From the NCBI GenBank assembly GCA_903915625.1, contig CAIWTN010000185.1:1-64000 (forward strand): a stretch of DNA of 64,000 bases, written 5' to 3'. The position numbers and the translations under genes were made by a program. Positions within the stretch are counted from its first letter, which is position 1. Every line of letters begins with the position of its first letter. Positions 1 to 64,000 of the stretch are shown here, piece by piece. Source of the stretch: an uncultured Pseudomonadota bacterium (GTDB lineage: Bacteria > Bdellovibrionota_B > Oligoflexia > Oligoflexales > CAIYRB01). A model generated the notes under the pieces. It was not told the origin of the DNA. It did not search any database and worked only from the letters and a program-made list of their open reading frames with translations.

Positions 1-40
1 CTTAACTCGATTACCGAATCAATGCAGGATCAGTTTAAAA

Positions 41-78
41 AAAAATCTTTAGATATTTAAAAATATCTAAAGATTTTT
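41..78. repeat. Perfect AT-rich inverted repeat (18-bp arms, 2-nt centre), possible bidirectional terminator
   Basis: AAAAATCTTTAGATATTT (41-58), AA, AAATATCTAAAGATTTTT (61-78); flanked by A-run on left and T-run on right. Confidence 0.6.
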
Positions 79-583
79 CAATAATTACAGTTTTTTATCT
101 AGGGGTTGACTTGCAAACCCCATCAAAAAATCTAGGCCGATCGCAGCACTAGCGCAGCGATCGACTGTAAAGGTTCTTATTCGCCTGGGAAACAGCTGGG
201 GCCGTAAGCAAAAGGAAGGATTTGGCGACAGAAATAGCAACGATACTGAAGAAAAACACGTAAAGAGGAGTTGTCGGCGAGTACCCCATCATGCTGATTC
301 CTTTCATGACACGTCTGCATAGCCCATTGGCAATGCCTTAAATCTAATATGGGGTCTCATTTTGATTTGTCAAAATTGAAAATGAAGAAATATGACTTCG
401 CTTTTGGTGAACTTTGCGACTGCGCGAAATCCCACAGTGCGCTCGATCAACGGGGGAAATTCGCTGGCACAAATGGTGCAATGAATTTTCTGTGATTTGT
501 GATCGATCTGGTTGTGACCTTTGGAAGGCACAACTATCACCAGCCACGCCTCCAAAGCGCGCGGCCGTGATCTGGAGCCTGTC

Positions 584-1102
584 ATGTTAACACAGCAGCA
601 GTTGAGCGAGTTTCTTGCGGCTCTTAATTCTAAAAGAGTAGCCACTGAAGCCACTATGAGCCTAGCAAAGCGCCATGCGTTAGCAGATCTGACACAAGAA
701 GCCACCGGAGAGCTAAGTCACGTAAGACTACATCCAGCAGACTTAGGTGCAGATGCAGCAGAGCAGGAGACTGAGCTTGTGATCACTGGCCTAGAAGCGG
801 CGACACTTGCACAAGTCGATGAGGCCCTCAAGCGACTCAGAGAGGGCTGCTACGGTGTATGTGAATGCTGCGGTCAAGATATCGCTATTGAGCGCTTGAA
901 GGTAATTCCCGAGACAGCATATTGCCTGAATTGCGAGATGGACAGGGAAGACGCGACGGCAAGTAAAAATCCGCAATTTATCGATGGCCATATCAGTCAT
1001 GCAGCCTATGTCAGCGGCGAAGATGACACTGCCGAGCGATTCACAAAAGCAGAGTCACAAGGTCGAAACCTAGAAGATGCGTCTAATATCCCATCTCCTT
1101 AG
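584..1102 (+). CDS. TraR/DksA-type C4 zinc finger protein
   Basis: GVCECCGQDI...AYCLNC C4 motif; likely start ATG 584 inside ORF 521..1102. Confidence 0.8.
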   Translation: MLTQQQLSEFLAALNSKRVATEATMSLAKRHALADLTQEATGELSHVRLHPADLGADAAEQETELVITGLEAATLAQVDEALKRLREGCYGVCECCGQDIAIERLKVIPETAYCLNCEMDREDATASKNPQFIDGHISHAAYVSGEDDTAERFTKAESQGRNLEDASNIPSP

Positions 1103-1132
1103 GCGTTTCTTGGCACGAGAACGGGAGATCCC

Positions 1133-1867
1133 ATGACACACCGGAGTCCCCAAGAGATCCAAATCAAAAGCAATGGTCTAGAACTTCACGGCGCTCTCTT
1201 GCTTGCGGAGACCATACCGTCTTCGCTGGTGATATTCGCACATGGCAGCGGCAGTAGCCGTCATAGCAAACGAAATCAATTTGTCGCAAGAAAATTGGCC
1301 GACGCTGGTTTGAGCTCCCTGCTTTTTGATCTGCTAACAGACGCGGAGGAGGAGATTGATACGCGAACGCGACACTTACGCTTCGATATCGCGCTTCTTG
1401 CAAAGCGCCTGATGTTAGCTACGCGCTGGGCACAATCACAGCCATCACTGAGTCAAGCTAAAATTGGTTATTTTGGTGCTAGCACAGGTGCAGCTGCCGC
1501 TTTGGTCGCCGCAGCAAACCTCGGTGACACTATCAAAGCTGTTGTATCTCGGGGCGGCCGCCCAGATCTGGCCGGTGGTGACCTCCCTTTGGTGCTCGCC
1601 CCAACGCTGCTAATAGTCGGTGGCCATGACGAACAGGTCATCAGCTTGAATCGTACAGCTTTAGGCCAATTGATGGCAGATCCTGCACGACTAGAGATCG
1701 TACCCGGTGCAACTCACTTGTTTGAAGAGCCTGGCACCCTCGAGAGAGTCGCCGACCTCGCAGTATCCTGGTTCTGTCGTTATCTGCGCCCACCGCAAGA
1801 AGCTCTTGGCTGGTCTAAAACGCCAAAGGCTAGTAAAGTCGGAACCATCAACTCGACCTCTACATAA
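1133..1867 (+). CDS. Alpha/beta hydrolase (dienelactone-hydrolase-like)
   Basis: FAHGSGSS, GYFGASTGAAAAL nucleophile-elbow-like motif, C-terminal GATHLFEEPG. Confidence 0.8.
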   Translation: MTHRSPQEIQIKSNGLELHGALLLAETIPSSLVIFAHGSGSSRHSKRNQFVARKLADAGLSSLLFDLLTDAEEEIDTRTRHLRFDIALLAKRLMLATRWAQSQPSLSQAKIGYFGASTGAAAALVAAANLGDTIKAVVSRGGRPDLAGGDLPLVLAPTLLIVGGHDEQVISLNRTALGQLMADPARLEIVPGATHLFEEPGTLERVADLAVSWFCRYLRPPQEALGWSKTPKASKVGTINSTST

Positions 1868-1892
1868 AATTTGAGACCTTGGCGGAGCGAAT

Positions 1893-3314
1893 ATGCGCGT
1901 GGCGGTAGTGGGTGCCTCAGGATTTGTCGGCAAATCCTTGATTAACTATCTGCTAGATCACACTCGCCATGAAGTCGTCGCGTTAAGCCGCACGCCTTTA
2001 GCCGTGAATCACCCCGAGGCTCCGTCACGCTACCGCGCTATTAGCTGTGATCTGCATAATCTGCTGCAGCTAGAGCAAGCTCTTGAAGGTATTGACACGG
2101 CATTTTACCTGGTCCATTCGATGCTCCCAGGGGCTAGGTTAAATCAGGGAAACTTCTCTGATTTTGACCTTAGCTTAGCCGATAACTTTGCTCGTACCGC
2201 ACGCCTACGCGGCGTCAAACATGTCATTTACTTAAGCGGTCTAGTTCCAGCCGGGAATACGATTTCCCAGCACTTACAGAGTCGCCTCGAGGTAGAAACT
2301 ACCTTGCGGTCTTATCTACCCAATGTGACATGTTTACGCACTGGAATGATTATTGGACCAAAGGGGTCGTCATTCACCATCTTGATCCGGCTGGCGCAGC
2401 GCCTCCCGCTCATGGTGTGTCCGGGCTGGACGACTAATCGCTGCCAAATCATCGTGCTCGCTGACGTCGTTCGCTGCTTAAGCGCTTGTCTGGACCGCCC
2501 CGACCTCCAAGGCAAGACATTCGACTTAGGCGCTAATCCGCCTGTCAGTTACCGCGGGATGATTGCGGACACTGCGCAGCTCCTCGGTAAAAAACCGATC
2601 ATGCTGAACTTCCCTTACTTCACTATAGGTCTTAGTAAACTCTGGGTGCGCCTTGTGACTGGAGCACCTAAAGATCTCGTGTACCCGCTCATTAATAGTC
2701 TGAGTGAGTCGATGTTAGTGAGACCGGACCACCAATGGCCTGACCGCGATCCGCCGTTTAAGGATTTTCTCACCGCTGCCCGCGAGACCTTACCGGATGT
2801 GCTCTCTTCTGGAGAAAAACCGCACGCTTTTCGTGGCTTCAAGCCAGGAAAGGACGGGACCGTGCGCTCGATCCAGCGCTTACCGTTGCCACAGGGCAGG
2901 CGGGCTGCATGGGTGGCACAGCAGTATTTGGCACGTCTGCCAAAAGTATTTCCATTATTGGTAAAAGTCCGAAATCAAGACGACCGAGTTTTGCTCCAAC
3001 TAACTTTTTTACCCATCACCCTTCTTGTCCTGAAATATAGCCCTGAACGCAGTGCGCCCGATCGCCAACTTTTTTACGTTCAGGGTGGCTTACTATGCAG
3101 CAGAAAGAATCGGCGTGGTCGATTAGAGCTGAGGGAAACATTAGGCGGCACGGCTTGCCTAGCAGCTGTCCATGACTTTCGTCCTGCATTACCTTGGGTC
3201 ATCTATAGATGGACGCAGGCAGAAGTGCATCGCTGGTTTATGTACCGACTAGCTCGCGCGATCCAAAAAGATGCCAATAAAAAAGCGCTAGCTGAGCCAG
3301 CTAGCGCTACTTAG
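1893..3314 (+). CDS. NAD(P)-binding (atypical SDR/NmrA-like) protein with C-terminal DUF2867-like region
   Basis: N-terminal VVGASGFVGKSLINYLL Rossmann motif; 473 aa. Confidence 0.75.
   Translation: MRVAVVGASGFVGKSLINYLLDHTRHEVVALSRTPLAVNHPEAPSRYRAISCDLHNLLQLEQALEGIDTAFYLVHSMLPGARLNQGNFSDFDLSLADNFARTARLRGVKHVIYLSGLVPAGNTISQHLQSRLEVETTLRSYLPNVTCLRTGMIIGPKGSSFTILIRLAQRLPLMVCPGWTTNRCQIIVLADVVRCLSACLDRPDLQGKTFDLGANPPVSYRGMIADTAQLLGKKPIMLNFPYFTIGLSKLWVRLVTGAPKDLVYPLINSLSESMLVRPDHQWPDRDPPFKDFLTAARETLPDVLSSGEKPHAFRGFKPGKDGTVRSIQRLPLPQGRRAAWVAQQYLARLPKVFPLLVKVRNQDDRVLLQLTFLPITLLVLKYSPERSAPDRQLFYVQGGLLCSRKNRRGRLELRETLGGTACLAAVHDFRPALPWVIYRWTQAEVHRWFMYRLARAIQKDANKKALAEPASAT
3276..3308 (-). terminator. 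Rho-independent terminator for the minus-strand glutathione peroxidase gene
   Basis: AGCGCTAGCTG-AGC-CAGCTAGCGCT (3284-3308); on the minus strand it is followed by a T-run (complement of AATAAAAA, 3276-3283). Confidence 0.7.
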
Positions 3315-3347
3315 AGTTCGCAAAGCGAGACTCAAATAGAACGAGTA

Positions 3348-3902
3348 TTAGGTCTTCGCATCGGCTAGCGCCGTCTCAATAGCTTTGTTCAACTCAGCGT
3401 CTCCAGGAGCGACACCTGAGGAGAAGCGCCCCACCACTTCGCCGCGGCGGTTCACGAGAAATTTCTCGAAATTCCACTGCACGTCGCCAGATTTTGCTGA
3501 GTTGGCAGTCAAGTATTTGTAGACTGGATGACGCTCGGGGCCGTTAACGTGTGCCTTCTTGAACATAGGAAATTTGACGCCGTAATTCTTCTCACAGAAC
3601 TTGGCAATCGACTCCCCCTCAAGATCTTCCTGATGAAAATCATCGCTCGGGAATCCCAGAACGACAAGGCCGCGATCTTTGTAACTATCGTAAAGTTTTT
3701 GCAGGCCAGCGTACTGCGGTGTGTAGCCGCAGCGTGACGCTGTATTCACAACCAGAACAACTTTACCGCTGTAAGTTTTGAAGCCTACGTTCTCGCCGCG
3801 AAGATTTTTTGCCTCTAAAGCTGAAAACTCCTGCTTATCAGCTTTGGCCATAGCCAATGCACCGCCCAAGGAAAAGGATAGGAGGAAAGCCAGAAACCGC
3901 AT
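3348..3902 (-). CDS. Glutathione peroxidase family protein, exported
   Basis: VVLVVNTASRCGYTPQYAGLQKLY and WNFEKFLV motifs; N-terminal signal peptide. Confidence 0.9.
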   Translation of the reverse strand: MRFLAFLLSFSLGGALAMAKADKQEFSALEAKNLRGENVGFKTYSGKVVLVVNTASRCGYTPQYAGLQKLYDSYKDRGLVVLGFPSDDFHQEDLEGESIAKFCEKNYGVKFPMFKKAHVNGPERHPVYKYLTANSAKSGDVQWNFEKFLVNRRGEVVGRFSSGVAPGDAELNKAIETALADAKT

Positions 3903-4035
3903 AAGTTCTCCTTAAGATTTAGTTCGCTTAAATATCATGTCATGCGATCTTATGCCGGAATCAGCAGTCGCGCCAGTCGCGAGCAACAGATATGGTGCCG
4001 CTTCTATTTGACTGAAGCCTTTGGAGACATCTCTC

Positions 4036-5019
4036 ATGAGTAAATCTCAACCACGCGCAGCCATTATAGGGGCCGGGGTCTGCGGCTTGAATTGCGCACG
4101 GCATTTAAACCAGCACGGGTGGGACGTTGACGTCTATGACAAAGGTCGAGGCATCGGCGGCAGATTAGCTGTCAAACGCATTGATGGCCTCGGTAGCGTT
4201 GATTTAGGCGCTCAATTCATGACCGCATTGACGCCTGAATTCATCTCACTTTTGAGCGATGAGGAAAAGCAGGGGCGCGTTAGGCCCTGGGGTGCCCGCA
4301 TCGCCTACATTCATTCAAAAGCGCATGAGCAAGCTAGCTCGCAAATCCGTTGGATTGGGACTCCCGGAATGAATGCCTGGTTAGAGTCGGTGTGGCCTCG
4401 CACGCAAATTAAATTCAATCAGCAGATCGATAAGGTCACGCGGGGCTCAGATGGTCGCTGGATCTTAGGCGGGACTACGACAGCGCCCTATGACTGCGTC
4501 ATACTGGCTATGCCACCTAAGCAAGCGGCGGATCTCGCTCGCGACACACCTCTTGAGGAAGCGTTACGCGCAGTGCCGATGACCCCGTGCTGGGCTGCCT
4601 TGGCCCTATTTGACCAACCATTATCAGTCGACTTTGATGCGGCGTTTATCCGCATCGGCGGCCTCGATTGGATTGCAGCCAATCACACCAAACCTGGTCG
4701 CACGCCTCACCCTGCTGCATGGACTCTCCATGCTGGCGCAGATCTTTCTAATGAACTACTCGAGAAGACCACTGAGCAGGTCGCTCCCCGACTGCTCAGC
4801 GCCCTGGCCGAAGCCCTGGGGACTAAGTTACCCAACGGTCACATCCCTCTAACCCATCGCTGGCGTTATGCGGCACCCACCGCAGCCCAGCCTACCGGAG
4901 TCTTATGGAACCCAGACTTGGGCATTGGGGCCGGTGGCGACTGGGCTGTCGGTGGACGAGTGGAGGGTGCCTTCACGGCAGGTCGATTACTCGCAGAGGC
5001 CGTGGTCGCTCCACGCTGA
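4036..5019 (+). CDS. NAD(P)/FAD-dependent oxidoreductase (renalase-like amine oxidase)
   Basis: AAIIGAGVCGLNCARHL dinucleotide-binding motif, YDKGRGIGGRLA, C-terminal GGDWAVGGRVEGAFTAG. Confidence 0.85.
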   Translation: MSKSQPRAAIIGAGVCGLNCARHLNQHGWDVDVYDKGRGIGGRLAVKRIDGLGSVDLGAQFMTALTPEFISLLSDEEKQGRVRPWGARIAYIHSKAHEQASSQIRWIGTPGMNAWLESVWPRTQIKFNQQIDKVTRGSDGRWILGGTTTAPYDCVILAMPPKQAADLARDTPLEEALRAVPMTPCWAALALFDQPLSVDFDAAFIRIGGLDWIAANHTKPGRTPHPAAWTLHAGADLSNELLEKTTEQVAPRLLSALAEALGTKLPNGHIPLTHRWRYAAPTAAQPTGVLWNPDLGIGAGGDWAVGGRVEGAFTAGRLLAEAVVAPR

Positions 5020-5153
5020 CCTTGCGTCAGCTAATAAAATACAATTATCTCGTATGGTTACAAAAAATCCACACGGACCGGCGAAGAGTCTTAGATATTT
5101 CGATAAATTTGCGGTGAAAACTCCGTCACTTCCGGCTATAACCTGAGGCCCGT

Positions 5154-5243
<90 letters not shown>

Positions 5244-5445
5244 CCCCCAAGTTTCCGAATTAATTCCAGAAATACCCCCCGCAAACACTGCTGATGCTGC
5301 TTCGGCTGCAGAAAACCTGCTGTGCCGTAAGCTACTTAAGTTCAGCTGGCGTAAACTCCAGTAAATTGGTAGACATTTCCGCCAACGGAATTAATGTCTG
5401 AGAGTGGGTCTCTCTGAGAGAGAGCCTATGGACTTGGAGGTCAAC

Positions 5446-6891
5446 ATGACTTCGGACGCTGCGACGCAGTCGTTCTCAAACCGCGAATACAAGTATGGCT
5501 TCGTCACCGATGTGGAAGCGGATGCTTTCCCTAAGGGACTGGATGAAGATGTCATCCGCCGACTTTCGCAAATCAAGAACGAGCCCGATTTTGTCCTCGA
5601 GTTCCGACTCAAGGCTTTTCGTTACTGGCAAAAGATGGAGGTACCGCAGTGGGCGCACGTCAATTACCCACCGATCGACTTCCAAGATATTCGCTATTAT
5701 TCGGCGCCTAAAAAGAAAGCGCCTGGTCCCAAGAGCCTCGACGAGGTCGATGCTGAAATTATCGATACCTTTAATCGCTTGGGCATCCCGCTCGCCGAGC
5801 AAAAACGCCTTACTGGCGTGGCCGTAGATGCTGTCTTTGACTCGGTCTCCGTAGCAACGACTCACAAAGAAGAACTAGCCAAGCATGGGGTGATCTTCTG
5901 TTCTTTTTCCGAAGCCCTGCGCGAACACCCAGAGCTAGTGAAGCGCTGGCTCGGCAGTGTAGTCCCATATAAAGACAACTACTACGCTGCACTTAACTCA
6001 GCAGTGTTCAGCGACGGTTCTTTTGTATACATCCCGAAAGGCGTTAGGTGTCCGCTCGAACTATCGACCTATTTCCGTATCAATGCGGCAGAAACTGGCC
6101 AGTTTGAGCGCACGCTGATCATCGCTGAAGAAGGCAGCCACGTTAGCTACCTCGAAGGCTGTACAGCTCCTATGAGGGACGAAAATCAGTTACACGCAGC
6201 TGTCGTGGAACTAGTAGCTCTAGCTAATGCCGAGATCAAATATTCGACCGTCCAAAACTGGTACGCGGGCGATAAAGAAGGCAAAGGCGGCATCTATAAT
6301 TTCGTCACCAAACGCGGCATCTGCTTAGGTGAAAGGTCGAAAATCTCCTGGACTCAGGTTGAGACCGGCTCGGCCATCACCTGGAAGTATCCAAGTGTGA
6401 TCCTGCAAGGTGATTACTCAACCGGTGAATTTTATTCCGTCGCCTTGACTAACAACAAGATGCAAGCCGACACCGGTACCAAGATGGTGCATATCGGTAA
6501 GAATACGACCAGCAAGATCGTATCCAAGGGAATTTCGGCCGACGAATCGGTCAACAGCTACCGCGGCCAGGTAAAAATCCTGCCGTCAGCAACGAATGCA
6601 CGCAACTTCTCACAGTGTGATTCCATGTTGGTTGGCAATAAATGTAGTGCCAACACCTTTCCGTATATAGAAGTGAAGAACCCCACCGCACGCGTTGAGC
6701 ATGAGGCTAGCACCTCTAAGATCAGTGCAGAGCAGGTCTTCTATTTAAAGTCTCGTGGTCTTGACGACGAAGCAGCGATTAGTTTGCTGCTGAATGGTTT
6801 CTGCAAAGAGGTATTCAAAGAATTGCCTCTGGAGTTTTCTGTTGAGGCAGTGCGCCTGCTTGAAATGAAGCTCGAAGGGAGCGTTGGTTAA
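5446..6891 (+). CDS. sufB: Fe-S cluster assembly protein SufB
   Basis: SufB sequence ([36 protein letters not shown]); SD GGAGG upstream of ATG 5446. Confidence 0.97.
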
Positions 6892-6892
6892 T

Positions 6893-7645
6893 ATGTTAGA
6901 GATTCGTGATTTAAAAGTCGAAGTCGACGAAAAGAGTATTCTAAAGGGACTCAACCTCACGGTTAAAGAGGGCGAAGTTCATGCCATCATGGGTCCCAAT
7001 GGATCTGGCAAAAGCACCTTGTCGAAAGTCATCGCTGGACATCCAGACTATAAAGTCAGCGGTGGTGAGCTAGCTTACGAGGTCAACTTCAAAAAGAAGA
7101 ATCTTCTCGATTTAAGTCCAGACGAACGTGCTCGCGAAGGCATCTTCCTCGCCTATCAATATCCAGTGGAAGTGCCTGGCGTTAACAATGCCGAATTCCT
7201 GCGCGCTGCCTTCAATGCCGCTGTCCGCCACCAAGGCGGCGAAGAGATGGATCCACTCGATTTTGATACATACTTACGAGAAAAAGTCCGCTATCTCGGC
7301 ATGAATGAGAAGTTCATCGACAGGCAACTAAACGTCGATTTCTCTGGTGGAGAAAAGAAACGCAACGAGATCCTCCAGATGGCGGTCCTCTCCCCTCGCC
7401 TATCGATCCTCGACGAGACCGATTCCGGCCTCGACGTTGACTCGCTGCGCTTAGTGTCCGAGGGCGTCAACAAGCTACGGACTGAGAACAACGCACTCAT
7501 ACTCATCACTCACTATCAGCGTATTCTCAACTACATCGTGCCAGACTATGTGCACGTATTAGCCGGTGGCCGCATTATCAAGAGCGGCGATAAAAATCTG
7601 GCTCTGGAGATTGAGGAACGCGGTTACGACTGGCTGCTGCAATAA
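6893..7645 (+). CDS. sufC: Fe-S cluster assembly ATPase SufC
   Basis: Walker A GPNGSGKSTLSKVIAGHP, FSGGEKKRNEILQM signature, LDETDSGLDVD. Confidence 0.97.
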   Translation: MLEIRDLKVEVDEKSILKGLNLTVKEGEVHAIMGPNGSGKSTLSKVIAGHPDYKVSGGELAYEVNFKKKNLLDLSPDERAREGIFLAYQYPVEVPGVNNAEFLRAAFNAAVRHQGGEEMDPLDFDTYLREKVRYLGMNEKFIDRQLNVDFSGGEKKRNEILQMAVLSPRLSILDETDSGLDVDSLRLVSEGVNKLRTENNALILITHYQRILNYIVPDYVHVLAGGRIIKSGDKNLALEIEERGYDWLLQ

Positions 7646-7652
7646 GAAGGTG

Positions 7653-8963
7653 ATGCCATCGATGCAAAAGCAATCTGATCCACGCAATCCATTTGCCAAT
7701 GCCTTCGCTGCCTGGCAAGCGCAGCGTCAGGACCCAACCTGGGTTTCTGAACTGCGTCTGGACGCATTCACAGCCTTTGACACATCGGGTCTACCGACTC
7801 GTCGGGATGAAGAGTGGAAATATACGAGCCTGCGCCCTGTCAGTGACATCAACTACAGTCTTGCAGCAGTGCTCGCTGATTCCGCCACAGTTCGTGCGGC
7901 TGTCTCCGACTATATCGTTAGTGACGAAACCGTGCTGGTATTCGTCAACGGACAGCTATCTCTAAGCAACAGCAACATTGACCACAAGCAGCCAGGCCTG
8001 ACGTTGACGAGCTTAACGGACGCCCTTTCGAGCCATGGCGACTACTTGCGCCCACGTTTACAACAAAGCTTGATAGCAGCGCAGCCTTTTACCCGGCTTA
8101 ACACCGCTTTTCTCGGTAACGGCACCCTCATAGAACTTGCGCCAAACACCATCTGCGAACGTCCATTCCATATCTTGCACGTCAGTACGTCTGAGGCGCA
8201 TGATACGGCACAGGCTCCGCGACACTTTTTAGTATTAGGCGAGGGCAGCGAGCTCAAACTCACCGAGACCTTTGTTAGCGCAGCCGGGCACACGCGTTCC
8301 TTCACAAACAGCCACACTGATATACAGATCGCGCCCGGAGCACGACTGCAGTACAGCCGCATAGACCTTCAAAGTGAATTGGCGTTGCATGTCGGCCGTG
8401 GCCGTATTGAGCTCGGTCGCAGTGCAAGTCTAGACTCATTCTGTTATAGCGCCGGCGGTCGTCTCAGTCGTTACGATCTCGATGTAGTGCTGGCAGGTGA
8501 AGGAGCCGACGCTGAACTAAACGGCCTTTATTTGACTAAGGCAGGTCAAGTGGTTGACCATCACACCACTGTCCACCACTTGGTGCCAAATGCCACGAGC
8601 CGCCAGCTCTACAAAGGAATCCTCGACGGTGACAGCAGAGCTGTGTTCAACGGCAAGGTGATCGTGACTAGAGAGGCTCAAGGCACGAACGCGCAGCAGC
8701 TGAATAGGAACCTTTTACTCAGCGCTGACGCCGAGATCGACACTAAGCCCGAGCTGATGATCGATGCCGATGATGTGAAATGCTCCCACGGTGCCAGTAT
8801 CGGCCAGCTAGACGAAGATCAAATTTTTTATCTCCGCAGCAGAGGATTAACCTCTCTTGAAGCTCGCAAACTGCTGACGACGGCTTTTGCTGATGATGTC
8901 TTGCTGAAAGCGCCTCACGTCAGAAAGCGACTACGCTCAAGAACGATGGGGTACTTTACATGA
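7653..8963 (+). CDS. sufD: Fe-S cluster assembly protein SufD
   Basis: [13 protein letters not shown] and [24 protein letters not shown] motifs; operon position. Confidence 0.95.
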
Positions 8964-10195
8964 CTGTAGCATCCACACGAAAACTGGCTGTTGAGGAAAT
9001 TCGTAAGGATTTTCCTATCCTTGCCACCACTGCGCGTGGCCGCCCTCTGGTTTACCTAGATAATGCCGCCACCACTCTTAAGCCCAAATCTGTTGTGGAG
9101 GCGGTCCAACGCCACTTACTACTAGGCGCATCTAATGTGCACCGCGGAGTACACTACCTAAGTGAAAAGGCTACCGCAGACTTTGAAGCGTCGCGGGAAA
9201 AGGTGCGTAGCTTTATCAATGCCAGAGAAAAGGCAGAGATTATTTTCACAGCTGGCACCACCGCCGGTATTAATCTGGTCGCTCACAGCTACGGCTCCCT
9301 GCTGAAAGCGGGCGACGAGATCATCATTAGTGCCATGGAGCATCACTCTAATATTGTGCCTTGGCAGATGCTTTGTGAACGCCAAGGGTTAACACTCCGA
9401 GTAGCGCCGGTAAATGATCGCGGCGAGCTTGACCTCACCGCACTAGAGCAACTCATCAATCAGAAGACGCGGCTAGTTGCGATTGTTGCGGTGTCTAACG
9501 CTCTAGGTACGATCAACCCGATCAAACACATCATCGATCTAGCCCACAGCCACGACGTTCCCGTATTGCTTGATGCTGCACAGGCAGTGGCACACATTTC
9601 GTTAGACGTTCAGGCTTTGGATGTCGACTTTCTCGCATTCTCGTCGCACAAACTCTTTGGCCCAACAGGCTTAGGCGTTCTTTACGGACGTCGCGAGTTA
9701 CTGGATCGAATGCCGCCATTTTTAGGTGGCGGCGACATGATCAGGTCTGTCACTTTTGCCAAGACCACATATGCCGACCTGCCAGCAAAGTTTGAAGCTG
9801 GCACTCCTCATATTGCCGGTGTGATTGGTCTCGGCGCAGCGATTGACTACGTTAATCACGTCGGTCTAGCTGCCATTGCCGCAGCGGAAGACGAACTACT
9901 ACATTACGGTACGCGCTGTTTAAGCGAGATTCCGGGTCTACGGATGATCGGCACAGCCGAGCACAAGACTAGCATCCTCGGCTTCGTACTGGATGATATC
10001 CATCCGCACGATATAGGCACTCTGCTAGATCAAGAAGGCATCGCAATCCGAGCTGGCCATCATTGCACACAGCCGCTCATGGACCGTTTCGGTGTACCTG
10101 CAACAGCTAGGGCTAGTTTGGCTTTCTATAATACAAAAAGTGAAATCGACACATTGGTGCAAGCAATCCTCAAAGTGCAGAGGTTATTTGCATGA
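8960..10195 (+). CDS. sufS: Cysteine desulfurase SufS
   Basis: [14 protein letters not shown] lysine motif [22 protein letters not shown]. Confidence 0.97.
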
Positions 10196-10656
10196 CATCA
10201 CAAGTAGATCTCTACCAACAAGTCATCCTCGAGCACAACAAAAAGCCGCGCAATTTCGGTAAGTTAGTTAGCCACACTCATGCTGCAGAAGGGTTCAACC
10301 CGCTGTGTGGCGATCACCTTTGGGTTTACTTGCAGATCGCTAAGAGCCCTGAAGGTGCGGATGTGATTCAAGAGGCGGCGTTTGAAGGTAGCGGCTGTGC
10401 CATTTGTAAAGCTTCGGCATCAATGATGACCATGGCGCTTAAAGGACAATCACCGAGCACAGCTAAAACGCTTTTTAGTGAATTTCAAAGTCTGCTCAAG
10501 GGCGAACTTAATCCCGATACAGAAGCTCACAGCCTTGGAAAGCTCAAAATATTCTCGGGGATCTGGCAGTACCCGGCACGGGTAAAATGTGCTGCTTTGG
10601 CCTGGCATGCTCTCAACGGAGCGCTCAGCAATCAGCAGACAGTTTCTACTGAGTGA
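10192..10656 (+). CDS. sufU: SUF-system NifU/IscU-like scaffold or sulfur-transfer protein SufU
   Basis: [33 protein letters not shown] cysteine motifs. Confidence 0.93.
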
Positions 10657-10664
10657 GGTGACAC

Positions 10665-11237
10665 ATGATAGAACTAGCAACTAATCTGCAGCTTCGTACG
10701 CAAAAAACGCCAAATCCAAATGCGTGGAAGTTTATTCTTAGCGTCGATATCAAGCGCGACGGGAAGATTTCCTATACGGAGACGCGCGAATGCGAGCATG
10801 TGCCACTTGCGACTTCGCTCCTTCGGCTAGCTAATGTTACGCAGGTCCATCTTTTTGAGAATGTGATTACTGTAACGCAAAATGGCGCCTCAGATTGGGC
10901 AGCGCTAAGCCAAAGCGTCGAAGACGTTATCCGCAGAACTCTACCCGAGCACGACCCGGATTTTGCTGAATCTATGGCTAAACCCAAACGAGTAGAGCGA
11001 ACCGCGCTACCTCTCGATATTCAGCAATTAGAAGAAATACTGGACCGCACCATACGCCCAGGTCTGCAGGCCGATGGTGGTGATATCGAAATTCTGGAAC
11101 TCGATGGCAACATCCTAACCGTGCGCTATCAAGGTGCCTGCGGGGGTTGTCCCAGCGCGATGATGGGTACCCTTCAGGGAATTGAAAGTATTTTACGCAG
11201 CGAATTTAATCCGTATTTGGAGGTCGTGGCGATATGA
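10665..11237 (+). CDS. NifU-family protein with Nfu N-terminal domain and C-terminal CxxC domain
   Basis: Nfu_N (TQKTPNPNAWKFIL) plus IRPGLQADGGDIEIL...GACGGCPSAMMG. Confidence 0.92.
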   Translation: MIELATNLQLRTQKTPNPNAWKFILSVDIKRDGKISYTETRECEHVPLATSLLRLANVTQVHLFENVITVTQNGASDWAALSQSVEDVIRRTLPEHDPDFAESMAKPKRVERTALPLDIQQLEEILDRTIRPGLQADGGDIEILELDGNILTVRYQGACGGCPSAMMGTLQGIESILRSEFNPYLEVVAI

Positions 11238-11653
11238 GCCAGCTACAATCAGTGGTCATCAGCACTAAAGCCGATGGCAGTTGGCAGGCAGTCCATGTTC
11301 CCTCGGGTAAGACGAGCCATGGTTTGACCAAAGTAGAGGCAGAGGACAGCATGCGCGAGCTCCTCGGCATGACCGAAGAAGGCAGCTTTCAGGAGCCATT
11401 AACCAGCGATCGCTTCTCGGGACTGGCGGCAGATATTGCTCTCTTTCTCGAGGGTCAAGTGTCGGAAATGTTGGCATTCCACTCGGGTTTTGCCCGCTTG
11501 GAGGCTTTTGATAGCGGGATCGCCCACATTCGCCTCGGTGGTGGGTGCCAGGGGTGTCCATCCTCGACCATGACTCTACTAAACGGCGTGCAGCAGCAAC
11601 TGCAAGAACGCTTCGGCGAGGAAAGCATCGTCGACATAGTGCCCGTGTTGTAA
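11234..11653 (+). CDS. Second NifU C-terminal-domain (CxxC) protein
   Basis: GGGCQGCPSSTMTLLNGVQQQL; 139 aa; overlaps previous gene by 4 nt. Confidence 0.85.
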   Translation: MSQLQSVVISTKADGSWQAVHVPSGKTSHGLTKVEAEDSMRELLGMTEEGSFQEPLTSDRFSGLAADIALFLEGQVSEMLAFHSGFARLEAFDSGIAHIRLGGGCQGCPSSTMTLLNGVQQQLQERFGEESIVDIVPVL

Positions 11654-11677
11654 CTAACTAGAGGCAAGATCACTCTT

Positions 11678-12172
11678 ATGAATATCACCTCGAAAAGTCG
11701 CTATGCACTCAAGATCATGATGGATCTCTGTGAGTATTGGGCCACCGACGACAACCAGGTGATCCAGCGCGGAGACATTGCCGCGCGGCAGGGCATTCCC
11801 CTAGACTACATGGATCACATCCTTAGCCGCTTGCGTGAGGCCGGACTTATCGCAAGTACGCGCGGTCGCAGTGGGGGCTATCGTCTGGCACAGCCCCCCC
11901 AGGAGCTGACCGTGCTGGCTATTTTCACTGCCGTGGAAGACGCTTTTGAGCCAGTTCAATGCCTAGAAGGCGGGACATCTTGCATGGCCGAGCATGTCTG
12001 CAGCTCAAAGGATGCCTGGGGTGTGATTTCCAGCGCGATTCGTGCCGCACTTTCTGGCATTATACTAGAAGACCTCGTTCATCAGCGGGGGATCGCCAGG
12101 GGACTTGAGTTTTTGACGATGGCTCCCCAGGAATGTCGAGCGCCAAAACGCCGCGCAGGAGGCACGAACTAG
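11678..12172 (+). CDS. Rrf2-family transcriptional regulator
   Basis: [41 protein letters not shown] winged helix; three cysteines ([14 protein letters not shown]). Confidence 0.93.
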
Positions 12173-12176
12173 TATT

Positions 12177-12659
12177 ATGAAGCAAGATCAGCAAAACCAA
12201 GATCAATCGTTTTTTACTACCAAAGCAAATCAGTTTCTTGCTTGGGCTAGGAAAAACTCACTATGGCCCTATACATTCGGCACCGCATGCTGCGGTATTG
12301 AGTTTATGTCTGTCGTGGGCCCTAAGTACGACATCGCCCGTTTTGGCGCGGAAGTAGTACGGTTTTCTCCCCGCCAGGCGGACTTGATGATTGTTGCAGG
12401 CACCATCACCGAGAAGATGGCTCCCATCATCAAGAAAGTGTGGGACCAAATGCCAGAGCCAAAGTGGTGCATCGCTATGGGCGCCTGTGCATCAAGCGGT
12501 GGCTTTTACCGTGCATATCACGTGCTGCAAGGTGTCGACCGGGTGATCCCTGTAGACATCTACATCGCTGGATGCCCCCCAACCCCTGAAGCTGTGATTA
12601 CCGGGCTCATGACTCTGCAAGACAAGATCACAGAGAAAGCCATAGGCAAGCAGGCCTAA
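12177..12659 (+). CDS. nuoB: NADH-quinone oxidoreductase subunit B (NuoB-like)
   Basis: [35 protein letters not shown] cluster N2 motifs. Confidence 0.93.
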
Positions 12660-12711
12660 TTAATAGCTTCATGCTCATCAGCGAAGGTGATGCATGAACA
12701 TAGAATACAAC

Positions 12712-12746
12712 TCCCCAGTTGCCTTGCAGCGCACAGCAACTGGGGA
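12712..12746. terminator. Hairpin terminator between convergent nuoB and hemH
   Basis: TCCCCAGTTGC...GCAACTGGGGA, 11-bp stem. Confidence 0.75.
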
Positions 12747-12758
12747 TTATCTTTGTAC

Positions 12759-13811
12759 TTAGAAGCCGTGTGCTCGCAAAGATTCCACCAAGCAAGCCGC
12801 CAGCTCCGGATCATCATTAGACGGCACAACGCGCGCGTAGCGCTTAAACCCGGATGCAAGTGCCAACTCTTGATAGGTATGATCCATTTCGTAGAGTGTC
12901 TCGATGTGATCAGCCGTAAAGCTAATTGGCACTAACAAAATACTTCCGCCACGCTGCTTGCCCAATGCCTCAATGGTCTCGTCGGTATAGGGCTTGATCC
13001 ATTCGACGGGACCGACGCGACTCTGGAACGAAAGATTCCACTGCACATCTGCATTTGGATAATTCGCCTTCAGCCAGGCATTGCCACGCTGTTTTAGCTC
13101 TGTAAAGTGTGCATGAGTCTCAGTCACATAAGGATCGCCACGCTGGTGATACTTAATCGGTATGCCGTGGGCAGAGAAAAGTACCGTAATTGGGCCCGGT
13201 GCCGGCTGGCTGACCAATGGCAAAAGCCCCGCCTGCAGGCGCTCATAACTGTGTGCCAGGTAACGCGGAGTCTGCCACCAAGAGAACACCCTGGTAGTCG
13301 GTATATGACGGTGTCCAAGGTGCGCTTCAACCGCTAAGTCAAAATCTCGCAAGGAGCTGACTGTGGTGCTGTGGCAAAGATGTGGATAAAGGGTGATCAT
13401 GAAGATCCGGCTGTGCTCAAAGTCCAGAGTCTTAACAACCTCTTCCGCGGTCGGTGCAGTGTAACGATTAATCACCACAACCTTGGTATTAGGACGTAGC
13501 TGCCGCAGAGCTGTCTCTAGGTGTTGCGCCTGCGCATTGGTCATCCGATTAATTGGCGAATAGCCAATCTTCTTATACTCAGCAGAGGACTTGGGAGCAC
13601 GCTTCTTGGCAATACGACGAGCCAACCAACGCCGCCATGACTGCGGGATCGGCGCGCGAATAATGAACGGATCTTCAAATAGTCGCCGAAGGAATGGCTC
13701 TACTTCGGCGTCAGAGGTCGGACCACCAAAGTTTAACAACAGGACTACATGTGGCACATCTTGCCATGGATTTTGAAGATCTTGCGGATTTTGCTGCTCT
13801 AACTGTGTCAA
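12759..13811 (-). CDS. hemH: Ferrochelatase
   Basis: VVLLLNFGGPTSDAEVEPFLRRLF, LFSAHGIPIKYHQRGDPY, SFQSRVGPVEWIKPYTD. Confidence 0.96.
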   Translation of the reverse strand: MTQLEQQNPQDLQNPWQDVPHVVLLLNFGGPTSDAEVEPFLRRLFEDPFIIRAPIPQSWRRWLARRIAKKRAPKSSAEYKKIGYSPINRMTNAQAQHLETALRQLRPNTKVVVINRYTAPTAEEVVKTLDFEHSRIFMITLYPHLCHSTTVSSLRDFDLAVEAHLGHRHIPTTRVFSWWQTPRYLAHSYERLQAGLLPLVSQPAPGPITVLFSAHGIPIKYHQRGDPYVTETHAHFTELKQRGNAWLKANYPNADVQWNLSFQSRVGPVEWIKPYTDETIEALGKQRGGSILLVPISFTADHIETLYEMDHTYQELALASGFKRYARVVPSNDDPELAACLVESLRAHGF

Positions 13812-13834
13812 GATCGGGCCCTTTCGGAATAAAA

Positions 13835-14227
13835 TTAATTAGGGCGTGTCAATTGTTCAGGACTATCCAACGAAAAGGCGGGAATAGCTACTTCGATAGA
13901 TTCGCCGTTTTCTACCAGCATCTGATACGTACCTACCATAAATCCAGAAGCTGTCGGTAAATTGGTAAAACTGCTGTAAGAGTACGTTTCACCAGGCTGA
14001 ATCAGCGGCTGATTACCAACGACTCCGTCGCCCTTGACCTCCATCGTCTGCCCCAGAGCATTGGTAATACGCCAATGACGCCTTAGCAGGCGCACAGCGA
14101 CAGGGCCCCGATTAGCGATTGAGACTTCATAAGACCAAATATAAACGCCTGATTCCGGTTGCGAATGATCGTCAAGAAAGGCAGGGTGTACGGTAATTTC
14201 GATAGCATGGGTAGTTTGTCTATACAT
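13835..14227 (-). CDS. apaG: ApaG domain protein
   Basis: YEVSIANRGPVAVRLLRRHWRITNALGQTMEVKGDGVVGNQPLIQPGETYSYSS...GFMVGTYQM. Confidence 0.95.
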   Translation of the reverse strand: MYRQTTHAIEITVHPAFLDDHSQPESGVYIWSYEVSIANRGPVAVRLLRRHWRITNALGQTMEVKGDGVVGNQPLIQPGETYSYSSFTNLPTASGFMVGTYQMLVENGESIEVAIPAFSLDSPEQLTRPN

Positions 14228-14315
14228 GGTAAACGGCCTCGCTCAGACCGAGACATAGCAATTACTCGGCATAAAATCTTACTCTAGTCAGTTAACGCAA
14301 AATCGCAAGGGACGC

Positions 14316-15137
14316 ATGCGCAATAACACAAAATCCAACAGCAAAAAATTACCCGAATTCGATAAATATTATCATTACGGCGAGAGCGTACAATCTCCAG
14401 CTGAAGATGCTCGTTTTCTCGAATGGATCTACCTAAAGGGCAAAGGTCGTAAACCGAGCGTATTTCGCGAGGATTTCTGCGGTACTTTTGCTAATTGCTG
14501 TGCTTGGGTACAGCGCGACCGCAAATACGTTGCGCACGGTCTTGATCTTGATCCAGAGCCAATTGAGTACGGCAAAAAGAACTATCTGCCGTATTTAACG
14601 GCCGAACAACAAAGCCGTGTACATATCCACGAGAAAAACGTCCTCAGCCGCGGCGCCCCTAAAGCCGACATCATCTGTGCGCTGAATTTTTCCTACAACA
14701 TCTTCAAAAAACGGCAAGAGCTGAAAAAATACTTCCAGGCATGCTTTCGCTCGCTAAATCCGAACGGCGTATTCGTAGTCGATGCCTTTGGCGGCCCACG
14801 GTGCCACGAAGCAAACGAAGAGGTCTCGGAGAATGGAGATCCTGCTTTCGACTACTTTTGGGATCAAGAGTCGTTCGACCCTCTAACGCACGAGGGGCTG
14901 TTTCATATCCACTTCAAAAGACCTGGGGAAAAGAAGCGTCTTAACGTCTTTACCTATGACTGGCGCGTGTGGACTCTACCAGAGCTGAAAGACCTGCTCG
15001 AAGAAGTTGGCTTCAAGCGCGTTGATTTCCTTTGGGAAGGATCAACCGATGAAGGCGAAGGCGACGGTAACTTTCAAGTGGTTACCAAAGGTGAAGAGTG
15101 CGAGGCCTGGGTGGCCTACGTCGCAGCATTCAAGTAA
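14316..15137 (+). CDS. Class I SAM-dependent methyltransferase-like protein
   Basis: FREDFCGTFANCCAWVQRDRKYVAHGLDLDPEPI; DIICALNFSYNIF; VFVVDAFGG. Confidence 0.8.
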   Translation: MRNNTKSNSKKLPEFDKYYHYGESVQSPAEDARFLEWIYLKGKGRKPSVFREDFCGTFANCCAWVQRDRKYVAHGLDLDPEPIEYGKKNYLPYLTAEQQSRVHIHEKNVLSRGAPKADIICALNFSYNIFKKRQELKKYFQACFRSLNPNGVFVVDAFGGPRCHEANEEVSENGDPAFDYFWDQESFDPLTHEGLFHIHFKRPGEKKRLNVFTYDWRVWTLPELKDLLEEVGFKRVDFLWEGSTDEGEGDGNFQVVTKGEECEAWVAYVAAFK

Positions 15138-15150
15138 ATACGCCAAATAA

Positions 15151-15185
15151 ATTCCCCAGACCAAGCACCGCTAGGTCTGGGGAAT
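15151..15185. terminator. Bidirectional hairpin terminator between convergent genes
   Basis: ATTCCCCAGACC...GGTCTGGGGAAT, 12-bp stem. Confidence 0.85.
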
Positions 15186-15200
15186 CATTTAGCTGCAAAA

Positions 15201-16223
15201 TCAATTATGCGAGTGCAAATCTGCGTTTAACTCGATGGACTTCTTATTAGGCAGACACTCAATCGCGCCGTCCTGAGAGTTGCGACGGAACAGCAGCCCA
15301 CTGCGCCCAGCCAGCTCTAATGCCTTCATCGTCCGAGTGATTTGGCCATCACGATTTAAAATTCGGACTTTACTTGCGGCTGTCAAATACAAGCCAGCCT
15401 CGATCGTACAGTCGTCCCCTAGTGGAATACCAAGCCCGGCATTAGCCCCAAGCAAGCAGTTCTTCCCTAAAGAAATGGGAATATTATTACCGCCCGAGAG
15501 CACACCCATAGTGCTAGATCCGCCGCCCAAATCAGTGCCGGCAGCAACCCAAACACTCGAAGATACGCGACCCTCAACCATATTAGGGCCTTCCACTCCG
15601 GCGTTGAAATTGATGAAACCCTCATGCATCACGGTCGTACCAGAGCCTAAATAAGCTCCAAGACGAACTCGCGACGCATCCGCAATCCGCACGCCACTTG
15701 GCACCACGTAGTCGGTCATCTTTGGGAACTTGTCGATCATGCTTACGGAAAGAGGTGTACCTTGGGTGCGGCACTTTAGCTGTAGCTCAGCCAATTCAGC
15801 CACATCCACTGGCCCTTGATTCGTCCAGGCCACATTCGGCAATACCTTAAAAATCCCCGCCATATTTATGGTGCCAGGCCGAACCATCCGATGCGACAGG
15901 AGGTGTAATTTCAAATAAGCATCGGGCACATCAGTCGGCTCAACATCATCGGCTAAGAACACCGCCACAACTGGCCTATCGGTAGCTGCGAAAGCAGCAT
16001 ATTCAGGTCCAACCTTAGCCAAGGCGTGAAGTTGATCAGCATTTAAGCGAATCGACTGCTGTCCTCCGCGGTAACCAAAAGCCTCAATGAAAGCAGAGAC
16101 CTCCAGGTCCACGGGCCTTAGCAAGGGACGGGGGAAATAAACTTCCAACCACTGCCCGTGCTTATTTTGCGTCCCGATACCAAGACCAAAAGCAAACAAG
16201 GACTCTGCTTTATTGTTCGACAT
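15201..16223 (-). CDS. dapD: 2,3,4,5-tetrahydropyridine-2,6-dicarboxylate N-succinyltransferase-like protein
   Basis: Left-handed beta-helix run VRIADASRVRLGAYLGSGTTVMHEGFINFNAGVEG...VWVAAGTDLGGGSST; start ATG 16223. Confidence 0.88.
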   Translation of the reverse strand: MSNNKAESLFAFGLGIGTQNKHGQWLEVYFPRPLLRPVDLEVSAFIEAFGYRGGQQSIRLNADQLHALAKVGPEYAAFAATDRPVVAVFLADDVEPTDVPDAYLKLHLLSHRMVRPGTINMAGIFKVLPNVAWTNQGPVDVAELAELQLKCRTQGTPLSVSMIDKFPKMTDYVVPSGVRIADASRVRLGAYLGSGTTVMHEGFINFNAGVEGPNMVEGRVSSSVWVAAGTDLGGGSSTMGVLSGGNNIPISLGKNCLLGANAGLGIPLGDDCTIEAGLYLTAASKVRILNRDGQITRTMKALELAGRSGLLFRRNSQDGAIECLPNKKSIELNADLHSHN

Positions 16224-16815
16224 CTTCGAGCTCCTCATTGAGATTCCAAGCTCCAGTTAATTTTGCTTCGTAGCACTTGGCGCAGGTGGGTAAATACTTT
16301 TCCTCGCTGCCGAGATCCACAACGGGACCACTTTGACTTGGCTGACCACCAACCAGCTTAAGATTGAATACTGCCTTGCGGTTGCAATACGCACACGTCG
16401 TTTTGACCTCGCTAATTTCGTCAGCCAACTCCATAAGCCGACGACTGCCGGGAAAAAGACGCGTACGAAAATCGCCTCGAAGGCCGTAACAAATCACGGG
16501 AATACTTAACTCGGTAGCAACGCTGCGGAGTTGCTCTACAACCCTCTCACTGAGGAACTGCGCCTCATCGACGAGAATACAATGAGCTCCCAACATTTTT
16601 TCGCGCGGCAGATCAGAGTCGGGAGCCACCAAAATATCGGCTTCTCTGGTCAACCCGGCACGAGAAGTCACTGACTCCCGGCCAAAGCGGGTATCGAGTG
16701 CCGGCTTAATCACCACCACTACCTTATCCTGCTGGGTATAGGAGTGTGCCACGGCCAACAAATTCAGGGTTTTTGCGCTACCGACTGCGCCGTATCGAAA
16801 ATATAGCTTAGCCAT
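16210..16815 (-). CDS. tdk: Thymidine kinase
   Basis: LYFRYGAVGSAKTLNLL P-loop-type motif, VDEAQFLSERVVEQL, CYGLRGDFRTRLFPGSRRLMELAD, CAYCNRKA zinc motif. Confidence 0.95.
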   Translation of the reverse strand: MAKLYFRYGAVGSAKTLNLLAVAHSYTQQDKVVVVIKPALDTRFGRESVTSRAGLTREADILVAPDSDLPREKMLGAHCILVDEAQFLSERVVEQLRSVATELSIPVICYGLRGDFRTRLFPGSRRLMELADEISEVKTTCAYCNRKAVFNLKLVGGQPSQSGPVVDLGSEEKYLPTCAKCYEAKLTGAWNLNEELEDVEQ

Positions 16816-16856
16816 AAACGCCACCTAATTCGAAAGGTAGCTATTTAAGCACGCTG

Positions 16857-17210
16857 CTAGCGCGATTTCAACTCGTTGTACTTTTGGAGAAGTATTCGCT
16901 GCTCCTCCATAATCTGCGCCAATGTGATGCCTCGATCGAGACGCAAGGCGCAGGTCTTTTCCATCGGATGGATACGCAATATCTTGCCTGCGATGTCGCA
17001 GCGTTTCCCGCTTTTGAACACAACCGTGCCCTTCAAAGCCTGATTCTCAACATAACTGTGTTGGCTACCCATCGCAAAATAAATGCCCTTTTCAGAAAGA
17101 TCTATAATCTCAAAAGTCTGTTTGCCAATAATGAGCTGTGGACGCTCATTATCCGGGTATCTAATCCGGTAATGCTCGCGCTGATTCTCGGCTGTCTTAT
17201 CATTACTCAT
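16857..17210 (-). CDS. PilZ domain protein
   Basis: REHYRIRYP and DLSEKGIYFAMGS motifs. Confidence 0.75.
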   Translation of the reverse strand: MSNDKTAENQREHYRIRYPDNERPQLIIGKQTFEIIDLSEKGIYFAMGSQHSYVENQALKGTVVFKSGKRCDIAGKILRIHPMEKTCALRLDRGITLAQIMEEQRILLQKYNELKSR

Positions 17211-17266
17211 CGATCAATCACCCTAGTGTAGTCAAGTCTATGCTTACCACCCGAATTGTTGCTCGC

Positions 17267-18604
17267 TCAATCTAGCTTCACTGCTAAACCCCGATTTAGG
17301 AATTCCATCATCTCTACCTCTGCATCTAGATCCTTGAGAAGATGAAACATCCCTGCGAGCTTGCGATTGAGGAAAAAGAGCTGATGTGGTGGGGCGGAAA
17401 AACGCACACTAAGTGCGAACTTAGTTGCCAGTTCTCGAACTTCTCGCAGCCACTCGTCATTACGGTACCGAAAAGGCTGACGTTCGGGCTGCATCATCCA
17501 AGTCACCTTCTCAACAAGCGCTCGGAAGTAAGCCACCGTCTCCGCGGATTCCTGCCGCGAAAGATAGCCCTGGGCGAATGTTAACTCCATGACCTGATCA
17601 AAATCTCCGGCGACGATTCTATCGAGAATCTGACGAAGTTCACGACGGAATTCCACAGAGAATGTATTGGTGGCGCCAAAGTCTAATAAAACTAACTCAC
17701 CCTCAATTGGGCGGTACAAAAAATTACCAAAATTAGGATCTGTCTGCATGATGCCATTTGTCAGCAGCTCATCAATTAAAAGATTGATGATAAGTCGCGC
17801 AAATCTATCGACATCCTCACGACTCGGCTGTGTTTTGACCCAGTCACTAAGTCTACGCCCCTCCTCGAAGGACATACACAACACACGTTGCGTCGAATAA
17901 TCATGGTAAATTGACGGCACAATGTATTTTGAGCCAGCTAAAGCCTTGCGGTAAGCGTCCACATTAGCTGCTTCGATTTGATAATCAGCCTCCCGTTTTA
18001 AACCAGATGCGATCTCAGTAAAGATTGGCTCCATGTCGACCGTCTTACCGCGCATCTGGATACCCAAATTCACAATGCGGCGGATCACAGCCAAATCCGA
18101 ATCTATACTCTTTGAGACACCCGGAAACTGGACCTTAACGGCCACCGGTCGACCATTCAAAACGGCCTTGTGGACTTGCCCAATCGAAGCCGCCGCGATC
18201 GGTTCTGGCGTGAGTTCCTCAAGAGACGATAATTTTTCCGCTCCGAGTTCGCGACTCAGAATGAATCGCACCTGATCGAATGGCATAAAGGTGCTACTAT
18301 CGTGGAGCTGCCTCAATATCGCCAAAATCTCAGGGGGCAACATATCACTGAATTCAAGGCTGATGAGCTGGCCAGCTTTCATTGCCGCACCCTTGAGCTG
18401 GCTTAAAGTAGCAACGAGCTCCTCAGTCTGGCGAATCCTATTAGCGAGCTTAGAATCTTCACTTATAAGACGATTTGCAACCTCACGGGCGGCAATCTTG
18501 GCGCCAGAAAAGAAGAGGCGGCTGGTCCGCGCGACAATACTCTTCGGGATTTTACCGCGACGATCACCCATGAGTTGTCTCTTTATGCTCAGATCTAATG
18601 TCAA
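17267..18604 (-). CDS. ABC1/AarF/UbiB family kinase-like protein
   Basis: KGAAMKAGQLISLE (KxGQ), PIAAASIGQVHKAVLNGRPVAVKVQFPGV, QTDPNFGNFLYRP...LLDFGAT. Confidence 0.93.
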   Translation of the reverse strand: MTLDLSIKRQLMGDRRGKIPKSIVARTSRLFFSGAKIAAREVANRLISEDSKLANRIRQTEELVATLSQLKGAAMKAGQLISLEFSDMLPPEILAILRQLHDSSTFMPFDQVRFILSRELGAEKLSSLEELTPEPIAAASIGQVHKAVLNGRPVAVKVQFPGVSKSIDSDLAVIRRIVNLGIQMRGKTVDMEPIFTEIASGLKREADYQIEAANVDAYRKALAGSKYIVPSIYHDYSTQRVLCMSFEEGRRLSDWVKTQPSREDVDRFARLIINLLIDELLTNGIMQTDPNFGNFLYRPIEGELVLLDFGATNTFSVEFRRELRQILDRIVAGDFDQVMELTFAQGYLSRQESAETVAYFRALVEKVTWMMQPERQPFRYRNDEWLREVRELATKFALSVRFSAPPHQLFFLNRKLAGMFHLLKDLDAEVEMMEFLNRGLAVKLD

Positions 18605-18611
18605 AGCATAA

Positions 18612-18658
18612 TAAAAAAAGGCCGCTACAGGAAGTCACATTCCCATAGCGGCGCCTTT
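18612..18658 (-). terminator. Rho-independent terminator
   Basis: AAAGGCCGCTA...TAGCGGCGCCTTT stem preceded by an A-run on + (T-run on -). Confidence 0.7.
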
Positions 18659-18667
18659 AAAGAGATC

Positions 18668-20263
18668 TTACTTAGTAATAGCGCCCTGAACAGTAGCCGA
18701 ACCGAGGCCACCGGCGGCCGGATCCATCACTGTGAGGACTGGAGTGCCCGATGCGCTGTCTTTATAATAAAGTGAGGCTTGTGTCGCACCGACTGCCAAA
18801 TTAAAAGCAGTCATGCTGGTGGAACAAGTGGCATCGGCATAGAACGTACCAGTTGCCGAGCTTGAGCGGACATTTAGCAACCGAAGTTCAGAGAACGAAG
18901 CCTGGCCGCCAACAGCGTCTTGAACGAGGATCAGAAGTGGCGCACAGCTATTCGCTGCTGCAGGCGAGACTGACCAGGACATTTTGGCTGGCATTGCTGA
19001 AGCAGGCTCAACTACTGCGCCCATCACGATCGAAGCGGGAGCCAGACTAGCATTCGGACTTGTCACTGAGAGCGTAGGTGCCCCAGCAGCGGAGTCTTTG
19101 TAATACACTGTCAGGTCGGTTGCTCCCTGAGAGAGAGATGCGACCGAAGCAGCAGCATCGGTACAGGCACTGTCTAAGTGGAAACTACCCGTTGCAGCGC
19201 TTGATGCGAAGCTCAAAGTAGCCACAGCAGCAAGTGGAGCTGGTGCATTAGTGTCGTCTTGGGTCTGAACTTTAACGGCGGTACAGACTCCAGGAGCAGC
19301 AATCGGCAAGCTACCTAGAAATGCTAACTTACTGGCCCCGTTCACAACATTGATGGAGATGCCACCAGTAGTGACCGGCTGCATCACAATGTTAGCTACT
19401 GTAACTTGACTAGCAGTAATAGTCACAGTGCTTGAGCCCTGCTGCAATGGGATGCCATTGGCATCTTCCCAAAGTACCAACAGTGTGTAAGAGCCAACCG
19501 GAATATTATTAAAGTTCAGAGTCTCTGACGTTTTGTATGGCTGCTGAACATTTAGCACGACGCATGATGGGTCAGCTGGGACGTAGCCACCACCAGTCGA
19601 GTTCACCGCAGATCCTGGATCGGTTGACGGTGCTGGAGCTGGAGCAGGGGCTGGGTCGATGGGAGTAGGTGTAGGAGCCACTGGCGCAGGTGCCGGGGCT
19701 GGTGCGGGCGCCGGGGTAGGCTCTGGAGCCGGCGCAACCGGAGCCGGAGCCGGAGTATTATAGTAGTTGTTAGTGGTTGTGGTGGTAGTGACGTTGTTCG
19801 TGATGTTAACGTTCGCTGTATAGTTACCAGAGCCGAGCGAAGCCAAACCGAACAGCTTAGCTAATACCTGGTCCAAAATACCAGACTGACCAAACATTCC
19901 TATGATGTACCAACCACCAGTTTGGCGCCCTTGATGATGCCCACCTGTGAGCTGCAAAGCTGGGCTCCCGCTGGATGTCCCTCCACCGTTACCCGTGGTC
20001 ATTGTAATTTGGGGCGGCTCAAACTGCGCCGCTGGAACTGGCTTCTTGCAACGTGCTTCGTCAAGAAGAACGATTTGAATCTGACTTACATTTCCTGGCG
20101 CGACTGCTTCGCTTAACGACAGCGTACCACCCGGACCAGACTTCCGGTTACCAGACGCTTGCCCATCTTTTCGTACTAACGGTTGACATGCAGCCATAGC
20201 CGTCAATATCGCTAGAAGCTGAGCCCGGCGAAGCTGAGAGGAGGCACTAGACTTAAATCTCAT
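18668..20263 (-). CDS. Putative lipoprotein with Pro/Ala-rich linker and two copies of a repeat domain
   Basis: Lipobox LTAMAAC; PAPAPVAPAPEPTPAP linker; repeated ATGxFxxDxxC...LYYKDSAxGxPxLxV units. Confidence 0.75.
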   Translation of the reverse strand: MRFKSSASSQLRRAQLLAILTAMAACQPLVRKDGQASGNRKSGPGGTLSLSEAVAPGNVSQIQIVLLDEARCKKPVPAAQFEPPQITMTTGNGGGTSSGSPALQLTGGHHQGRQTGGWYIIGMFGQSGILDQVLAKLFGLASLGSGNYTANVNITNNVTTTTTTNNYYNTPAPAPVAPAPEPTPAPAPAPAPAPVAPTPTPIDPAPAPAPAPSTDPGSAVNSTGGGYVPADPSCVVLNVQQPYKTSETLNFNNIPVGSYTLLVLWEDANGIPLQQGSSTVTITASQVTVANIVMQPVTTGGISINVVNGASKLAFLGSLPIAAPGVCTAVKVQTQDDTNAPAPLAAVATLSFASSAATGSFHLDSACTDAAASVASLSQGATDLTVYYKDSAAGAPTLSVTSPNASLAPASIVMGAVVEPASAMPAKMSWSVSPAAANSCAPLLILVQDAVGGQASFSELRLLNVRSSSATGTFYADATCSTSMTAFNLAVGATQASLYYKDSASGTPVLTVMDPAAGGLGSATVQGAITK

Positions 20264-20477
20264 GAACAGCCCTTTCCAAGTAGAGAACAATAGGATCTCC
20301 CAGAACAACAGGAGCGCGTTCGTATCGGCATTTTTGGCCTAAAACTTTAGAAAATTCCGATAGAATTCAGAAATCATTGGAAATTACCGCCGATCAAAAG
20401 AATGCTCCCACACACCAGGGTGCCCAGATTTCATACAAAATGTTTAATTTTCGAACAAAAAATTCACAGTAGCCAGT

Positions 20478-21731
20478 CTATTGCGAACGGATCGCTTTGA
20501 TAGGTACGGTAAACGCAGCTTTACATGCCGGATACAAACCGGCGACGAGACTCATAATCATCAGCCCACTCGCGACAGAAATCGCCTGCTTCACACTCAG
20601 TCGGCAACCCACCAACTGATCCATTGCAACCACTGTTTTGTCACGCTGCTCACCGATGAACGCTGATAAATCTAAGCCAACATTATGTAAATAGTAGTAG
20701 ATGGGAGTAGCCGCAATAGCGCCGATCACTAAACCGATCACGCCTAATATAAACCCCTCCCAAGCCACCATAAAAATGATATTTCCTGGCGACATGCCCG
20801 TAGCCAGCATAATTCCGAACTCTCTGCGTCGTTCGATGATATTGAGCATCATCGCATTTAAAATGCCCGTTGATATAATGACCGCAGCAAAAATCAAAAG
20901 CATCGTGTTTAGAGTGGCATCAATATCGATAGTCTGCGCCACTTCTGGAAAGCTCTCACGCCAGAAAGCAACATGTGCCTTGGCAACTGCGGATCCAGAA
21001 ATCTTCTTTTTAACAGCAGTCACGAGATCTTTAGACACGGTTTCCGGCGCTGAATAAAGAGCTAAAAAAGACGCCTCATTGGGTTCGTAACCAAGCGTCC
21101 TTTGTAGTAGCGTAATCGGCAAAATTGCTACATGCCCATCCAACTCGGGACTACCAGTGTGAAAAATCCCGCCAACGTGTACGATATTCGAGACTATTTG
21201 TCCCTGCGCATCGGTAGTGGTGAACACCATCTTATGACCTATCTTCAGTCCCAATTGATTTGCCAACGCAGACCCAACCAGACAGTCGTCACTGACCCCT
21301 TGCTGAATTTTTACCCCACTTGAAATCGCACTGATCATCAAATTATTAGTCGCGGTTTCAAAACGAGGGTCGACCCCCAAAAGTCTAGCCCCAGTGCTAT
21401 TCTTCGCCGTATAAACCACTGCTGCCGCAGACACTCGCGGACTAACTTCCTGAATCCCTCGAATCTGCTTCAGAGATTTTAATGTCTTATCGTCGAATTG
21501 AATTCTACTAGAGGGCGTTGGATCCGCCAGGTAACCAGGTTGACTCACATTCACGATTCCGTAGCCACTCATGGCTGCGCTGGCAATCAATCGATCGTAT
21601 GTGCTCTGGCGAGTCCCAATCAAAACCATTGCCACACAAGCACCCATAGCCACAGATAAGGCAGTGGTCAGAGTTCTTCTGGGGTTGCGGCGAATGTTTC
21701 GAGTGCCAATACGAATGATCTCAGCTATCAA
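20478..21731 (-). CDS. FtsX/MacB-type ABC transporter permease
   Basis: IRIGTRNIRRNPRRTLTTALSVAMG N-terminus; ERRREFGIMLATGMSPGNIIFMVAWEGFILG; probable TTG start at 21731. Confidence 0.88.
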   Translation of the reverse strand: MIAEIIRIGTRNIRRNPRRTLTTALSVAMGACVAMVLIGTRQSTYDRLIASAAMSGYGIVNVSQPGYLADPTPSSRIQFDDKTLKSLKQIRGIQEVSPRVSAAAVVYTAKNSTGARLLGVDPRFETATNNLMISAISSGVKIQQGVSDDCLVGSALANQLGLKIGHKMVFTTTDAQGQIVSNIVHVGGIFHTGSPELDGHVAILPITLLQRTLGYEPNEASFLALYSAPETVSKDLVTAVKKKISGSAVAKAHVAFWRESFPEVAQTIDIDATLNTMLLIFAAVIISTGILNAMMLNIIERRREFGIMLATGMSPGNIIFMVAWEGFILGVIGLVIGAIAATPIYYYLHNVGLDLSAFIGEQRDKTVVAMDQLVGCRLSVKQAISVASGLMIMSLVAGLYPACKAAFTVPIKAIRSQ

Positions 21732-21753
21732 AGGGCAGCTCCTGCCAAGTAAT

Positions 21754-22986
21754 TCACCGCGGAGCAAGTGCCTGAGAAGGCTGCATCCGCGCGGCATCAA
21801 GTCCGGGGTATAGGCTAAATAAATTTAGAGATATAAACATAACTACAATGGGTGTCAGGATCTCCCCCCAACCTAGCCGGGCATACAAAATTGGCTGCAT
21901 AGTGATACCAGCCATGGCCCAGTGGTCAAAAAACCAACGAAGATCCAGGCCGTTCCGAGACAGCAGTAAGGCTATGGGAATGCCAAGGGCCCAGGCTGCT
22001 ATGCTGTTGAAAAGCCCTAACCAGCTAGACTCTGCAAGAATCAAAGTTAAAATCTGCCCTGGAGTCATCCCTAGTGCTGTCATCGTGCCGAACTCAGTCA
22101 GCCGATTATAGATAGACATAAATCCAATGTTTATGATGAGTCCGCCAAGCGATAAATAAACAAAACAAAAAATAAACTTAGATGATATGGCGAGAATATC
22201 GAGCATTTTCGCCAAAATCGGCTTAACTTGGCGCCAGGACAACACTTCAACAGAGGGTCCCAATGCGGGAGCTATTCTCGATAATCGTTGCCTGACTTTT
22301 TCCAGCGGTTCGCCAATATTAAGCCGCTTAAGCGCGACCTCATGGACACCGTGTTCCATATGATAGTACTGCTGAAATGCTGCAAGCGACATAAAGACAC
22401 CGCGCTCATCTATGTCACTACTAGCTGGTAGCAAAATGCCGCGAACACGAAATAAAGCATTTGCAGCTGCTCCGTCCGCAGCCTGAGTCAGTAGTACTAG
22501 TTCCTGTCCAATTTTGACATGAAGCCTACGGGCCAGGACACGCCCAATGACTACGTCCTTTGGAGATGATTGTTCAAGCCACTTACCCTTGCTGAGGTGT
22601 CGATCAATTTCCGTTACTTTGGGCTCCGCATCCAGATCGACCGCGCGAATCTGCACACCGGTCGATTGATTTCCTATTGCAGCAAGTCCAAAACCGTATA
22701 GCCTCGGTGCCGCAGCCAACCCAATTGACTTCAGCTTCTGCTGCCAAGCCTCTGTATATGGCATCGTTGTATAAAGATCCGGACTATTGACATACCCGGC
22801 TGCATGCAACTGCAACTCACCTACATCAAGATCAGTCGCGGACCGCGTCAGCAGATCTCCCAGGCCTGTGTTAAGACACCCCCAGACCAGCATGATCGCG
22901 GTAATAAGCCCAACGCCGCCAACTTGCAACACTGTGCGCAATCTTGAGCGACCCAAATTTCTTAGTGCAAAAAGGCCTAAATTCAT
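21754..22986 (-). CDS. FtsX/MacB-type ABC transporter permease
   Basis: FALRNLGRSRLRTVLQVGGVGLITAIMLVWGC; IYNRLTEFGTMTALGMTPGQILTLILAES. Confidence 0.9.
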   Translation of the reverse strand: MNLGLFALRNLGRSRLRTVLQVGGVGLITAIMLVWGCLNTGLGDLLTRSATDLDVGELQLHAAGYVNSPDLYTTMPYTEAWQQKLKSIGLAAAPRLYGFGLAAIGNQSTGVQIRAVDLDAEPKVTEIDRHLSKGKWLEQSSPKDVVIGRVLARRLHVKIGQELVLLTQAADGAAANALFRVRGILLPASSDIDERGVFMSLAAFQQYYHMEHGVHEVALKRLNIGEPLEKVRQRLSRIAPALGPSVEVLSWRQVKPILAKMLDILAISSKFIFCFVYLSLGGLIINIGFMSIYNRLTEFGTMTALGMTPGQILTLILAESSWLGLFNSIAAWALGIPIALLLSRNGLDLRWFFDHWAMAGITMQPILYARLGWGEILTPIVVMFISLNLFSLYPGLDAARMQPSQALAPR

Positions 22987-23004
22987 CTCGAGATTAGCCC
23001 CGCT

Positions 23005-23838
23005 TTAAAGGGATTTAAGTTGCTCGAGGGAGAAAAAATTGCCATCGAATTTGACACCGTGTCGTATCGACTCATAGACGAGCTCTGTATGTTCGCCCGG
23101 CAAATCAGTCGGGGTCACCATGATGCGCGATGGGACCATCCGACCGCCCAACTTCTTAAGATCGGTGAAAGTCAAAGTCCGCACCTTAGCCCCGCGATCG
23201 TCGTAGTAAACTTGGGACTGCGGTATCTTGCGTTCTTTTTCCACGATCATCCTGACTTTAGACCAAACCACTGCTGAATTTCGCTTAGGGACTAAATCGA
23301 TGGTCCAGATAGTAGCTGAGCCCTTCTTTTTCACTTCAATAATCTTGCCATCATAATCACGCTCAAAATAAGCTGAGCGCACTAAATCATCGTTTGAAAA
23401 ATGACTACCCATCCAGCTGGCGCTACGAAGTGCAGCACTCACTTTCACTGTGCGATCGACATTCGGTAAGTAGTTGTACATATCCGACGCAAGACGGAGC
23501 GTGACAGTGCCCTTCTCGGACGGTGGATAATTAATTTTGATCATCGCCTTGTCCGAACCTGACGTCCAGTAGGTCAGTTTCAAAGTCCGTTCATAGTGAG
23601 ATGTCTTTACCGACATACTCATATCAGCAGATGATTTAGCAGAGAACCAAAGCTTATCTACCCCGCTAAGCACCTTGCCTAACTCTTCATTATCGGCTTT
23701 TGTTGGTTTTCCACCATCAGCCGCCATCCCCATAGACGTAGTAAACACGAAAACTAACGCGCACCAAGCCTGCGTTAGCCGCAGAAAAACTACGCTGCGG
23801 ACAGGGCCAAACCATGTGATTTTTCTTTTTATTGTCAT
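23005..23838 (-). CDS. Outer membrane lipoprotein-sorting (LolA-like) protein
   Basis: Signal peptide; MYNYLPNVDRTVKVSAALRSASWMGSHFSNDDLVR; VYYDDRGAKVRTLTFTDLKKLGGRMVPSRIMV. Confidence 0.85.
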   Translation of the reverse strand: MTIKRKITWFGPVRSVVFLRLTQAWCALVFVFTTSMGMAADGGKPTKADNEELGKVLSGVDKLWFSAKSSADMSMSVKTSHYERTLKLTYWTSGSDKAMIKINYPPSEKGTVTLRLASDMYNYLPNVDRTVKVSAALRSASWMGSHFSNDDLVRSAYFERDYDGKIIEVKKKGSATIWTIDLVPKRNSAVVWSKVRMIVEKERKIPQSQVYYDDRGAKVRTLTFTDLKKLGGRMVPSRIMVTPTDLPGEHTELVYESIRHGVKFDGNFFSLEQLKSL

Positions 23839-23958
23839 AAACTACCGATATAGAAGCTTTCTTAATACAATAAGGGATTCTCGGTCGAATCACAACATTT
23901 GTGGTTCAATAAACAGTCGAGAGCATTTCGCAGAAGTGTGGAAAAAGGCGAGGCAAAG

Positions 23959-25203
23959 ATGGAGCGAAAAGCTCGAATTTCTTGGGCGATAACTGCGGCA
24001 TCTGCCTTTTCACCAAACATCGCTTTGGCGCGTAGCTCCGTCGACCAGCAGCTCAGCTTGCGGACTTTTTCAGCCTATTTAGAAAGCCCGAAAAGCGATA
24101 AGGATCTTTATCCCAGCGCCTCAGACGTGAATCAACAGGTGATCTTCCGCGATAGCATAAAGATCAAAGCCACGAATGCCGTCCGCTTTGAATTCAACTT
24201 CTATAATCTACTCATTGGGGCGTCATCTAAAGACTCCCTGGTTCAGACCCTATTAAACTCTGTCGATGAATCCAATCGCACAGCAGCCCTTGAGCGGCAT
24301 TGGCACAACAGCGCCAACGCGGATGCTTACCTAACTGTTGACCGACTAAACATGAGCTTAAAACTTGGACACGCCGATCTCACAATAGGTCGATTTCCCA
24401 TAAATTTATCAACCATGTTTGTGTTTGTGCCAAATGACTTCTTCGCCCCTTTTCGTGCGTTTGATTATTATCGAGAGTTCAAACCTGGGGTTGATGGATT
24501 TCGGCTGGATTATGGTATTGGTAAGCGTGGTCAAATCTCCCTCCTCGGAGTCGCTGGCTTTCAAACAACCGGAGTCACCAGTCGAACGAGCAGCGAAAAT
24601 CAACCATCTAGAAACTTCTCTTCCGAGAACGCCTCAGCACTAATACGAGGAGCCTACACGATCAAGCGCATCGAAATAGGCCTCCTTGGCGGCAAAGTTG
24701 GACCTAGCTTACTGGGAGGCCTAACTATGCAGGGTGAATTAGGCAGCGTCGGTATCCGAGCTGAAGGCAACCAAAGATCCAATCAACTAACCAAACAAAA
24801 CATCTTCGTGGGTGGTATCGGTGCCGATTATAGGCTGACTGGAAAAATATCGCTTCAGGCGGAGCAGTACTTCAATGGTGGTGGATTTCAACAAGCAAGC
24901 CAATTAACTGAACAAGAAAACGCCGTAAGCACACCGACGTTACTTCTTGGGCGTAATTACACAGGTATCATTGCACTTTATGACATAAATGGTCTGCTCA
25001 ACCTTAAAACTCTATTGATTTTAAATGACAGCGATAGATCACTGCTGGGTAATATGTATTTGACATACTCAGTGGCTTCGAACGCTCAGCTAGTCGTAGC
25101 GCTCATGTCACCCCGCGGCAGAACACCCGATGCCGGAATTCCGCAAACTGAATTCGGACTTTATCCGAGCGTACTGTCTGTGCAGACTGCTATCTATTTT
25201 TAA
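23959..25203 (+). CDS. Putative outer-membrane beta-barrel protein
   Basis: Signal peptide, amphipathic beta strands, C-terminus ...LSVQTAIYF with terminal Phe. Confidence 0.65.
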   Translation: MERKARISWAITAASAFSPNIALARSSVDQQLSLRTFSAYLESPKSDKDLYPSASDVNQQVIFRDSIKIKATNAVRFEFNFYNLLIGASSKDSLVQTLLNSVDESNRTAALERHWHNSANADAYLTVDRLNMSLKLGHADLTIGRFPINLSTMFVFVPNDFFAPFRAFDYYREFKPGVDGFRLDYGIGKRGQISLLGVAGFQTTGVTSRTSSENQPSRNFSSENASALIRGAYTIKRIEIGLLGGKVGPSLLGGLTMQGELGSVGIRAEGNQRSNQLTKQNIFVGGIGADYRLTGKISLQAEQYFNGGGFQQASQLTEQENAVSTPTLLLGRNYTGIIALYDINGLLNLKTLLILNDSDRSLLGNMYLTYSVASNAQLVVALMSPRGRTPDAGIPQTEFGLYPSVLSVQTAIYF

Positions 25204-25213
25204 TAGCTTTCAG

Positions 25214-26149
25214 TCACTTAGTGCTCTGACTGTACATAAACTTAACGAGGCTTGATGCAATGTTTTTCACTGCATCTTTAACCTTAGCCGCCTGGCCTTT
25301 ATCTTGAGCTGAAATTTTCGCAACCATAACTTGATACCCGGTCCCGTCAACATCAAGACCAGCTGTCAAAATTTGATAGTTTGTCACAGTCTCATACGAC
25401 TTCTGCAAACTCGAAGTATACATGAATAGACCCTCGCCGAGATCATAGTGATCCTGTCGGTAAACGTAGCGAGTGTTGACCGTGGCTAAACCTGCTTTTG
25501 CACTCGAAGGAGAGTCAATAGTCCATCCGCGACTCCAACCTTTATCGTTATTGCTGGCAGCTGGAGTGACCGATACATTCCCAGGCTTTCTACCTTGAGC
25601 TGTGATTCTCTCCCTCTCCGTATTCTGGTCCCCGTCACGGGGCGCTACACTCTCAAAGTGGCTAGCAATGGTAATCGGCATTTTAATCGCAACGGCGAAA
25701 AATGCATTGACGATTCCACCACTGTTGGTGATGTCCGAGACTTGGTAAAGCTGCGGTTCACCTGAACCAGAATAGGCGTTAGATATAAGCGTGTTTACGA
25801 AAAAAGTATTCGCTACCTTACCTGCACAAATCGCATCGTATAGCGGGGATAACTTTTGGCCGGCAGCCTGAGTATCGGCAGCAGCTGCACACCATGCCGT
25901 AGGGGGCGCGGCTTTGGCACTAGGGGGTGCCGCAACTGGTATGGTCAGAGGGGCCTTGCAAAGGCCATCTTCACAGGCATTCCCTTCGTTGTCTTCTTTG
26001 GGCTGCTCGACCGCCGTTTTTTTAGCTTTCTTGGTGGCATCGGCGCCGCTGCGGCTTGACGACTGCGCCTGTGGCTCGCTGCTGCAAGCCGCCAACAGCC
26101 CCGTTAGGATTACGCTGTGGACGTATAAATAGGCAATTCTCTTCGACAT
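25214..26149 (-). CDS. Hypothetical lipoprotein
   Basis: Lipobox TGLLAACSSEP; start ATG about 26149. Confidence 0.65.
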   Translation of the reverse strand: MSKRIAYLYVHSVILTGLLAACSSEPQAQSSSRSGADATKKAKKTAVEQPKEDNEGNACEDGLCKAPLTIPVAAPPSAKAAPPTAWCAAAADTQAAGQKLSPLYDAICAGKVANTFFVNTLISNAYSGSGEPQLYQVSDITNSGGIVNAFFAVAIKMPITIASHFESVAPRDGDQNTERERITAQGRKPGNVSVTPAASNNDKGWSRGWTIDSPSSAKAGLATVNTRYVYRQDHYDLGEGLFMYTSSLQKSYETVTNYQILTAGLDVDGTGYQVMVAKISAQDKGQAAKVKDAVKNIASSLVKFMYSQSTK

Positions 26150-26327
26150 CTCTAAGTTTTCCCCTCGCCTTCGACAAGCTCCTTTACGCACACATCCAGC
26201 ATGTCGGACTGACTAGGGGGAAACTTGAGTAGAAAACGAATTCAACGTTAAATCGTTATTTTCCCTTGCCTTAGGGGAATCGCTCCATTATGGTTCTGGC
26301 CCTAGCCAACGGCGTTAAGTGTCGATT

Positions 26328-26414
26328 GCGAGCGTGTTGGAATTGGTAGACAAGCCGGTCTCAGAAGCCGGTGCCCGCAAGGGTGTGGAGGTTCAAGTCC
26401 TCTCGCTCGCACCA
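26328..26414 (+). tRNA. tRNA-Leu (CAG)
   Basis: GCGAGCG/CGCTCGC acceptor, anticodon loop CTCAGAA, long variable arm, GGTTCAAGTCC T arm, encoded CCA. Confidence 0.95.
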
Positions 26415-27049
26415 AGACAAGCCACTGGAAATACTACTTTAAGCCCCGCAAGCTCTGACCTCAGATCCACACCAGGGACAAAGTGAATAGCGGTAATGCC
26501 CAGCTTACGTGCTGCCTCTATATTGCGCGCGGAATCGTCAATGAAAATTGATGAGCTGGCATTAATTTCATATCGCTCCAGTAGACATTGGTAGATTCGA
26601 GGGTCCGGCTTGACTAGACGCTCTTCGCCCGACACAACCACGCCATCGAACCAATTGAGAAAAGGGTACAATTTGCGAGCAGGATGGAAGGTTTCCGCCG
26701 ACCAGTTTGTCAGCCCGTAAACTTTATAACCTACGCGCTTAAGATCTGAGAGAACCTGAACATTCTCACTAATCGCGTCCCCAAGAGTCTCAAACCAACG
26801 CTCGTGATAGGCCCTAATTAAATGTGCATGCTCTGGAAACATTGCAGTTCTATCCCGGACAGCTTCCGCAAACGTTACTCCCGCATCAAGCTGCTCATTC
26901 CATTCCAACGTGCAAACATTAGCCAGGAACCATTCCATAGCGGCCACGTCTTCCACAAAAATCTTGCGAAAAAGATTGCGCGGATCCCAACGAATCAAAA
27001 CATTGCCTAAGTCGAATATAACTGTGTGATGAGACGGAGCTTGTGACAC
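26393..27049 (-). CDS. HAD-family hydrolase
   Basis: VIFDLGNVLIRWDP, YGLTNWSAETF, KPDPRIYQCLLERY, IFIDDSARNIEAARKLG. Confidence 0.92.
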   Translation of the reverse strand: MSQAPSHHTVIFDLGNVLIRWDPRNLFRKIFVEDVAAMEWFLANVCTLEWNEQLDAGVTFAEAVRDRTAMFPEHAHLIRAYHERWFETLGDAISENVQVLSDLKRVGYKVYGLTNWSAETFHPARKLYPFLNWFDGVVVSGEERLVKPDPRIYQCLLERYEINASSSIFIDDSARNIEAARKLGITAIHFVPGVDLRSELAGLKVVFPVACLGASERT

Positions 27050-27080
27050 TGGAAACTCTCCAAAATATAATGGAATCGAA

Positions 27081-27929
27081 TTATGCTGGCGGTAAACGCT
27101 TTGCAGCTAATTCATATGCACTACGTACGACGGCCTGCCCATATCGGGCTTCTAAGCGCTTAAGGCCAAAAGCATAGTATGCGATGTTGCTATAGTAGTC
27201 ATTAAACATGCCATTAATTACGGCACCACCAGCAGCTCCAAGTAGCGGCAGACTCTGCGCAAGAAACTTCTCACCGGCGATAACATTCAGACGCACAGCA
27301 ACCTTAGCTAGTAGCTCGATCAGTTTTGGAGCCCCACCACTCTCAATTGCCTTCATCACCTGGGTAGCTGACTTGCCCGCAATAAAAGCAGCACCGTCTC
27401 TGATTAGAACATCGAGAGCTGCTCGTTGGATGTAAAATGAAGCATCGCTATCGTTGTCCATTTTCGAGCCAGGACTGCCGTAGGCAAATACAGTTAGTAT
27501 CTCCAATGCAGTCTGTGGATCACGAGGATCAAAACCCGATGCTTGGGCCATCGAAGCTATCGATCGCATGATAAGTGTGGTCGTCAATGGAAGCTCAAGC
27601 GCAAGAGCCCAGCCCCCAGCAAACCCACTTGCGGCCCCAAAACCCATTGCTGTGAATGTATGCGCCCATTTTTTTGCGGCAGCTGTGGATGAAGGTAACT
27701 CAACAGCATCTTCGTGACTCATACTCTGGACGGCCAATCGAAGCCCTGAGGTAAGCGCTTTATCAACTCCGCGCTGAATCAGCGCTTGTGCCTTTTGCGG
27801 GAGTTTTTCTGCAACATACACTATCGGACGGCCAAGATATCCTGACACTTTTACTAGGAAACTTGGGCGTTCGAGCAGCTTAACGGCATCTTCGATAAAG
27901 CGAAGGTCGCTGGCTTCTAAAATTTCCAT
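27081..27929 (-). CDS. EcsC family protein
   Basis: GFAGGWALALELPLTTTLIMRSIASMAQASGFDPRDPQTALEILTVFAYG; LLGAAGGAVINGMFNDYYSNIAYYAFGLKRLE. Confidence 0.85.
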   Translation of the reverse strand: MEILEASDLRFIEDAVKLLERPSFLVKVSGYLGRPIVYVAEKLPQKAQALIQRGVDKALTSGLRLAVQSMSHEDAVELPSSTAAAKKWAHTFTAMGFGAASGFAGGWALALELPLTTTLIMRSIASMAQASGFDPRDPQTALEILTVFAYGSPGSKMDNDSDASFYIQRAALDVLIRDGAAFIAGKSATQVMKAIESGGAPKLIELLAKVAVRLNVIAGEKFLAQSLPLLGAAGGAVINGMFNDYYSNIAYYAFGLKRLEARYGQAVVRSAYELAAKRLPPA

Positions 27930-28004
27930 CGGGATCTATTACCCTCTGAGCTGGTCTGTGTGAAACTCAGTCTACACCAACTTTTGCAACAAGAGGAGAT
28001 CCTC

Positions 28005-29360
28005 ATGAAGCTCGATCAGTGTTTTCCTTCCTTCGTTCTCATATTATTACTATCGCTCCAATGCTGGTGCGATGGCGCATTTGCTAGCTTAGCTGAATTC
28101 GTTAATACACCGGATCCAAGCTACAGCTATGAAGTGATAAAAACCTGGACGAGCAAAGATGTCGATTACGTCAATTTGCGCCTCACTTCGCAAATTTTTC
28201 AGGGAACATCCTGGCAACACATCCTGACTCTGGCAAGACCCCTTCAGACCAAGTCAGCTACTGAGGCGATCTTGATTATTGGAGGAGGACGCCACGACCA
28301 ATTGCCCTCTGCGGATAATCCCAACGGACAGGCAAATTCGGTCACTTTAGACGCACTTCACGAACTCGCAGTTAGTAGTGGGCTCATTTGTGCTTCGGTC
28401 GAGCAGATACCTTATCAACCGATTTTTGGCGGAAAAATGGAGGACGAAATTGTCGCCCATACTCTGACTCAATTTTTTCAATCAAAAGACGACCGATGGC
28501 CGTTGTTGCTCCCTATGACTAAAGCCACAATCAGGGCCATGGACACCATTCAGAAATATGCGAAAGAAAATTGGCATCTTTCCATTTCAGGCTTCACGCT
28601 AAGCGGTGAATCAAAACGCGGATGGACAAGTTGGTTAACGGCTGCAGCTGATGAGCGGGTCAACGGCCTAGTGCCAATGGTTTTCAATATGCTGAACATG
28701 TCAGCACAACTCGATCATCAGTTAGAGACCTGGGGCAAATATTCTGAAGAGCTTGGGGACTATGCCTCCCAGGGCCTACCTCAGATGTTAAAGACCGACC
28801 AGGGACGCCACTTATTGGAATTGATCGACCCGTTTTCCTATAGGAGCCGCCTTACCGCAACAAAACTAATTCTACTGGGCACAAACGATCAATACTGGCC
28901 CCTTGATGCTGCGAGCCTCTATTTTTCTTCGTTGCCTGAGCCCAAATACCTCTTGTATGTGCCAAATTCTGGGCATGACACCAAAGAACGCAACTTAGTC
29001 AACCAAGCTCGACTTGCCGTCGCCCTGGCCGCAGCAGGAAACCTCAAGCTGCCCATCATACAAAGTCAAATCACAGCCGCTAACAACACTGACCCGGGAT
29101 CGCTAATTTTTGATAGCCAACCAGCTCCAAGACGACTGATTTTATGGCAGACAACATCATAATCGAAGGACTTCCGTAACGCTAAATGGCAGTCCAAGCT
29201 AGTATCCGAAATGCCTAAGGCTGGAAATAAGACCATCGTCAAATTGGATCCTAAAACAGGGTTTTTTTCAGCCGCATTTCTGTCGGCAGAATATCTCGTC
29301 AGTGGCAAAAACTTCACCCTTAGCAGCGAGGTAGCAATCATTCCACCCAAACCTCTTTAA
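28005..29360 (+). pseudogene. PhoPQ-activated pathogenicity-related (PqaA-like) protein interrupted by an in-frame TAA at 29160-29162
   Basis: SISGFTLSGESKRGWTSWLTAAADERVNGLVPMVFNMLNM; after the TAA the same frame continues SKDFRNAKWQSKLVSEMPKAGNKTIVKLDPKTGFFSAAFLSAEYLVSGKNFTLSSEVAIIPPKPL to a stop at 29358-29360. Confidence 0.8.
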
Positions 29361-29422
29361 AAGTGTAGTAACTTACCACTAAAGCTGTAGATTTCTCTGA
29401 CTCCCGTAGCGATAGGCATACT

Positions 29423-30397
29423 TTGCTCGAACTTAAAGCACATAGCACGTTGGAAAAAATAGCATTAATCTTAATGCCAGTACTGGCATTAACCTCCCTG
29501 TTACCAGACGTTTCTTCGGCGACTGCGCTCATGGCCGGGCTTATCGTGTCTGCAATCTTTGGCAATCCCTATATTCGAGTCACACGACGCTACGTATCTC
29601 CACTGCTCCAAAGTTCTATAATCGGATTGGGTGCTGGGATGAATTTAGGTGTAATTGGCCGAGTCGGCGCGCAGGGGGTCGGTTACACTATGGTTGGGAT
29701 AAGCTCCACCATGGCTTTAGGATGGGTATTAACTAGATGGCTACGCATAGGTAGCCACACCGGCACGCTCATCAGTGTAGGGACGGCGATTTGCGGAGGA
29801 AGCGCCATTGCTGCCGTAGCACCTGTGCTTCAAGCCAAAGAACAGGAAGTTACTGTCTCTCTGGGCACGATATTTATTCTAAATGCCTTAGCACTTTGTG
29901 TATTTCCTTGGATTGGGACTCAGTTAAATCTATCGCAGCAAGCTTTTGGCTTGTGGAGCGCCCTCGCTATTCATGACACTAGCTCAGTAGTCGGCGCTAC
30001 CATGCAATATGGGGCTGAAGCATTGACCGTGGGTACTACTTTAAAGCTAGCCAGAGCATTATGGATAGCCCCCGTCGCACTCATAATCAGCGTAATTCAC
30101 GCAAGATCGCAAGGTAGCGCTGGCAAGCGCGCCGCAATTAAAATTCCGTGGTTTATTTTTGGATTCCTAGCTGCAGCAGCTTTAGTCACGGTTTTGCCTG
30201 CATTGCAGGCCCCTGGCCAGCTAATGTCCATGGTGGCTAAGCGCAGCCTCGTCCTGACGCTTTTTCTAATTGGTGCTAACCTAACCCCCTCGGCACTCAA
30301 GAAGGTGGGATGGAGGCCTCTAGTTCACGGTATTTTACTTTGGATCAGCGTGGGTGGGGCCACCTTAGCAGCGGTCAAAATGGGCGTGATCCACTGA
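29423..30397 (+). CDS. YeiH-type (UPF0324) putative sulfate exporter family transporter
   Basis: GTAICGGSAIAAVAPVLQAKEQEVTVSLGTIFILNALAL; LWSALAIHDTSSVVGATMQYG. Confidence 0.9.
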   Translation: MLELKAHSTLEKIALILMPVLALTSLLPDVSSATALMAGLIVSAIFGNPYIRVTRRYVSPLLQSSIIGLGAGMNLGVIGRVGAQGVGYTMVGISSTMALGWVLTRWLRIGSHTGTLISVGTAICGGSAIAAVAPVLQAKEQEVTVSLGTIFILNALALCVFPWIGTQLNLSQQAFGLWSALAIHDTSSVVGATMQYGAEALTVGTTLKLARALWIAPVALIISVIHARSQGSAGKRAAIKIPWFIFGFLAAAALVTVLPALQAPGQLMSMVAKRSLVLTLFLIGANLTPSALKKVGWRPLVHGILLWISVGGATLAAVKMGVIH

Positions 30398-30417
30398 CAC
30401 TCACTTACGACACCCAA

Positions 30418-31740
30418 TTACACTGCATCGGGCAGATTATGCGGATCCGACGGACTGTCACAAGACATAAACTGCGAGCTAGACGTTAAATCCACTGCAG
30501 GTACGGCCTCAAACTCATTTGGCTTTATCAGACTAGCCACACGTAGAATCGACTCATCTACATAATATCCAACCTGCCGAATTGGACTTATAGCATGGTC
30601 GATATCTATCCTAAATTGGTCTTGGAAATTTAGGCTCGCTGCGATTTGATCAATATTCAACGCAATGCTATCTGCAGTCGAAATTGATTCAGAAACAAGC
30701 TTCGCCAGTACCGACGAAGACACTTTCGCTGGGCCTATTAGCCGCTGAACCTCGGCATCCAATAGTTCCATTTTTGTCAGGTTGGCACTCACAGTGATTT
30801 CGAGCAACTCAGAAATTTTAGCCAATGAATCGGGAAATGTCGCCAGGATCTGGCGGGCATCGAGAGACGTGAAATTCATTCGATCAGAAATCCTACGCAA
30901 CTCTTCCGCCACGACACGGAAGATACGTTCCTCACCCCCAGCACGAGCGAGACTAATCGTCGTATTGAGCACTAACAAATTGGCTTGATCTGAAATCGCT
31001 AGAATATCCTCAGCCACTTTACTCATCATCGCCTTGTCACCATTAAGACTGCGAAACAGCACAGCGAGCTCCTCGCTCGATTGCCGATGCATCCTAAAAG
31101 TTTCAGCAACCTCGCTCAGAACCTGGAATGCTCCAGATAAAATAGCAGCTATTGATGACAGATCACGCACACCAGATGCATATATATTTTTACCCAAAAA
31201 CTGGGTGCTGATCTCTTTTGTCGTCGCAAGATGTTCGCGGGATTTTTGATAAACATCTGACACTTGCGTAACAGTCACCGCTGAATGATTTTCAAACTGT
31301 TCAACTACGGCCTTTACTCGCAACTCGACCTCAGGCACTAATGCAGAGACACGTTGCATAGCAATAATTTGTTCCGCTAGAAGATCATCTCGATCACTGA
31401 TTTTCTTTTTCAAATCTTCAACTTCACCTTTTAAAGCCAATTCATCTTGTGCGGGTGGCAATGAATCTGAGGCAACACGCTGAGAAAAACGCGACAAATC
31501 CTCCTCTAATTTAGCTAATTGAAGGCGAGCCTCCCGCAATTCCTGCCGCTCCTCTGCTGCTAGCGAATCAAAGCGAGAAGCGCCGCCGGCGATAATTAAA
31601 CAAAATAGCCACAGTGACATGGCCGAAACCATTATAAAAAAATTAGGCAGACTTATTAATGAGTTCAAAGCAATCATAGCCACTGGAATTGCAGCAATCC
31701 AGCCCACCAACCATACGTTCCTCAAAACCCGATTGGACAT
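30418..31740 (-). CDS. Membrane protein with divergent methyl-accepting-chemotaxis-like signalling region
   Basis: N-terminal hydrophobic segments; ILAISDQANLLVLNTTISLARAGGEERIFRVVAEELRRISDR resembles the MCP hairpin tip. Confidence 0.7.
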   Translation of the reverse strand: MSNRVLRNVWLVGWIAAIPVAMIALNSLISLPNFFIMVSAMSLWLFCLIIAGGASRFDSLAAEERQELREARLQLAKLEEDLSRFSQRVASDSLPPAQDELALKGEVEDLKKKISDRDDLLAEQIIAMQRVSALVPEVELRVKAVVEQFENHSAVTVTQVSDVYQKSREHLATTKEISTQFLGKNIYASGVRDLSSIAAILSGAFQVLSEVAETFRMHRQSSEELAVLFRSLNGDKAMMSKVAEDILAISDQANLLVLNTTISLARAGGEERIFRVVAEELRRISDRMNFTSLDARQILATFPDSLAKISELLEITVSANLTKMELLDAEVQRLIGPAKVSSSVLAKLVSESISTADSIALNIDQIAASLNFQDQFRIDIDHAISPIRQVGYYVDESILRVASLIKPNEFEAVPAVDLTSSSQFMSCDSPSDPHNLPDAV

Positions 31741-31752
31741 GAATATGCCTCA

Positions 31753-34065
31753 CTAATTCCATAAATTTTCGAATTCTGTACGGGTCGGATCTAAACGCGC
31801 CTTGGCAAAGCCCACTTCCGGAGCACTAGGTCCGCCCTTGTCCCTAATAACCTCCCAAAGTTTACGCGCATCCTCGGTTGCACCGGCATCGTAAACATAC
31901 TCGGAAACTGTCCAATATTGATGCAGATAAGCGCCACTTAATGGCCAATTCTGCCGCTCGAGATACCTATCTGCAATTACCTTAGGTTTCATTTTTTTGA
32001 GATGTTCAGCTTCTAGATCAAGTAAGGACTGAGCGCACGATTCGTCAGTCTGGAATAAATCCGGCATAAACTTATTAATTAAAAGATCAGCCCCCTTCTG
32101 GACCATCTCAGCATACAAGGGTCCAGCAGCATTCAAACGTGACAATAAAGGATATTCGACATCACAAGCGTAATCTGAATTCTTCTCACCAAAGTGGCGT
32201 GCCAAGTTCAGCAACCAAATTAGGTGCCCTGGATCTGAAGTGATTTGACGCATACGCGTGACATAGGAATCAACCAAGTCGTCATTTTTAATTATCCACT
32301 TACGATTTCTTAGCTCAGCTTGATTACTATGATCTCGTTCCTTCCAGATCCTCGACTTAGACTGACTCAGCATTTCCGCCGTTACTACGGCTAAGCGAAG
32401 GCGTTTCAAATCAGAATCTGCAGTTTTTGCATAAGCATCCCAAAACTCTGCCGCCGACTTAGCACGGTTAATATCCGCATAGGCGACAAATAAGTGCTTA
32501 GCCAAGTCCGGCGGAACCTTGGGAAACAAAGTCTTTCGATTTTTCTCGAAAAAACTTAGCGCCCTATAAATATCACCATCTTTAAAATATTTTTCTATGT
32601 GAGTTGCTTGATAAGCTCGCACCGGCTCGGAAAAAGATTTCAAAAAATCCGAACTTGGGTAGGCATCTGAGAACTGCGCGACACGCTGGAGCATATCAGC
32701 CGTACGCTCGCGTTGCGTATAAGACCCCACCTGACATGCCCAAGCCAACTCTTTCATCTGACCAGGCATTTCACCGCCCAGTTTTGCTTGCTCTAGAAGA
32801 TCCCGAGCATGCTTAACGTTATTGCCTTGGTAAAAGGGCAGCTCGAGACAAGCCTCGCGCACAAGTGCTAAGCGACCTGGCAAACTCGATTTAAAACCAT
32901 GCGCCACTTTAAAATACTCGAGTTTTGCCTCTTCAATTTTATTCTGAGCCAAGTAGGCATCGGCTAAGCGCAGAGATGCCCATGACAGATATTCAGGCGT
33001 CAGAGGCTCGTTCACCTTATTTTGATTGTCAGTTCCATGAATGGCAAAATGAAGCATTTTTTGTGCTTCAGAAAAGCGACCTAGCCAAAAAAGAGACTCT
33101 GCCCTTAAAACCAACTGCGAAGGGTTTATTTGCTGTAAGTGATCATCAAGGCTTGCTGCAAGACCGTACGCGTCCTCAGCTAGCTCATAATTATTCAGAT
33201 CGAAATAGATATCTCCCACCCTAGCGAATGCTAAGGCTGCTTTTTCTGGTAATCGGTCCTGCCGAATGGCTGTATCCAGTTCCTGTACTGCCTCTAAATA
33301 GGATCTGTTCTTAATAAAAGACTCTGCAATTAACCTATGGAATTCTGACCTAAGGTCAGCACGACCAGTCTTCCGCAGATAATTTAATCCCGTCGTTGCA
33401 GCACCAAAAGCCCCATCAAATCGATTATAACGCCAATAAATCGCTGCGAGATTATAGAGGCCCTTGGGGGTTACAGCCTCAACAAGTGCATCGGGCTGAT
33501 CAGCCTTGACGATGAATGCCCAGCTAAAAAAAGTTCCCGCGTTAGCCATGTTCTTACGCACATCCGGGGATTCAAAGTCTTGATGTGCATTATGCATTAA
33601 TTTATCAGCGATATTGAGAAAAGAGAGCCCTACAAAATAATCATTCCGACGATGGTAAGGATACTTGTTGCCGTAGCGAGCACGACCACTAAGCCAGGTT
33701 GCCTTAGCCTCGTTAAAGTTACCTTCAAGAAAAAGTAGACGCCCTCGATTGAGATGATCGATAGCGCGCCCTTCCCCTTTTGTCGCCGGCATTTCCACCT
33801 TTGCATCGTCTAGCGCAACGTGCATAGGGAATTCTACTTTCGGCAAAACGAATGGGTAACGCCAGAAGATTTCCCGCGAAATGTCTCGGGTTTCTTCTTT
33901 CTGATTGAAGTCCGCAACGAAGCTATAGCGATCAAGAATTTGATCAACTGATCGCTTACCACCAGATGCCCAGGAAGCGCTCCCAGCAAAAAGCAGTATC
34001 ACCCCAATCAGCCATTTACTCCGGAGCACTGGAGGTCTCGCGATTGTAATCCACATGAATTTCAA
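31753..34065 (-). CDS. Large TPR-like repeat protein with signal peptide
   Basis: Repeated ALAFARVGDIYFDLNNYELAEDAYGLAASL-type units; SKWLIGVILLFAGSASWASG signal; start may be GTG 34029. Confidence 0.7.
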   Translation of the reverse strand: MKFMWITIARPPVLRSKWLIGVILLFAGSASWASGGKRSVDQILDRYSFVADFNQKEETRDISREIFWRYPFVLPKVEFPMHVALDDAKVEMPATKGEGRAIDHLNRGRLLFLEGNFNEAKATWLSGRARYGNKYPYHRRNDYFVGLSFLNIADKLMHNAHQDFESPDVRKNMANAGTFFSWAFIVKADQPDALVEAVTPKGLYNLAAIYWRYNRFDGAFGAATTGLNYLRKTGRADLRSEFHRLIAESFIKNRSYLEAVQELDTAIRQDRLPEKAALAFARVGDIYFDLNNYELAEDAYGLAASLDDHLQQINPSQLVLRAESLFWLGRFSEAQKMLHFAIHGTDNQNKVNEPLTPEYLSWASLRLADAYLAQNKIEEAKLEYFKVAHGFKSSLPGRLALVREACLELPFYQGNNVKHARDLLEQAKLGGEMPGQMKELAWACQVGSYTQRERTADMLQRVAQFSDAYPSSDFLKSFSEPVRAYQATHIEKYFKDGDIYRALSFFEKNRKTLFPKVPPDLAKHLFVAYADINRAKSAAEFWDAYAKTADSDLKRLRLAVVTAEMLSQSKSRIWKERDHSNQAELRNRKWIIKNDDLVDSYVTRMRQITSDPGHLIWLLNLARHFGEKNSDYACDVEYPLLSRLNAAGPLYAEMVQKGADLLINKFMPDLFQTDESCAQSLLDLEAEHLKKMKPKVIADRYLERQNWPLSGAYLHQYWTVSEYVYDAGATEDARKLWEVIRDKGGPSAPEVGFAKARLDPTRTEFENLWN

Positions 34066-34822
34066 TGCGGCGGTTTAACATCCTGCCAGATTCAGTGCCA
34101 TTACCAGCAATTGGCTGCGTGTCAGCGTAGCCTGAGGCAGACAACATGGTAGCTGGAAAATTATGTTTGCGAATGAAATATTTTAAAACATTAGTGGCTC
34201 TAAGCGCTGAAATCTCCCAATTACTGCGCTCCCCAGGAGCTGGCACGGAATCCGTGTGACCCTGAATATTGACTGGGCGACCGAGCTCCTTAAGTATCTC
34301 CGCAACTTGATCCAGTTCACGCAGAGCGCCGCGATTTACCTCGATTGACCCTACTTCAAAAAAGTGCCTGGCCAAGAGTTGCAGCTTGAATCCGTTTGAC
34401 GTCCGCTGAATATCGATCACACGCTCTTGACCGGACTTTTTATTGTCTCTAAATTTTTCCTGCCCGTAGAGTCGCTCTTCAAGCTTCAGCTTGATGCGAT
34501 TCATTTCACTATTAATCGCCTTGATCTTGATTGACGAGGACGGGTATTTCTCGATCAGAGGTGGCCTAATGGACTGACCTTTAAAGTACTCAAATATTCC
34601 CATACCCTGCTCTTTAGGCCCGGTGCGACGGTCAACCGGGATGTCAGGTAAAGGGGTGCTAAAGCTCTCTTGGATCGATGCCGCAACTTTGGCTTCCTGT
34701 TTGGCGCCTTCCTTTTTTAGCGCAAAGAGCACCACGAATACGGCGAACAACAACGTCACCATGTCGGCGTAGCTAACTAGCCACCGCTCATGGTTTTCGA
34801 ATTCAGGGCACTTTTGCTTCAC
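34016..34822 (-). CDS. motB: MotB-like flagellar stator / OmpA-domain protein
   Basis: ERWLVSYADMVTLLFAVFVVLFAL; OmpA_C VNIQGHTDSVPAPGERSNWEISALRATNVLKYF. Confidence 0.9.
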   Translation of the reverse strand: MKQKCPEFENHERWLVSYADMVTLLFAVFVVLFALKKEGAKQEAKVAASIQESFSTPLPDIPVDRRTGPKEQGMGIFEYFKGQSIRPPLIEKYPSSSIKIKAINSEMNRIKLKLEERLYGQEKFRDNKKSGQERVIDIQRTSNGFKLQLLARHFFEVGSIEVNRGALRELDQVAEILKELGRPVNIQGHTDSVPAPGERSNWEISALRATNVLKYFIRKHNFPATMLSASGYADTQPIAGNGTESGRMLNRRIEIHVDYNRETSSAPE

Positions 34823-34827
34823 CCGGT

Positions 34828-35586
34828 TTACTCCTCGCCGACGTGCCCGTGGCAGAAGACTGCCAGTTTCTCTTCAATTACTTTCGGGTTCAGACCAGAA
34901 AGTATGCCGTCGACACCGATGGTGACCATAGCCCTTGCATGGCCATCAAGTATGGCTTTACGCTTAATTTTCTTCCCGATCGGAATGAAGAAGATGTTAG
35001 CCGAACCCACGCCGTAAAGCGTAGCCACGAATGCAACGGCGATACCAGGACCGATCTGTTCTGGTTTATCTAAGTTTTCCATTACGTGAATCAGACCAAG
35101 TACTGCACCTAAGATGCCGACAGTTGGAGCAATAGCACCAAAATCTTCCCAGAAGTGAACCGCTACCTCTGATTCCTCCAACATGACGTGGGCCTCCGTC
35201 TCGAGCGTTTCTCGAATAACGTTTGGGTCCGTGCCGTCTACCGCAAGTTTTACAGCCTTCGACAGTGGCTCAAACTTGATCCCATCGCGCTTTTTCTCTA
35301 GGGCAAGAATAGACTCCTTTCGAGCAGTCTGAGCCAAATCGAGGATATCTTTGAGGATCTCGTCTGGATTGGCTGATGGGTTCTTTAGCCATACCCCTAG
35401 GTTTTTAAAGGCAAAGATTACATCCGGGAGTGGGTATGCCACCAACAAAGCGCCCAAAGCGCCGCCAAGCACGATCATGGCCGCCGTACCTTGGATAATG
35501 GAAGCAAGGTGCCCCCCTTCCAGGAATAAGCCGCCGATGATCATGCCCAATGATAAAATCGGGCCGATTAGACTCGTCAAATCCAT
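34828..35586 (-). CDS. motA: Flagellar motor stator protein MotA
   Basis: MotA/PomA-type: HFWEDFGAIAPTVGILGAVLGLIHVMENLDKPEQIGPGIAVAFVATLYGVGSANI. Confidence 0.93.
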   Translation of the reverse strand: MDLTSLIGPILSLGMIIGGLFLEGGHLASIIQGTAAMIVLGGALGALLVAYPLPDVIFAFKNLGVWLKNPSANPDEILKDILDLAQTARKESILALEKKRDGIKFEPLSKAVKLAVDGTDPNVIRETLETEAHVMLEESEVAVHFWEDFGAIAPTVGILGAVLGLIHVMENLDKPEQIGPGIAVAFVATLYGVGSANIFFIPIGKKIKRKAILDGHARAMVTIGVDGILSGLNPKVIEEKLAVFCHGHVGEE

Positions 35587-35614
35587 GATTACAGGCTCCG
35601 CGTGAAGCGGTTGA

Positions 35615-35821
35615 CTAGGGCGAGGATGCTACCTTGGCTTGAACTAGTAGGTTCACTCTGTATTGTAGCACGCGCCTGTCGATTTCTTCTAACGACTCGC
35701 GCACAATGAGACTGTCGCCGTTCAGGAATGAGATTACACTGTCAGGCGTCGCCTCGATGTACTTTATGGCATCGAGGCTGACAAGAAGCGGGGAATTATC
35801 CAGTCGAGTCAAGCGGATCAC
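35615..35821 (-). CDS. flbD: FlbD family flagellar protein
   Basis: MIRLTRLDNSPLLVSLDAIKYIEATPDSVISFLNGDSLIVRESLEEI; directly upstream of motA. Confidence 0.85.
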   Translation of the reverse strand: MIRLTRLDNSPLLVSLDAIKYIEATPDSVISFLNGDSLIVRESLEEIDRRVLQYRVNLLVQAKVASSP

Positions 35822-35915
35822 TGTTTAGTTTTCCTTGTCTCAGCAGCGCTATTCGTTCTATGGTACGGCCGCTTCATAACAACTGTCAAATGACCGTCAA
35901 ATTTGGGGATTGAGC

Positions 35916-37023
35916 ATGGATTATACACAACTTGCAAACGAAACTAAGAGAGCTCAAGAGACCTTCACCCGCGTTTGGGGGTTTCTTTGACATCCCTGGC
36001 AAACAGGAAAAGTTAAAGCAACTAGACGACAAGGTAAACGCTGACCCTAATTTCTGGAACACCCCAGAGAAGTCGGCCCCCGTCCTCAAAGAAAAGAAAG
36101 TCCTCGAACTGGCTATCCAGCGAGCAACCAAGCTCGCCGGTACTCGCGACGATCTTAATGCTGCGCTGGAGTTAGCCGCAGAAGGTGACGATGACTACCT
36201 AGGCGAGGCTAATAATCTTTACAGCCAATTAGTACAGGAACTGCAATCATTAGAGGTGCAGAGCCTACTAGGCGGCGAGGTGGACCTCAACGACGCCGTG
36301 GTCACGATTAACTCTGGTGCGGGTGGTACGGAATCTCAGGACTGGGTGTCCATCATGTTCCGCATGTACCTGCGCTTTGCTGAGCGCAAGGGCTGGCCCA
36401 CAGAAATCTACGACCTGCTCCCTGGCGAAGAGGCTGGCATAAAGAACGTCACATTCACCGTTTCCGGACCCTATGCCTTCGGTCTACTTAAGTCAGAGTC
36501 TGGTGTGCATCGACTGGTCCGGATTAGCCCGTTTGATTCCAACGCCAGACGCCACACGAGCTTTGCCTCTGTCTTTGTAACGCCTGTAGTTGATGACAAT
36601 ATTGAGATCGACATCAATCCCTCCGACCTCCGTGTAGACACTTACCGGGCCAGTGGGGCTGGCGGTCAGCACGTCAACAAAACGGAATCGGCCGTCAGGA
36701 TCACTCACATCCCGACCGGCGTGGTCGTTGCCAGTCAAACGCAACGGTCTCAGCACCAAAACCGTGACAATTGTATGAAGCTGTTGCGATCGGCGCTCTA
36801 CGAGCGCGAAATGGAGAAGCGCCGGAAGGCTCAGGGCGACCTCGAGGCAACCAAGAGCGATATCTCCTTTGGTAGCCAGATTCGCAACTACGTCTTGCAC
36901 CCCTACCAGCTGGTGAAAGATGTTCGCACGGATCACGAGACGTCGGATAGTGCCGGCGTCCTTGACGGAGATTTAGAACCATTCATTAATGCCTATTTAG
37001 TGGCGACCCGTAAGCCAAGCTAA
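35916..37023 (+). CDS. prfB: Peptide chain release factor 2, +1 programmed frameshift at 35988
   Basis: ATG 35916 MDYTQLANETKRAQETFTRVWGFL then TGA (35988-35990), continuing in +1 frame as DIPGK...; GGQHVNKTESAVR. Confidence 0.93.
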
Positions 37024-37040
37024 ATAAGTCTGCTCCCTAA

Positions 37041-37074
37041 GCCGGTCGCGTTCGCGCACCGGCTCATCTTTTTC
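37041..37074 (+). terminator. Rho-independent terminator after prfB
   Basis: GCCGGTCGCG..CGCGCACCGGC stem (one bulge) followed by TCATCTTTTTCT. Confidence 0.8.
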
Positions 37075-37258
37075 TCACCAGAATTGGCTATGCTACCTAC
37101 AGCCATGGTGTTATCGAGAAAAATGCTCTACCTTAATAGAAACAGTTCTACTTTTTGAAGCCACTCAAAAAATTGGTGCCTCACACCGGACACCGGTGGG
37201 TATACTAAATAAATAGAATCTGTTGCCTGTGATTGTCGCTTTGGAAAAGGAGTTCCGA

Positions 37259-39331
37259 ATGGACGCGCAAAAACTCTTGGACCTTGTCAACAGTCGTGAA
37301 TTCGGCAAGGAATTCGCGGACCTAAACTGGTCCGGCTCGTTTCGCGACTACCTAGACATCGTCGTCGAGAGGCCTGAAGTAGCCCGTACCGCATTCCAGC
37401 GTTGTTACGACATGATCATGTCCTACGGGACCCGTACCTATACGGAATATAAGAAGGAGATTACTCACTTCACCTTCTTTGACGATCCCGTTGATAACGG
37501 CAAAGATGCGATATACGGCCTAGACGTGCATCTACAGAAATTAGTGCTGGTATTCAAAGCTGGTGCGCAGCGCTATGGACCGGAAAAACGCGTCATTTTA
37601 TTGCATGGCCCGGTTGGATCTTCTAAATCCACCATCGCACGCCTCCTTAAAAAGGGATTAGAACGCTACTCTCGCACTCCGCAAGGCGCCCTCTACACCT
37701 ACGTGTGGCGTAATCTTTCCGACATCGTTGGCATGGAAGACGTGATGCCAGATCCGATGCATGGCGAGCCTCTGCACCTGATTCCGGTCGAAAGACGGGA
37801 TGCAGTGCTACGCGCATTGAATCAAAATCGCGACCGCAGTCGGCAGGTCTTCATAGAGGGCGATATCAACCCAGCAAGCCGCTATGTTTACCGCGCTCTC
37901 ATGGAGCATTACCGCGGTGACTGGGAGAAGATGCTCGAGAACCACGTAGAAGTCCGCCGCCTAGTGCTATCTGAGCGTGACCGCGTCGGTATCGGCACCT
38001 ACCAGCCTAAAGACGAAAAGAACCAGGACTCAACTGAGCTCACCGGCGACATTAACTACCGCAAGATCGCTGAATACGGCTCTGACTCAGATCCTCGGGC
38101 CTTCAATTTTGACGGTGAATTCAATATCGCCAATCGCGGCATTGTCGAGTTCATCGAGGTTTTGAAGCTGGACGTCGCCTTCCTTTATGACTTATTGACG
38201 GCGAGCCAGGAACATAAGATCAAACCGAAGAAGTTCGCGCAGTGTGATATCGACGAAGTGATCATCGGGCATACCAACGAACCGGAATTCAAAAAGCTAC
38301 AGAACAACGAGTTCATGGAAGCGCTACGCGACCGGACGATCAAGATCGACGTCCCCTACATTACAAAGCTTCAAGAAGAGATCAAGATCTACGAGAAGGA
38401 CTTCAACTCGGTATCCGTGCCCCACATTCATATCGCTCCGCATACGCTTGAAATGGCCGGCATGTGGTCCATCTTGACTCGCCTTGAAGAGCCTAAAAAA
38501 GCCAACTTGACCCTGATGCAAAAGTTGAAGCTTTATAACGGCAAGACGACTCAGCAGTTCACTGAAGACAACATCAAGGAACTGCGCAAAGAGGCGAAGC
38601 GCGAGGGTATGGATGGCATTTCGCCACGCTACGTGCAGGATAAAATTTCAAACGCATTAGTGGTCGATAAGGGCGGCGGCTGTATCAACCCGTTCATTGT
38701 CCTCAATGAACTAGACTCAGGCCTCAAGGCGCATTCGCTGATCAACAACGAAGAGATTCGCAAACACTACCGCGAACTCCTCTCCGAAGTGAAACGCGAG
38801 TACGAGGATATCGTCAAACACGAAGTCCAGCGTGCCATCTCCGCCGACGAGTCTGCGATCGACAAGTTGTGCGGCAACTATATCGACAACGTCAAAGCCT
38901 ACGTACAGCGTGAAAAGGTGCGCAACCCATTCACGGGGGCCGACGAAGAGCCCGATGAGCGCCTCATGCGCGCGATCGAAGAGAAGATCGACATCTCCGA
39001 GAGCCGCAAAGACGACTTCCGGCGTGAGATCATGAACTATATCGGCGCATTGGCTTTGGAAAAACGCTCTTTTGACTTCCGCACCAATGAGCGCCTCCAC
39101 CGCGCCCTAGAGCTTAAACTTTTCGAAGATCAAAAAGATACGATCAAGCTAACGACCCTGGTATCCAGCGTCGTCGACCGGGAAACACAGGCTAAAATCG
39201 ACGTGGTTAAAAATCGCCTGATTAAAAACTACGGCTACTGTGAGATCTGCTCTAGCGATGCGCTAAGCTTCGTAGCGAGCATATTCGCCCGCGGCGACGT
39301 GACCAAAGCTGACAAGGACAAACAGCCTTAA
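37259..39331 (+). CDS. prkA: PrkA-type serine protein kinase
   Basis: [44 protein letters not shown] before ATG 37259. Confidence 0.95.
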
Positions 39332-39352
39332 GACTGAGAAAAGAGGTCGCAA

Positions 39353-40462
39353 ATGCCGATGCACATGGAATCGGACCTCAACCGGTTCCGCAAGATCGTT
39401 CGCGGGAAGATCAAGAAGGAGCTTCGCCGCTTCATCTCCTCCGGCGACTTGATTGGACGGCAGGGCAAAAAACAAGTGACGATCCCCTTACCTAGGATCG
39501 ACATTCCTCATTTCCAGTACGGCTCGAATGAGCAAGGCGGCGTTGGGCAAGGTAACGGCGAGGTCGGCGACCAAGTAGGTCAAGGTGACCCGCAACCAGG
39601 CGAGGGTCAGGCCGGAGACTCTGCTGGTCAGCATAGTCTTGAAGTGGATGTCACCTTGCAAGAATTGGCGGAGATCCTCGGCGAGGAACTCGAACTCCCC
39701 AACATTGAAAACAAGGGCAAGAAAAACATCGAGGACAAGCAGTATAAGTACACTGGTATCCTCAAACAGGGTCCGGAGTCGCTTAGGCACTTCAAGCGTA
39801 CTTATAAAGAGGCTCTGCGCCGCGCCATCTCTTCTGGCAATTACGACCCAGAAAATCCTGTCATCATCCCAAGAAAAGAAGATAAGCGCTACAGGTCCTA
39901 CCGAGTCTACAACCTGCCGGTAGCAAATGCCGCGATCATCTACATGATGGATGTTTCGGGGTCCATGGGGGATGAGCAGAAGGAAATCGTTCGGCTCACT
40001 AGTTTTTGGCTAGATACTTGGTTATCGACGCAGTATGCCGGCCTAGAGCGACGCTACATCATTCATGATGCCACGGCGCGCGAAGTCGATCAGCAGACGT
40101 TCTACCGGACTAAAGAGTCGGGTGGGACCTTGATCAGTTCGGCGTACCGATTGGCTCAGAAGATGATTGAAGAGTCATTTGATCCGGCGGAATGGAATAT
40201 CTACTTATTCCACTTTTCTGACGGCGACAATTGGTCGGGCAACGACACCGCCGAGTGCATGAAGATCCTGGAGGGCCAATTAATTCCAGCCTCCAATCTA
40301 TTCGCCTATGGCCAGGTCGAATCTCGCTATGGATCTGGTCAATTTTTGCGCGACTTACAGAAGCACTTTGGCGATACATCAAATAAAATCACGCTATCTC
40401 AAATTAAAGATCGAGATGCGATAGTAGACGCTCTCAAAACGTTTCTTGGCAAAGGCAAATAA
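39353..40462 (+). CDS. yeaH: YeaH/YhbH (DUF444) family protein
   Basis: [49 protein letters not shown]. Confidence 0.95.
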
Positions 40463-40466
40463 GTCT

Positions 40467-41960
40467 ATGCATGGTTACAATACCCAACTGACGCCAGAGC
40501 TTGAAGAGGTCGCCGCGCGGCTGGCTGATGCAGCACGTGCAGCCGGCCTAGACTTCTTTGATACGATCTTTGAATTGGTGGACTACAAGCAACTGAATGA
40601 GATCGCGGCATATGGTGGATTCCCGACGCGCTATCCCCACTGGCGCTGGGGTATGGAATACGAGCGACTGTCTAAAAGCTACACCTACGGTCTGTCGATT
40701 ATCTATGAAATGGTCATCAACAACGACCCCTGCTACGCCTATCTCTTGCGTGCAAATGACATGGTCTACCAAAAGACCGTAATTGCTCATGTTTATGGCC
40801 ACTGCGACTTTTTCAAAAATAATTATTGGTTTAGCAAGACCAATCGGAAAATGCTCAATCAAATGGCGAATCATGCCGTTTTAATGAGAAAATTTATCGA
40901 TGAAGTCGGACAAGACGAAGTCGAGTCTTTTATTGATACCTGCCTCTCCCTAGAAAACCTGATCGATATTCACTCGCCCTTCAAAGCTCAGCCGAAAAAG
41001 AGTGAAGACCAAGACGAATACGGTCGCCCAAAACAGCCATCTAAAATCAAAGCCAAGTCCTATATGGACAACTATATTAATCCCGCCGAGTTCATGGAAT
41101 ATCAGCGGCGCAAGCAGGTTGAAGAGGCCGAAAAGGTCAAAGGCTTCCCAGAAAACCCCGAGCGGGATGTACTCAAATTTCTAATAGACCATGCACCGAT
41201 GTCTAGCTGGGAAAAGCGCGTCCTTGGGATCATTCGGGATGAGTCCTATTATTTTGCGCCGCAAGCACAGACCAAAATTCTCAATGAGGGATGGGCTACC
41301 TATTGGCATAGCAAAATGATGACTCAGATCGCCCCCCTCCACGAGAGCGAGATCATCGACTACTGCGATCACTTCGCAGGTGTGGTGGCATCCCACCCAG
41401 GCGGCCTTAACCCCTATAAACTCGGCGTTGAATTGCTGCGACACATCGAACGCAGATGGGACCGAGGCCAGTTCGGGATCGATTATCTACACTGTGATGA
41501 TCCCAAAACGCGCTCAGAGTGGAATAAAAATCTTGGCCTAGGAAAACAAAAGCTCCTTGAGGTGCGTCGTATCCATAACGACATCACCTTCCTAGACGAG
41601 TTCTTGGACGAGGACTTCTGCCACGAATCGAAGATGTTCCTATACGATTACGACCGGCGCTCGAATCGGCATGTGATCTCGAGTCGCGACTTCCGCGAGA
41701 TAAAACAACGCTTATTGCAGCAGCTGACCAACTTCGGCCAACCGATTATCAGGGTCGTCGATGGCAACTTCCGCAATCGCGGCGAGCTCCTCCTCACTCA
41801 CAGTCATGAGGGAGCTGATTTAAAACACGATGCGACCCTAGAGACTTTGAAGAATCTACACCGTATTTGGAAGCGACCGGTACACATCGATACCTTGTTC
41901 GAAGAGGTTAAAAGAAGGATCTCCTATGACGGTACGAACCACCAGATTGAGAAAATCTGA
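40467..41960 (+). CDS. SpoVR family protein
   Basis: FPTRYPHWRWGMEYERLSKSYTYGLSIIYEMVINNDPCYAYLL; ILNEGWATYWHSKMM. Confidence 0.96.
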   Translation: MHGYNTQLTPELEEVAARLADAARAAGLDFFDTIFELVDYKQLNEIAAYGGFPTRYPHWRWGMEYERLSKSYTYGLSIIYEMVINNDPCYAYLLRANDMVYQKTVIAHVYGHCDFFKNNYWFSKTNRKMLNQMANHAVLMRKFIDEVGQDEVESFIDTCLSLENLIDIHSPFKAQPKKSEDQDEYGRPKQPSKIKAKSYMDNYINPAEFMEYQRRKQVEEAEKVKGFPENPERDVLKFLIDHAPMSSWEKRVLGIIRDESYYFAPQAQTKILNEGWATYWHSKMMTQIAPLHESEIIDYCDHFAGVVASHPGGLNPYKLGVELLRHIERRWDRGQFGIDYLHCDDPKTRSEWNKNLGLGKQKLLEVRRIHNDITFLDEFLDEDFCHESKMFLYDYDRRSNRHVISSRDFREIKQRLLQQLTNFGQPIIRVVDGNFRNRGELLLTHSHEGADLKHDATLETLKNLHRIWKRPVHIDTLFEEVKRRISYDGTNHQIEKI

Positions 41961-43692
41961 CGCTAAGCTCACCTTGCTCGCACTTGCATGGTGGATAGCT
42001 GGTTCGGTAGTAGCTCTCGCGGCTAGCGAAGCTAGACTGCCCATTATCCAAAATGTTGGCGTCATACCCGTGCAGTGGGAAGGCTCTGCGAGCGCGATCC
42101 CAAACAAAGACACCATCGAGCAAGGGTTTCCTACGGCCGTGCGTTCGACCCACAGGTTTCGCGTCTTAGGCGACGAATTGGTCGCCGGCTTGTGGCAGAC
42201 AGAGCGCGGCCGCAGCGACCTACGCGACCAGTACGAAGCTCAGGCATTCATGGGGTTAACGGTTAACCAAAGAGAAGGTGTACTCACCCTGACTGCGCGC
42301 CTCATGGACCCCGCTTTGAAGACCGAGCTTCTTGAGACGGAAACTGTCACGACCGGCTGGCTCACCGATGCGAGCCCTCAGCAGATCACTGATAAGCTCG
42401 AAAGTTTGACCTACAGGATTATCAACAGACTCCCTGTCGATGTCGCCGTGACCTCTGTGCAAGGACAGTTTCTCACCCTGTCTGGTGGGACGGAGCAAAA
42501 TATTGCCATTGGCGATCATGTTGACGTAGTGCGAAGCAACATAAAAAGCCTACACCCTGCCAATGGCACATGGTTAGAGTTCCAGACCAAACCACTCGGA
42601 ACTGCTCAAGTCGTCGACACCAAAAGCACAACTTCCGTCGCCCGCATCACCAAACAGACCTATGACAATGCCATCGAAGTCAGTGACGGAGCCAGGATCA
42701 GCGCCATTGCCTCGCGCGTAAAATTTGCGCGGTTAGCCGCCAATTCTGGACTCAAAGATGCCGGTAGACAGGACACAGTTATTGTTTCGCCGCTTTATGT
42801 CCCAGGCGCAGCACCTATCGCCAGATCAGTCGGCAATAAACTTGCGGAAGAAAATGAGACTACACCTGATCCTGAGCAAACCAATGCGGTCAATGCTGAC
42901 TACCCAAACACAGAGTCAAAACCTTCTGCATCACCTAACTCAGCAGTAAAACCAAATGAAAATCAGGTAAATATCGACGAATCTTCGCCAAATCTTTGGG
43001 ATGATATTAGCAAAGAGGCTGGTGGCCATCGACTCATTGACTATGCCAGCCTCTCCGCCGGGCCATTACTCTGGCGAGTCAGTGGCGTCGGAATAGCTGG
43101 AGCAGCGAGCAAATTCCCTTTGCTACTAATGAATAATATTGGAGCAAACGTAAGTAGAACTTTAATCTTCAAAATTAAAAACGACTTCGGGGCGAAATTA
43201 TTAGCCGGTAGCACTGCCAAAGGTCGCTTTTCCGGCTACGAGGGTAGTACGAGAATCTATTGGGAAGAGGATCTACCCGTAGTGATAGGAGGCATCGTCA
43301 AAGGCTGGCGCGGCGGTGGAGTCGGACACATTAAAGGCCTATCCGTCACAGGTGAATCCTTCGGCGGTGGTGACTGGGTTTCTGGCGGTGGCTTTATCGG
43401 ACTCCTAGGAACATTGCCCGCAAGCTTACTAGGCGACCGTTACGATTGGTCCGCAGAGTTCACACTGATACCGCTTACGATTGGCAGAGTGGGACTTGCT
43501 GGTAAGTGGCAGCAAATACAATCGGCATTTGGCTACCATGCGACTCTGGATACAACGCAATATCGCCCACCACAGATGCTAGCTTGGGGGGCAGGTATTG
43601 ATATAGGTAACGAAGAGCAGAGCCTACGCAACGACTTGCGCGCTAAGTTCCGCATCTATGATATTCACGTAATAGCAAAATATCGTTTTTAG
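41926..43692 (+). CDS. Putative exported protein with C-terminal outer-membrane beta-barrel-like region
   Basis: Signal peptide LLALAWWIAGSVVALAAS; C-terminus IYDIHVIAKYRF; start overlaps spoVR 3' end. Confidence 0.65.
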   Translation: MTVRTTRLRKSDAKLTLLALAWWIAGSVVALAASEARLPIIQNVGVIPVQWEGSASAIPNKDTIEQGFPTAVRSTHRFRVLGDELVAGLWQTERGRSDLRDQYEAQAFMGLTVNQREGVLTLTARLMDPALKTELLETETVTTGWLTDASPQQITDKLESLTYRIINRLPVDVAVTSVQGQFLTLSGGTEQNIAIGDHVDVVRSNIKSLHPANGTWLEFQTKPLGTAQVVDTKSTTSVARITKQTYDNAIEVSDGARISAIASRVKFARLAANSGLKDAGRQDTVIVSPLYVPGAAPIARSVGNKLAEENETTPDPEQTNAVNADYPNTESKPSASPNSAVKPNENQVNIDESSPNLWDDISKEAGGHRLIDYASLSAGPLLWRVSGVGIAGAASKFPLLLMNNIGANVSRTLIFKIKNDFGAKLLAGSTAKGRFSGYEGSTRIYWEEDLPVVIGGIVKGWRGGGVGHIKGLSVTGESFGGGDWVSGGGFIGLLGTLPASLLGDRYDWSAEFTLIPLTIGRVGLAGKWQQIQSAFGYHATLDTTQYRPPQMLAWGAGIDIGNEEQSLRNDLRAKFRIYDIHVIAKYRF

Positions 43693-43743
43693 CAGGCGCT
43701 GCGAAAACTTATCGTCGCCGGAACGCCGCCTGCTAAAGAGCAA

Positions 43744-44613
43744 CTATTTGCAGATTACTGCCTTGTCAAACTTAGCGATAGGCAGCTGAATGGTTTTGAC
43801 CTCGCCGACATCGATTGTGTTAGTCGGGAGGGAGGCTGTTTCTCGCATTAAAGAAGAGGCTCTTTTAAGCGCCGGCCTCACATCTTGATCCTTCATGCCC
43901 TGATTAAGCAGCTCTTCCCTAACTCTCGATAAGCCAGTGATGGCACCAGTATACAACTGAGCATCTGGCTCCTGAACCACGACAAACTGAAAGAAGAATA
44001 TGGCATCTTCCGTTTGACTATCAGCTGGTCGCGAAGTTAGCTCATTAAAATCGGCACGCGATTTGCCAACACAAGAGCCCTTACCAGCGCGATCAGAGCA
44101 TAGATACAGCCCATAAATTCCAGCGCGCTTATTATTGACAGGCAAATCAACAGTAATACCATCCGCAAGGCTGTCGAGAGACAGGGTGCGCGACGCAGCC
44201 TTTGTCGGTTTATCGCCGCCATTAACCGGCTCCAAAGCCAGCAAGACCTGGCCGCGATCACCGACCAGTGCTTTGATGGCCTCAAAATCGGCAGCATGAC
44301 AAACGTGAGTAGATTTAACGTCTACCTTAAGGGCGGTTGCACCGTCTTTATCAGTTACATAACTCACTGTGTTAAGACCGACGCGGCTCCGTCTAATTTC
44401 TGGATAATTTAGTGCCTCGGCTTCGCTCTTAGGCGATCCCGCGGACTTATGCGTACGATCCGCAGCGACCGGGGCTGAGCCCTCAGGCAAACTTTCGGCT
44501 GCTGGCGCCGCTTTCTCAGAACGTCTTAATTTTTTATTTCCAACTTTAAGCACAACTAAAAGCCCAATGATGGCCCCACCTAATAGCAACATGTTTCTAG
44601 TTCTTGGATCCAT
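43744..44613 (-). CDS. Hypothetical single-TM protein in pseudopilin cluster
   Basis: N-terminal TM NMLLLGGAIIGLLVVLKVG; no family recognised. Confidence 0.55.
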   Translation of the reverse strand: MDPRTRNMLLLGGAIIGLLVVLKVGNKKLRRSEKAAPAAESLPEGSAPVAADRTHKSAGSPKSEAEALNYPEIRRSRVGLNTVSYVTDKDGATALKVDVKSTHVCHAADFEAIKALVGDRGQVLLALEPVNGGDKPTKAASRTLSLDSLADGITVDLPVNNKRAGIYGLYLCSDRAGKGSCVGKSRADFNELTSRPADSQTEDAIFFFQFVVVQEPDAQLYTGAITGLSRVREELLNQGMKDQDVRPALKRASSLMRETASLPTNTIDVGEVKTIQLPIAKFDKAVICK

Positions 44614-44680
44614 CTCAGTCCTCCTTGACTCCAGATCATCAGAGCGCATTTACTTTTAGCGTTCGGTTACCAATCAAATC

Positions 44681-45394
44681 TCAATTCGCGTTCATCTTCA
44701 TATTAGCAAAATTAGTATAGGGAAGAATTATACTACGCTCCAAAACTGAAAGAGCACCAGCCTTCTGACTTGGTGACAAAAATACTGAAGTAAATGCCAC
44801 CATCAAAGGACTAGTGCCACTTTGGGTGAAGCAGGCATTAAACCCTAGGATCCCATTGATCCTGAAAGAGCTAGCCGAATTGGATCCATTATGGGGAAAC
44901 CTTACAATTCTGTTTACTGCACCAGCGCTAGTAACCGTGACAATTGGCATCAGTCCTTGAGGACAGGCCATGCAGCCATTGGGCATCGCCGTTCCAAAAT
45001 TGAGAGTGTTGAATCGAGTCATTGCATTTATACTACCTGGACTGACGCAGCCACTGGTATAGGTTTTAGTTTCCAAAGTCCCCGCCATACCGTGCGCCAC
45101 GGTAAGTTTCAAACTAGGACAATTAGTTGTACAAGGAGCGTTGGATTGGGACAACAGACTATAACTTGCACGAGCATTCCAACCAATTCGCAGACTATTC
45201 AGAAACTCCTCAACTTCACTCTTCACATCTGCACGCAACGATTCTTGTGCCTTTGAACGATTCACGCTAATAAAAAAAGAAATAGCTGCATACATGATTA
45301 TGGCCACAATGCCAGTGGCCATGACGAGCTCGATGATGGTCATCCCCAGCTGACTGTTCCTATTTAAAAATCTGCTCTGCTCAAAGCGCCACAT
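44681..45394 (-). CDS. Type IV prepilin-like protein (PilW-like)
   Basis: Prepilin signature SQLG|MTIIELVMATGIVAIIMYAAISFFIS with Glu5. Confidence 0.82.
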   Translation of the reverse strand: MWRFEQSRFLNRNSQLGMTIIELVMATGIVAIIMYAAISFFISVNRSKAQESLRADVKSEVEEFLNSLRIGWNARASYSLLSQSNAPCTTNCPSLKLTVAHGMAGTLETKTYTSGCVSPGSINAMTRFNTLNFGTAMPNGCMACPQGLMPIVTVTSAGAVNRIVRFPHNGSNSASSFRINGILGFNACFTQSGTSPLMVAFTSVFLSPSQKAGALSVLERSIILPYTNFANMKMNAN

Positions 45395-46061
45395 TAATCG
45401 CCCCAGCGCGTGATTTTACCATATTTTCCTGGTTGACTCGCATCAGCCACTTCACCGAATAGTAGACCTCTAGCCCCTTACCGGCATTTGCCACGACGGT
45501 TCCGCAAGGCACATCAATATCTTTCTGCAAATCTTTAATATGTACGACCACCTGCAAAAAAGCAGCTTTAGCCTGAATCATCGCATCCATATCATTGGAT
45601 CTCATGACGGTAGAGTTCAAATTCACCTGATAGCATGCATAAAAAGTTGAAGCTGCCTGGGCTGTAGCAGCGCTAAAAATAGGTTTACTCATGCAGCGGT
45701 TGTAGTCTGGATCTCCCGGGAATTTACCGACTATCCCCGTTTTAACGGTGCTATCTATTGATCCAATATTGGCTAAATTAATTTTGTTTATTAAATTTAT
45801 ATTACCACACCGCGCCCCTGGACCAGCTGCATTTACATAATTCTTAAATGACTGCGCTACCACTTGCACCACAGCAGCATCCATCTCCCGCGAAGCTTCG
45901 TTTGCTGTGACACGGCGTCTAGACTTATTCAAAGCACTGATGCCCATTCCCGCCGAAAGGACGAGGATGATCAAAATCGCCGCACCAACCATTGCAGACA
46001 GCAGAGTCTCGCCGGATTGGCCGTTGCGACGCATTAGCATCTTATGAAATCTAGCATTCAT
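45381..46061 (-). CDS. Type IV prepilin-like protein (PilV-like)
   Basis: GQSG|ETLLSAMVGAAILIILVLSAGMG hydrophobic segment following an RRNGQ leader. Confidence 0.7.
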   Translation of the reverse strand: MNARFHKMLMRRNGQSGETLLSAMVGAAILIILVLSAGMGISALNKSRRRVTANEASREMDAAVVQVVAQSFKNYVNAAGPGARCGNINLINKINLANIGSIDSTVKTGIVGKFPGDPDYNRCMSKPIFSAATAQAASTFYACYQVNLNSTVMRSNDMDAMIQAKAAFLQVVVHIKDLQKDIDVPCGTVVANAGKGLEVYYSVKWLMRVNQENMVKSRAGAINVAL

Positions 46062-46102
46062 CGGGAGCACTCCGCATTAATACGCAACATGATCGGCATC
46101 TC

Positions 46103-48571
46103 TCACTGATTCGAAAGCAAAGATCCCAGTTTCTCCTGTAAGTAAAGGTCCCCAGTTATAAGTCCATTAGCGAGCAGAGCGTGATCATCCGGATCTGAAG
46201 TCGGAGCATCGAGTTCCAGATTTACCACCGGCAGACGGCCTCTTTCTCGACTGACCGAATCAATACGGCGCCAGTTACCTTTGGCATCTTGAATCGAATC
46301 AATATTAGTCAGGTAAATAGCTGCTTTTACACCGCTTGGTGTTAGCATTGGATGCTGTGTAGTGACTTTAACTGTGGCATCACCCGCGCGAACGACGACC
46401 AATTCGTATTTCTCTGGCCCCATGGTTGTGCGCTTAACTCGCATAGGAATATTGCGAATCGGATTCATAACCATATCGCCTTGCACTATATCAGCAACTT
46501 CTTTGTCAGTGCCGTCGCCCATACGAATTTTGGTGTGGAATTCGAAGCAGCCTAGGTTAATCCGGTTGTACATGGTGAGCTGGCAATTAGGTGAGTTAGC
46601 TGGTCGAATTTGCCCCATCGGCGTACGCCCTTGGGTGCTGCCTGCAGCAAAACAACGCGCATCGGGTGGGCAATCTGCGGTTTCGTACGGTGAGTTCGCA
46701 ACGGAAGCAATTTCCACGTTGGGATAAGCTGCGCCCATAGTGATTGAGGCATTCCATGCGTTGCCGTAATAATTAACGTAGATATTAGCTGTCTGAGTGT
46801 AGGTCCGAAATTGATTGCCAAAAAATGGGCACTGATTGACCCCTCTGGTCACCCGCGTAATGCACTGACTTGTACCACCGTAACCGTCATTAACCGTACC
46901 GGTGATTTTGTAATCCATAGGTTTGTTCATGGATGTTAGAACCGTATTCAGCTGACTGATAAAACTGTTCGGCTCAAAGGTATTCATCTGTTTGAGAGCT
47001 TTGGAATCGAGCTGCTTGAGACCTTTAGTAGCTGATAAGTCGACATCCGAACTAAGTTTATCCAATTTATTTGGATCCAATGCCTGAATTAAAGCGACCT
47101 GCTCAGCCGTTAGATTCGCTAATCCCGGTAGGCTGACTAAATCAAGCGCGGCTAAGTTTTCGCGCTGGGCCGAAGTAAGGTAAAAAAGTGCATCGCACTG
47201 CTCGATCGTCAGCGACCATAGCGGCTTGTTGCTACTTTGCTTAAAAATCCCTTTTAACATATTGACGTGTGTCGTGAATGCGTTCGTCAGCGTACCTAAC
47301 TGTATCGAATTCAGTCCGGAAATAGCAGTATTGTAGGTTGTTGCTAGTTGCGGCGATACCGAGCTGCTGGAAGCCGATCCATTATAGGCATCTACTGGAG
47401 CACAGAACTGATACTTAGAGCCATTCTTTTTGATGTTGCTCGACAAATCGGCCCCAGTGATGTCCTCAGCCTTGAGCTTTAAAGTGCTGGCGTTGACATT
47501 ACCTACGAAGTCGTAAGAGATGTTCGCACATGCTCCGGGAGCTACCGAAGCCTGATCCGTATATAAGTGACAGTCAGTCGCTGCAACGATCTGCACATTA
47601 GCGCGACATTTAGTCAGACTAAAGTCCTGATCATCGGCCGGTTTGACATAAGCATAAATTGGCATCGGAACAGTTGCCGCACCATCGACAGCAGCCAAAG
47701 GCCGCAATGTCACGACGCTGAATGGCATAACGTTTTTATCAATGCCCGTCACGCTGCGCGCTTTTGACAATAAAGAAGTTTTTGTATAGTTTTTAAGGTC
47801 TGTTTGGCTGTCATTCGAGAGCGAAGCTAAAGCGTCATTTGGCGTGTAGGCTTCAAGAGCAACTCCCGAAACATGAAGGATCATGTCCACTCGCTCGTTC
47901 GGCTGATAAACGGTCTTGCCGCCAACCAGCTCGATCCTACACTCTGGCAGAGGCATCTTAGGAACAGGCAGTGTCGCGTTCATCCGAACAGCGACATTAT
48001 TCTGCGCGGTAGAGGCGACGCTAACATTGTAGCTAGTGATCCAATATGGATAACCAGGTTTTTCAAAAAGCGGTTTATTAAACGTTACATCAGTTTGCTT
48101 GGTAAAGGTCGGGCGCACACCGTTGTCAGCAAAGGTACCCACGTCCTTCGCACTAAGAGCCGTGCTATCGGCAAACTTGAACGACACTTTCGAGAAGGCT
48201 CGGTTGCCTGACATATAGGAGGACACGCCCCAGGTGTTGGCTCCTGAAACCGCCCGCGTTTTATCGACGCTCACATTCGCAAGATATGGCTCCGGGAAAA
48301 CATATGGTAGTCCGGCAGCATAGCTAGCCATAGCCTTCCCGGTAGCCGGGTTCGGCTGATAGTTCATCAAAGCCATGATTTGAGAAAGTCCGGATACACT
48401 GGCTTGTTGAGTCCGGTCAGTAGACAACCTGGCCGAAATTTCGGTGCCAAGATTCTGAATCTTGTCCATCTCGAAATACACACCCGCGGTTATCGCACCG
48501 GCAAGTACAATAGAGAACACGATTGCGGCCGATCCACGTTCATCTCGCCAACTAAAGTTTGATTTCGTCAT
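46103..48571 (-). CDS. Large pilus-associated/exported protein with C-terminal Hint domain
   Basis: N-terminal TM RGSAAIVFSIVLAGAITAGVY; C-terminal CFEFHTKIRMGDGTDKEVADIVQGDMVMNP...VKVTTQHPMLTPSGVKAAIYL...VVNLELDAPTSDPDDHALLANGLITGD. Confidence 0.8.
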   Translation of the reverse strand: MTKSNFSWRDERGSAAIVFSIVLAGAITAGVYFEMDKIQNLGTEISARLSTDRTQQASVSGLSQIMALMNYQPNPATGKAMASYAAGLPYVFPEPYLANVSVDKTRAVSGANTWGVSSYMSGNRAFSKVSFKFADSTALSAKDVGTFADNGVRPTFTKQTDVTFNKPLFEKPGYPYWITSYNVSVASTAQNNVAVRMNATLPVPKMPLPECRIELVGGKTVYQPNERVDMILHVSGVALEAYTPNDALASLSNDSQTDLKNYTKTSLLSKARSVTGIDKNVMPFSVVTLRPLAAVDGAATVPMPIYAYVKPADDQDFSLTKCRANVQIVAATDCHLYTDQASVAPGACANISYDFVGNVNASTLKLKAEDITGADLSSNIKKNGSKYQFCAPVDAYNGSASSSSVSPQLATTYNTAISGLNSIQLGTLTNAFTTHVNMLKGIFKQSSNKPLWSLTIEQCDALFYLTSAQRENLAALDLVSLPGLANLTAEQVALIQALDPNKLDKLSSDVDLSATKGLKQLDSKALKQMNTFEPNSFISQLNTVLTSMNKPMDYKITGTVNDGYGGTSQCITRVTRGVNQCPFFGNQFRTYTQTANIYVNYYGNAWNASITMGAAYPNVEIASVANSPYETADCPPDARCFAAGSTQGRTPMGQIRPANSPNCQLTMYNRINLGCFEFHTKIRMGDGTDKEVADIVQGDMVMNPIRNIPMRVKRTTMGPEKYELVVVRAGDATVKVTTQHPMLTPSGVKAAIYLTNIDSIQDAKGNWRRIDSVSRERGRLPVVNLELDAPTSDPDDHALLANGLITGDLYLQEKLGSLLSNQ

Positions 48572-48873
48572 GGTAGCCCCTTCTTGCTATACCCAAGCTT
48601 CGGTTGATTCCCGATGCAACTTGACATCAATCTGTAAGATCCCGTGATCTCAAGAGAAATATCGGTCAAAATAAATGCGCCCCGTCGACCTAGGAAGTGC
48701 TTAAAAACTAAACAAGTAAATATTAAGGCTGAGTAAATAACTTTTACTTGAGTATCCCCCAAGGGCCAGCTAGCGTACTGAGAGACAATCCTAAAAAAGA
48801 CAGAATTAAGGCAAAGACTCACCAAGTTGATCTACGGCAGATTGACGGTGCATTTTAATGGGGGACCTGAACC

Positions 48874-50226
48874 TTGAAGACTAACATTCTGGCCATCCTT
48901 ATCGGAGCAATGGCTCCTCTGTCGGCGCAAGCCACCACCGTCGCAATCATCGATTCGGGATTTGATTACGAGCACGAAGCATTGCAAGGCAAAGTCTGGA
49001 CCAACCCCGCTGAAGTCGCTGACGACACGCTTGATAACGATGGGAACGGTAAAATAGACGATGTCCACGGCTGGAACTTCGCTGACAACGACGGCCTGAT
49101 CATCGACTACAAGCTGCAAGATAGCTACGTACCTGACATCGAAAAATTCCTTGAACTGCAACTCGCAGCCACAGAAGGATCTGCAACCGAAGGCGAAAAA
49201 ATCTGGCTGAAAGAGCGCCTTGGCGACGGCGAATTCATCAAGAGACTACAGACATTCGGTGGCTATGCACACGGTACTCACGTGGCCGGAATCGTCGCTC
49301 GCGACAATCCTGGTGCGCAACTCATTGCGGCTAAGTTGATCTCGACAAAAACCTTCTTCGAAAAACTCAAACGCAAAGTCCACGCGTCGTTGGCCGAGGG
49401 CAAAGATGTAGGCTTCATCCAAGAGTTCGTAATCAAGGCCGGTATGTACGGACTAGCCATACAGCAGGCGAAGACGTTCGCGACTATCGCCGAGTATTTA
49501 CATGCTAACGGTGTGACCGTCGCAAACGGCTCATTTGGCACCGGGATGGAACAAATCCGCGGCCTTGTAGGACCCATCTTGATGGCGGTTACTAAAGGTC
49601 AGCCATCACCAGAGCTTGTTGACGAATATGCCGCGTTCTTCGTCAACCGGATCATCGCTGAACAAGCAAAGATTTTTGCTAAATACCCAGACATCCTCTT
49701 CGTCTTCGCCGCAGGCAACGACAGTTCTGATAACGACGCACTTCCCGCTGCCCCGGCTGGCGTCCGTTTGGATAACGTCATCACAGTGGGAGCCACCATT
49801 GGTAACTCTGCGATTGCACCGTTCAGCAACTTCGGTGCATCCCGCGTCGATTTGTTTGCACCAGGAGTAGGTACTAGGTCCTCTGTACCGCACCAAAACA
49901 TGTACCTACCACTCAGTGGAACGAGCATGGCTGCTCCGGAAGTGACCCGCGTCGCTGCCCTGATCAAGGACAAGAACCCTAACCTTGCAGCTAAAGATCT
50001 CCGCGACATCCTCATGGGCACGATCGATCGTAAGGATTTCCTGAAAGGTCGCTCTTACACAGAAGGCGTCGTCAATGACGAGCGTGCTGTTGCTGCTGCT
50101 GCGGGATCATTGACCACTGACATCCGTAGCGCCATCAAGTCCGCCAAGCGCGCCGTTGCCGACAAAAACCCCGTCGGCAAGTATGACGCTAAAAATGGCG
50201 ATTTCTCGTATGTGACTCCTTTCTAA
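48874..50226 (+). CDS. Secreted subtilisin-like (S8) serine protease
   Basis: Catalytic Asp AIIDSGFDYEHE, His GYAHGTHVAGIVA, Ser LSGTSMAAPEV; signal peptide; TTG start. Confidence 0.93.
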   Translation: MKTNILAILIGAMAPLSAQATTVAIIDSGFDYEHEALQGKVWTNPAEVADDTLDNDGNGKIDDVHGWNFADNDGLIIDYKLQDSYVPDIEKFLELQLAATEGSATEGEKIWLKERLGDGEFIKRLQTFGGYAHGTHVAGIVARDNPGAQLIAAKLISTKTFFEKLKRKVHASLAEGKDVGFIQEFVIKAGMYGLAIQQAKTFATIAEYLHANGVTVANGSFGTGMEQIRGLVGPILMAVTKGQPSPELVDEYAAFFVNRIIAEQAKIFAKYPDILFVFAAGNDSSDNDALPAAPAGVRLDNVITVGATIGNSAIAPFSNFGASRVDLFAPGVGTRSSVPHQNMYLPLSGTSMAAPEVTRVAALIKDKNPNLAAKDLRDILMGTIDRKDFLKGRSYTEGVVNDERAVAAAAGSLTTDIRSAIKSAKRAVADKNPVGKYDAKNGDFSYVTPF

Positions 50227-50260
50227 GCCACAGCTCTCAGTCACAGCTCTAAGTTACCGC

Positions 50261-50294
50261 AGGCCCTCAGCTATTCGCAGCTGAGGGCCTTTTA
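50261..50294 (+). terminator. Rho-independent terminator
   Basis: AGGCCCTCAGCT-ATTCGC-AGCTGAGGGCCT then TTT. Confidence 0.9.
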
Positions 50295-50420
50295 ACACGC
50301 CCCTCCCCTCTCATTGCCGACACCTATCCTCCACTTAAGCCATTATGAAGTTAGTTCCTTGCCGCCAGCCGATGTGGTAGCACTTCCGCAGCATTAGTCG
50401 GATGATGTAAGGAGATCACT

Positions 50421-51311
50421 ATGCGGCTTGGTAAAATTGTTCAATCAATTCTGACCGTTACGACCATGATCGGGAGCGCCGCAACAACCGCTTTCGCCCT
50501 ACCAATCGGACATTCCAGCGATTATTCCTATACTGAGAGCTCGTCTGTACCCGCGCTATTGGCTCCAGGAGTTAACTTTCTTGGCACCGTCGCACTGAAC
50601 AATTGCTCCGGTGCACTGGTACGATTTCGCCAATCCCACCCCGACGATCGCGCTTTAGTACTTACGAACGGACACTGCTTAGAGAGCGGCCTACCGACAC
50701 CAGGTCAAGTGATCACTGATGCGCCGTCACGCCGTACTTTTGACCTAATGAACAAAGACGCCTCGGATGTCCTGGGTACTCTCAGTGCAGAATCCATGCT
50801 CTATGGCACGATGACCGATACTGACGTAGCTCTGTACCTGCTAACGGACACGTATACCGAGATTAGCCAGCGCTACGGTGTGCAACCATTGACCGTCAGC
50901 GACAAGCATCCAACAGCTGGCGCTGCGATCAACATAGTTTCAGCTTACTGGCGCCGCACCTACACGTGCAGCATCGACAACTTTGTTTCGGAGCTTCATG
51001 AAGACGGCTGGATTTTCCGCGATGCCATCCGTTATACGGCTAAAGGTTGCGCTGTCATTGGCGGCACCTCGGGCGCGCCTATTATTGGCACCGACCCTAG
51101 TCTAGTGATCGGGATCAACAACACGATCAATGAACAAGGCGGCCGCTGCACTCGCAACAATCCTTGTGAAGTAGATCAAAATGGTTCCGTCGTGGTGAAA
51201 AAGGGTACTGGCTACGGTGAGCAGGTCTACTTGTTCTACGGCTGTTTAGACGGCACGGGTCACGGCATCGATTTGAGTCGTGCTGGCTGCAGCCTGCCCA
51301 AGCCTCAGTGA
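50421..51311 (+). CDS. Secreted trypsin-like serine protease
   Basis: Signal peptide; VLTNGHCLE, DTDVALYLL, GGTSGAPIIG triad motifs. Confidence 0.88.
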   Translation: MRLGKIVQSILTVTTMIGSAATTAFALPIGHSSDYSYTESSSVPALLAPGVNFLGTVALNNCSGALVRFRQSHPDDRALVLTNGHCLESGLPTPGQVITDAPSRRTFDLMNKDASDVLGTLSAESMLYGTMTDTDVALYLLTDTYTEISQRYGVQPLTVSDKHPTAGAAINIVSAYWRRTYTCSIDNFVSELHEDGWIFRDAIRYTAKGCAVIGGTSGAPIIGTDPSLVIGINNTINEQGGRCTRNNPCEVDQNGSVVVKKGTGYGEQVYLFYGCLDGTGHGIDLSRAGCSLPKPQ

Positions 51312-51325
51312 TTGTTATGTGATTA

Positions 51326-52078
51326 TTAGGTGCCCGTAAAGATAGACGAAGCGGGCTGCCGAACAAACGGCAGTCCAGGCTCGTCTAATAGGATGCGTTG
51401 AAACGCACCGTCTTGAAACACCAGTAAATTAGGCTGATCCCAGCTCTCGACACTCATCATCAGCTGCGATGTTCGAGGATGTGTCTCTGCATAGGGCACG
51501 TGAAAGTGTCCGATGATCCCATGATCACACTCACTGTCCTCCATCCAGCGGGCGAAGGCGTCGAGGATGCGGTCATGATTGAGCGTCCGGTACTGGTCCT
51601 GAGCACGGGAAAACTTGGCGTGTCTTAATGCGTAGGCATCTAACCAGCCACCGGGGACATAGGCCGCTGCAAACCTCACTGCCTGGGACTTCAGAGTTCC
51701 GCGGAACAGTTTGTACAAGGGCTCATCAGTCAGCAGATCACCGTGGGTCACTTTGAGCCGAACGCCTGACTTAAGGGTTATGTAGATATCACGCTCTTGG
51801 ACGATCTCAATGCCCTTCCATCCGATGCGCTCGAGATGAAACTCATGATTGCCCTCGACATAAACCACTCGTACCCCACGCTGCACCAAGCCCACAAGGG
51901 CCTCACCCAGCGGGCGAAACTTGCGCCGGAAGTAGTCGCTATCGCCGAAGCAAAAGTCACAGATGTCGCCATTGAGGACTACGGTCTCTACCTGCGGCCC
52001 AAGACGCTCAAGGGCGTCCAACAATAGACGAGCTCTCTTGTCAGCCATGTGCTGAATATGAATGTCAGAGACCAGCAC
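51326..52078 (-). CDS. UDP-2,3-diacylglucosamine diphosphatase-like metallophosphoesterase
   Basis: LVSDIH, LNGDICDF, VEGNHEFH, GHFHVPY metallophosphoesterase motifs. Confidence 0.82.
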   Translation of the reverse strand: MLVSDIHIQHMADKRARLLLDALERLGPQVETVVLNGDICDFCFGDSDYFRRKFRPLGEALVGLVQRGVRVVYVEGNHEFHLERIGWKGIEIVQERDIYITLKSGVRLKVTHGDLLTDEPLYKLFRGTLKSQAVRFAAAYVPGGWLDAYALRHAKFSRAQDQYRTLNHDRILDAFARWMEDSECDHGIIGHFHVPYAETHPRTSQLMMSVESWDQPNLLVFQDGAFQRILLDEPGLPFVRQPASSIFTGT

Positions 52079-52269
52079 GAAGGGCGCTGTGATGTGAGAC
52101 TCACCGTTGGCATTGAAGTTAGTCGTATTGATGATCTCGTACTCCTATCAGGAGTGACACTATAACCTGTATCCTCTGGAATGCTCTTGCAAAATCAGGG
52201 CAATTCTGGTTTTTTAACAGGGCTACGTCCATTTTAAAACTAACCGTGGCGTCAATCAGGAGGACTCCA

Positions 52270-52512
52270 ATGTCTCTTTCCGTCGAAGAAAAGGTCAAGC
52301 AAATCGTCGTCAACCAGCTCGGCGTTGAAGAGGGCTCTGTAGTTGGCAAAGCTAAGTTCATCGAAGACCTGGGCGCTGACTCCCTGGATATCGTAGAGCT
52401 AGTTATGGCGATGGAAGAAGCATTCGGCGTCGATATTCCTGACGAAGAAGCTGAAAACATCCGCACCGTCGACGACGCCGTTTCCTTCATCAAAAAGGCT
52501 GAAGACGCCTAA
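52270..52512 (+). CDS. acpP: Acyl carrier protein
   Basis: [41 protein letters not shown]. Confidence 0.96.
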
Positions 52513-52520
52513 GGAACTCA

Positions 52521-52988
52521 ATGATGGCAACCAAAATCGGAATCGCAGCTGATCACGCCGGCAAAGAGCTCAAGCAACTTATCGGCGAATTCGTGAGGAT
52601 GAAGAATTACGAAGTGGTCGACTACGGGGTTGCCGTCGATTCCGCAAAGTCAGTTGATTATCCCGATTACGCGGCCATTCTGTCGGCTGATGTCGCCAGC
52701 GGCAAGCTAGACCTTGGGGTTTTAATCTGTGGCACAGGCATCGGCATGTGTATCACAGCCAACAAATTCCCTGGGGTCCGCGCGGCGTGTGTCTGGGACG
52801 AATTTACCGCTCGTATGAGCCGAGCTCACAACGACGCCAATATCATCTGTCTTGGCGCTCGAGTGATCAATCATCATCGCGCGGCTGAGCTTGTGAACCT
52901 TTGGCTAGATACCCCTTTTGAAGGGAATCGCCACAAGGCACGGCTTGATAAGATCCGCGAAATAGAAAAAAAGCTGAGCGTGCGCTAA
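52521..52988 (+). CDS. rpiB: Ribose-5-phosphate isomerase B
   Basis: [49 protein letters not shown]. Confidence 0.95.
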
Positions 52989-53044
52989 GCGCTGCCTTCC
53001 TGCTGCGTTTGACCCGCCCCGCGACCGTTATTAAGGAAAATGCC

Positions 53045-54307
53045 GTGCAAAAGCCGTGGGAGATTCTCCAAAACAAAGATCCGCAAGTGTATCAACTCAT
53101 CGAGGCCGAATTTAAGCGGCAACAAGATGGCCTAGAGTTGATTGCATCGGAGAACTTCGCCTCGGCTGAAGTGATAGCGAGCATGGGCAACGTGCTTGCT
53201 AATAAATACGCCGAAGGACTCCCAGGCAAGCGCTACTATGGCGGTTGTGAGGTTGTGGATGCGGTAGAGACGCTAGCGATTGAGCGACTAACGCGCCTGT
53301 TTGGTGCCAAGTTTGCCAACGTCCAACCACATTCCGGCGCCCAAGCAAATGCCGCGGTGTTCCTTGTACTAGCCAAACCAGGCGACCGCATCTTAGGTCT
53401 AGACTTGGCGCACGGTGGTCACTTGACTCACGGAGCAAAGGTTAACTTCTCAGGCGTCATCTACGAATCCCACTTCTACCAACTTGAGGCGGGCAGTGAT
53501 CTCATAGACATGAACCAGGTGCGCGAGCATGCGCACCGGGTCAAGCCGAAGATTCTAATCGCCGGAGCTAGCGCTTATTCAAGAACCCTTGATTTCGCTG
53601 AGTTTCGCCGTATCGCGGATGAAGTAGGAGCCTACCTAGTCGTAGACATGGCACATATTGCCGGTTTAGTGGCAGCAGGACTGCATCCAAGCCCGGTACC
53701 GCATGCCCATGTGGTGACCACGACGACCCACAAGACCCTGCGCGGTCCACGTGGCGGCGTGATTCTTTGGAACGACGAGTCTCTCAGCAAAGAGATCAAC
53801 AAGGGCGTATTCCCAGGCACACAAGGTGGCCCGCTGGAACACGTAATTGCGGCAAAAGCAGTCTGTTTCCAAGAAGCGCTCCAGCCGTCCTTCAAAGATT
53901 ACCAGTTAGACGTGGTGCGTAATGCCAACACCCTAGCCAACGCCCTCATAGAGCGAGGCTTCAAACTGGTGTCAGGCGGAACAGACAACCACTTGTTGCT
54001 AATTAACCTAAGCGACACACCAGTCAGCGGCAAGCAGCTCGAAGAGGCACTGGGCAAGATCGCAATCACCGTAAATAAGAACACCGTCCCCGGTGAAAAG
54101 CGCAGTCCATTCGTCACTAGTGGCATTCGCATTGGTACCCCAGCTGTGACCACTCGCGGGCTGCGTCAGGCAGATATGGAACATATTGCAAATTGGGTTA
54201 AGCAAGCCTTCGACCACGTTGCAGATGACGCCTACCTGGCAAAGCTGAAAGGCGAAGTTGAATCATTTGCGCGACGGTTCCCGCTCTATCCAAATTGGAC
54301 GAGCTGA
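53045..54307 (+). CDS. glyA: Serine hydroxymethyltransferase
   Basis: [46 protein letters not shown] start 53045 with AAGGA SD. Confidence 0.97.
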
Positions 54308-54319
54308 TCGGAGTGGAAC

Positions 54320-54772
54320 GTGAGATGCCCAAAATGTGGCTTTGACGACACCAAGGTACTGGAAAGCCGCATCCACGACGGAGGACGCAGTGTCAGGCGG
54401 CGGCGTTCTTGCGTTGCCTGCAATTACCGTTTTACCACGTATGAAAAAGAAGAAAGCTTCGCCTTCTCCGTCATGAAGAAGGACGGTCGCATCGAGCCGT
54501 ATAATCGCGACAAGATCTTCCGCTCCATCCAGATTGCCTGCCAGAAGCGCCCGATCAACTATGACCAGATCGAGATGATGATTGCGCGCCTGGAAAAGCA
54601 AATCCAAGAATCTGGTGAGCGAACCGTGCCCAGCCAGAAACTGGGCGACTTGATTATGAACAGCTTGCAAGGGCTGGATAAAGTCGCGTATGTGAGGTTT
54701 GCTTCCGTCTACAAAGATTTTCAGGATCCGAGCGAGTTTATGCGAGAGATCCACAGTTTGGACAAAAAATAA
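54320..54772 (+). CDS. nrdR: Transcriptional repressor NrdR
   Basis: MRCPKCGFDDTKVLESRIHDGGRSVRRRRSCVACNYRFTTYE. Confidence 0.97.
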   Translation: MRCPKCGFDDTKVLESRIHDGGRSVRRRRSCVACNYRFTTYEKEESFAFSVMKKDGRIEPYNRDKIFRSIQIACQKRPINYDQIEMMIARLEKQIQESGERTVPSQKLGDLIMNSLQGLDKVAYVRFASVYKDFQDPSEFMREIHSLDKK

Positions 54773-55399
54773 ATGTTCACCGGTATTGTCGAACGCACTG
54801 GCAAAATCCTCTCACTATCACGGCCACCTCTAGGCTCCAGTGGAGTTATGAGTAGCATTACTCAACTACTAGTTGATGCTGGCAAAGGCTTTGAGACGGC
54901 TTTAGGTGACAGCGTTTCCGTGAATGGCTGCTGCCTTACTGTAACGAGCAATAAATTTCACATGCTGGCTTTTGACGTCAGTAGCGAAACGCTGAGCCGG
55001 ACAGGCCTCGGTGATTTGACCGAAGGCAGCGAAGTTAATTTGGAGCGGGCGCTAAAAGTAGGTGATCGCCTTGGCGGCCACATGGTCACGGGCCATGTAG
55101 ACGGCATCGGCACCGTAATAAAAGTGGGTAAGCAGGCCGACGGCTGGGAGATTTCGGTACTTATCCCGCGAGTCCTCAGTCGCTACGTCATTTACAAGGG
55201 CTCCATTTGCTTGGATGGCGTGAGCCTAACAGTAAATACCTTATCAGACCGGGACGATGGCACCTTGGTCGGGCTCATGCTGATCCCTACAACAGTAAGC
55301 TTGACGTCCTTCAACAGCTTACAGCCAGGACAAAGCCTAAATGTAGAGGTGGACCCCATCGGCAAGTATGTGGAACGCCTGACCACGTTGAGTCCATAA
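54773..55399 (+). CDS. ribE: Riboflavin synthase alpha subunit
   Basis: MFTGIVERTGKIL, VNGCCLTV, GGHMVTGHVDGIG, DGVSLTVN. Confidence 0.95.
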   Translation: MFTGIVERTGKILSLSRPPLGSSGVMSSITQLLVDAGKGFETALGDSVSVNGCCLTVTSNKFHMLAFDVSSETLSRTGLGDLTEGSEVNLERALKVGDRLGGHMVTGHVDGIGTVIKVGKQADGWEISVLIPRVLSRYVIYKGSICLDGVSLTVNTLSDRDDGTLVGLMLIPTTVSLTSFNSLQPGQSLNVEVDPIGKYVERLTTLSP

Positions 55400-55498
55400 C
55401 CCACCGTATTTCATGGATTTTTACTAATTGACAAAAACAAGTGTCATGGCGCAAAAACTCTGCTAGCATTCGGCGCCTGTTCCACCGGAGCTAGCTCT

Positions 55499-56662
55499 AT
55501 GACATCTCAAGACGTTGCCATTGCCCGCGTAGGCCAAGCCATTGACGCCATCAAAAAAGGTGGCATGGTCATTATGGTTGATGATGAGGACCGCGAAAAC
55601 GAAGGCGACCTCGTCTTCGCTGCCGCCCACGTGTCCGCAGAAAAAATCAACTTCATGACCAAGGAAGCTCGAGGCTTGATTTGCTTGAGCTTAGACCAAG
55701 ACAGCATCGAGCGGCTGCAGCTGCCAATGATGGAAGACTCAAGCAAAAGAGTCCCGACTAAGTCGACCGCATTTACCGTCAGCATCGAAGCTCGCGAGGG
55801 CGTGACTACTGGTATCTCAGCTGCCGACCGCGCCCACACCATTCGTGTCGCTACGGCTGCTAACGCGACTCCAAACGACCTCGTGGTGCCTGGCCACATT
55901 TTTCCGCTTAAGGCCCGCAGCGGCGGAGTGCTGCAGCGTGCAGGCCACACAGAGGGATCAATCGATTTGGTAAGGCTTGCAGGCTTACCCTCATCGGCGG
56001 TCATTTGTGAGATCATGAATGATGATGGGACGATGGCAAGAATGCCAGACCTTGAGTTGTTCGCTCAGCGCCATAAGATTCCTATCGTCACAATTGCTGA
56101 CATCATTACCTACCGCCTACAGCGCGAGTACTTGATGACGCAAGTTGCCAAGGGCCCGGTTAAAACCGCCTACGGCGAATTCCAAAGTATTTTATTTAAG
56201 AGCGAGATCGATCATCTCACTCATGTGGCACTCGTTAAGGGCGACTTAGAAAATCACGTCGTCGATGTTCGGGTGCACCGGCAACGGCCGTTGTTGGACG
56301 TTTTAAGTCACCCCGAGCAAGGTGATCGCTCTAGGATTGAATACGCTCTGCGGATGCTCCAGGATCATAGCCACGCCGTGGTATTATACCTGTCACATCC
56401 GGACCCTCAACTCGCCTGGAAGGCAGATTTCAACAACTTGATTAAGCCCGAAAGCCAACCGGCTGATGTGGCCACTAGTCAGCCACAACGGCCTTGGACC
56501 GAAATGGACCCACTCCAGCTCGGGGTCGGAGCCCAAATACTGCGGCATCTTGGAGTGCGTCAAATGAGAGTCCATATGTCGCGGGCAACACCGCTTAAGG
56601 GCCTAGCCGGATTCGGCCTGGAAGTCGTAAGCACCGTCCAGCTTCCCAGTGGGCAAGCATAA
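55499..56662 (+). CDS. 3,4-dihydroxy-2-butanone-4-phosphate synthase fused to degenerate GTP cyclohydrolase II domain
   Basis: RibB: MVDDEDRENEGDLVFAA, REGVTTGISAADRAHTIR, AGHTEGSIDL; C-terminal RibA-like half lacks zinc cysteines and RQEGRGIGL. Confidence 0.92.
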   Translation: MTSQDVAIARVGQAIDAIKKGGMVIMVDDEDRENEGDLVFAAAHVSAEKINFMTKEARGLICLSLDQDSIERLQLPMMEDSSKRVPTKSTAFTVSIEAREGVTTGISAADRAHTIRVATAANATPNDLVVPGHIFPLKARSGGVLQRAGHTEGSIDLVRLAGLPSSAVICEIMNDDGTMARMPDLELFAQRHKIPIVTIADIITYRLQREYLMTQVAKGPVKTAYGEFQSILFKSEIDHLTHVALVKGDLENHVVDVRVHRQRPLLDVLSHPEQGDRSRIEYALRMLQDHSHAVVLYLSHPDPQLAWKADFNNLIKPESQPADVATSQPQRPWTEMDPLQLGVGAQILRHLGVRQMRVHMSRATPLKGLAGFGLEVVSTVQLPSGQA

Positions 56663-56687
56663 GTTACCAATTAAAGAGGTATATATC

Positions 56688-57137
56688 ATGGCAACTCGTT
56701 TTCTTGTCCTCGCAAGCCGATTTAACGACACCATCACCAAAGCTCTGCTTTCAGGAGCTCAGGACACCTTGAGCTCGGCCGGTGTAGCGGATGCCAATGT
56801 CGACCTCCTGTGGGTTCCCGGCGCGTTTGAGCTGGCAACCGTTGCGGCACAAGCCGCCAAGAGCAAGGCCTACGGAGCCATCATTTGTCTCGGCGCCGTG
56901 ATCCGCGGTGACACCCCGCACTTCGACCTAGTTGCTGGTCAAGCCGCCGCTGGTCTCCAGCGCGTTGGCATTGAGACCGGCATCCCAGTGATCTTCGGAG
57001 TCTTGTCGACTGACACTGTCGAGCAGGCGTTGACCCGCTCAGGTATCAAAGGTGGCAACAAGGGCGTAGACGCTGCCCAGGCAGCACTCAGCATGGTAAA
57101 AACCATGGCCCGCTTAGCGGAGCTGACACACCGGTGA
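56688..57137 (+). CDS. ribH: 6,7-dimethyl-8-ribityllumazine synthase
   Basis: SRFNDTITKALLSGA, WVPGAFELATVAAQAA, GAVIRGDTPHFD, GGNKGVDAAQAALSM. Confidence 0.96.
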   Translation: MATRFLVLASRFNDTITKALLSGAQDTLSSAGVADANVDLLWVPGAFELATVAAQAAKSKAYGAIICLGAVIRGDTPHFDLVAGQAAAGLQRVGIETGIPVIFGVLSTDTVEQALTRSGIKGGNKGVDAAQAALSMVKTMARLAELTHR

Positions 57138-57553
57138 GCACCAACAGCAAGACCAAATCCCGAGAGTATGCCCTCCAGTTCCTCTATCAGTCTGAGATGG
57201 AGAAACTCTTTCTATTCTCTGACAGCCATTTTCAAGGCTTCGTCAGTCATCAACTTGTGCCTACCGAACACATTGCGGAAGTGCGCGAGTTAGCCCGGGG
57301 CACGATAGAACGCAGTCTGGAAATAGACGCCAAAATCCAAGAGGTCTCTGCCAACTGGAAATTGAGTCGAATGTCGGTCATCGACCGCAACGTCCTGCGC
57401 CTAGCTACGTTTGAGCTCCTCCTCGGATCTGCGCCACACCGGGTCATTCTCAATGAAGCTATTGAATTGGCAAAGAAATTTGGCTCTGCCGAGTCAAGCC
57501 GATTTGTCAATGGAGTGCTCGATCGGATCGCCAAAACCACTGCAGTGCGATAA
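57134..57553 (+). CDS. nusB: Transcription antitermination factor NusB
   Basis: SREYALQFLYQSEM, RMSVIDRNVLRLATFELL, VILNEAIELAKKFGSAESSRFVNGVLDRI. Confidence 0.95.
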   Translation: MSTNSKTKSREYALQFLYQSEMEKLFLFSDSHFQGFVSHQLVPTEHIAEVRELARGTIERSLEIDAKIQEVSANWKLSRMSVIDRNVLRLATFELLLGSAPHRVILNEAIELAKKFGSAESSRFVNGVLDRIAKTTAVR

Positions 57554-57586
57554 TCTAGCCAGATCAACATCTGGTAGGAGCAATGC

Positions 57587-58213
57587 ATGGACGAGCAGTT
57601 GATCGGCGGCGCCACAAAGGCGACGCCAACCCCGGCTCTAGGCCTGGCTGATCAGAGTGCGACTGATTCGAATCCCAAAGTCGATTTCATCAACACAGGA
57701 CGGCAGGTGATTGCACGGATAGTGCGCGATGCCTCGGCCTCCCCCTGTGAGTTCTGGTTTGGTTTGGCTAAATCAGGACCACATGCCCCGCTAGGACTCC
57801 TCGGGGAAAAACCTACTGATGACCTGCTCAAGATCGCGGCCACAGAGGGCATTAGCGAGTCCGGCCCTGTCGTCTTATTTGACGCCGAAAGCGAGAGTCC
57901 GCGAGGACTACTTCTCATGCCTTTACCCGAGGCTAATTACCAAGAACAGAGCGGCTGGCTAGACTTATTGACGGCAACGCTGTTGCCTTGGTCCCCTGAT
58001 AGAATTGGTATTTATTTAGCTCCCGAGGCAGTTGGCACTGATCCTAGTATGGAACTGCTCTCAGCGGTGCTGCACCGGATTGTGCAGAACACTCGCATCC
58101 GAGAAATTTTCCTGCTTACCGGCAATCACGGGACCAACCACCTCTTAAATGCCGTACTACGCTTAAAGCAGGAACTAACCACAGACGAGTTTGATCTTTA
58201 CGTCTATCATTAG
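57587..58213 (+). CDS. Hypothetical protein
   Basis: 208-aa ORF in operon orientation with GTAGGAG upstream; no family recognised. Confidence 0.6.
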   Translation: MDEQLIGGATKATPTPALGLADQSATDSNPKVDFINTGRQVIARIVRDASASPCEFWFGLAKSGPHAPLGLLGEKPTDDLLKIAATEGISESGPVVLFDAESESPRGLLLMPLPEANYQEQSGWLDLLTATLLPWSPDRIGIYLAPEAVGTDPSMELLSAVLHRIVQNTRIREIFLLTGNHGTNHLLNAVLRLKQELTTDEFDLYVYH

Positions 58214-58239
58214 CCTTAATTGGGTAGGGAGCATATTCG

Positions 58240-59064
58240 ATGAGTACATCACCTTTTCGTCCTGACGCGCTTGCCGGTAGGGTTGCCCTTATCACCGGAG
58301 GCGGAACGGGAATTTGCTTTGGCATCGCTCAGGAACTTGGCCGACACGGTGCCAGACTCATGCTGATGGGGCGCCGTGAAGAGGTCTTAAAAGAAGCTTG
58401 CGAAGCCCTAAAGAAGCAGGGAATCGCTGCCGCTTACGTTGCTGGCGATGTGCGTGAATATGCCAATGCCGAAAAGGCGATTGCTGCCACCGTCGCTGCC
58501 TATGGCAAGCTCGACATCCTACTGAATGGCGCTGCCGGCAACTTTCTTTGCCCCACTGACAAATTAAGCTCTAACGGCTTTAAGACAGTCATCGACATCG
58601 ACCTACTTGGCACGTTCAATATGTGCCGCGCCGCTTTTAGCTCACTGAAGGCAGCGAAAGACAGCCTGATCCTCAACATCTCGGCGACCCTTCATTATCA
58701 GGGGACCATTATGCAGTCCCATGTAATGGCTGCGAAGGCCGGTATCGATGCCCTAGGAAAAAACCTAGCCTGTGAATGGGGCGAATTTGGAATTCGAGTG
58801 TGCACGATTGCTCCGGGCGCCATTGGTGACACCGAAGGGATGCGCCGACTTGCTCCACTGGGTGCAGACAAAAAAATTGCCGCTGATGTGCCGCTCCGGC
58901 GCCTTGGGACCACGGATGACATCGGATCTGCTGCCGTATTCTTGGCATCAAGTGCGGCGTCCTACATTACTGGCGAGATCTTAGTCGTAGATGGCGGGGG
59001 CTGGCTGACCAAACCAGCTTTTGTTGACAGAGCAACCTGGGAAAAACTCGCAGCAAAGGGATGA
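58240..59064 (+). CDS. SDR-family oxidoreductase (2,4-dienoyl-CoA reductase-like)
   Basis: ALITGGGTGICFGIAQELGRHGARLMLMGRREE; NGAAGNFLCP; FLASSAASYITGEILVVDGGGW. Confidence 0.9.
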   Translation: MSTSPFRPDALAGRVALITGGGTGICFGIAQELGRHGARLMLMGRREEVLKEACEALKKQGIAAAYVAGDVREYANAEKAIAATVAAYGKLDILLNGAAGNFLCPTDKLSSNGFKTVIDIDLLGTFNMCRAAFSSLKAAKDSLILNISATLHYQGTIMQSHVMAAKAGIDALGKNLACEWGEFGIRVCTIAPGAIGDTEGMRRLAPLGADKKIAADVPLRRLGTTDDIGSAAVFLASSAASYITGEILVVDGGGWLTKPAFVDRATWEKLAAKG

Positions 59065-59067
59065 ATC

Positions 59068-60093
59068 ATGTGGCGCAGGCTGAGACAGGGATCGTCACAG
59101 CTCTTACAGCGTCTGCGCTGGGTTTTGCACCCGATCACCATATTTGTGTCGCTACAAGTTGTGTGGCTGGCGATTACTCTAATTTGGGTGATTTGGTTTG
59201 TCAGCGAGCGAGCTGAGATCGGAGCTCTAGCAAAACGCTTCGGTCAGGAGTATTTCAGCACAGAAATGACCGTGGCAATCCTTGTCGTGGGCTGCATCCT
59301 GCTCGGAGTCCTCTTAGTTGGCACCATCATTCTTTTCGTGACTGGACAACGCCAGAGCTCTGCCGCACGCCAGCAGCGCAATTTCGTTTCAAGTGTCACC
59401 CACGAATTGAAATCCCCCCTAGCAAGCCTGCAGCTAGCCTTTGAAACCATGACAAGTCATGAATTAGATGAAGCCACAAAGCAGCGCATTGCAGAAATCA
59501 TAGACAGCGACATCGAACGCCTACGCCGCTTGATCGATCAGATATTGGTCGCTGGCCGCCTTGACCGCGGTATTTTGAGTTTTGATGATGCATCGTCCAT
59601 AGTGCCGATGGAAGATTTGATAAGACGCATCACGGACAAGCTGTCCTATATGGACCCAAATCTAAATGCGAGATTAACTATCGACTGCCCGCCAGGCTTG
59701 ACGCTTAGAGCATCACGCATGGCACTCAACTTAATTCTAAATAACTTAATTGAGAATGCTATTAAGTACTCTGCTAGGCAGTCGCCTATTAAAATTGGCT
59801 TTGATCAAATTGGATCTGAAGTATTCATGTACGTAAGAGATCAAGGTATTGGCCTCGATAAAAAAGACAAAAAGCGTCTCTTTAAACTCTTTCGCCGTGG
59901 CGAAGCCGCAGTCAAAAAAGCGATACCTGGCACTGGACTTGGGCTCTATATCGTCAAATCTGCTGTTGGCGTCCTAGGTGGCCGAGTCTGGGCTGAAAGC
60001 GCAGGGAGTGGCCAAGGAAGCACTTTCTACGTCTCACTACCCACTAATAAAGAGCCGGATCAAATTAAGCTCGACCAAGTGGAGCACGTATGA
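59068..60093 (+). CDS. Sensor histidine kinase
   Basis: Two TM segments; FVSSVTHELKSPLASLQLAFETM; NLIENAIKYS; GTGLGLYIVKSAVGVLGG. Confidence 0.95.
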   Translation: MWRRLRQGSSQLLQRLRWVLHPITIFVSLQVVWLAITLIWVIWFVSERAEIGALAKRFGQEYFSTEMTVAILVVGCILLGVLLVGTIILFVTGQRQSSAARQQRNFVSSVTHELKSPLASLQLAFETMTSHELDEATKQRIAEIIDSDIERLRRLIDQILVAGRLDRGILSFDDASSIVPMEDLIRRITDKLSYMDPNLNARLTIDCPPGLTLRASRMALNLILNNLIENAIKYSARQSPIKIGFDQIGSEVFMYVRDQGIGLDKKDKKRLFKLFRRGEAAVKKAIPGTGLGLYIVKSAVGVLGGRVWAESAGSGQGSTFYVSLPTNKEPDQIKLDQVEHV

Positions 60094-60806
60094 CTACGCC
60101 CAAAAAGCGCATCCTGTTGGTTGAAGACGAACCCAACCTAGCATTCAATCTACAGTTCAATCTTCAGGTTGAGGGTTATGAAGTAGTACCAGCAGTGGAT
60201 GGGCGGATCGCCGTAGCTAAATTCCTCGAGGATGGACCGTTTGATTTAGTCATACTCGATGTCATGCTTCCGGAAATGAATGGATTTGAGGTTGCAGAAA
60301 AGATTCGCCAAACTGACGATCAGACTCATATCCTTATGTTAACTGCTCTTGGAAAAGAAGAAGATCGCTTGCGCGGCTTTGAGGCGGGAGCTGACGACTA
60401 CATTACCAAGCCCTTTCACCTTAAAGAATTTTTGCTCCGCGTTAGGCGAATGGTCAAACGCTCGGAGTATTTCCAGCCAACTACTCCTGAATCTGCCGAC
60501 GGCCACGAACTTGTTTTTGGCCCTTTTCGTCTCGATACGGAATTGCTGCAACTACATGGTCCAAGCGGTCAGCATACATTGACTGCGTTGGAGGCCGACG
60601 TATTGCGAGAATTTATGCAAAATCCTAAACGCGTGCTCTCTCGGCAATACTTACTTGATACCGTTTGGGGCATGAAAGGCGATATCGAAACTAGGACTGT
60701 CGACAATTTCATAGTACGCCTGCGACGCTACCTTGAACCTGAACCGAGCAAACCACGCTACCTGGTCAGTGTCCGTGGACGTGGATATCGCCTTATCGCT
60801 GAATAA
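60090..60806 (+). CDS. OmpR-family response regulator
   Basis: ILLVEDEPNLAFNLQ, DLVILDVMLPEMNGFEV, GADDYITKPFHLKEFLLRVRRMV; winged-helix C-terminus. Confidence 0.96.
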   Translation: MTTPKKRILLVEDEPNLAFNLQFNLQVEGYEVVPAVDGRIAVAKFLEDGPFDLVILDVMLPEMNGFEVAEKIRQTDDQTHILMLTALGKEEDRLRGFEAGADDYITKPFHLKEFLLRVRRMVKRSEYFQPTTPESADGHELVFGPFRLDTELLQLHGPSGQHTLTALEADVLREFMQNPKRVLSRQYLLDTVWGMKGDIETRTVDNFIVRLRRYLEPEPSKPRYLVSVRGRGYRLIAE

Positions 60807-60819
60807 TTTGGGATCAAAT

Positions 60820-61758
60820 ATGTTTCTTAACTTTGAAAAATGGCATGGCTGTCTAAACGACTTCATAGTGATTTGGATCTCTGACAGCGACGGTGATGTC
60901 GTCCTAGACAGCATTAAACGCCAAACTAAACGTCTCTGCGACCGCCGTGGCGGCATCGGTGCTGACGGCATACTTGTGCTTAGACGAAAAAAATCTCAGG
61001 ATCTTACGCCATATGGCCTAACGATTATCAACAGCGACGGATCGATCGCTAAAACTTGCGGCAATGGGCTGAGGTGCGCTGCTCTTAGTGTGCTCAAAAC
61101 CCACCAAGAACATGGCGACCCAAAACAACTCCCTGAATTTGTCGATTTTTTGGTGGAAGGTGAGACCTTAACTTGCCGCTTTGCGTCAGGCGGAGGATCA
61201 CTGCCACTGGTTATTGTGGAGATGGGAGTCCCCGCGCTAAATAGCGAAGTTTCCTGGCATAACATCGCCAAAGACACATTAAAAAAAGTCGCCGAGAACC
61301 TCGGCATTCCAGCTTTGGCCAAAGACTTTGGTGTTTGTACGATTGGCAATCCACACATTGTCATCCATTCGGATCAAGCATCGCGCGAGCTGCTGCTAAA
61401 ACTCGGCCCAGCCTTGCAAAAATCATCGGCTTGGGATGGAATAAACGTACACCTAACGAGACCATTAGAATTGACACCTAAGGATCAATCACGAGCAGGA
61501 CAAGAACTCGGACAACGCCTTAGTGAAGGCTTCCAAGTATATGTCTGGGAACGCGGAGCTGGGGAAACCATGGCCTGCGGCAGCGGTGCCTGCGCTGTAG
61601 CGGCACTTGCCTTAGAGAGCGGACTCTTGGAGCGAGAAAATTGGGTTGCGATTGACATGCCAGGTGGTCGGCTTTATGTGAAACAAGCGGAGGCCAATGA
61701 GCCCGTCATGCTGGCAGGGCCGGGCGCATTCTCCTTTAACGGTAGGATCAGCATTTGA
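60820..61758 (+). CDS. dapF: Diaminopimelate epimerase
   Basis: LNDFIVIW, DRRGGIGADGIL, TCGNGLRCAA, YVWERGAGETMACGSGACAVAALAL. Confidence 0.95.
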   Translation: MFLNFEKWHGCLNDFIVIWISDSDGDVVLDSIKRQTKRLCDRRGGIGADGILVLRRKKSQDLTPYGLTIINSDGSIAKTCGNGLRCAALSVLKTHQEHGDPKQLPEFVDFLVEGETLTCRFASGGGSLPLVIVEMGVPALNSEVSWHNIAKDTLKKVAENLGIPALAKDFGVCTIGNPHIVIHSDQASRELLLKLGPALQKSSAWDGINVHLTRPLELTPKDQSRAGQELGQRLSEGFQVYVWERGAGETMACGSGACAVAALALESGLLERENWVAIDMPGGRLYVKQAEANEPVMLAGPGAFSFNGRISI

Positions 61759-62474
61759 ACCCATTACGCCAACATGAGCAGTGGCTCAAAATGATCACCC
61801 CGGCTTTTGAGGCAGCAAGACGCTATCATAAGCATACCGTACACGGCCTGGATCATATCCCGAAGGACCGTGGTGCAATCGTTGCCGTCAATCACAGCCT
61901 AGCAACCTATGACATCACACTGCTGATGACAGCCATGTATACCGAGCGCGACATCATCGCTCGACCATTAGTGGACAGGCTGTTCTTTCGAATCCCTTTA
62001 CTTGGACCGCTCGTGAGCAATTACTTCGGAGCCGTACAAGGCAGTCCCGAAGCAGCAGAACAGCTATTGCGTGAGGGTGAGATCATAACCGTTGCACCAG
62101 GCGGTATGCGGGAAGCTCTGCGTCCTTCGCGTGATCGTTATAAAATCGAATGGGACAAGCGATTAGGCTTTGTCCGCCTTGCCATGAAGACTCAGGTTCC
62201 GATTGTCTTAGCGGCCTGCCCTAAAGCAGATGACCTGTATGAAGTCTATCCATCACACGTTACCGCGTGGTTCTATCAGAATTATCGCGTGCCGGTTTTT
62301 ATCGCTCGCGGGCGAGGCTGCACGCCTTTACCCAAACCAGTTAAACTAGTCCATTATCTGAGCGAACCAATGGAGCCGCCACCTTGGACGGAAGATGAGG
62401 CAGAGCGAGAAAAACGACTAAAAATATTCCACGCCAAGATCGTTAGTCGAATGAAGGAACTTTTGCAAAGTTGA
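61755..62474 (+). CDS. PlsC-like lysophospholipid acyltransferase
   Basis: GAIVAVNHSLATYDITLL, GEIITVAPGGMREAL, RLGFVRLAMKTQVPIVLAA. Confidence 0.88.
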   Translation: MNPLRQHEQWLKMITPAFEAARRYHKHTVHGLDHIPKDRGAIVAVNHSLATYDITLLMTAMYTERDIIARPLVDRLFFRIPLLGPLVSNYFGAVQGSPEAAEQLLREGEIITVAPGGMREALRPSRDRYKIEWDKRLGFVRLAMKTQVPIVLAACPKADDLYEVYPSHVTAWFYQNYRVPVFIARGRGCTPLPKPVKLVHYLSEPMEPPPWTEDEAEREKRLKIFHAKIVSRMKELLQS

Positions 62475-62538
62475 ACATGTTTACATTTTGAAATAACATT
62501 CTTAGATGCTTTTCACCTCGAATAGGAGGGTTTTAAAC

Positions 62539-62910
62539 ATGGACATCAGAGCATTAGCTAGAAAAATACAATTCTCTTCCGCAAGCGCGACATGGGCTAC
62601 ATCCGTATTTGCATGTCTTTTAAACGCTTCGACCGTCACCGCCGAGCCCGCTCCACCTTATGAGCAAGTGCACCGCATCCTGACTGCTGCCTGCGGCAAG
62701 TGTCATATGAATGGCCATCATCGCGGGGGCATTCAACTTAATACTGAACTACAGGTAGAGAGAGATGCTGAGGTTATCCTCACATCGATCGAAACCAGTG
62801 ACATGCCGTATATGGACCCCACCTGGAATCAGACAGCTCAAGGCAAATTAGTGATACGCTACTTAAAAGCCAAACTCGGCCAAACCGACGACGACAATAG
62901 CCTAGAGTGA
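62539..62910 (+). CDS. Small exported c-type cytochrome-like protein
   Basis: Signal-like N-terminus, ACGKCH haem-binding motif (CxxCH), downstream MPYMDP as possible axial Met. Confidence 0.7.
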   Translation: MDIRALARKIQFSSASATWATSVFACLLNASTVTAEPAPPYEQVHRILTAACGKCHMNGHHRGGIQLNTELQVERDAEVILTSIETSDMPYMDPTWNQTAQGKLVIRYLKAKLGQTDDDNSLE

Positions 62911-63723
62911 TAGTTTTTTTAAAAACTCGCTCCACGGAAAATTAGCATCGCCGAAAGCCACAAAGGGCGGATTGATCAAAGTCCCCGTCCGGTACCTGAG
63001 TGGCTCTCCGTTAAAATCAAGCATTTTGCCACCAGAAGTCTCCAGCACACACTGCGCAGCTGCAGTATCCCAAAGGCTGGTTGGTGAGTTGCGTACGGAC
63101 ACATCGGCAGCACCTGCCGCAATTTCCACATACTTTAATGCACTGCCCACCCGCTTAACTATTGCATGGGGATAACCCGCCAATAATCTCTGGTCCTCCC
63201 CATGTAGGTGAGAACGGCTCACCAGGCATGTGAAATGCTGTTGATCCGCTGCTCTACTGTGAATTGGTAGCAGCTGTGAGGCAGGGGCATTTTGCATAAA
63301 TGCACCTTCGTTCCGATCGGCGACATAGCAAACTCCCCTAGTGGGAGAGAGGACACAGCCTATGGCAGGTTGTCCGTCTACCATCAGAGCAATGTTGACA
63401 CTGAAATCGCCAGTCCGAGACAAAAAGTCTCTGGTCCCGTCGAGCGGGTCAATAAGCCAGAAGCAGCTTTCTTCCTGCACGAGTCGGATACTGGTTGCTG
63501 CTTCAACACCACCTTCTTCTGAGACTATCGGCACACCAGGCAATAACCGGGGTAATTCCGCCGCTAATAGTTCATGAGCTGCTAAATCCGCCTGAGTCAC
63601 CGGAGACTCGTCTCTTTTGGCCTCAGCCCGCAGTTCTTCATTCTTATACCAGTGCATCACTCGTGCACCGGCCATCCGAGCTACGCCCACCAAAGCCGGC
63701 AAAGACACTAAACTTTGACTCAT
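62902..63723 (-). CDS. Inositol monophosphatase family protein, CysQ-like
   Basis: VSEEGG, WLIDPLDGTRDFLSRTGDFSVNIALM, SLWDTAAAQCVLETSGGKMLDFNG. Confidence 0.9.
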   Translation of the reverse strand: MSQSLVSLPALVGVARMAGARVMHWYKNEELRAEAKRDESPVTQADLAAHELLAAELPRLLPGVPIVSEEGGVEAATSIRLVQEESCFWLIDPLDGTRDFLSRTGDFSVNIALMVDGQPAIGCVLSPTRGVCYVADRNEGAFMQNAPASQLLPIHSRAADQQHFTCLVSRSHLHGEDQRLLAGYPHAIVKRVGSALKYVEIAAGAADVSVRNSPTSLWDTAAAQCVLETSGGKMLDFNGEPLRYRTGTLINPPFVAFGDANFPWSEFLKKLSL

Positions 63724-63750
63724 ATCGCAGACCTATCGCATTTTACGGAA

Positions 63751-64000
63751 CTAGCCACGTCTCATGTTTTGAACATTCGCTAAAGACGTTATCAGCTTAG
63801 TAAGAGCAAGACTCTTTTCCTCTGTAGTATGTTCAAAACTAACGCCAGCCTCACTACCCACCATAAAGATACGGCGCACACGGGCCGAAAGCTTCAAGTA
63901 TTCACCATCGGCCAGAGGTGCCGATTTACCGAGTGGAATACGCAATCTTAGCTGCTCACCGGGTTGAAACATGCGGCCATCCTCATCGCGCAAGTAGGCG
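63751..64000 (-). CDS. PilZ-like domain protein, truncated by window edge
   Basis: DGRMFQPGEQLRLRIPLG...LKLSARVRRIFMVGSEAGVSFEHTTEEKSL; open to the window end on the minus strand. Confidence 0.55.
   Translation of the reverse strand, partial: AYLRDEDGRMFQPGEQLRLRIPLGKSAPLADGEYLKLSARVRRIFMVGSEAGVSFEHTTEEKSLALTKLITSLANVQNMRRG

Follow-up and report, generated by a model that had tools for sequence, protein, structure and literature searches.

A C-terminal Hint domain with a Gly-Asp ending on a prepilin-like protein of an Oligoflexia bacterium, and its probable role in maturing a minor filament subunit

C-type bacterial intein-like (BIL) domains were reportedly described from predatory bacteria by Dori-Bachash et al. 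in 2009. In hedgehog proteins the junction preceding the processing domain reads Gly-Cys-Phe, and to our knowledge no Hint-type maturation step has been described for minor pilins. A PPS-1 domain is reported for the C-type BIL (PMC9185962). A-type BILs end in His-Asn (PMC7765530), and an earlier survey noted secreted bacterial proteins whose C-terminal Hint-like domains form a group outside the known classes (PMC2362128). Among filament proteins, PilX and GspK have no Glu5, and both are assigned to the tip of the filament (PMC7541494).

The locus described here lies in a stretch of 64,000 nucleotides (the window) from a freshwater relative of predatory bacteria, and its features are collected in Table 1. 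Like the C-type BILs, the window protein carries a Hint-family domain in or near predatory lineages, a likeness of description and occurrence rather than of motif alignment; the window domain is abundant in Oligoflexia and in the phylum of genome G059, which we take as Myxococcota. The closest solved structures and profile matches are the A-type BIL 2lwy and Tetrahymena BIL2 (6y75), with which it has Cys1 and TxxH in common, but the window family ends in Gly-Asp, three residues and a Gln instead of His-Asn. With the Hog-Hint domain it shares the C-terminal position, the fold (1at0, 6tyy), the Gly-Cys-Phe junction and the absence of splicing residues; in contrast, the window protein is bacterial and has no sterol-recognition region, only a 14-residue tail. 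The resemblance to GspK/PilX and PilY1/minor-pilin tip complexes (PMC7541494) consists in a large Glu5-less prepilin-like subunit encoded with smaller minor prepilins, and we count as a further likeness to these systems the several diversified copies of window-type clusters per genome in relatives. Unlike GspK and PilX, however, the window protein has a C-terminal Hint domain and an additional transmembrane (TM) partner, and shows no sequence match to those families.

Given the C-type BILs and the survey group, this kind of Hint domain was already known, and the window domain is a member or close variant of it. We found no report of a C-type BIL with prepilin-type N termini, minor-prepilin neighbors or the partner, and the prepilin-type carrier, its minor-prepilin neighbors, the partner family, the fusion and the Hint-less operon described below appear to be undescribed, in both cases within a searched literature that misses most subscription journals.

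Table 1. Positions of the Hint-bearing gene, its parts and its neighbors (window coordinates unless a locus handle is given)
Feature	Position	Strand	Remarks
Hint-bearing prepilin-like protein, 822 aa	46103..48571	(-)	ORF; ~674-residue N-terminal part and C-terminal Hint domain
Prepilin-like leader and helix, MTKSNFSWRDERG^SAAIVFSIVLAGAITAGVYF	48476..48571	(-)	read from the sequence
Hint domain, residues 675-822	46106..46549	(-)	profile, structure, conservation
Predicted scissile junction Gly674-Cys675	46547..46552	(-)	Gly at -1 in 46/48, Cys in 48/48, Phe after Cys in 46/48
Cys1 (Cys675), codon	46547-46549	(-)	
Thr737	46361-46363	(-)	
His740	46352-46354	(-)	
Terminal Gly807-Asp808	46148-46153	(-)	
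14-residue tail	46106-46147	(-)	
Stop codon	46103-46105	(-)	
Minor prepilin without Glu5 (RRNGQSG^ETLLSAMVG...)	45381..46070	(-)	GspI/PilV-like position; the ATG at 46061 is the likelier start
Minor prepilin with Glu5 (NSQLG^MTIIELVMATG...)	44681..45394	(-)	GspJ/PilW-like position; equivalents in relatives
Partner protein, 301 aa	43744..44649	(-)	N-terminal TM helix and extracytoplasmic domain; iterative profile search
Hint-less orthologue of the pilin-type Hint protein, 457 aa	L156:5806-7176	(-)	G032 operon

The Hint gene is single-copy in its own 4.4-Mb genome assembly. Full-length relatives of the protein come from genomes of the same genus and from G027; beyond these, in the collection of relatives drawn from 56 genomes, the matching stretch covers residues ~660–818 only, and one genome holds eight copies. 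Searched as a single sequence, the protein matches Pfam Vint at E=0.008, below the cut-off, and phmmer against the PDB returned no useful match. Because such searches gave marginal Hint matches only, a profile was needed, and it was based on a 48-row alignment of relatives (A1), whose invariant columns include C4, T66, H69, V111, N113, H126, G136, D137 and Q141. A1 proved too divergent for a pattern search of genome contigs; a subset (A2) gave matches, and the contig scan with the full-length protein as query found nothing. Against the PDB, the 48-member profile matches Tetrahymena BIL2 6y75 (E 1.9e-12) and the Clostridium thermocellum BIL 2lwy (3.3e-12), as well as many inteins (the Mtu RecA intein at about 1e-5), and in Pfam individual family members match Vint, PT-HINT, Hom_end_hint, Intein_splicing and Hint, the best at 2e-10. 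The AlphaFold model of the domain (pLDDT 96.4, pTM 0.89) retrieves 6y75 at the top in Foldseek (E 6e-11), then 2lwy, with the gp41-1, DnaB and RecA inteins and hedgehog 6tyy/1at0 at lower ranks. Since profile matches, model and Foldseek ranking agree, the assignment of the last 148 residues, from Cys675, to a Hint domain is secure and well beyond a chance result: the Hint fold is present in model and search, together with a Cys675 nucleophile and the block-B residues Thr737 and His740. A sequence-only reading had placed such a domain at the C terminus of a pilin-cluster surface protein and had proposed a Hint profile match as a check; the match was obtained, the frame, positions and residues agree with what it gave, and its blocks A, B and terminal block are correctly located. 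The length it gave, about 670 residues, agrees with the 674 residues that precede Cys675 but not with the whole protein (822).

We examined conservation in 86 relatives from Oligoflexia, the G059 phylum and three further lineages. Cys1 is kept in 85 of 85, and the block-B Thr/Ser, the block-B His and the block-F Asn are each kept in all 86. Such near-universal conservation indicates, at the level of sequence, that the residues for an N-S acyl shift are under strong constraint, in line with the earlier suggestion that this step is possible. They persist, as Cys1 and TxxH, where the N-terminal parts have diverged past BLAST recognition. The residue before Cys1 is Gly in 71 of 85 and Ser in the other 14, Ser occurring in about half of the G059-phylum members. 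At the other end of the domain, the terminal Gly (86/86), the Asp (85/86) and a Gln four residues on (86/86) define a GDxxxQ motif that, judged from these alignments, is the signature of a large family spanning Oligoflexia and a second, myxobacteria-like phylum. The sequence-only reading had taken Gly-Asp as a replacement of His-Asn; its conservation makes it the rule in the family and not a one-off loss, and on the same counts we reject a decayed or degenerate His-Asn.

Inteins and A-type BILs have a C-terminal His-Asn, and inteins a +1 Cys, Ser or Thr with a C-extein; the window protein instead has Gly807-Asp808 and then Leu809, in the 14-residue tail. The residue after GD is mostly Leu in the family, and is Cys, Ser or Thr in none of 50 Oligoflexia tails tested; the tails of the Oligoflexia members examined run to 10–35 residues (median 19). 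Judged by this anatomy, neither splicing nor C-terminal release is supported, and the earlier view that splicing is unlikely holds. Half of the Oligoflexia members (24 of 48) also have a Cys at -2, giving a Cys-Gly-Cys junction, where the window protein has Leu. From its sequence, such a junction could make Cys1, or the cleavage, redox-gated in the members that carry it.

The N-terminal part resembles a prepilin. Its leader is basic, with Gly at the expected cleavage site (RDERG^SAAIVFSIVLAG...), and leads into a hydrophobic helix without Glu5; the N termini of relatives show the same pattern. Pfam N_methyl does not match the window protein, and HMMER on 34 full-length members returned essentially Hint models only, plus one N_methyl match, with no PilX or T2SSK and no GspK/PilX family at E 0.01. 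The Hint gene heads a four-gene, same-strand cluster with the two minor prepilins and the partner, separated by ~30-base gaps or short overlaps; promoter and terminator scans gave results at or below chance. Equivalents of the Glu5-less prepilin follow the Hint gene in L051, L052, L053 and L058, and the prepilin with Glu5 matches N_methyl at E=0.0021, just under the cut-off. The genome also encodes a prepilin peptidase, other prepilins and seven matches to T2SSE-type assembly ATPases; a PilY1 search, in which no positive control matched, found none in the genome. Upstream and divergent from the Hint gene lies a subtilase gene (48874-50226, (+); PF00082, 1e-39), followed by a trypsin-like protease gene (50421-51311, (+); PF13365). 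A link between the subtilase and the Hint gene was considered and dropped, as no such gene was noticed by eye beside L051 or L052.

The fourth gene of the cluster appears to encode a single-TM protein of an undescribed family. Its model has a pLDDT of 85.6, with a confident extracytoplasmic domain in which four cysteines (117, 184, 193 and 300) are invariant, and it shows no consistent Pfam family, PDB sequence or PDB fold match. An iterative profile search from this 301-residue neighbor finds homologs beside many Hint genes. The 58 genomes of the phylum hold 38 copies, and for 35 of them a Hint match lies no more than about 2.1 kb away (this includes G004:C318, counted by hand because the contig ends within its Hint gene). 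The three unlinked copies are L155, beside prepilins at a contig end; L156, in the Hint-less operon; and L154 (5867-6733, (+)), an isolated gene with neither Hint nor prepilins close by. In two further lineages, G060 and G061, the Hint proteins are ordinary secreted proteins rather than prepilin-like ones, and the partner gene follows directly or lies near the Hint gene in most loci seen. In an outlying lineage, L082 (Deltaproteobacteria bacterium RIFOXYA12_FULL_61_11), two lipoproteins fuse partner-like and Hint domains in one chain; these neighbors (2768-4732 and 4775-7369, (+)) also contain Cys-rich repeats, and their Hint domains are of the GD type. Because of these secreted proteins and fusions, the partner is, by gene linkage, associated with Hint-bearing proteins whose N-terminal parts are of more than one type. 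Many Hint genes have no partner, for example those of a short, ~275-residue type and of the G059-phylum type. For the cluster seen in the window, the conserved unit includes the two minor prepilins and the membrane-anchored partner.

One operon separates these elements. G032, a genome from the genus of G029, keeps the cluster order (prepilin-like protein, partner, two prepilins) without a Hint domain. Over 307 residues its first protein shares 40% identity with the N-terminal part of the Hint protein in G029; it ends ...YINQLTCQCK*, and the partner begins a few bases on. No Hint remnant was found downstream in any frame read; the end of the protein was placed by gene order and the missing remnant, not by aligning the last residues. 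Because G032 retains both the N-terminal part and the partner without Hint, the arrangement suggests that the N-terminal part is the working unit, functional when no Hint domain is joined to it, like that of hedgehog, and that the partner goes with this part. The idea that the partner acts on Hint only is weakened by the same operon. Over 30 linked pairs, partner distances correlate with those of the N-terminal part at r 0.83, a value derived from poor N-terminal alignments (mean identity 19%), and with those of Hint at r 0.73, which 0 of 2000 permutations reach. On these values the partner seems to track the N-terminal part at least as well as it tracks Hint, bearing in mind that co-inheritance alone yields correlation.

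We infer that thioester autocleavage at Gly674-Cys675, without splicing, is the best-supported activity of the domain, and consider it probable that this N-terminal autocleavage serves to mature a tip-type minor subunit. The large prepilin-like subunit would enter the inner membrane and lose its leader to the prepilin peptidase, while the Hint domain would fold in the periplasm. With help from Thr737 and His740, it would convert the peptide bond between Gly674 and Cys675 into a Cys675 thioester, which water or another nucleophile would resolve. The predicted products are a subunit of 674 residues (minus the leader) with Gly as its last residue and a released piece of ~16 kDa, with neither C-terminal cleavage nor splicing. 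The matured subunit would then join the two minor prepilins in the tip of a type IV pilus or pseudopilus, and the TM-anchored partner would probably handle the mature N-terminal part in assembly or anchoring. Autocleavage is favored because the Hint fold is secure, Cys1 and TxxH are kept, the -1 Gly and the Phe are mostly kept, the tails are short and no tested Oligoflexia tail has Cys, Ser or Thr at +1; the Ser at -1 in the G059 phylum weakens it, and in an oxidizing periplasm the Cys at -2 could block Cys1. Placement at a tip, by analogy with PilX and GspK, which also lack Glu5 and sit there, is favored by the prepilin-like N termini, the adjacent prepilins and the pilus machinery genes, and weakened by the HMMER result, with no PilX/T2SSK and N_methyl in 1 of 34 members. 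Maturation as the purpose is favored by the G032 operon, which keeps the N-terminal part, partner and prepilins without Hint. If this reading is correct, the tips of bacterial type IV filaments are matured, or covalently attached, by autoprocessing of the hedgehog type.

The resemblance of the junction to that of hedgehog, with Gly and Phe each in 46 of 48 members, and the dedicated partner gene, adjoining Hint in 35 of 38 cases and fused to it in L082, would suit a hedgehog-like conjugation in which a specific nucleophile attacks the thioester and the subunit ends up bound covalently by its C-terminal Gly, the acceptor being the partner, a pilin, a lipid or cell-wall amine or a surface touched by the pilus. 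We consider this somewhat unlikely, acceptors included: there is no sterol-recognition-like region, only the short tail; all four invariant cysteines of the partner can be accounted for by disulfide pairs, so that no invariant residue stands out as a nucleophile; and partner and Hint occur without each other, the one in G032, the other in many loci. A bolder version, in which the cluster acts as a self-sortase for Gram-negative type IV filaments, the Hint thioester passing the C-terminal Gly of the tip subunit on to a particular acceptor (the partner, a pilin, the envelope or the surface of prey) to give covalently built or attaching tips in many diversified copies per genome, strikes us as unlikely.

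The GD ending and the loss of Hint in at least one lineage (G032) could also mean that cleavage has been lost and that the domain now acts at the C terminus as a module for structure or targeting. We regard this as quite doubtful, because the strict retention of Cys1, Thr, His and Asn, and mostly of the -1 Gly, across distant lineages is not expected of a merely structural module. Inteins with a C-terminal Asp have been reported, and true splicing with Asp replacing Asn might be envisaged here; with no His before the Asp, Leu at +1 and a C-terminal piece of 14 residues, it is highly improbable, and we reject splicing on this anatomy. PT-HINT matches in some members recall pretoxin domains that free a C-terminal toxin, but with only 10–35 residues after the domain in the members examined and no toxin domain following it, toxin release is refuted by the anatomy and its probability is negligible. 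Of these readings, autocleavage that matures the subunit remains the one we prefer.

In the window's phylum, 38 of 58 genomes carry GD-type Hint domains, as do 73 of 193 in the G059 phylum, with up to 14 copies per genome; the N-terminal part is varied and the processing domain fixed. Such a large Hint family, linked to an undescribed membrane partner, lends itself to direct tests of its role, for example in the recognition of prey or surfaces by Oligoflexia and their relatives. In a quick tree of 86 Hint domains, in which many deep forks are weakly supported, the partner-linked domains group (9 changes versus 26 in shuffles), and the short Oligoflexia type groups with one G059-phylum type. 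In the G059 phylum, whose genomes measure 9–14 Mb, there are up to nine GD-type Hint proteins per genome (L134-L153), of at least two types: short secreted proteins and lipoproteins of about 650 residues with Ser-Cys junctions. At L105, L106, L107, L109, L111 and L112, short secreted Hint proteins (about 275 residues) lie beside a different single-TM helical protein, and these loci also carry a secreted protein that is subtilase-like by eye; they may represent a second, parallel module that has a partner of its own. Elsewhere in the window, a prkA–DUF444–spoVR trio occupies positions 37223-41960 (+).
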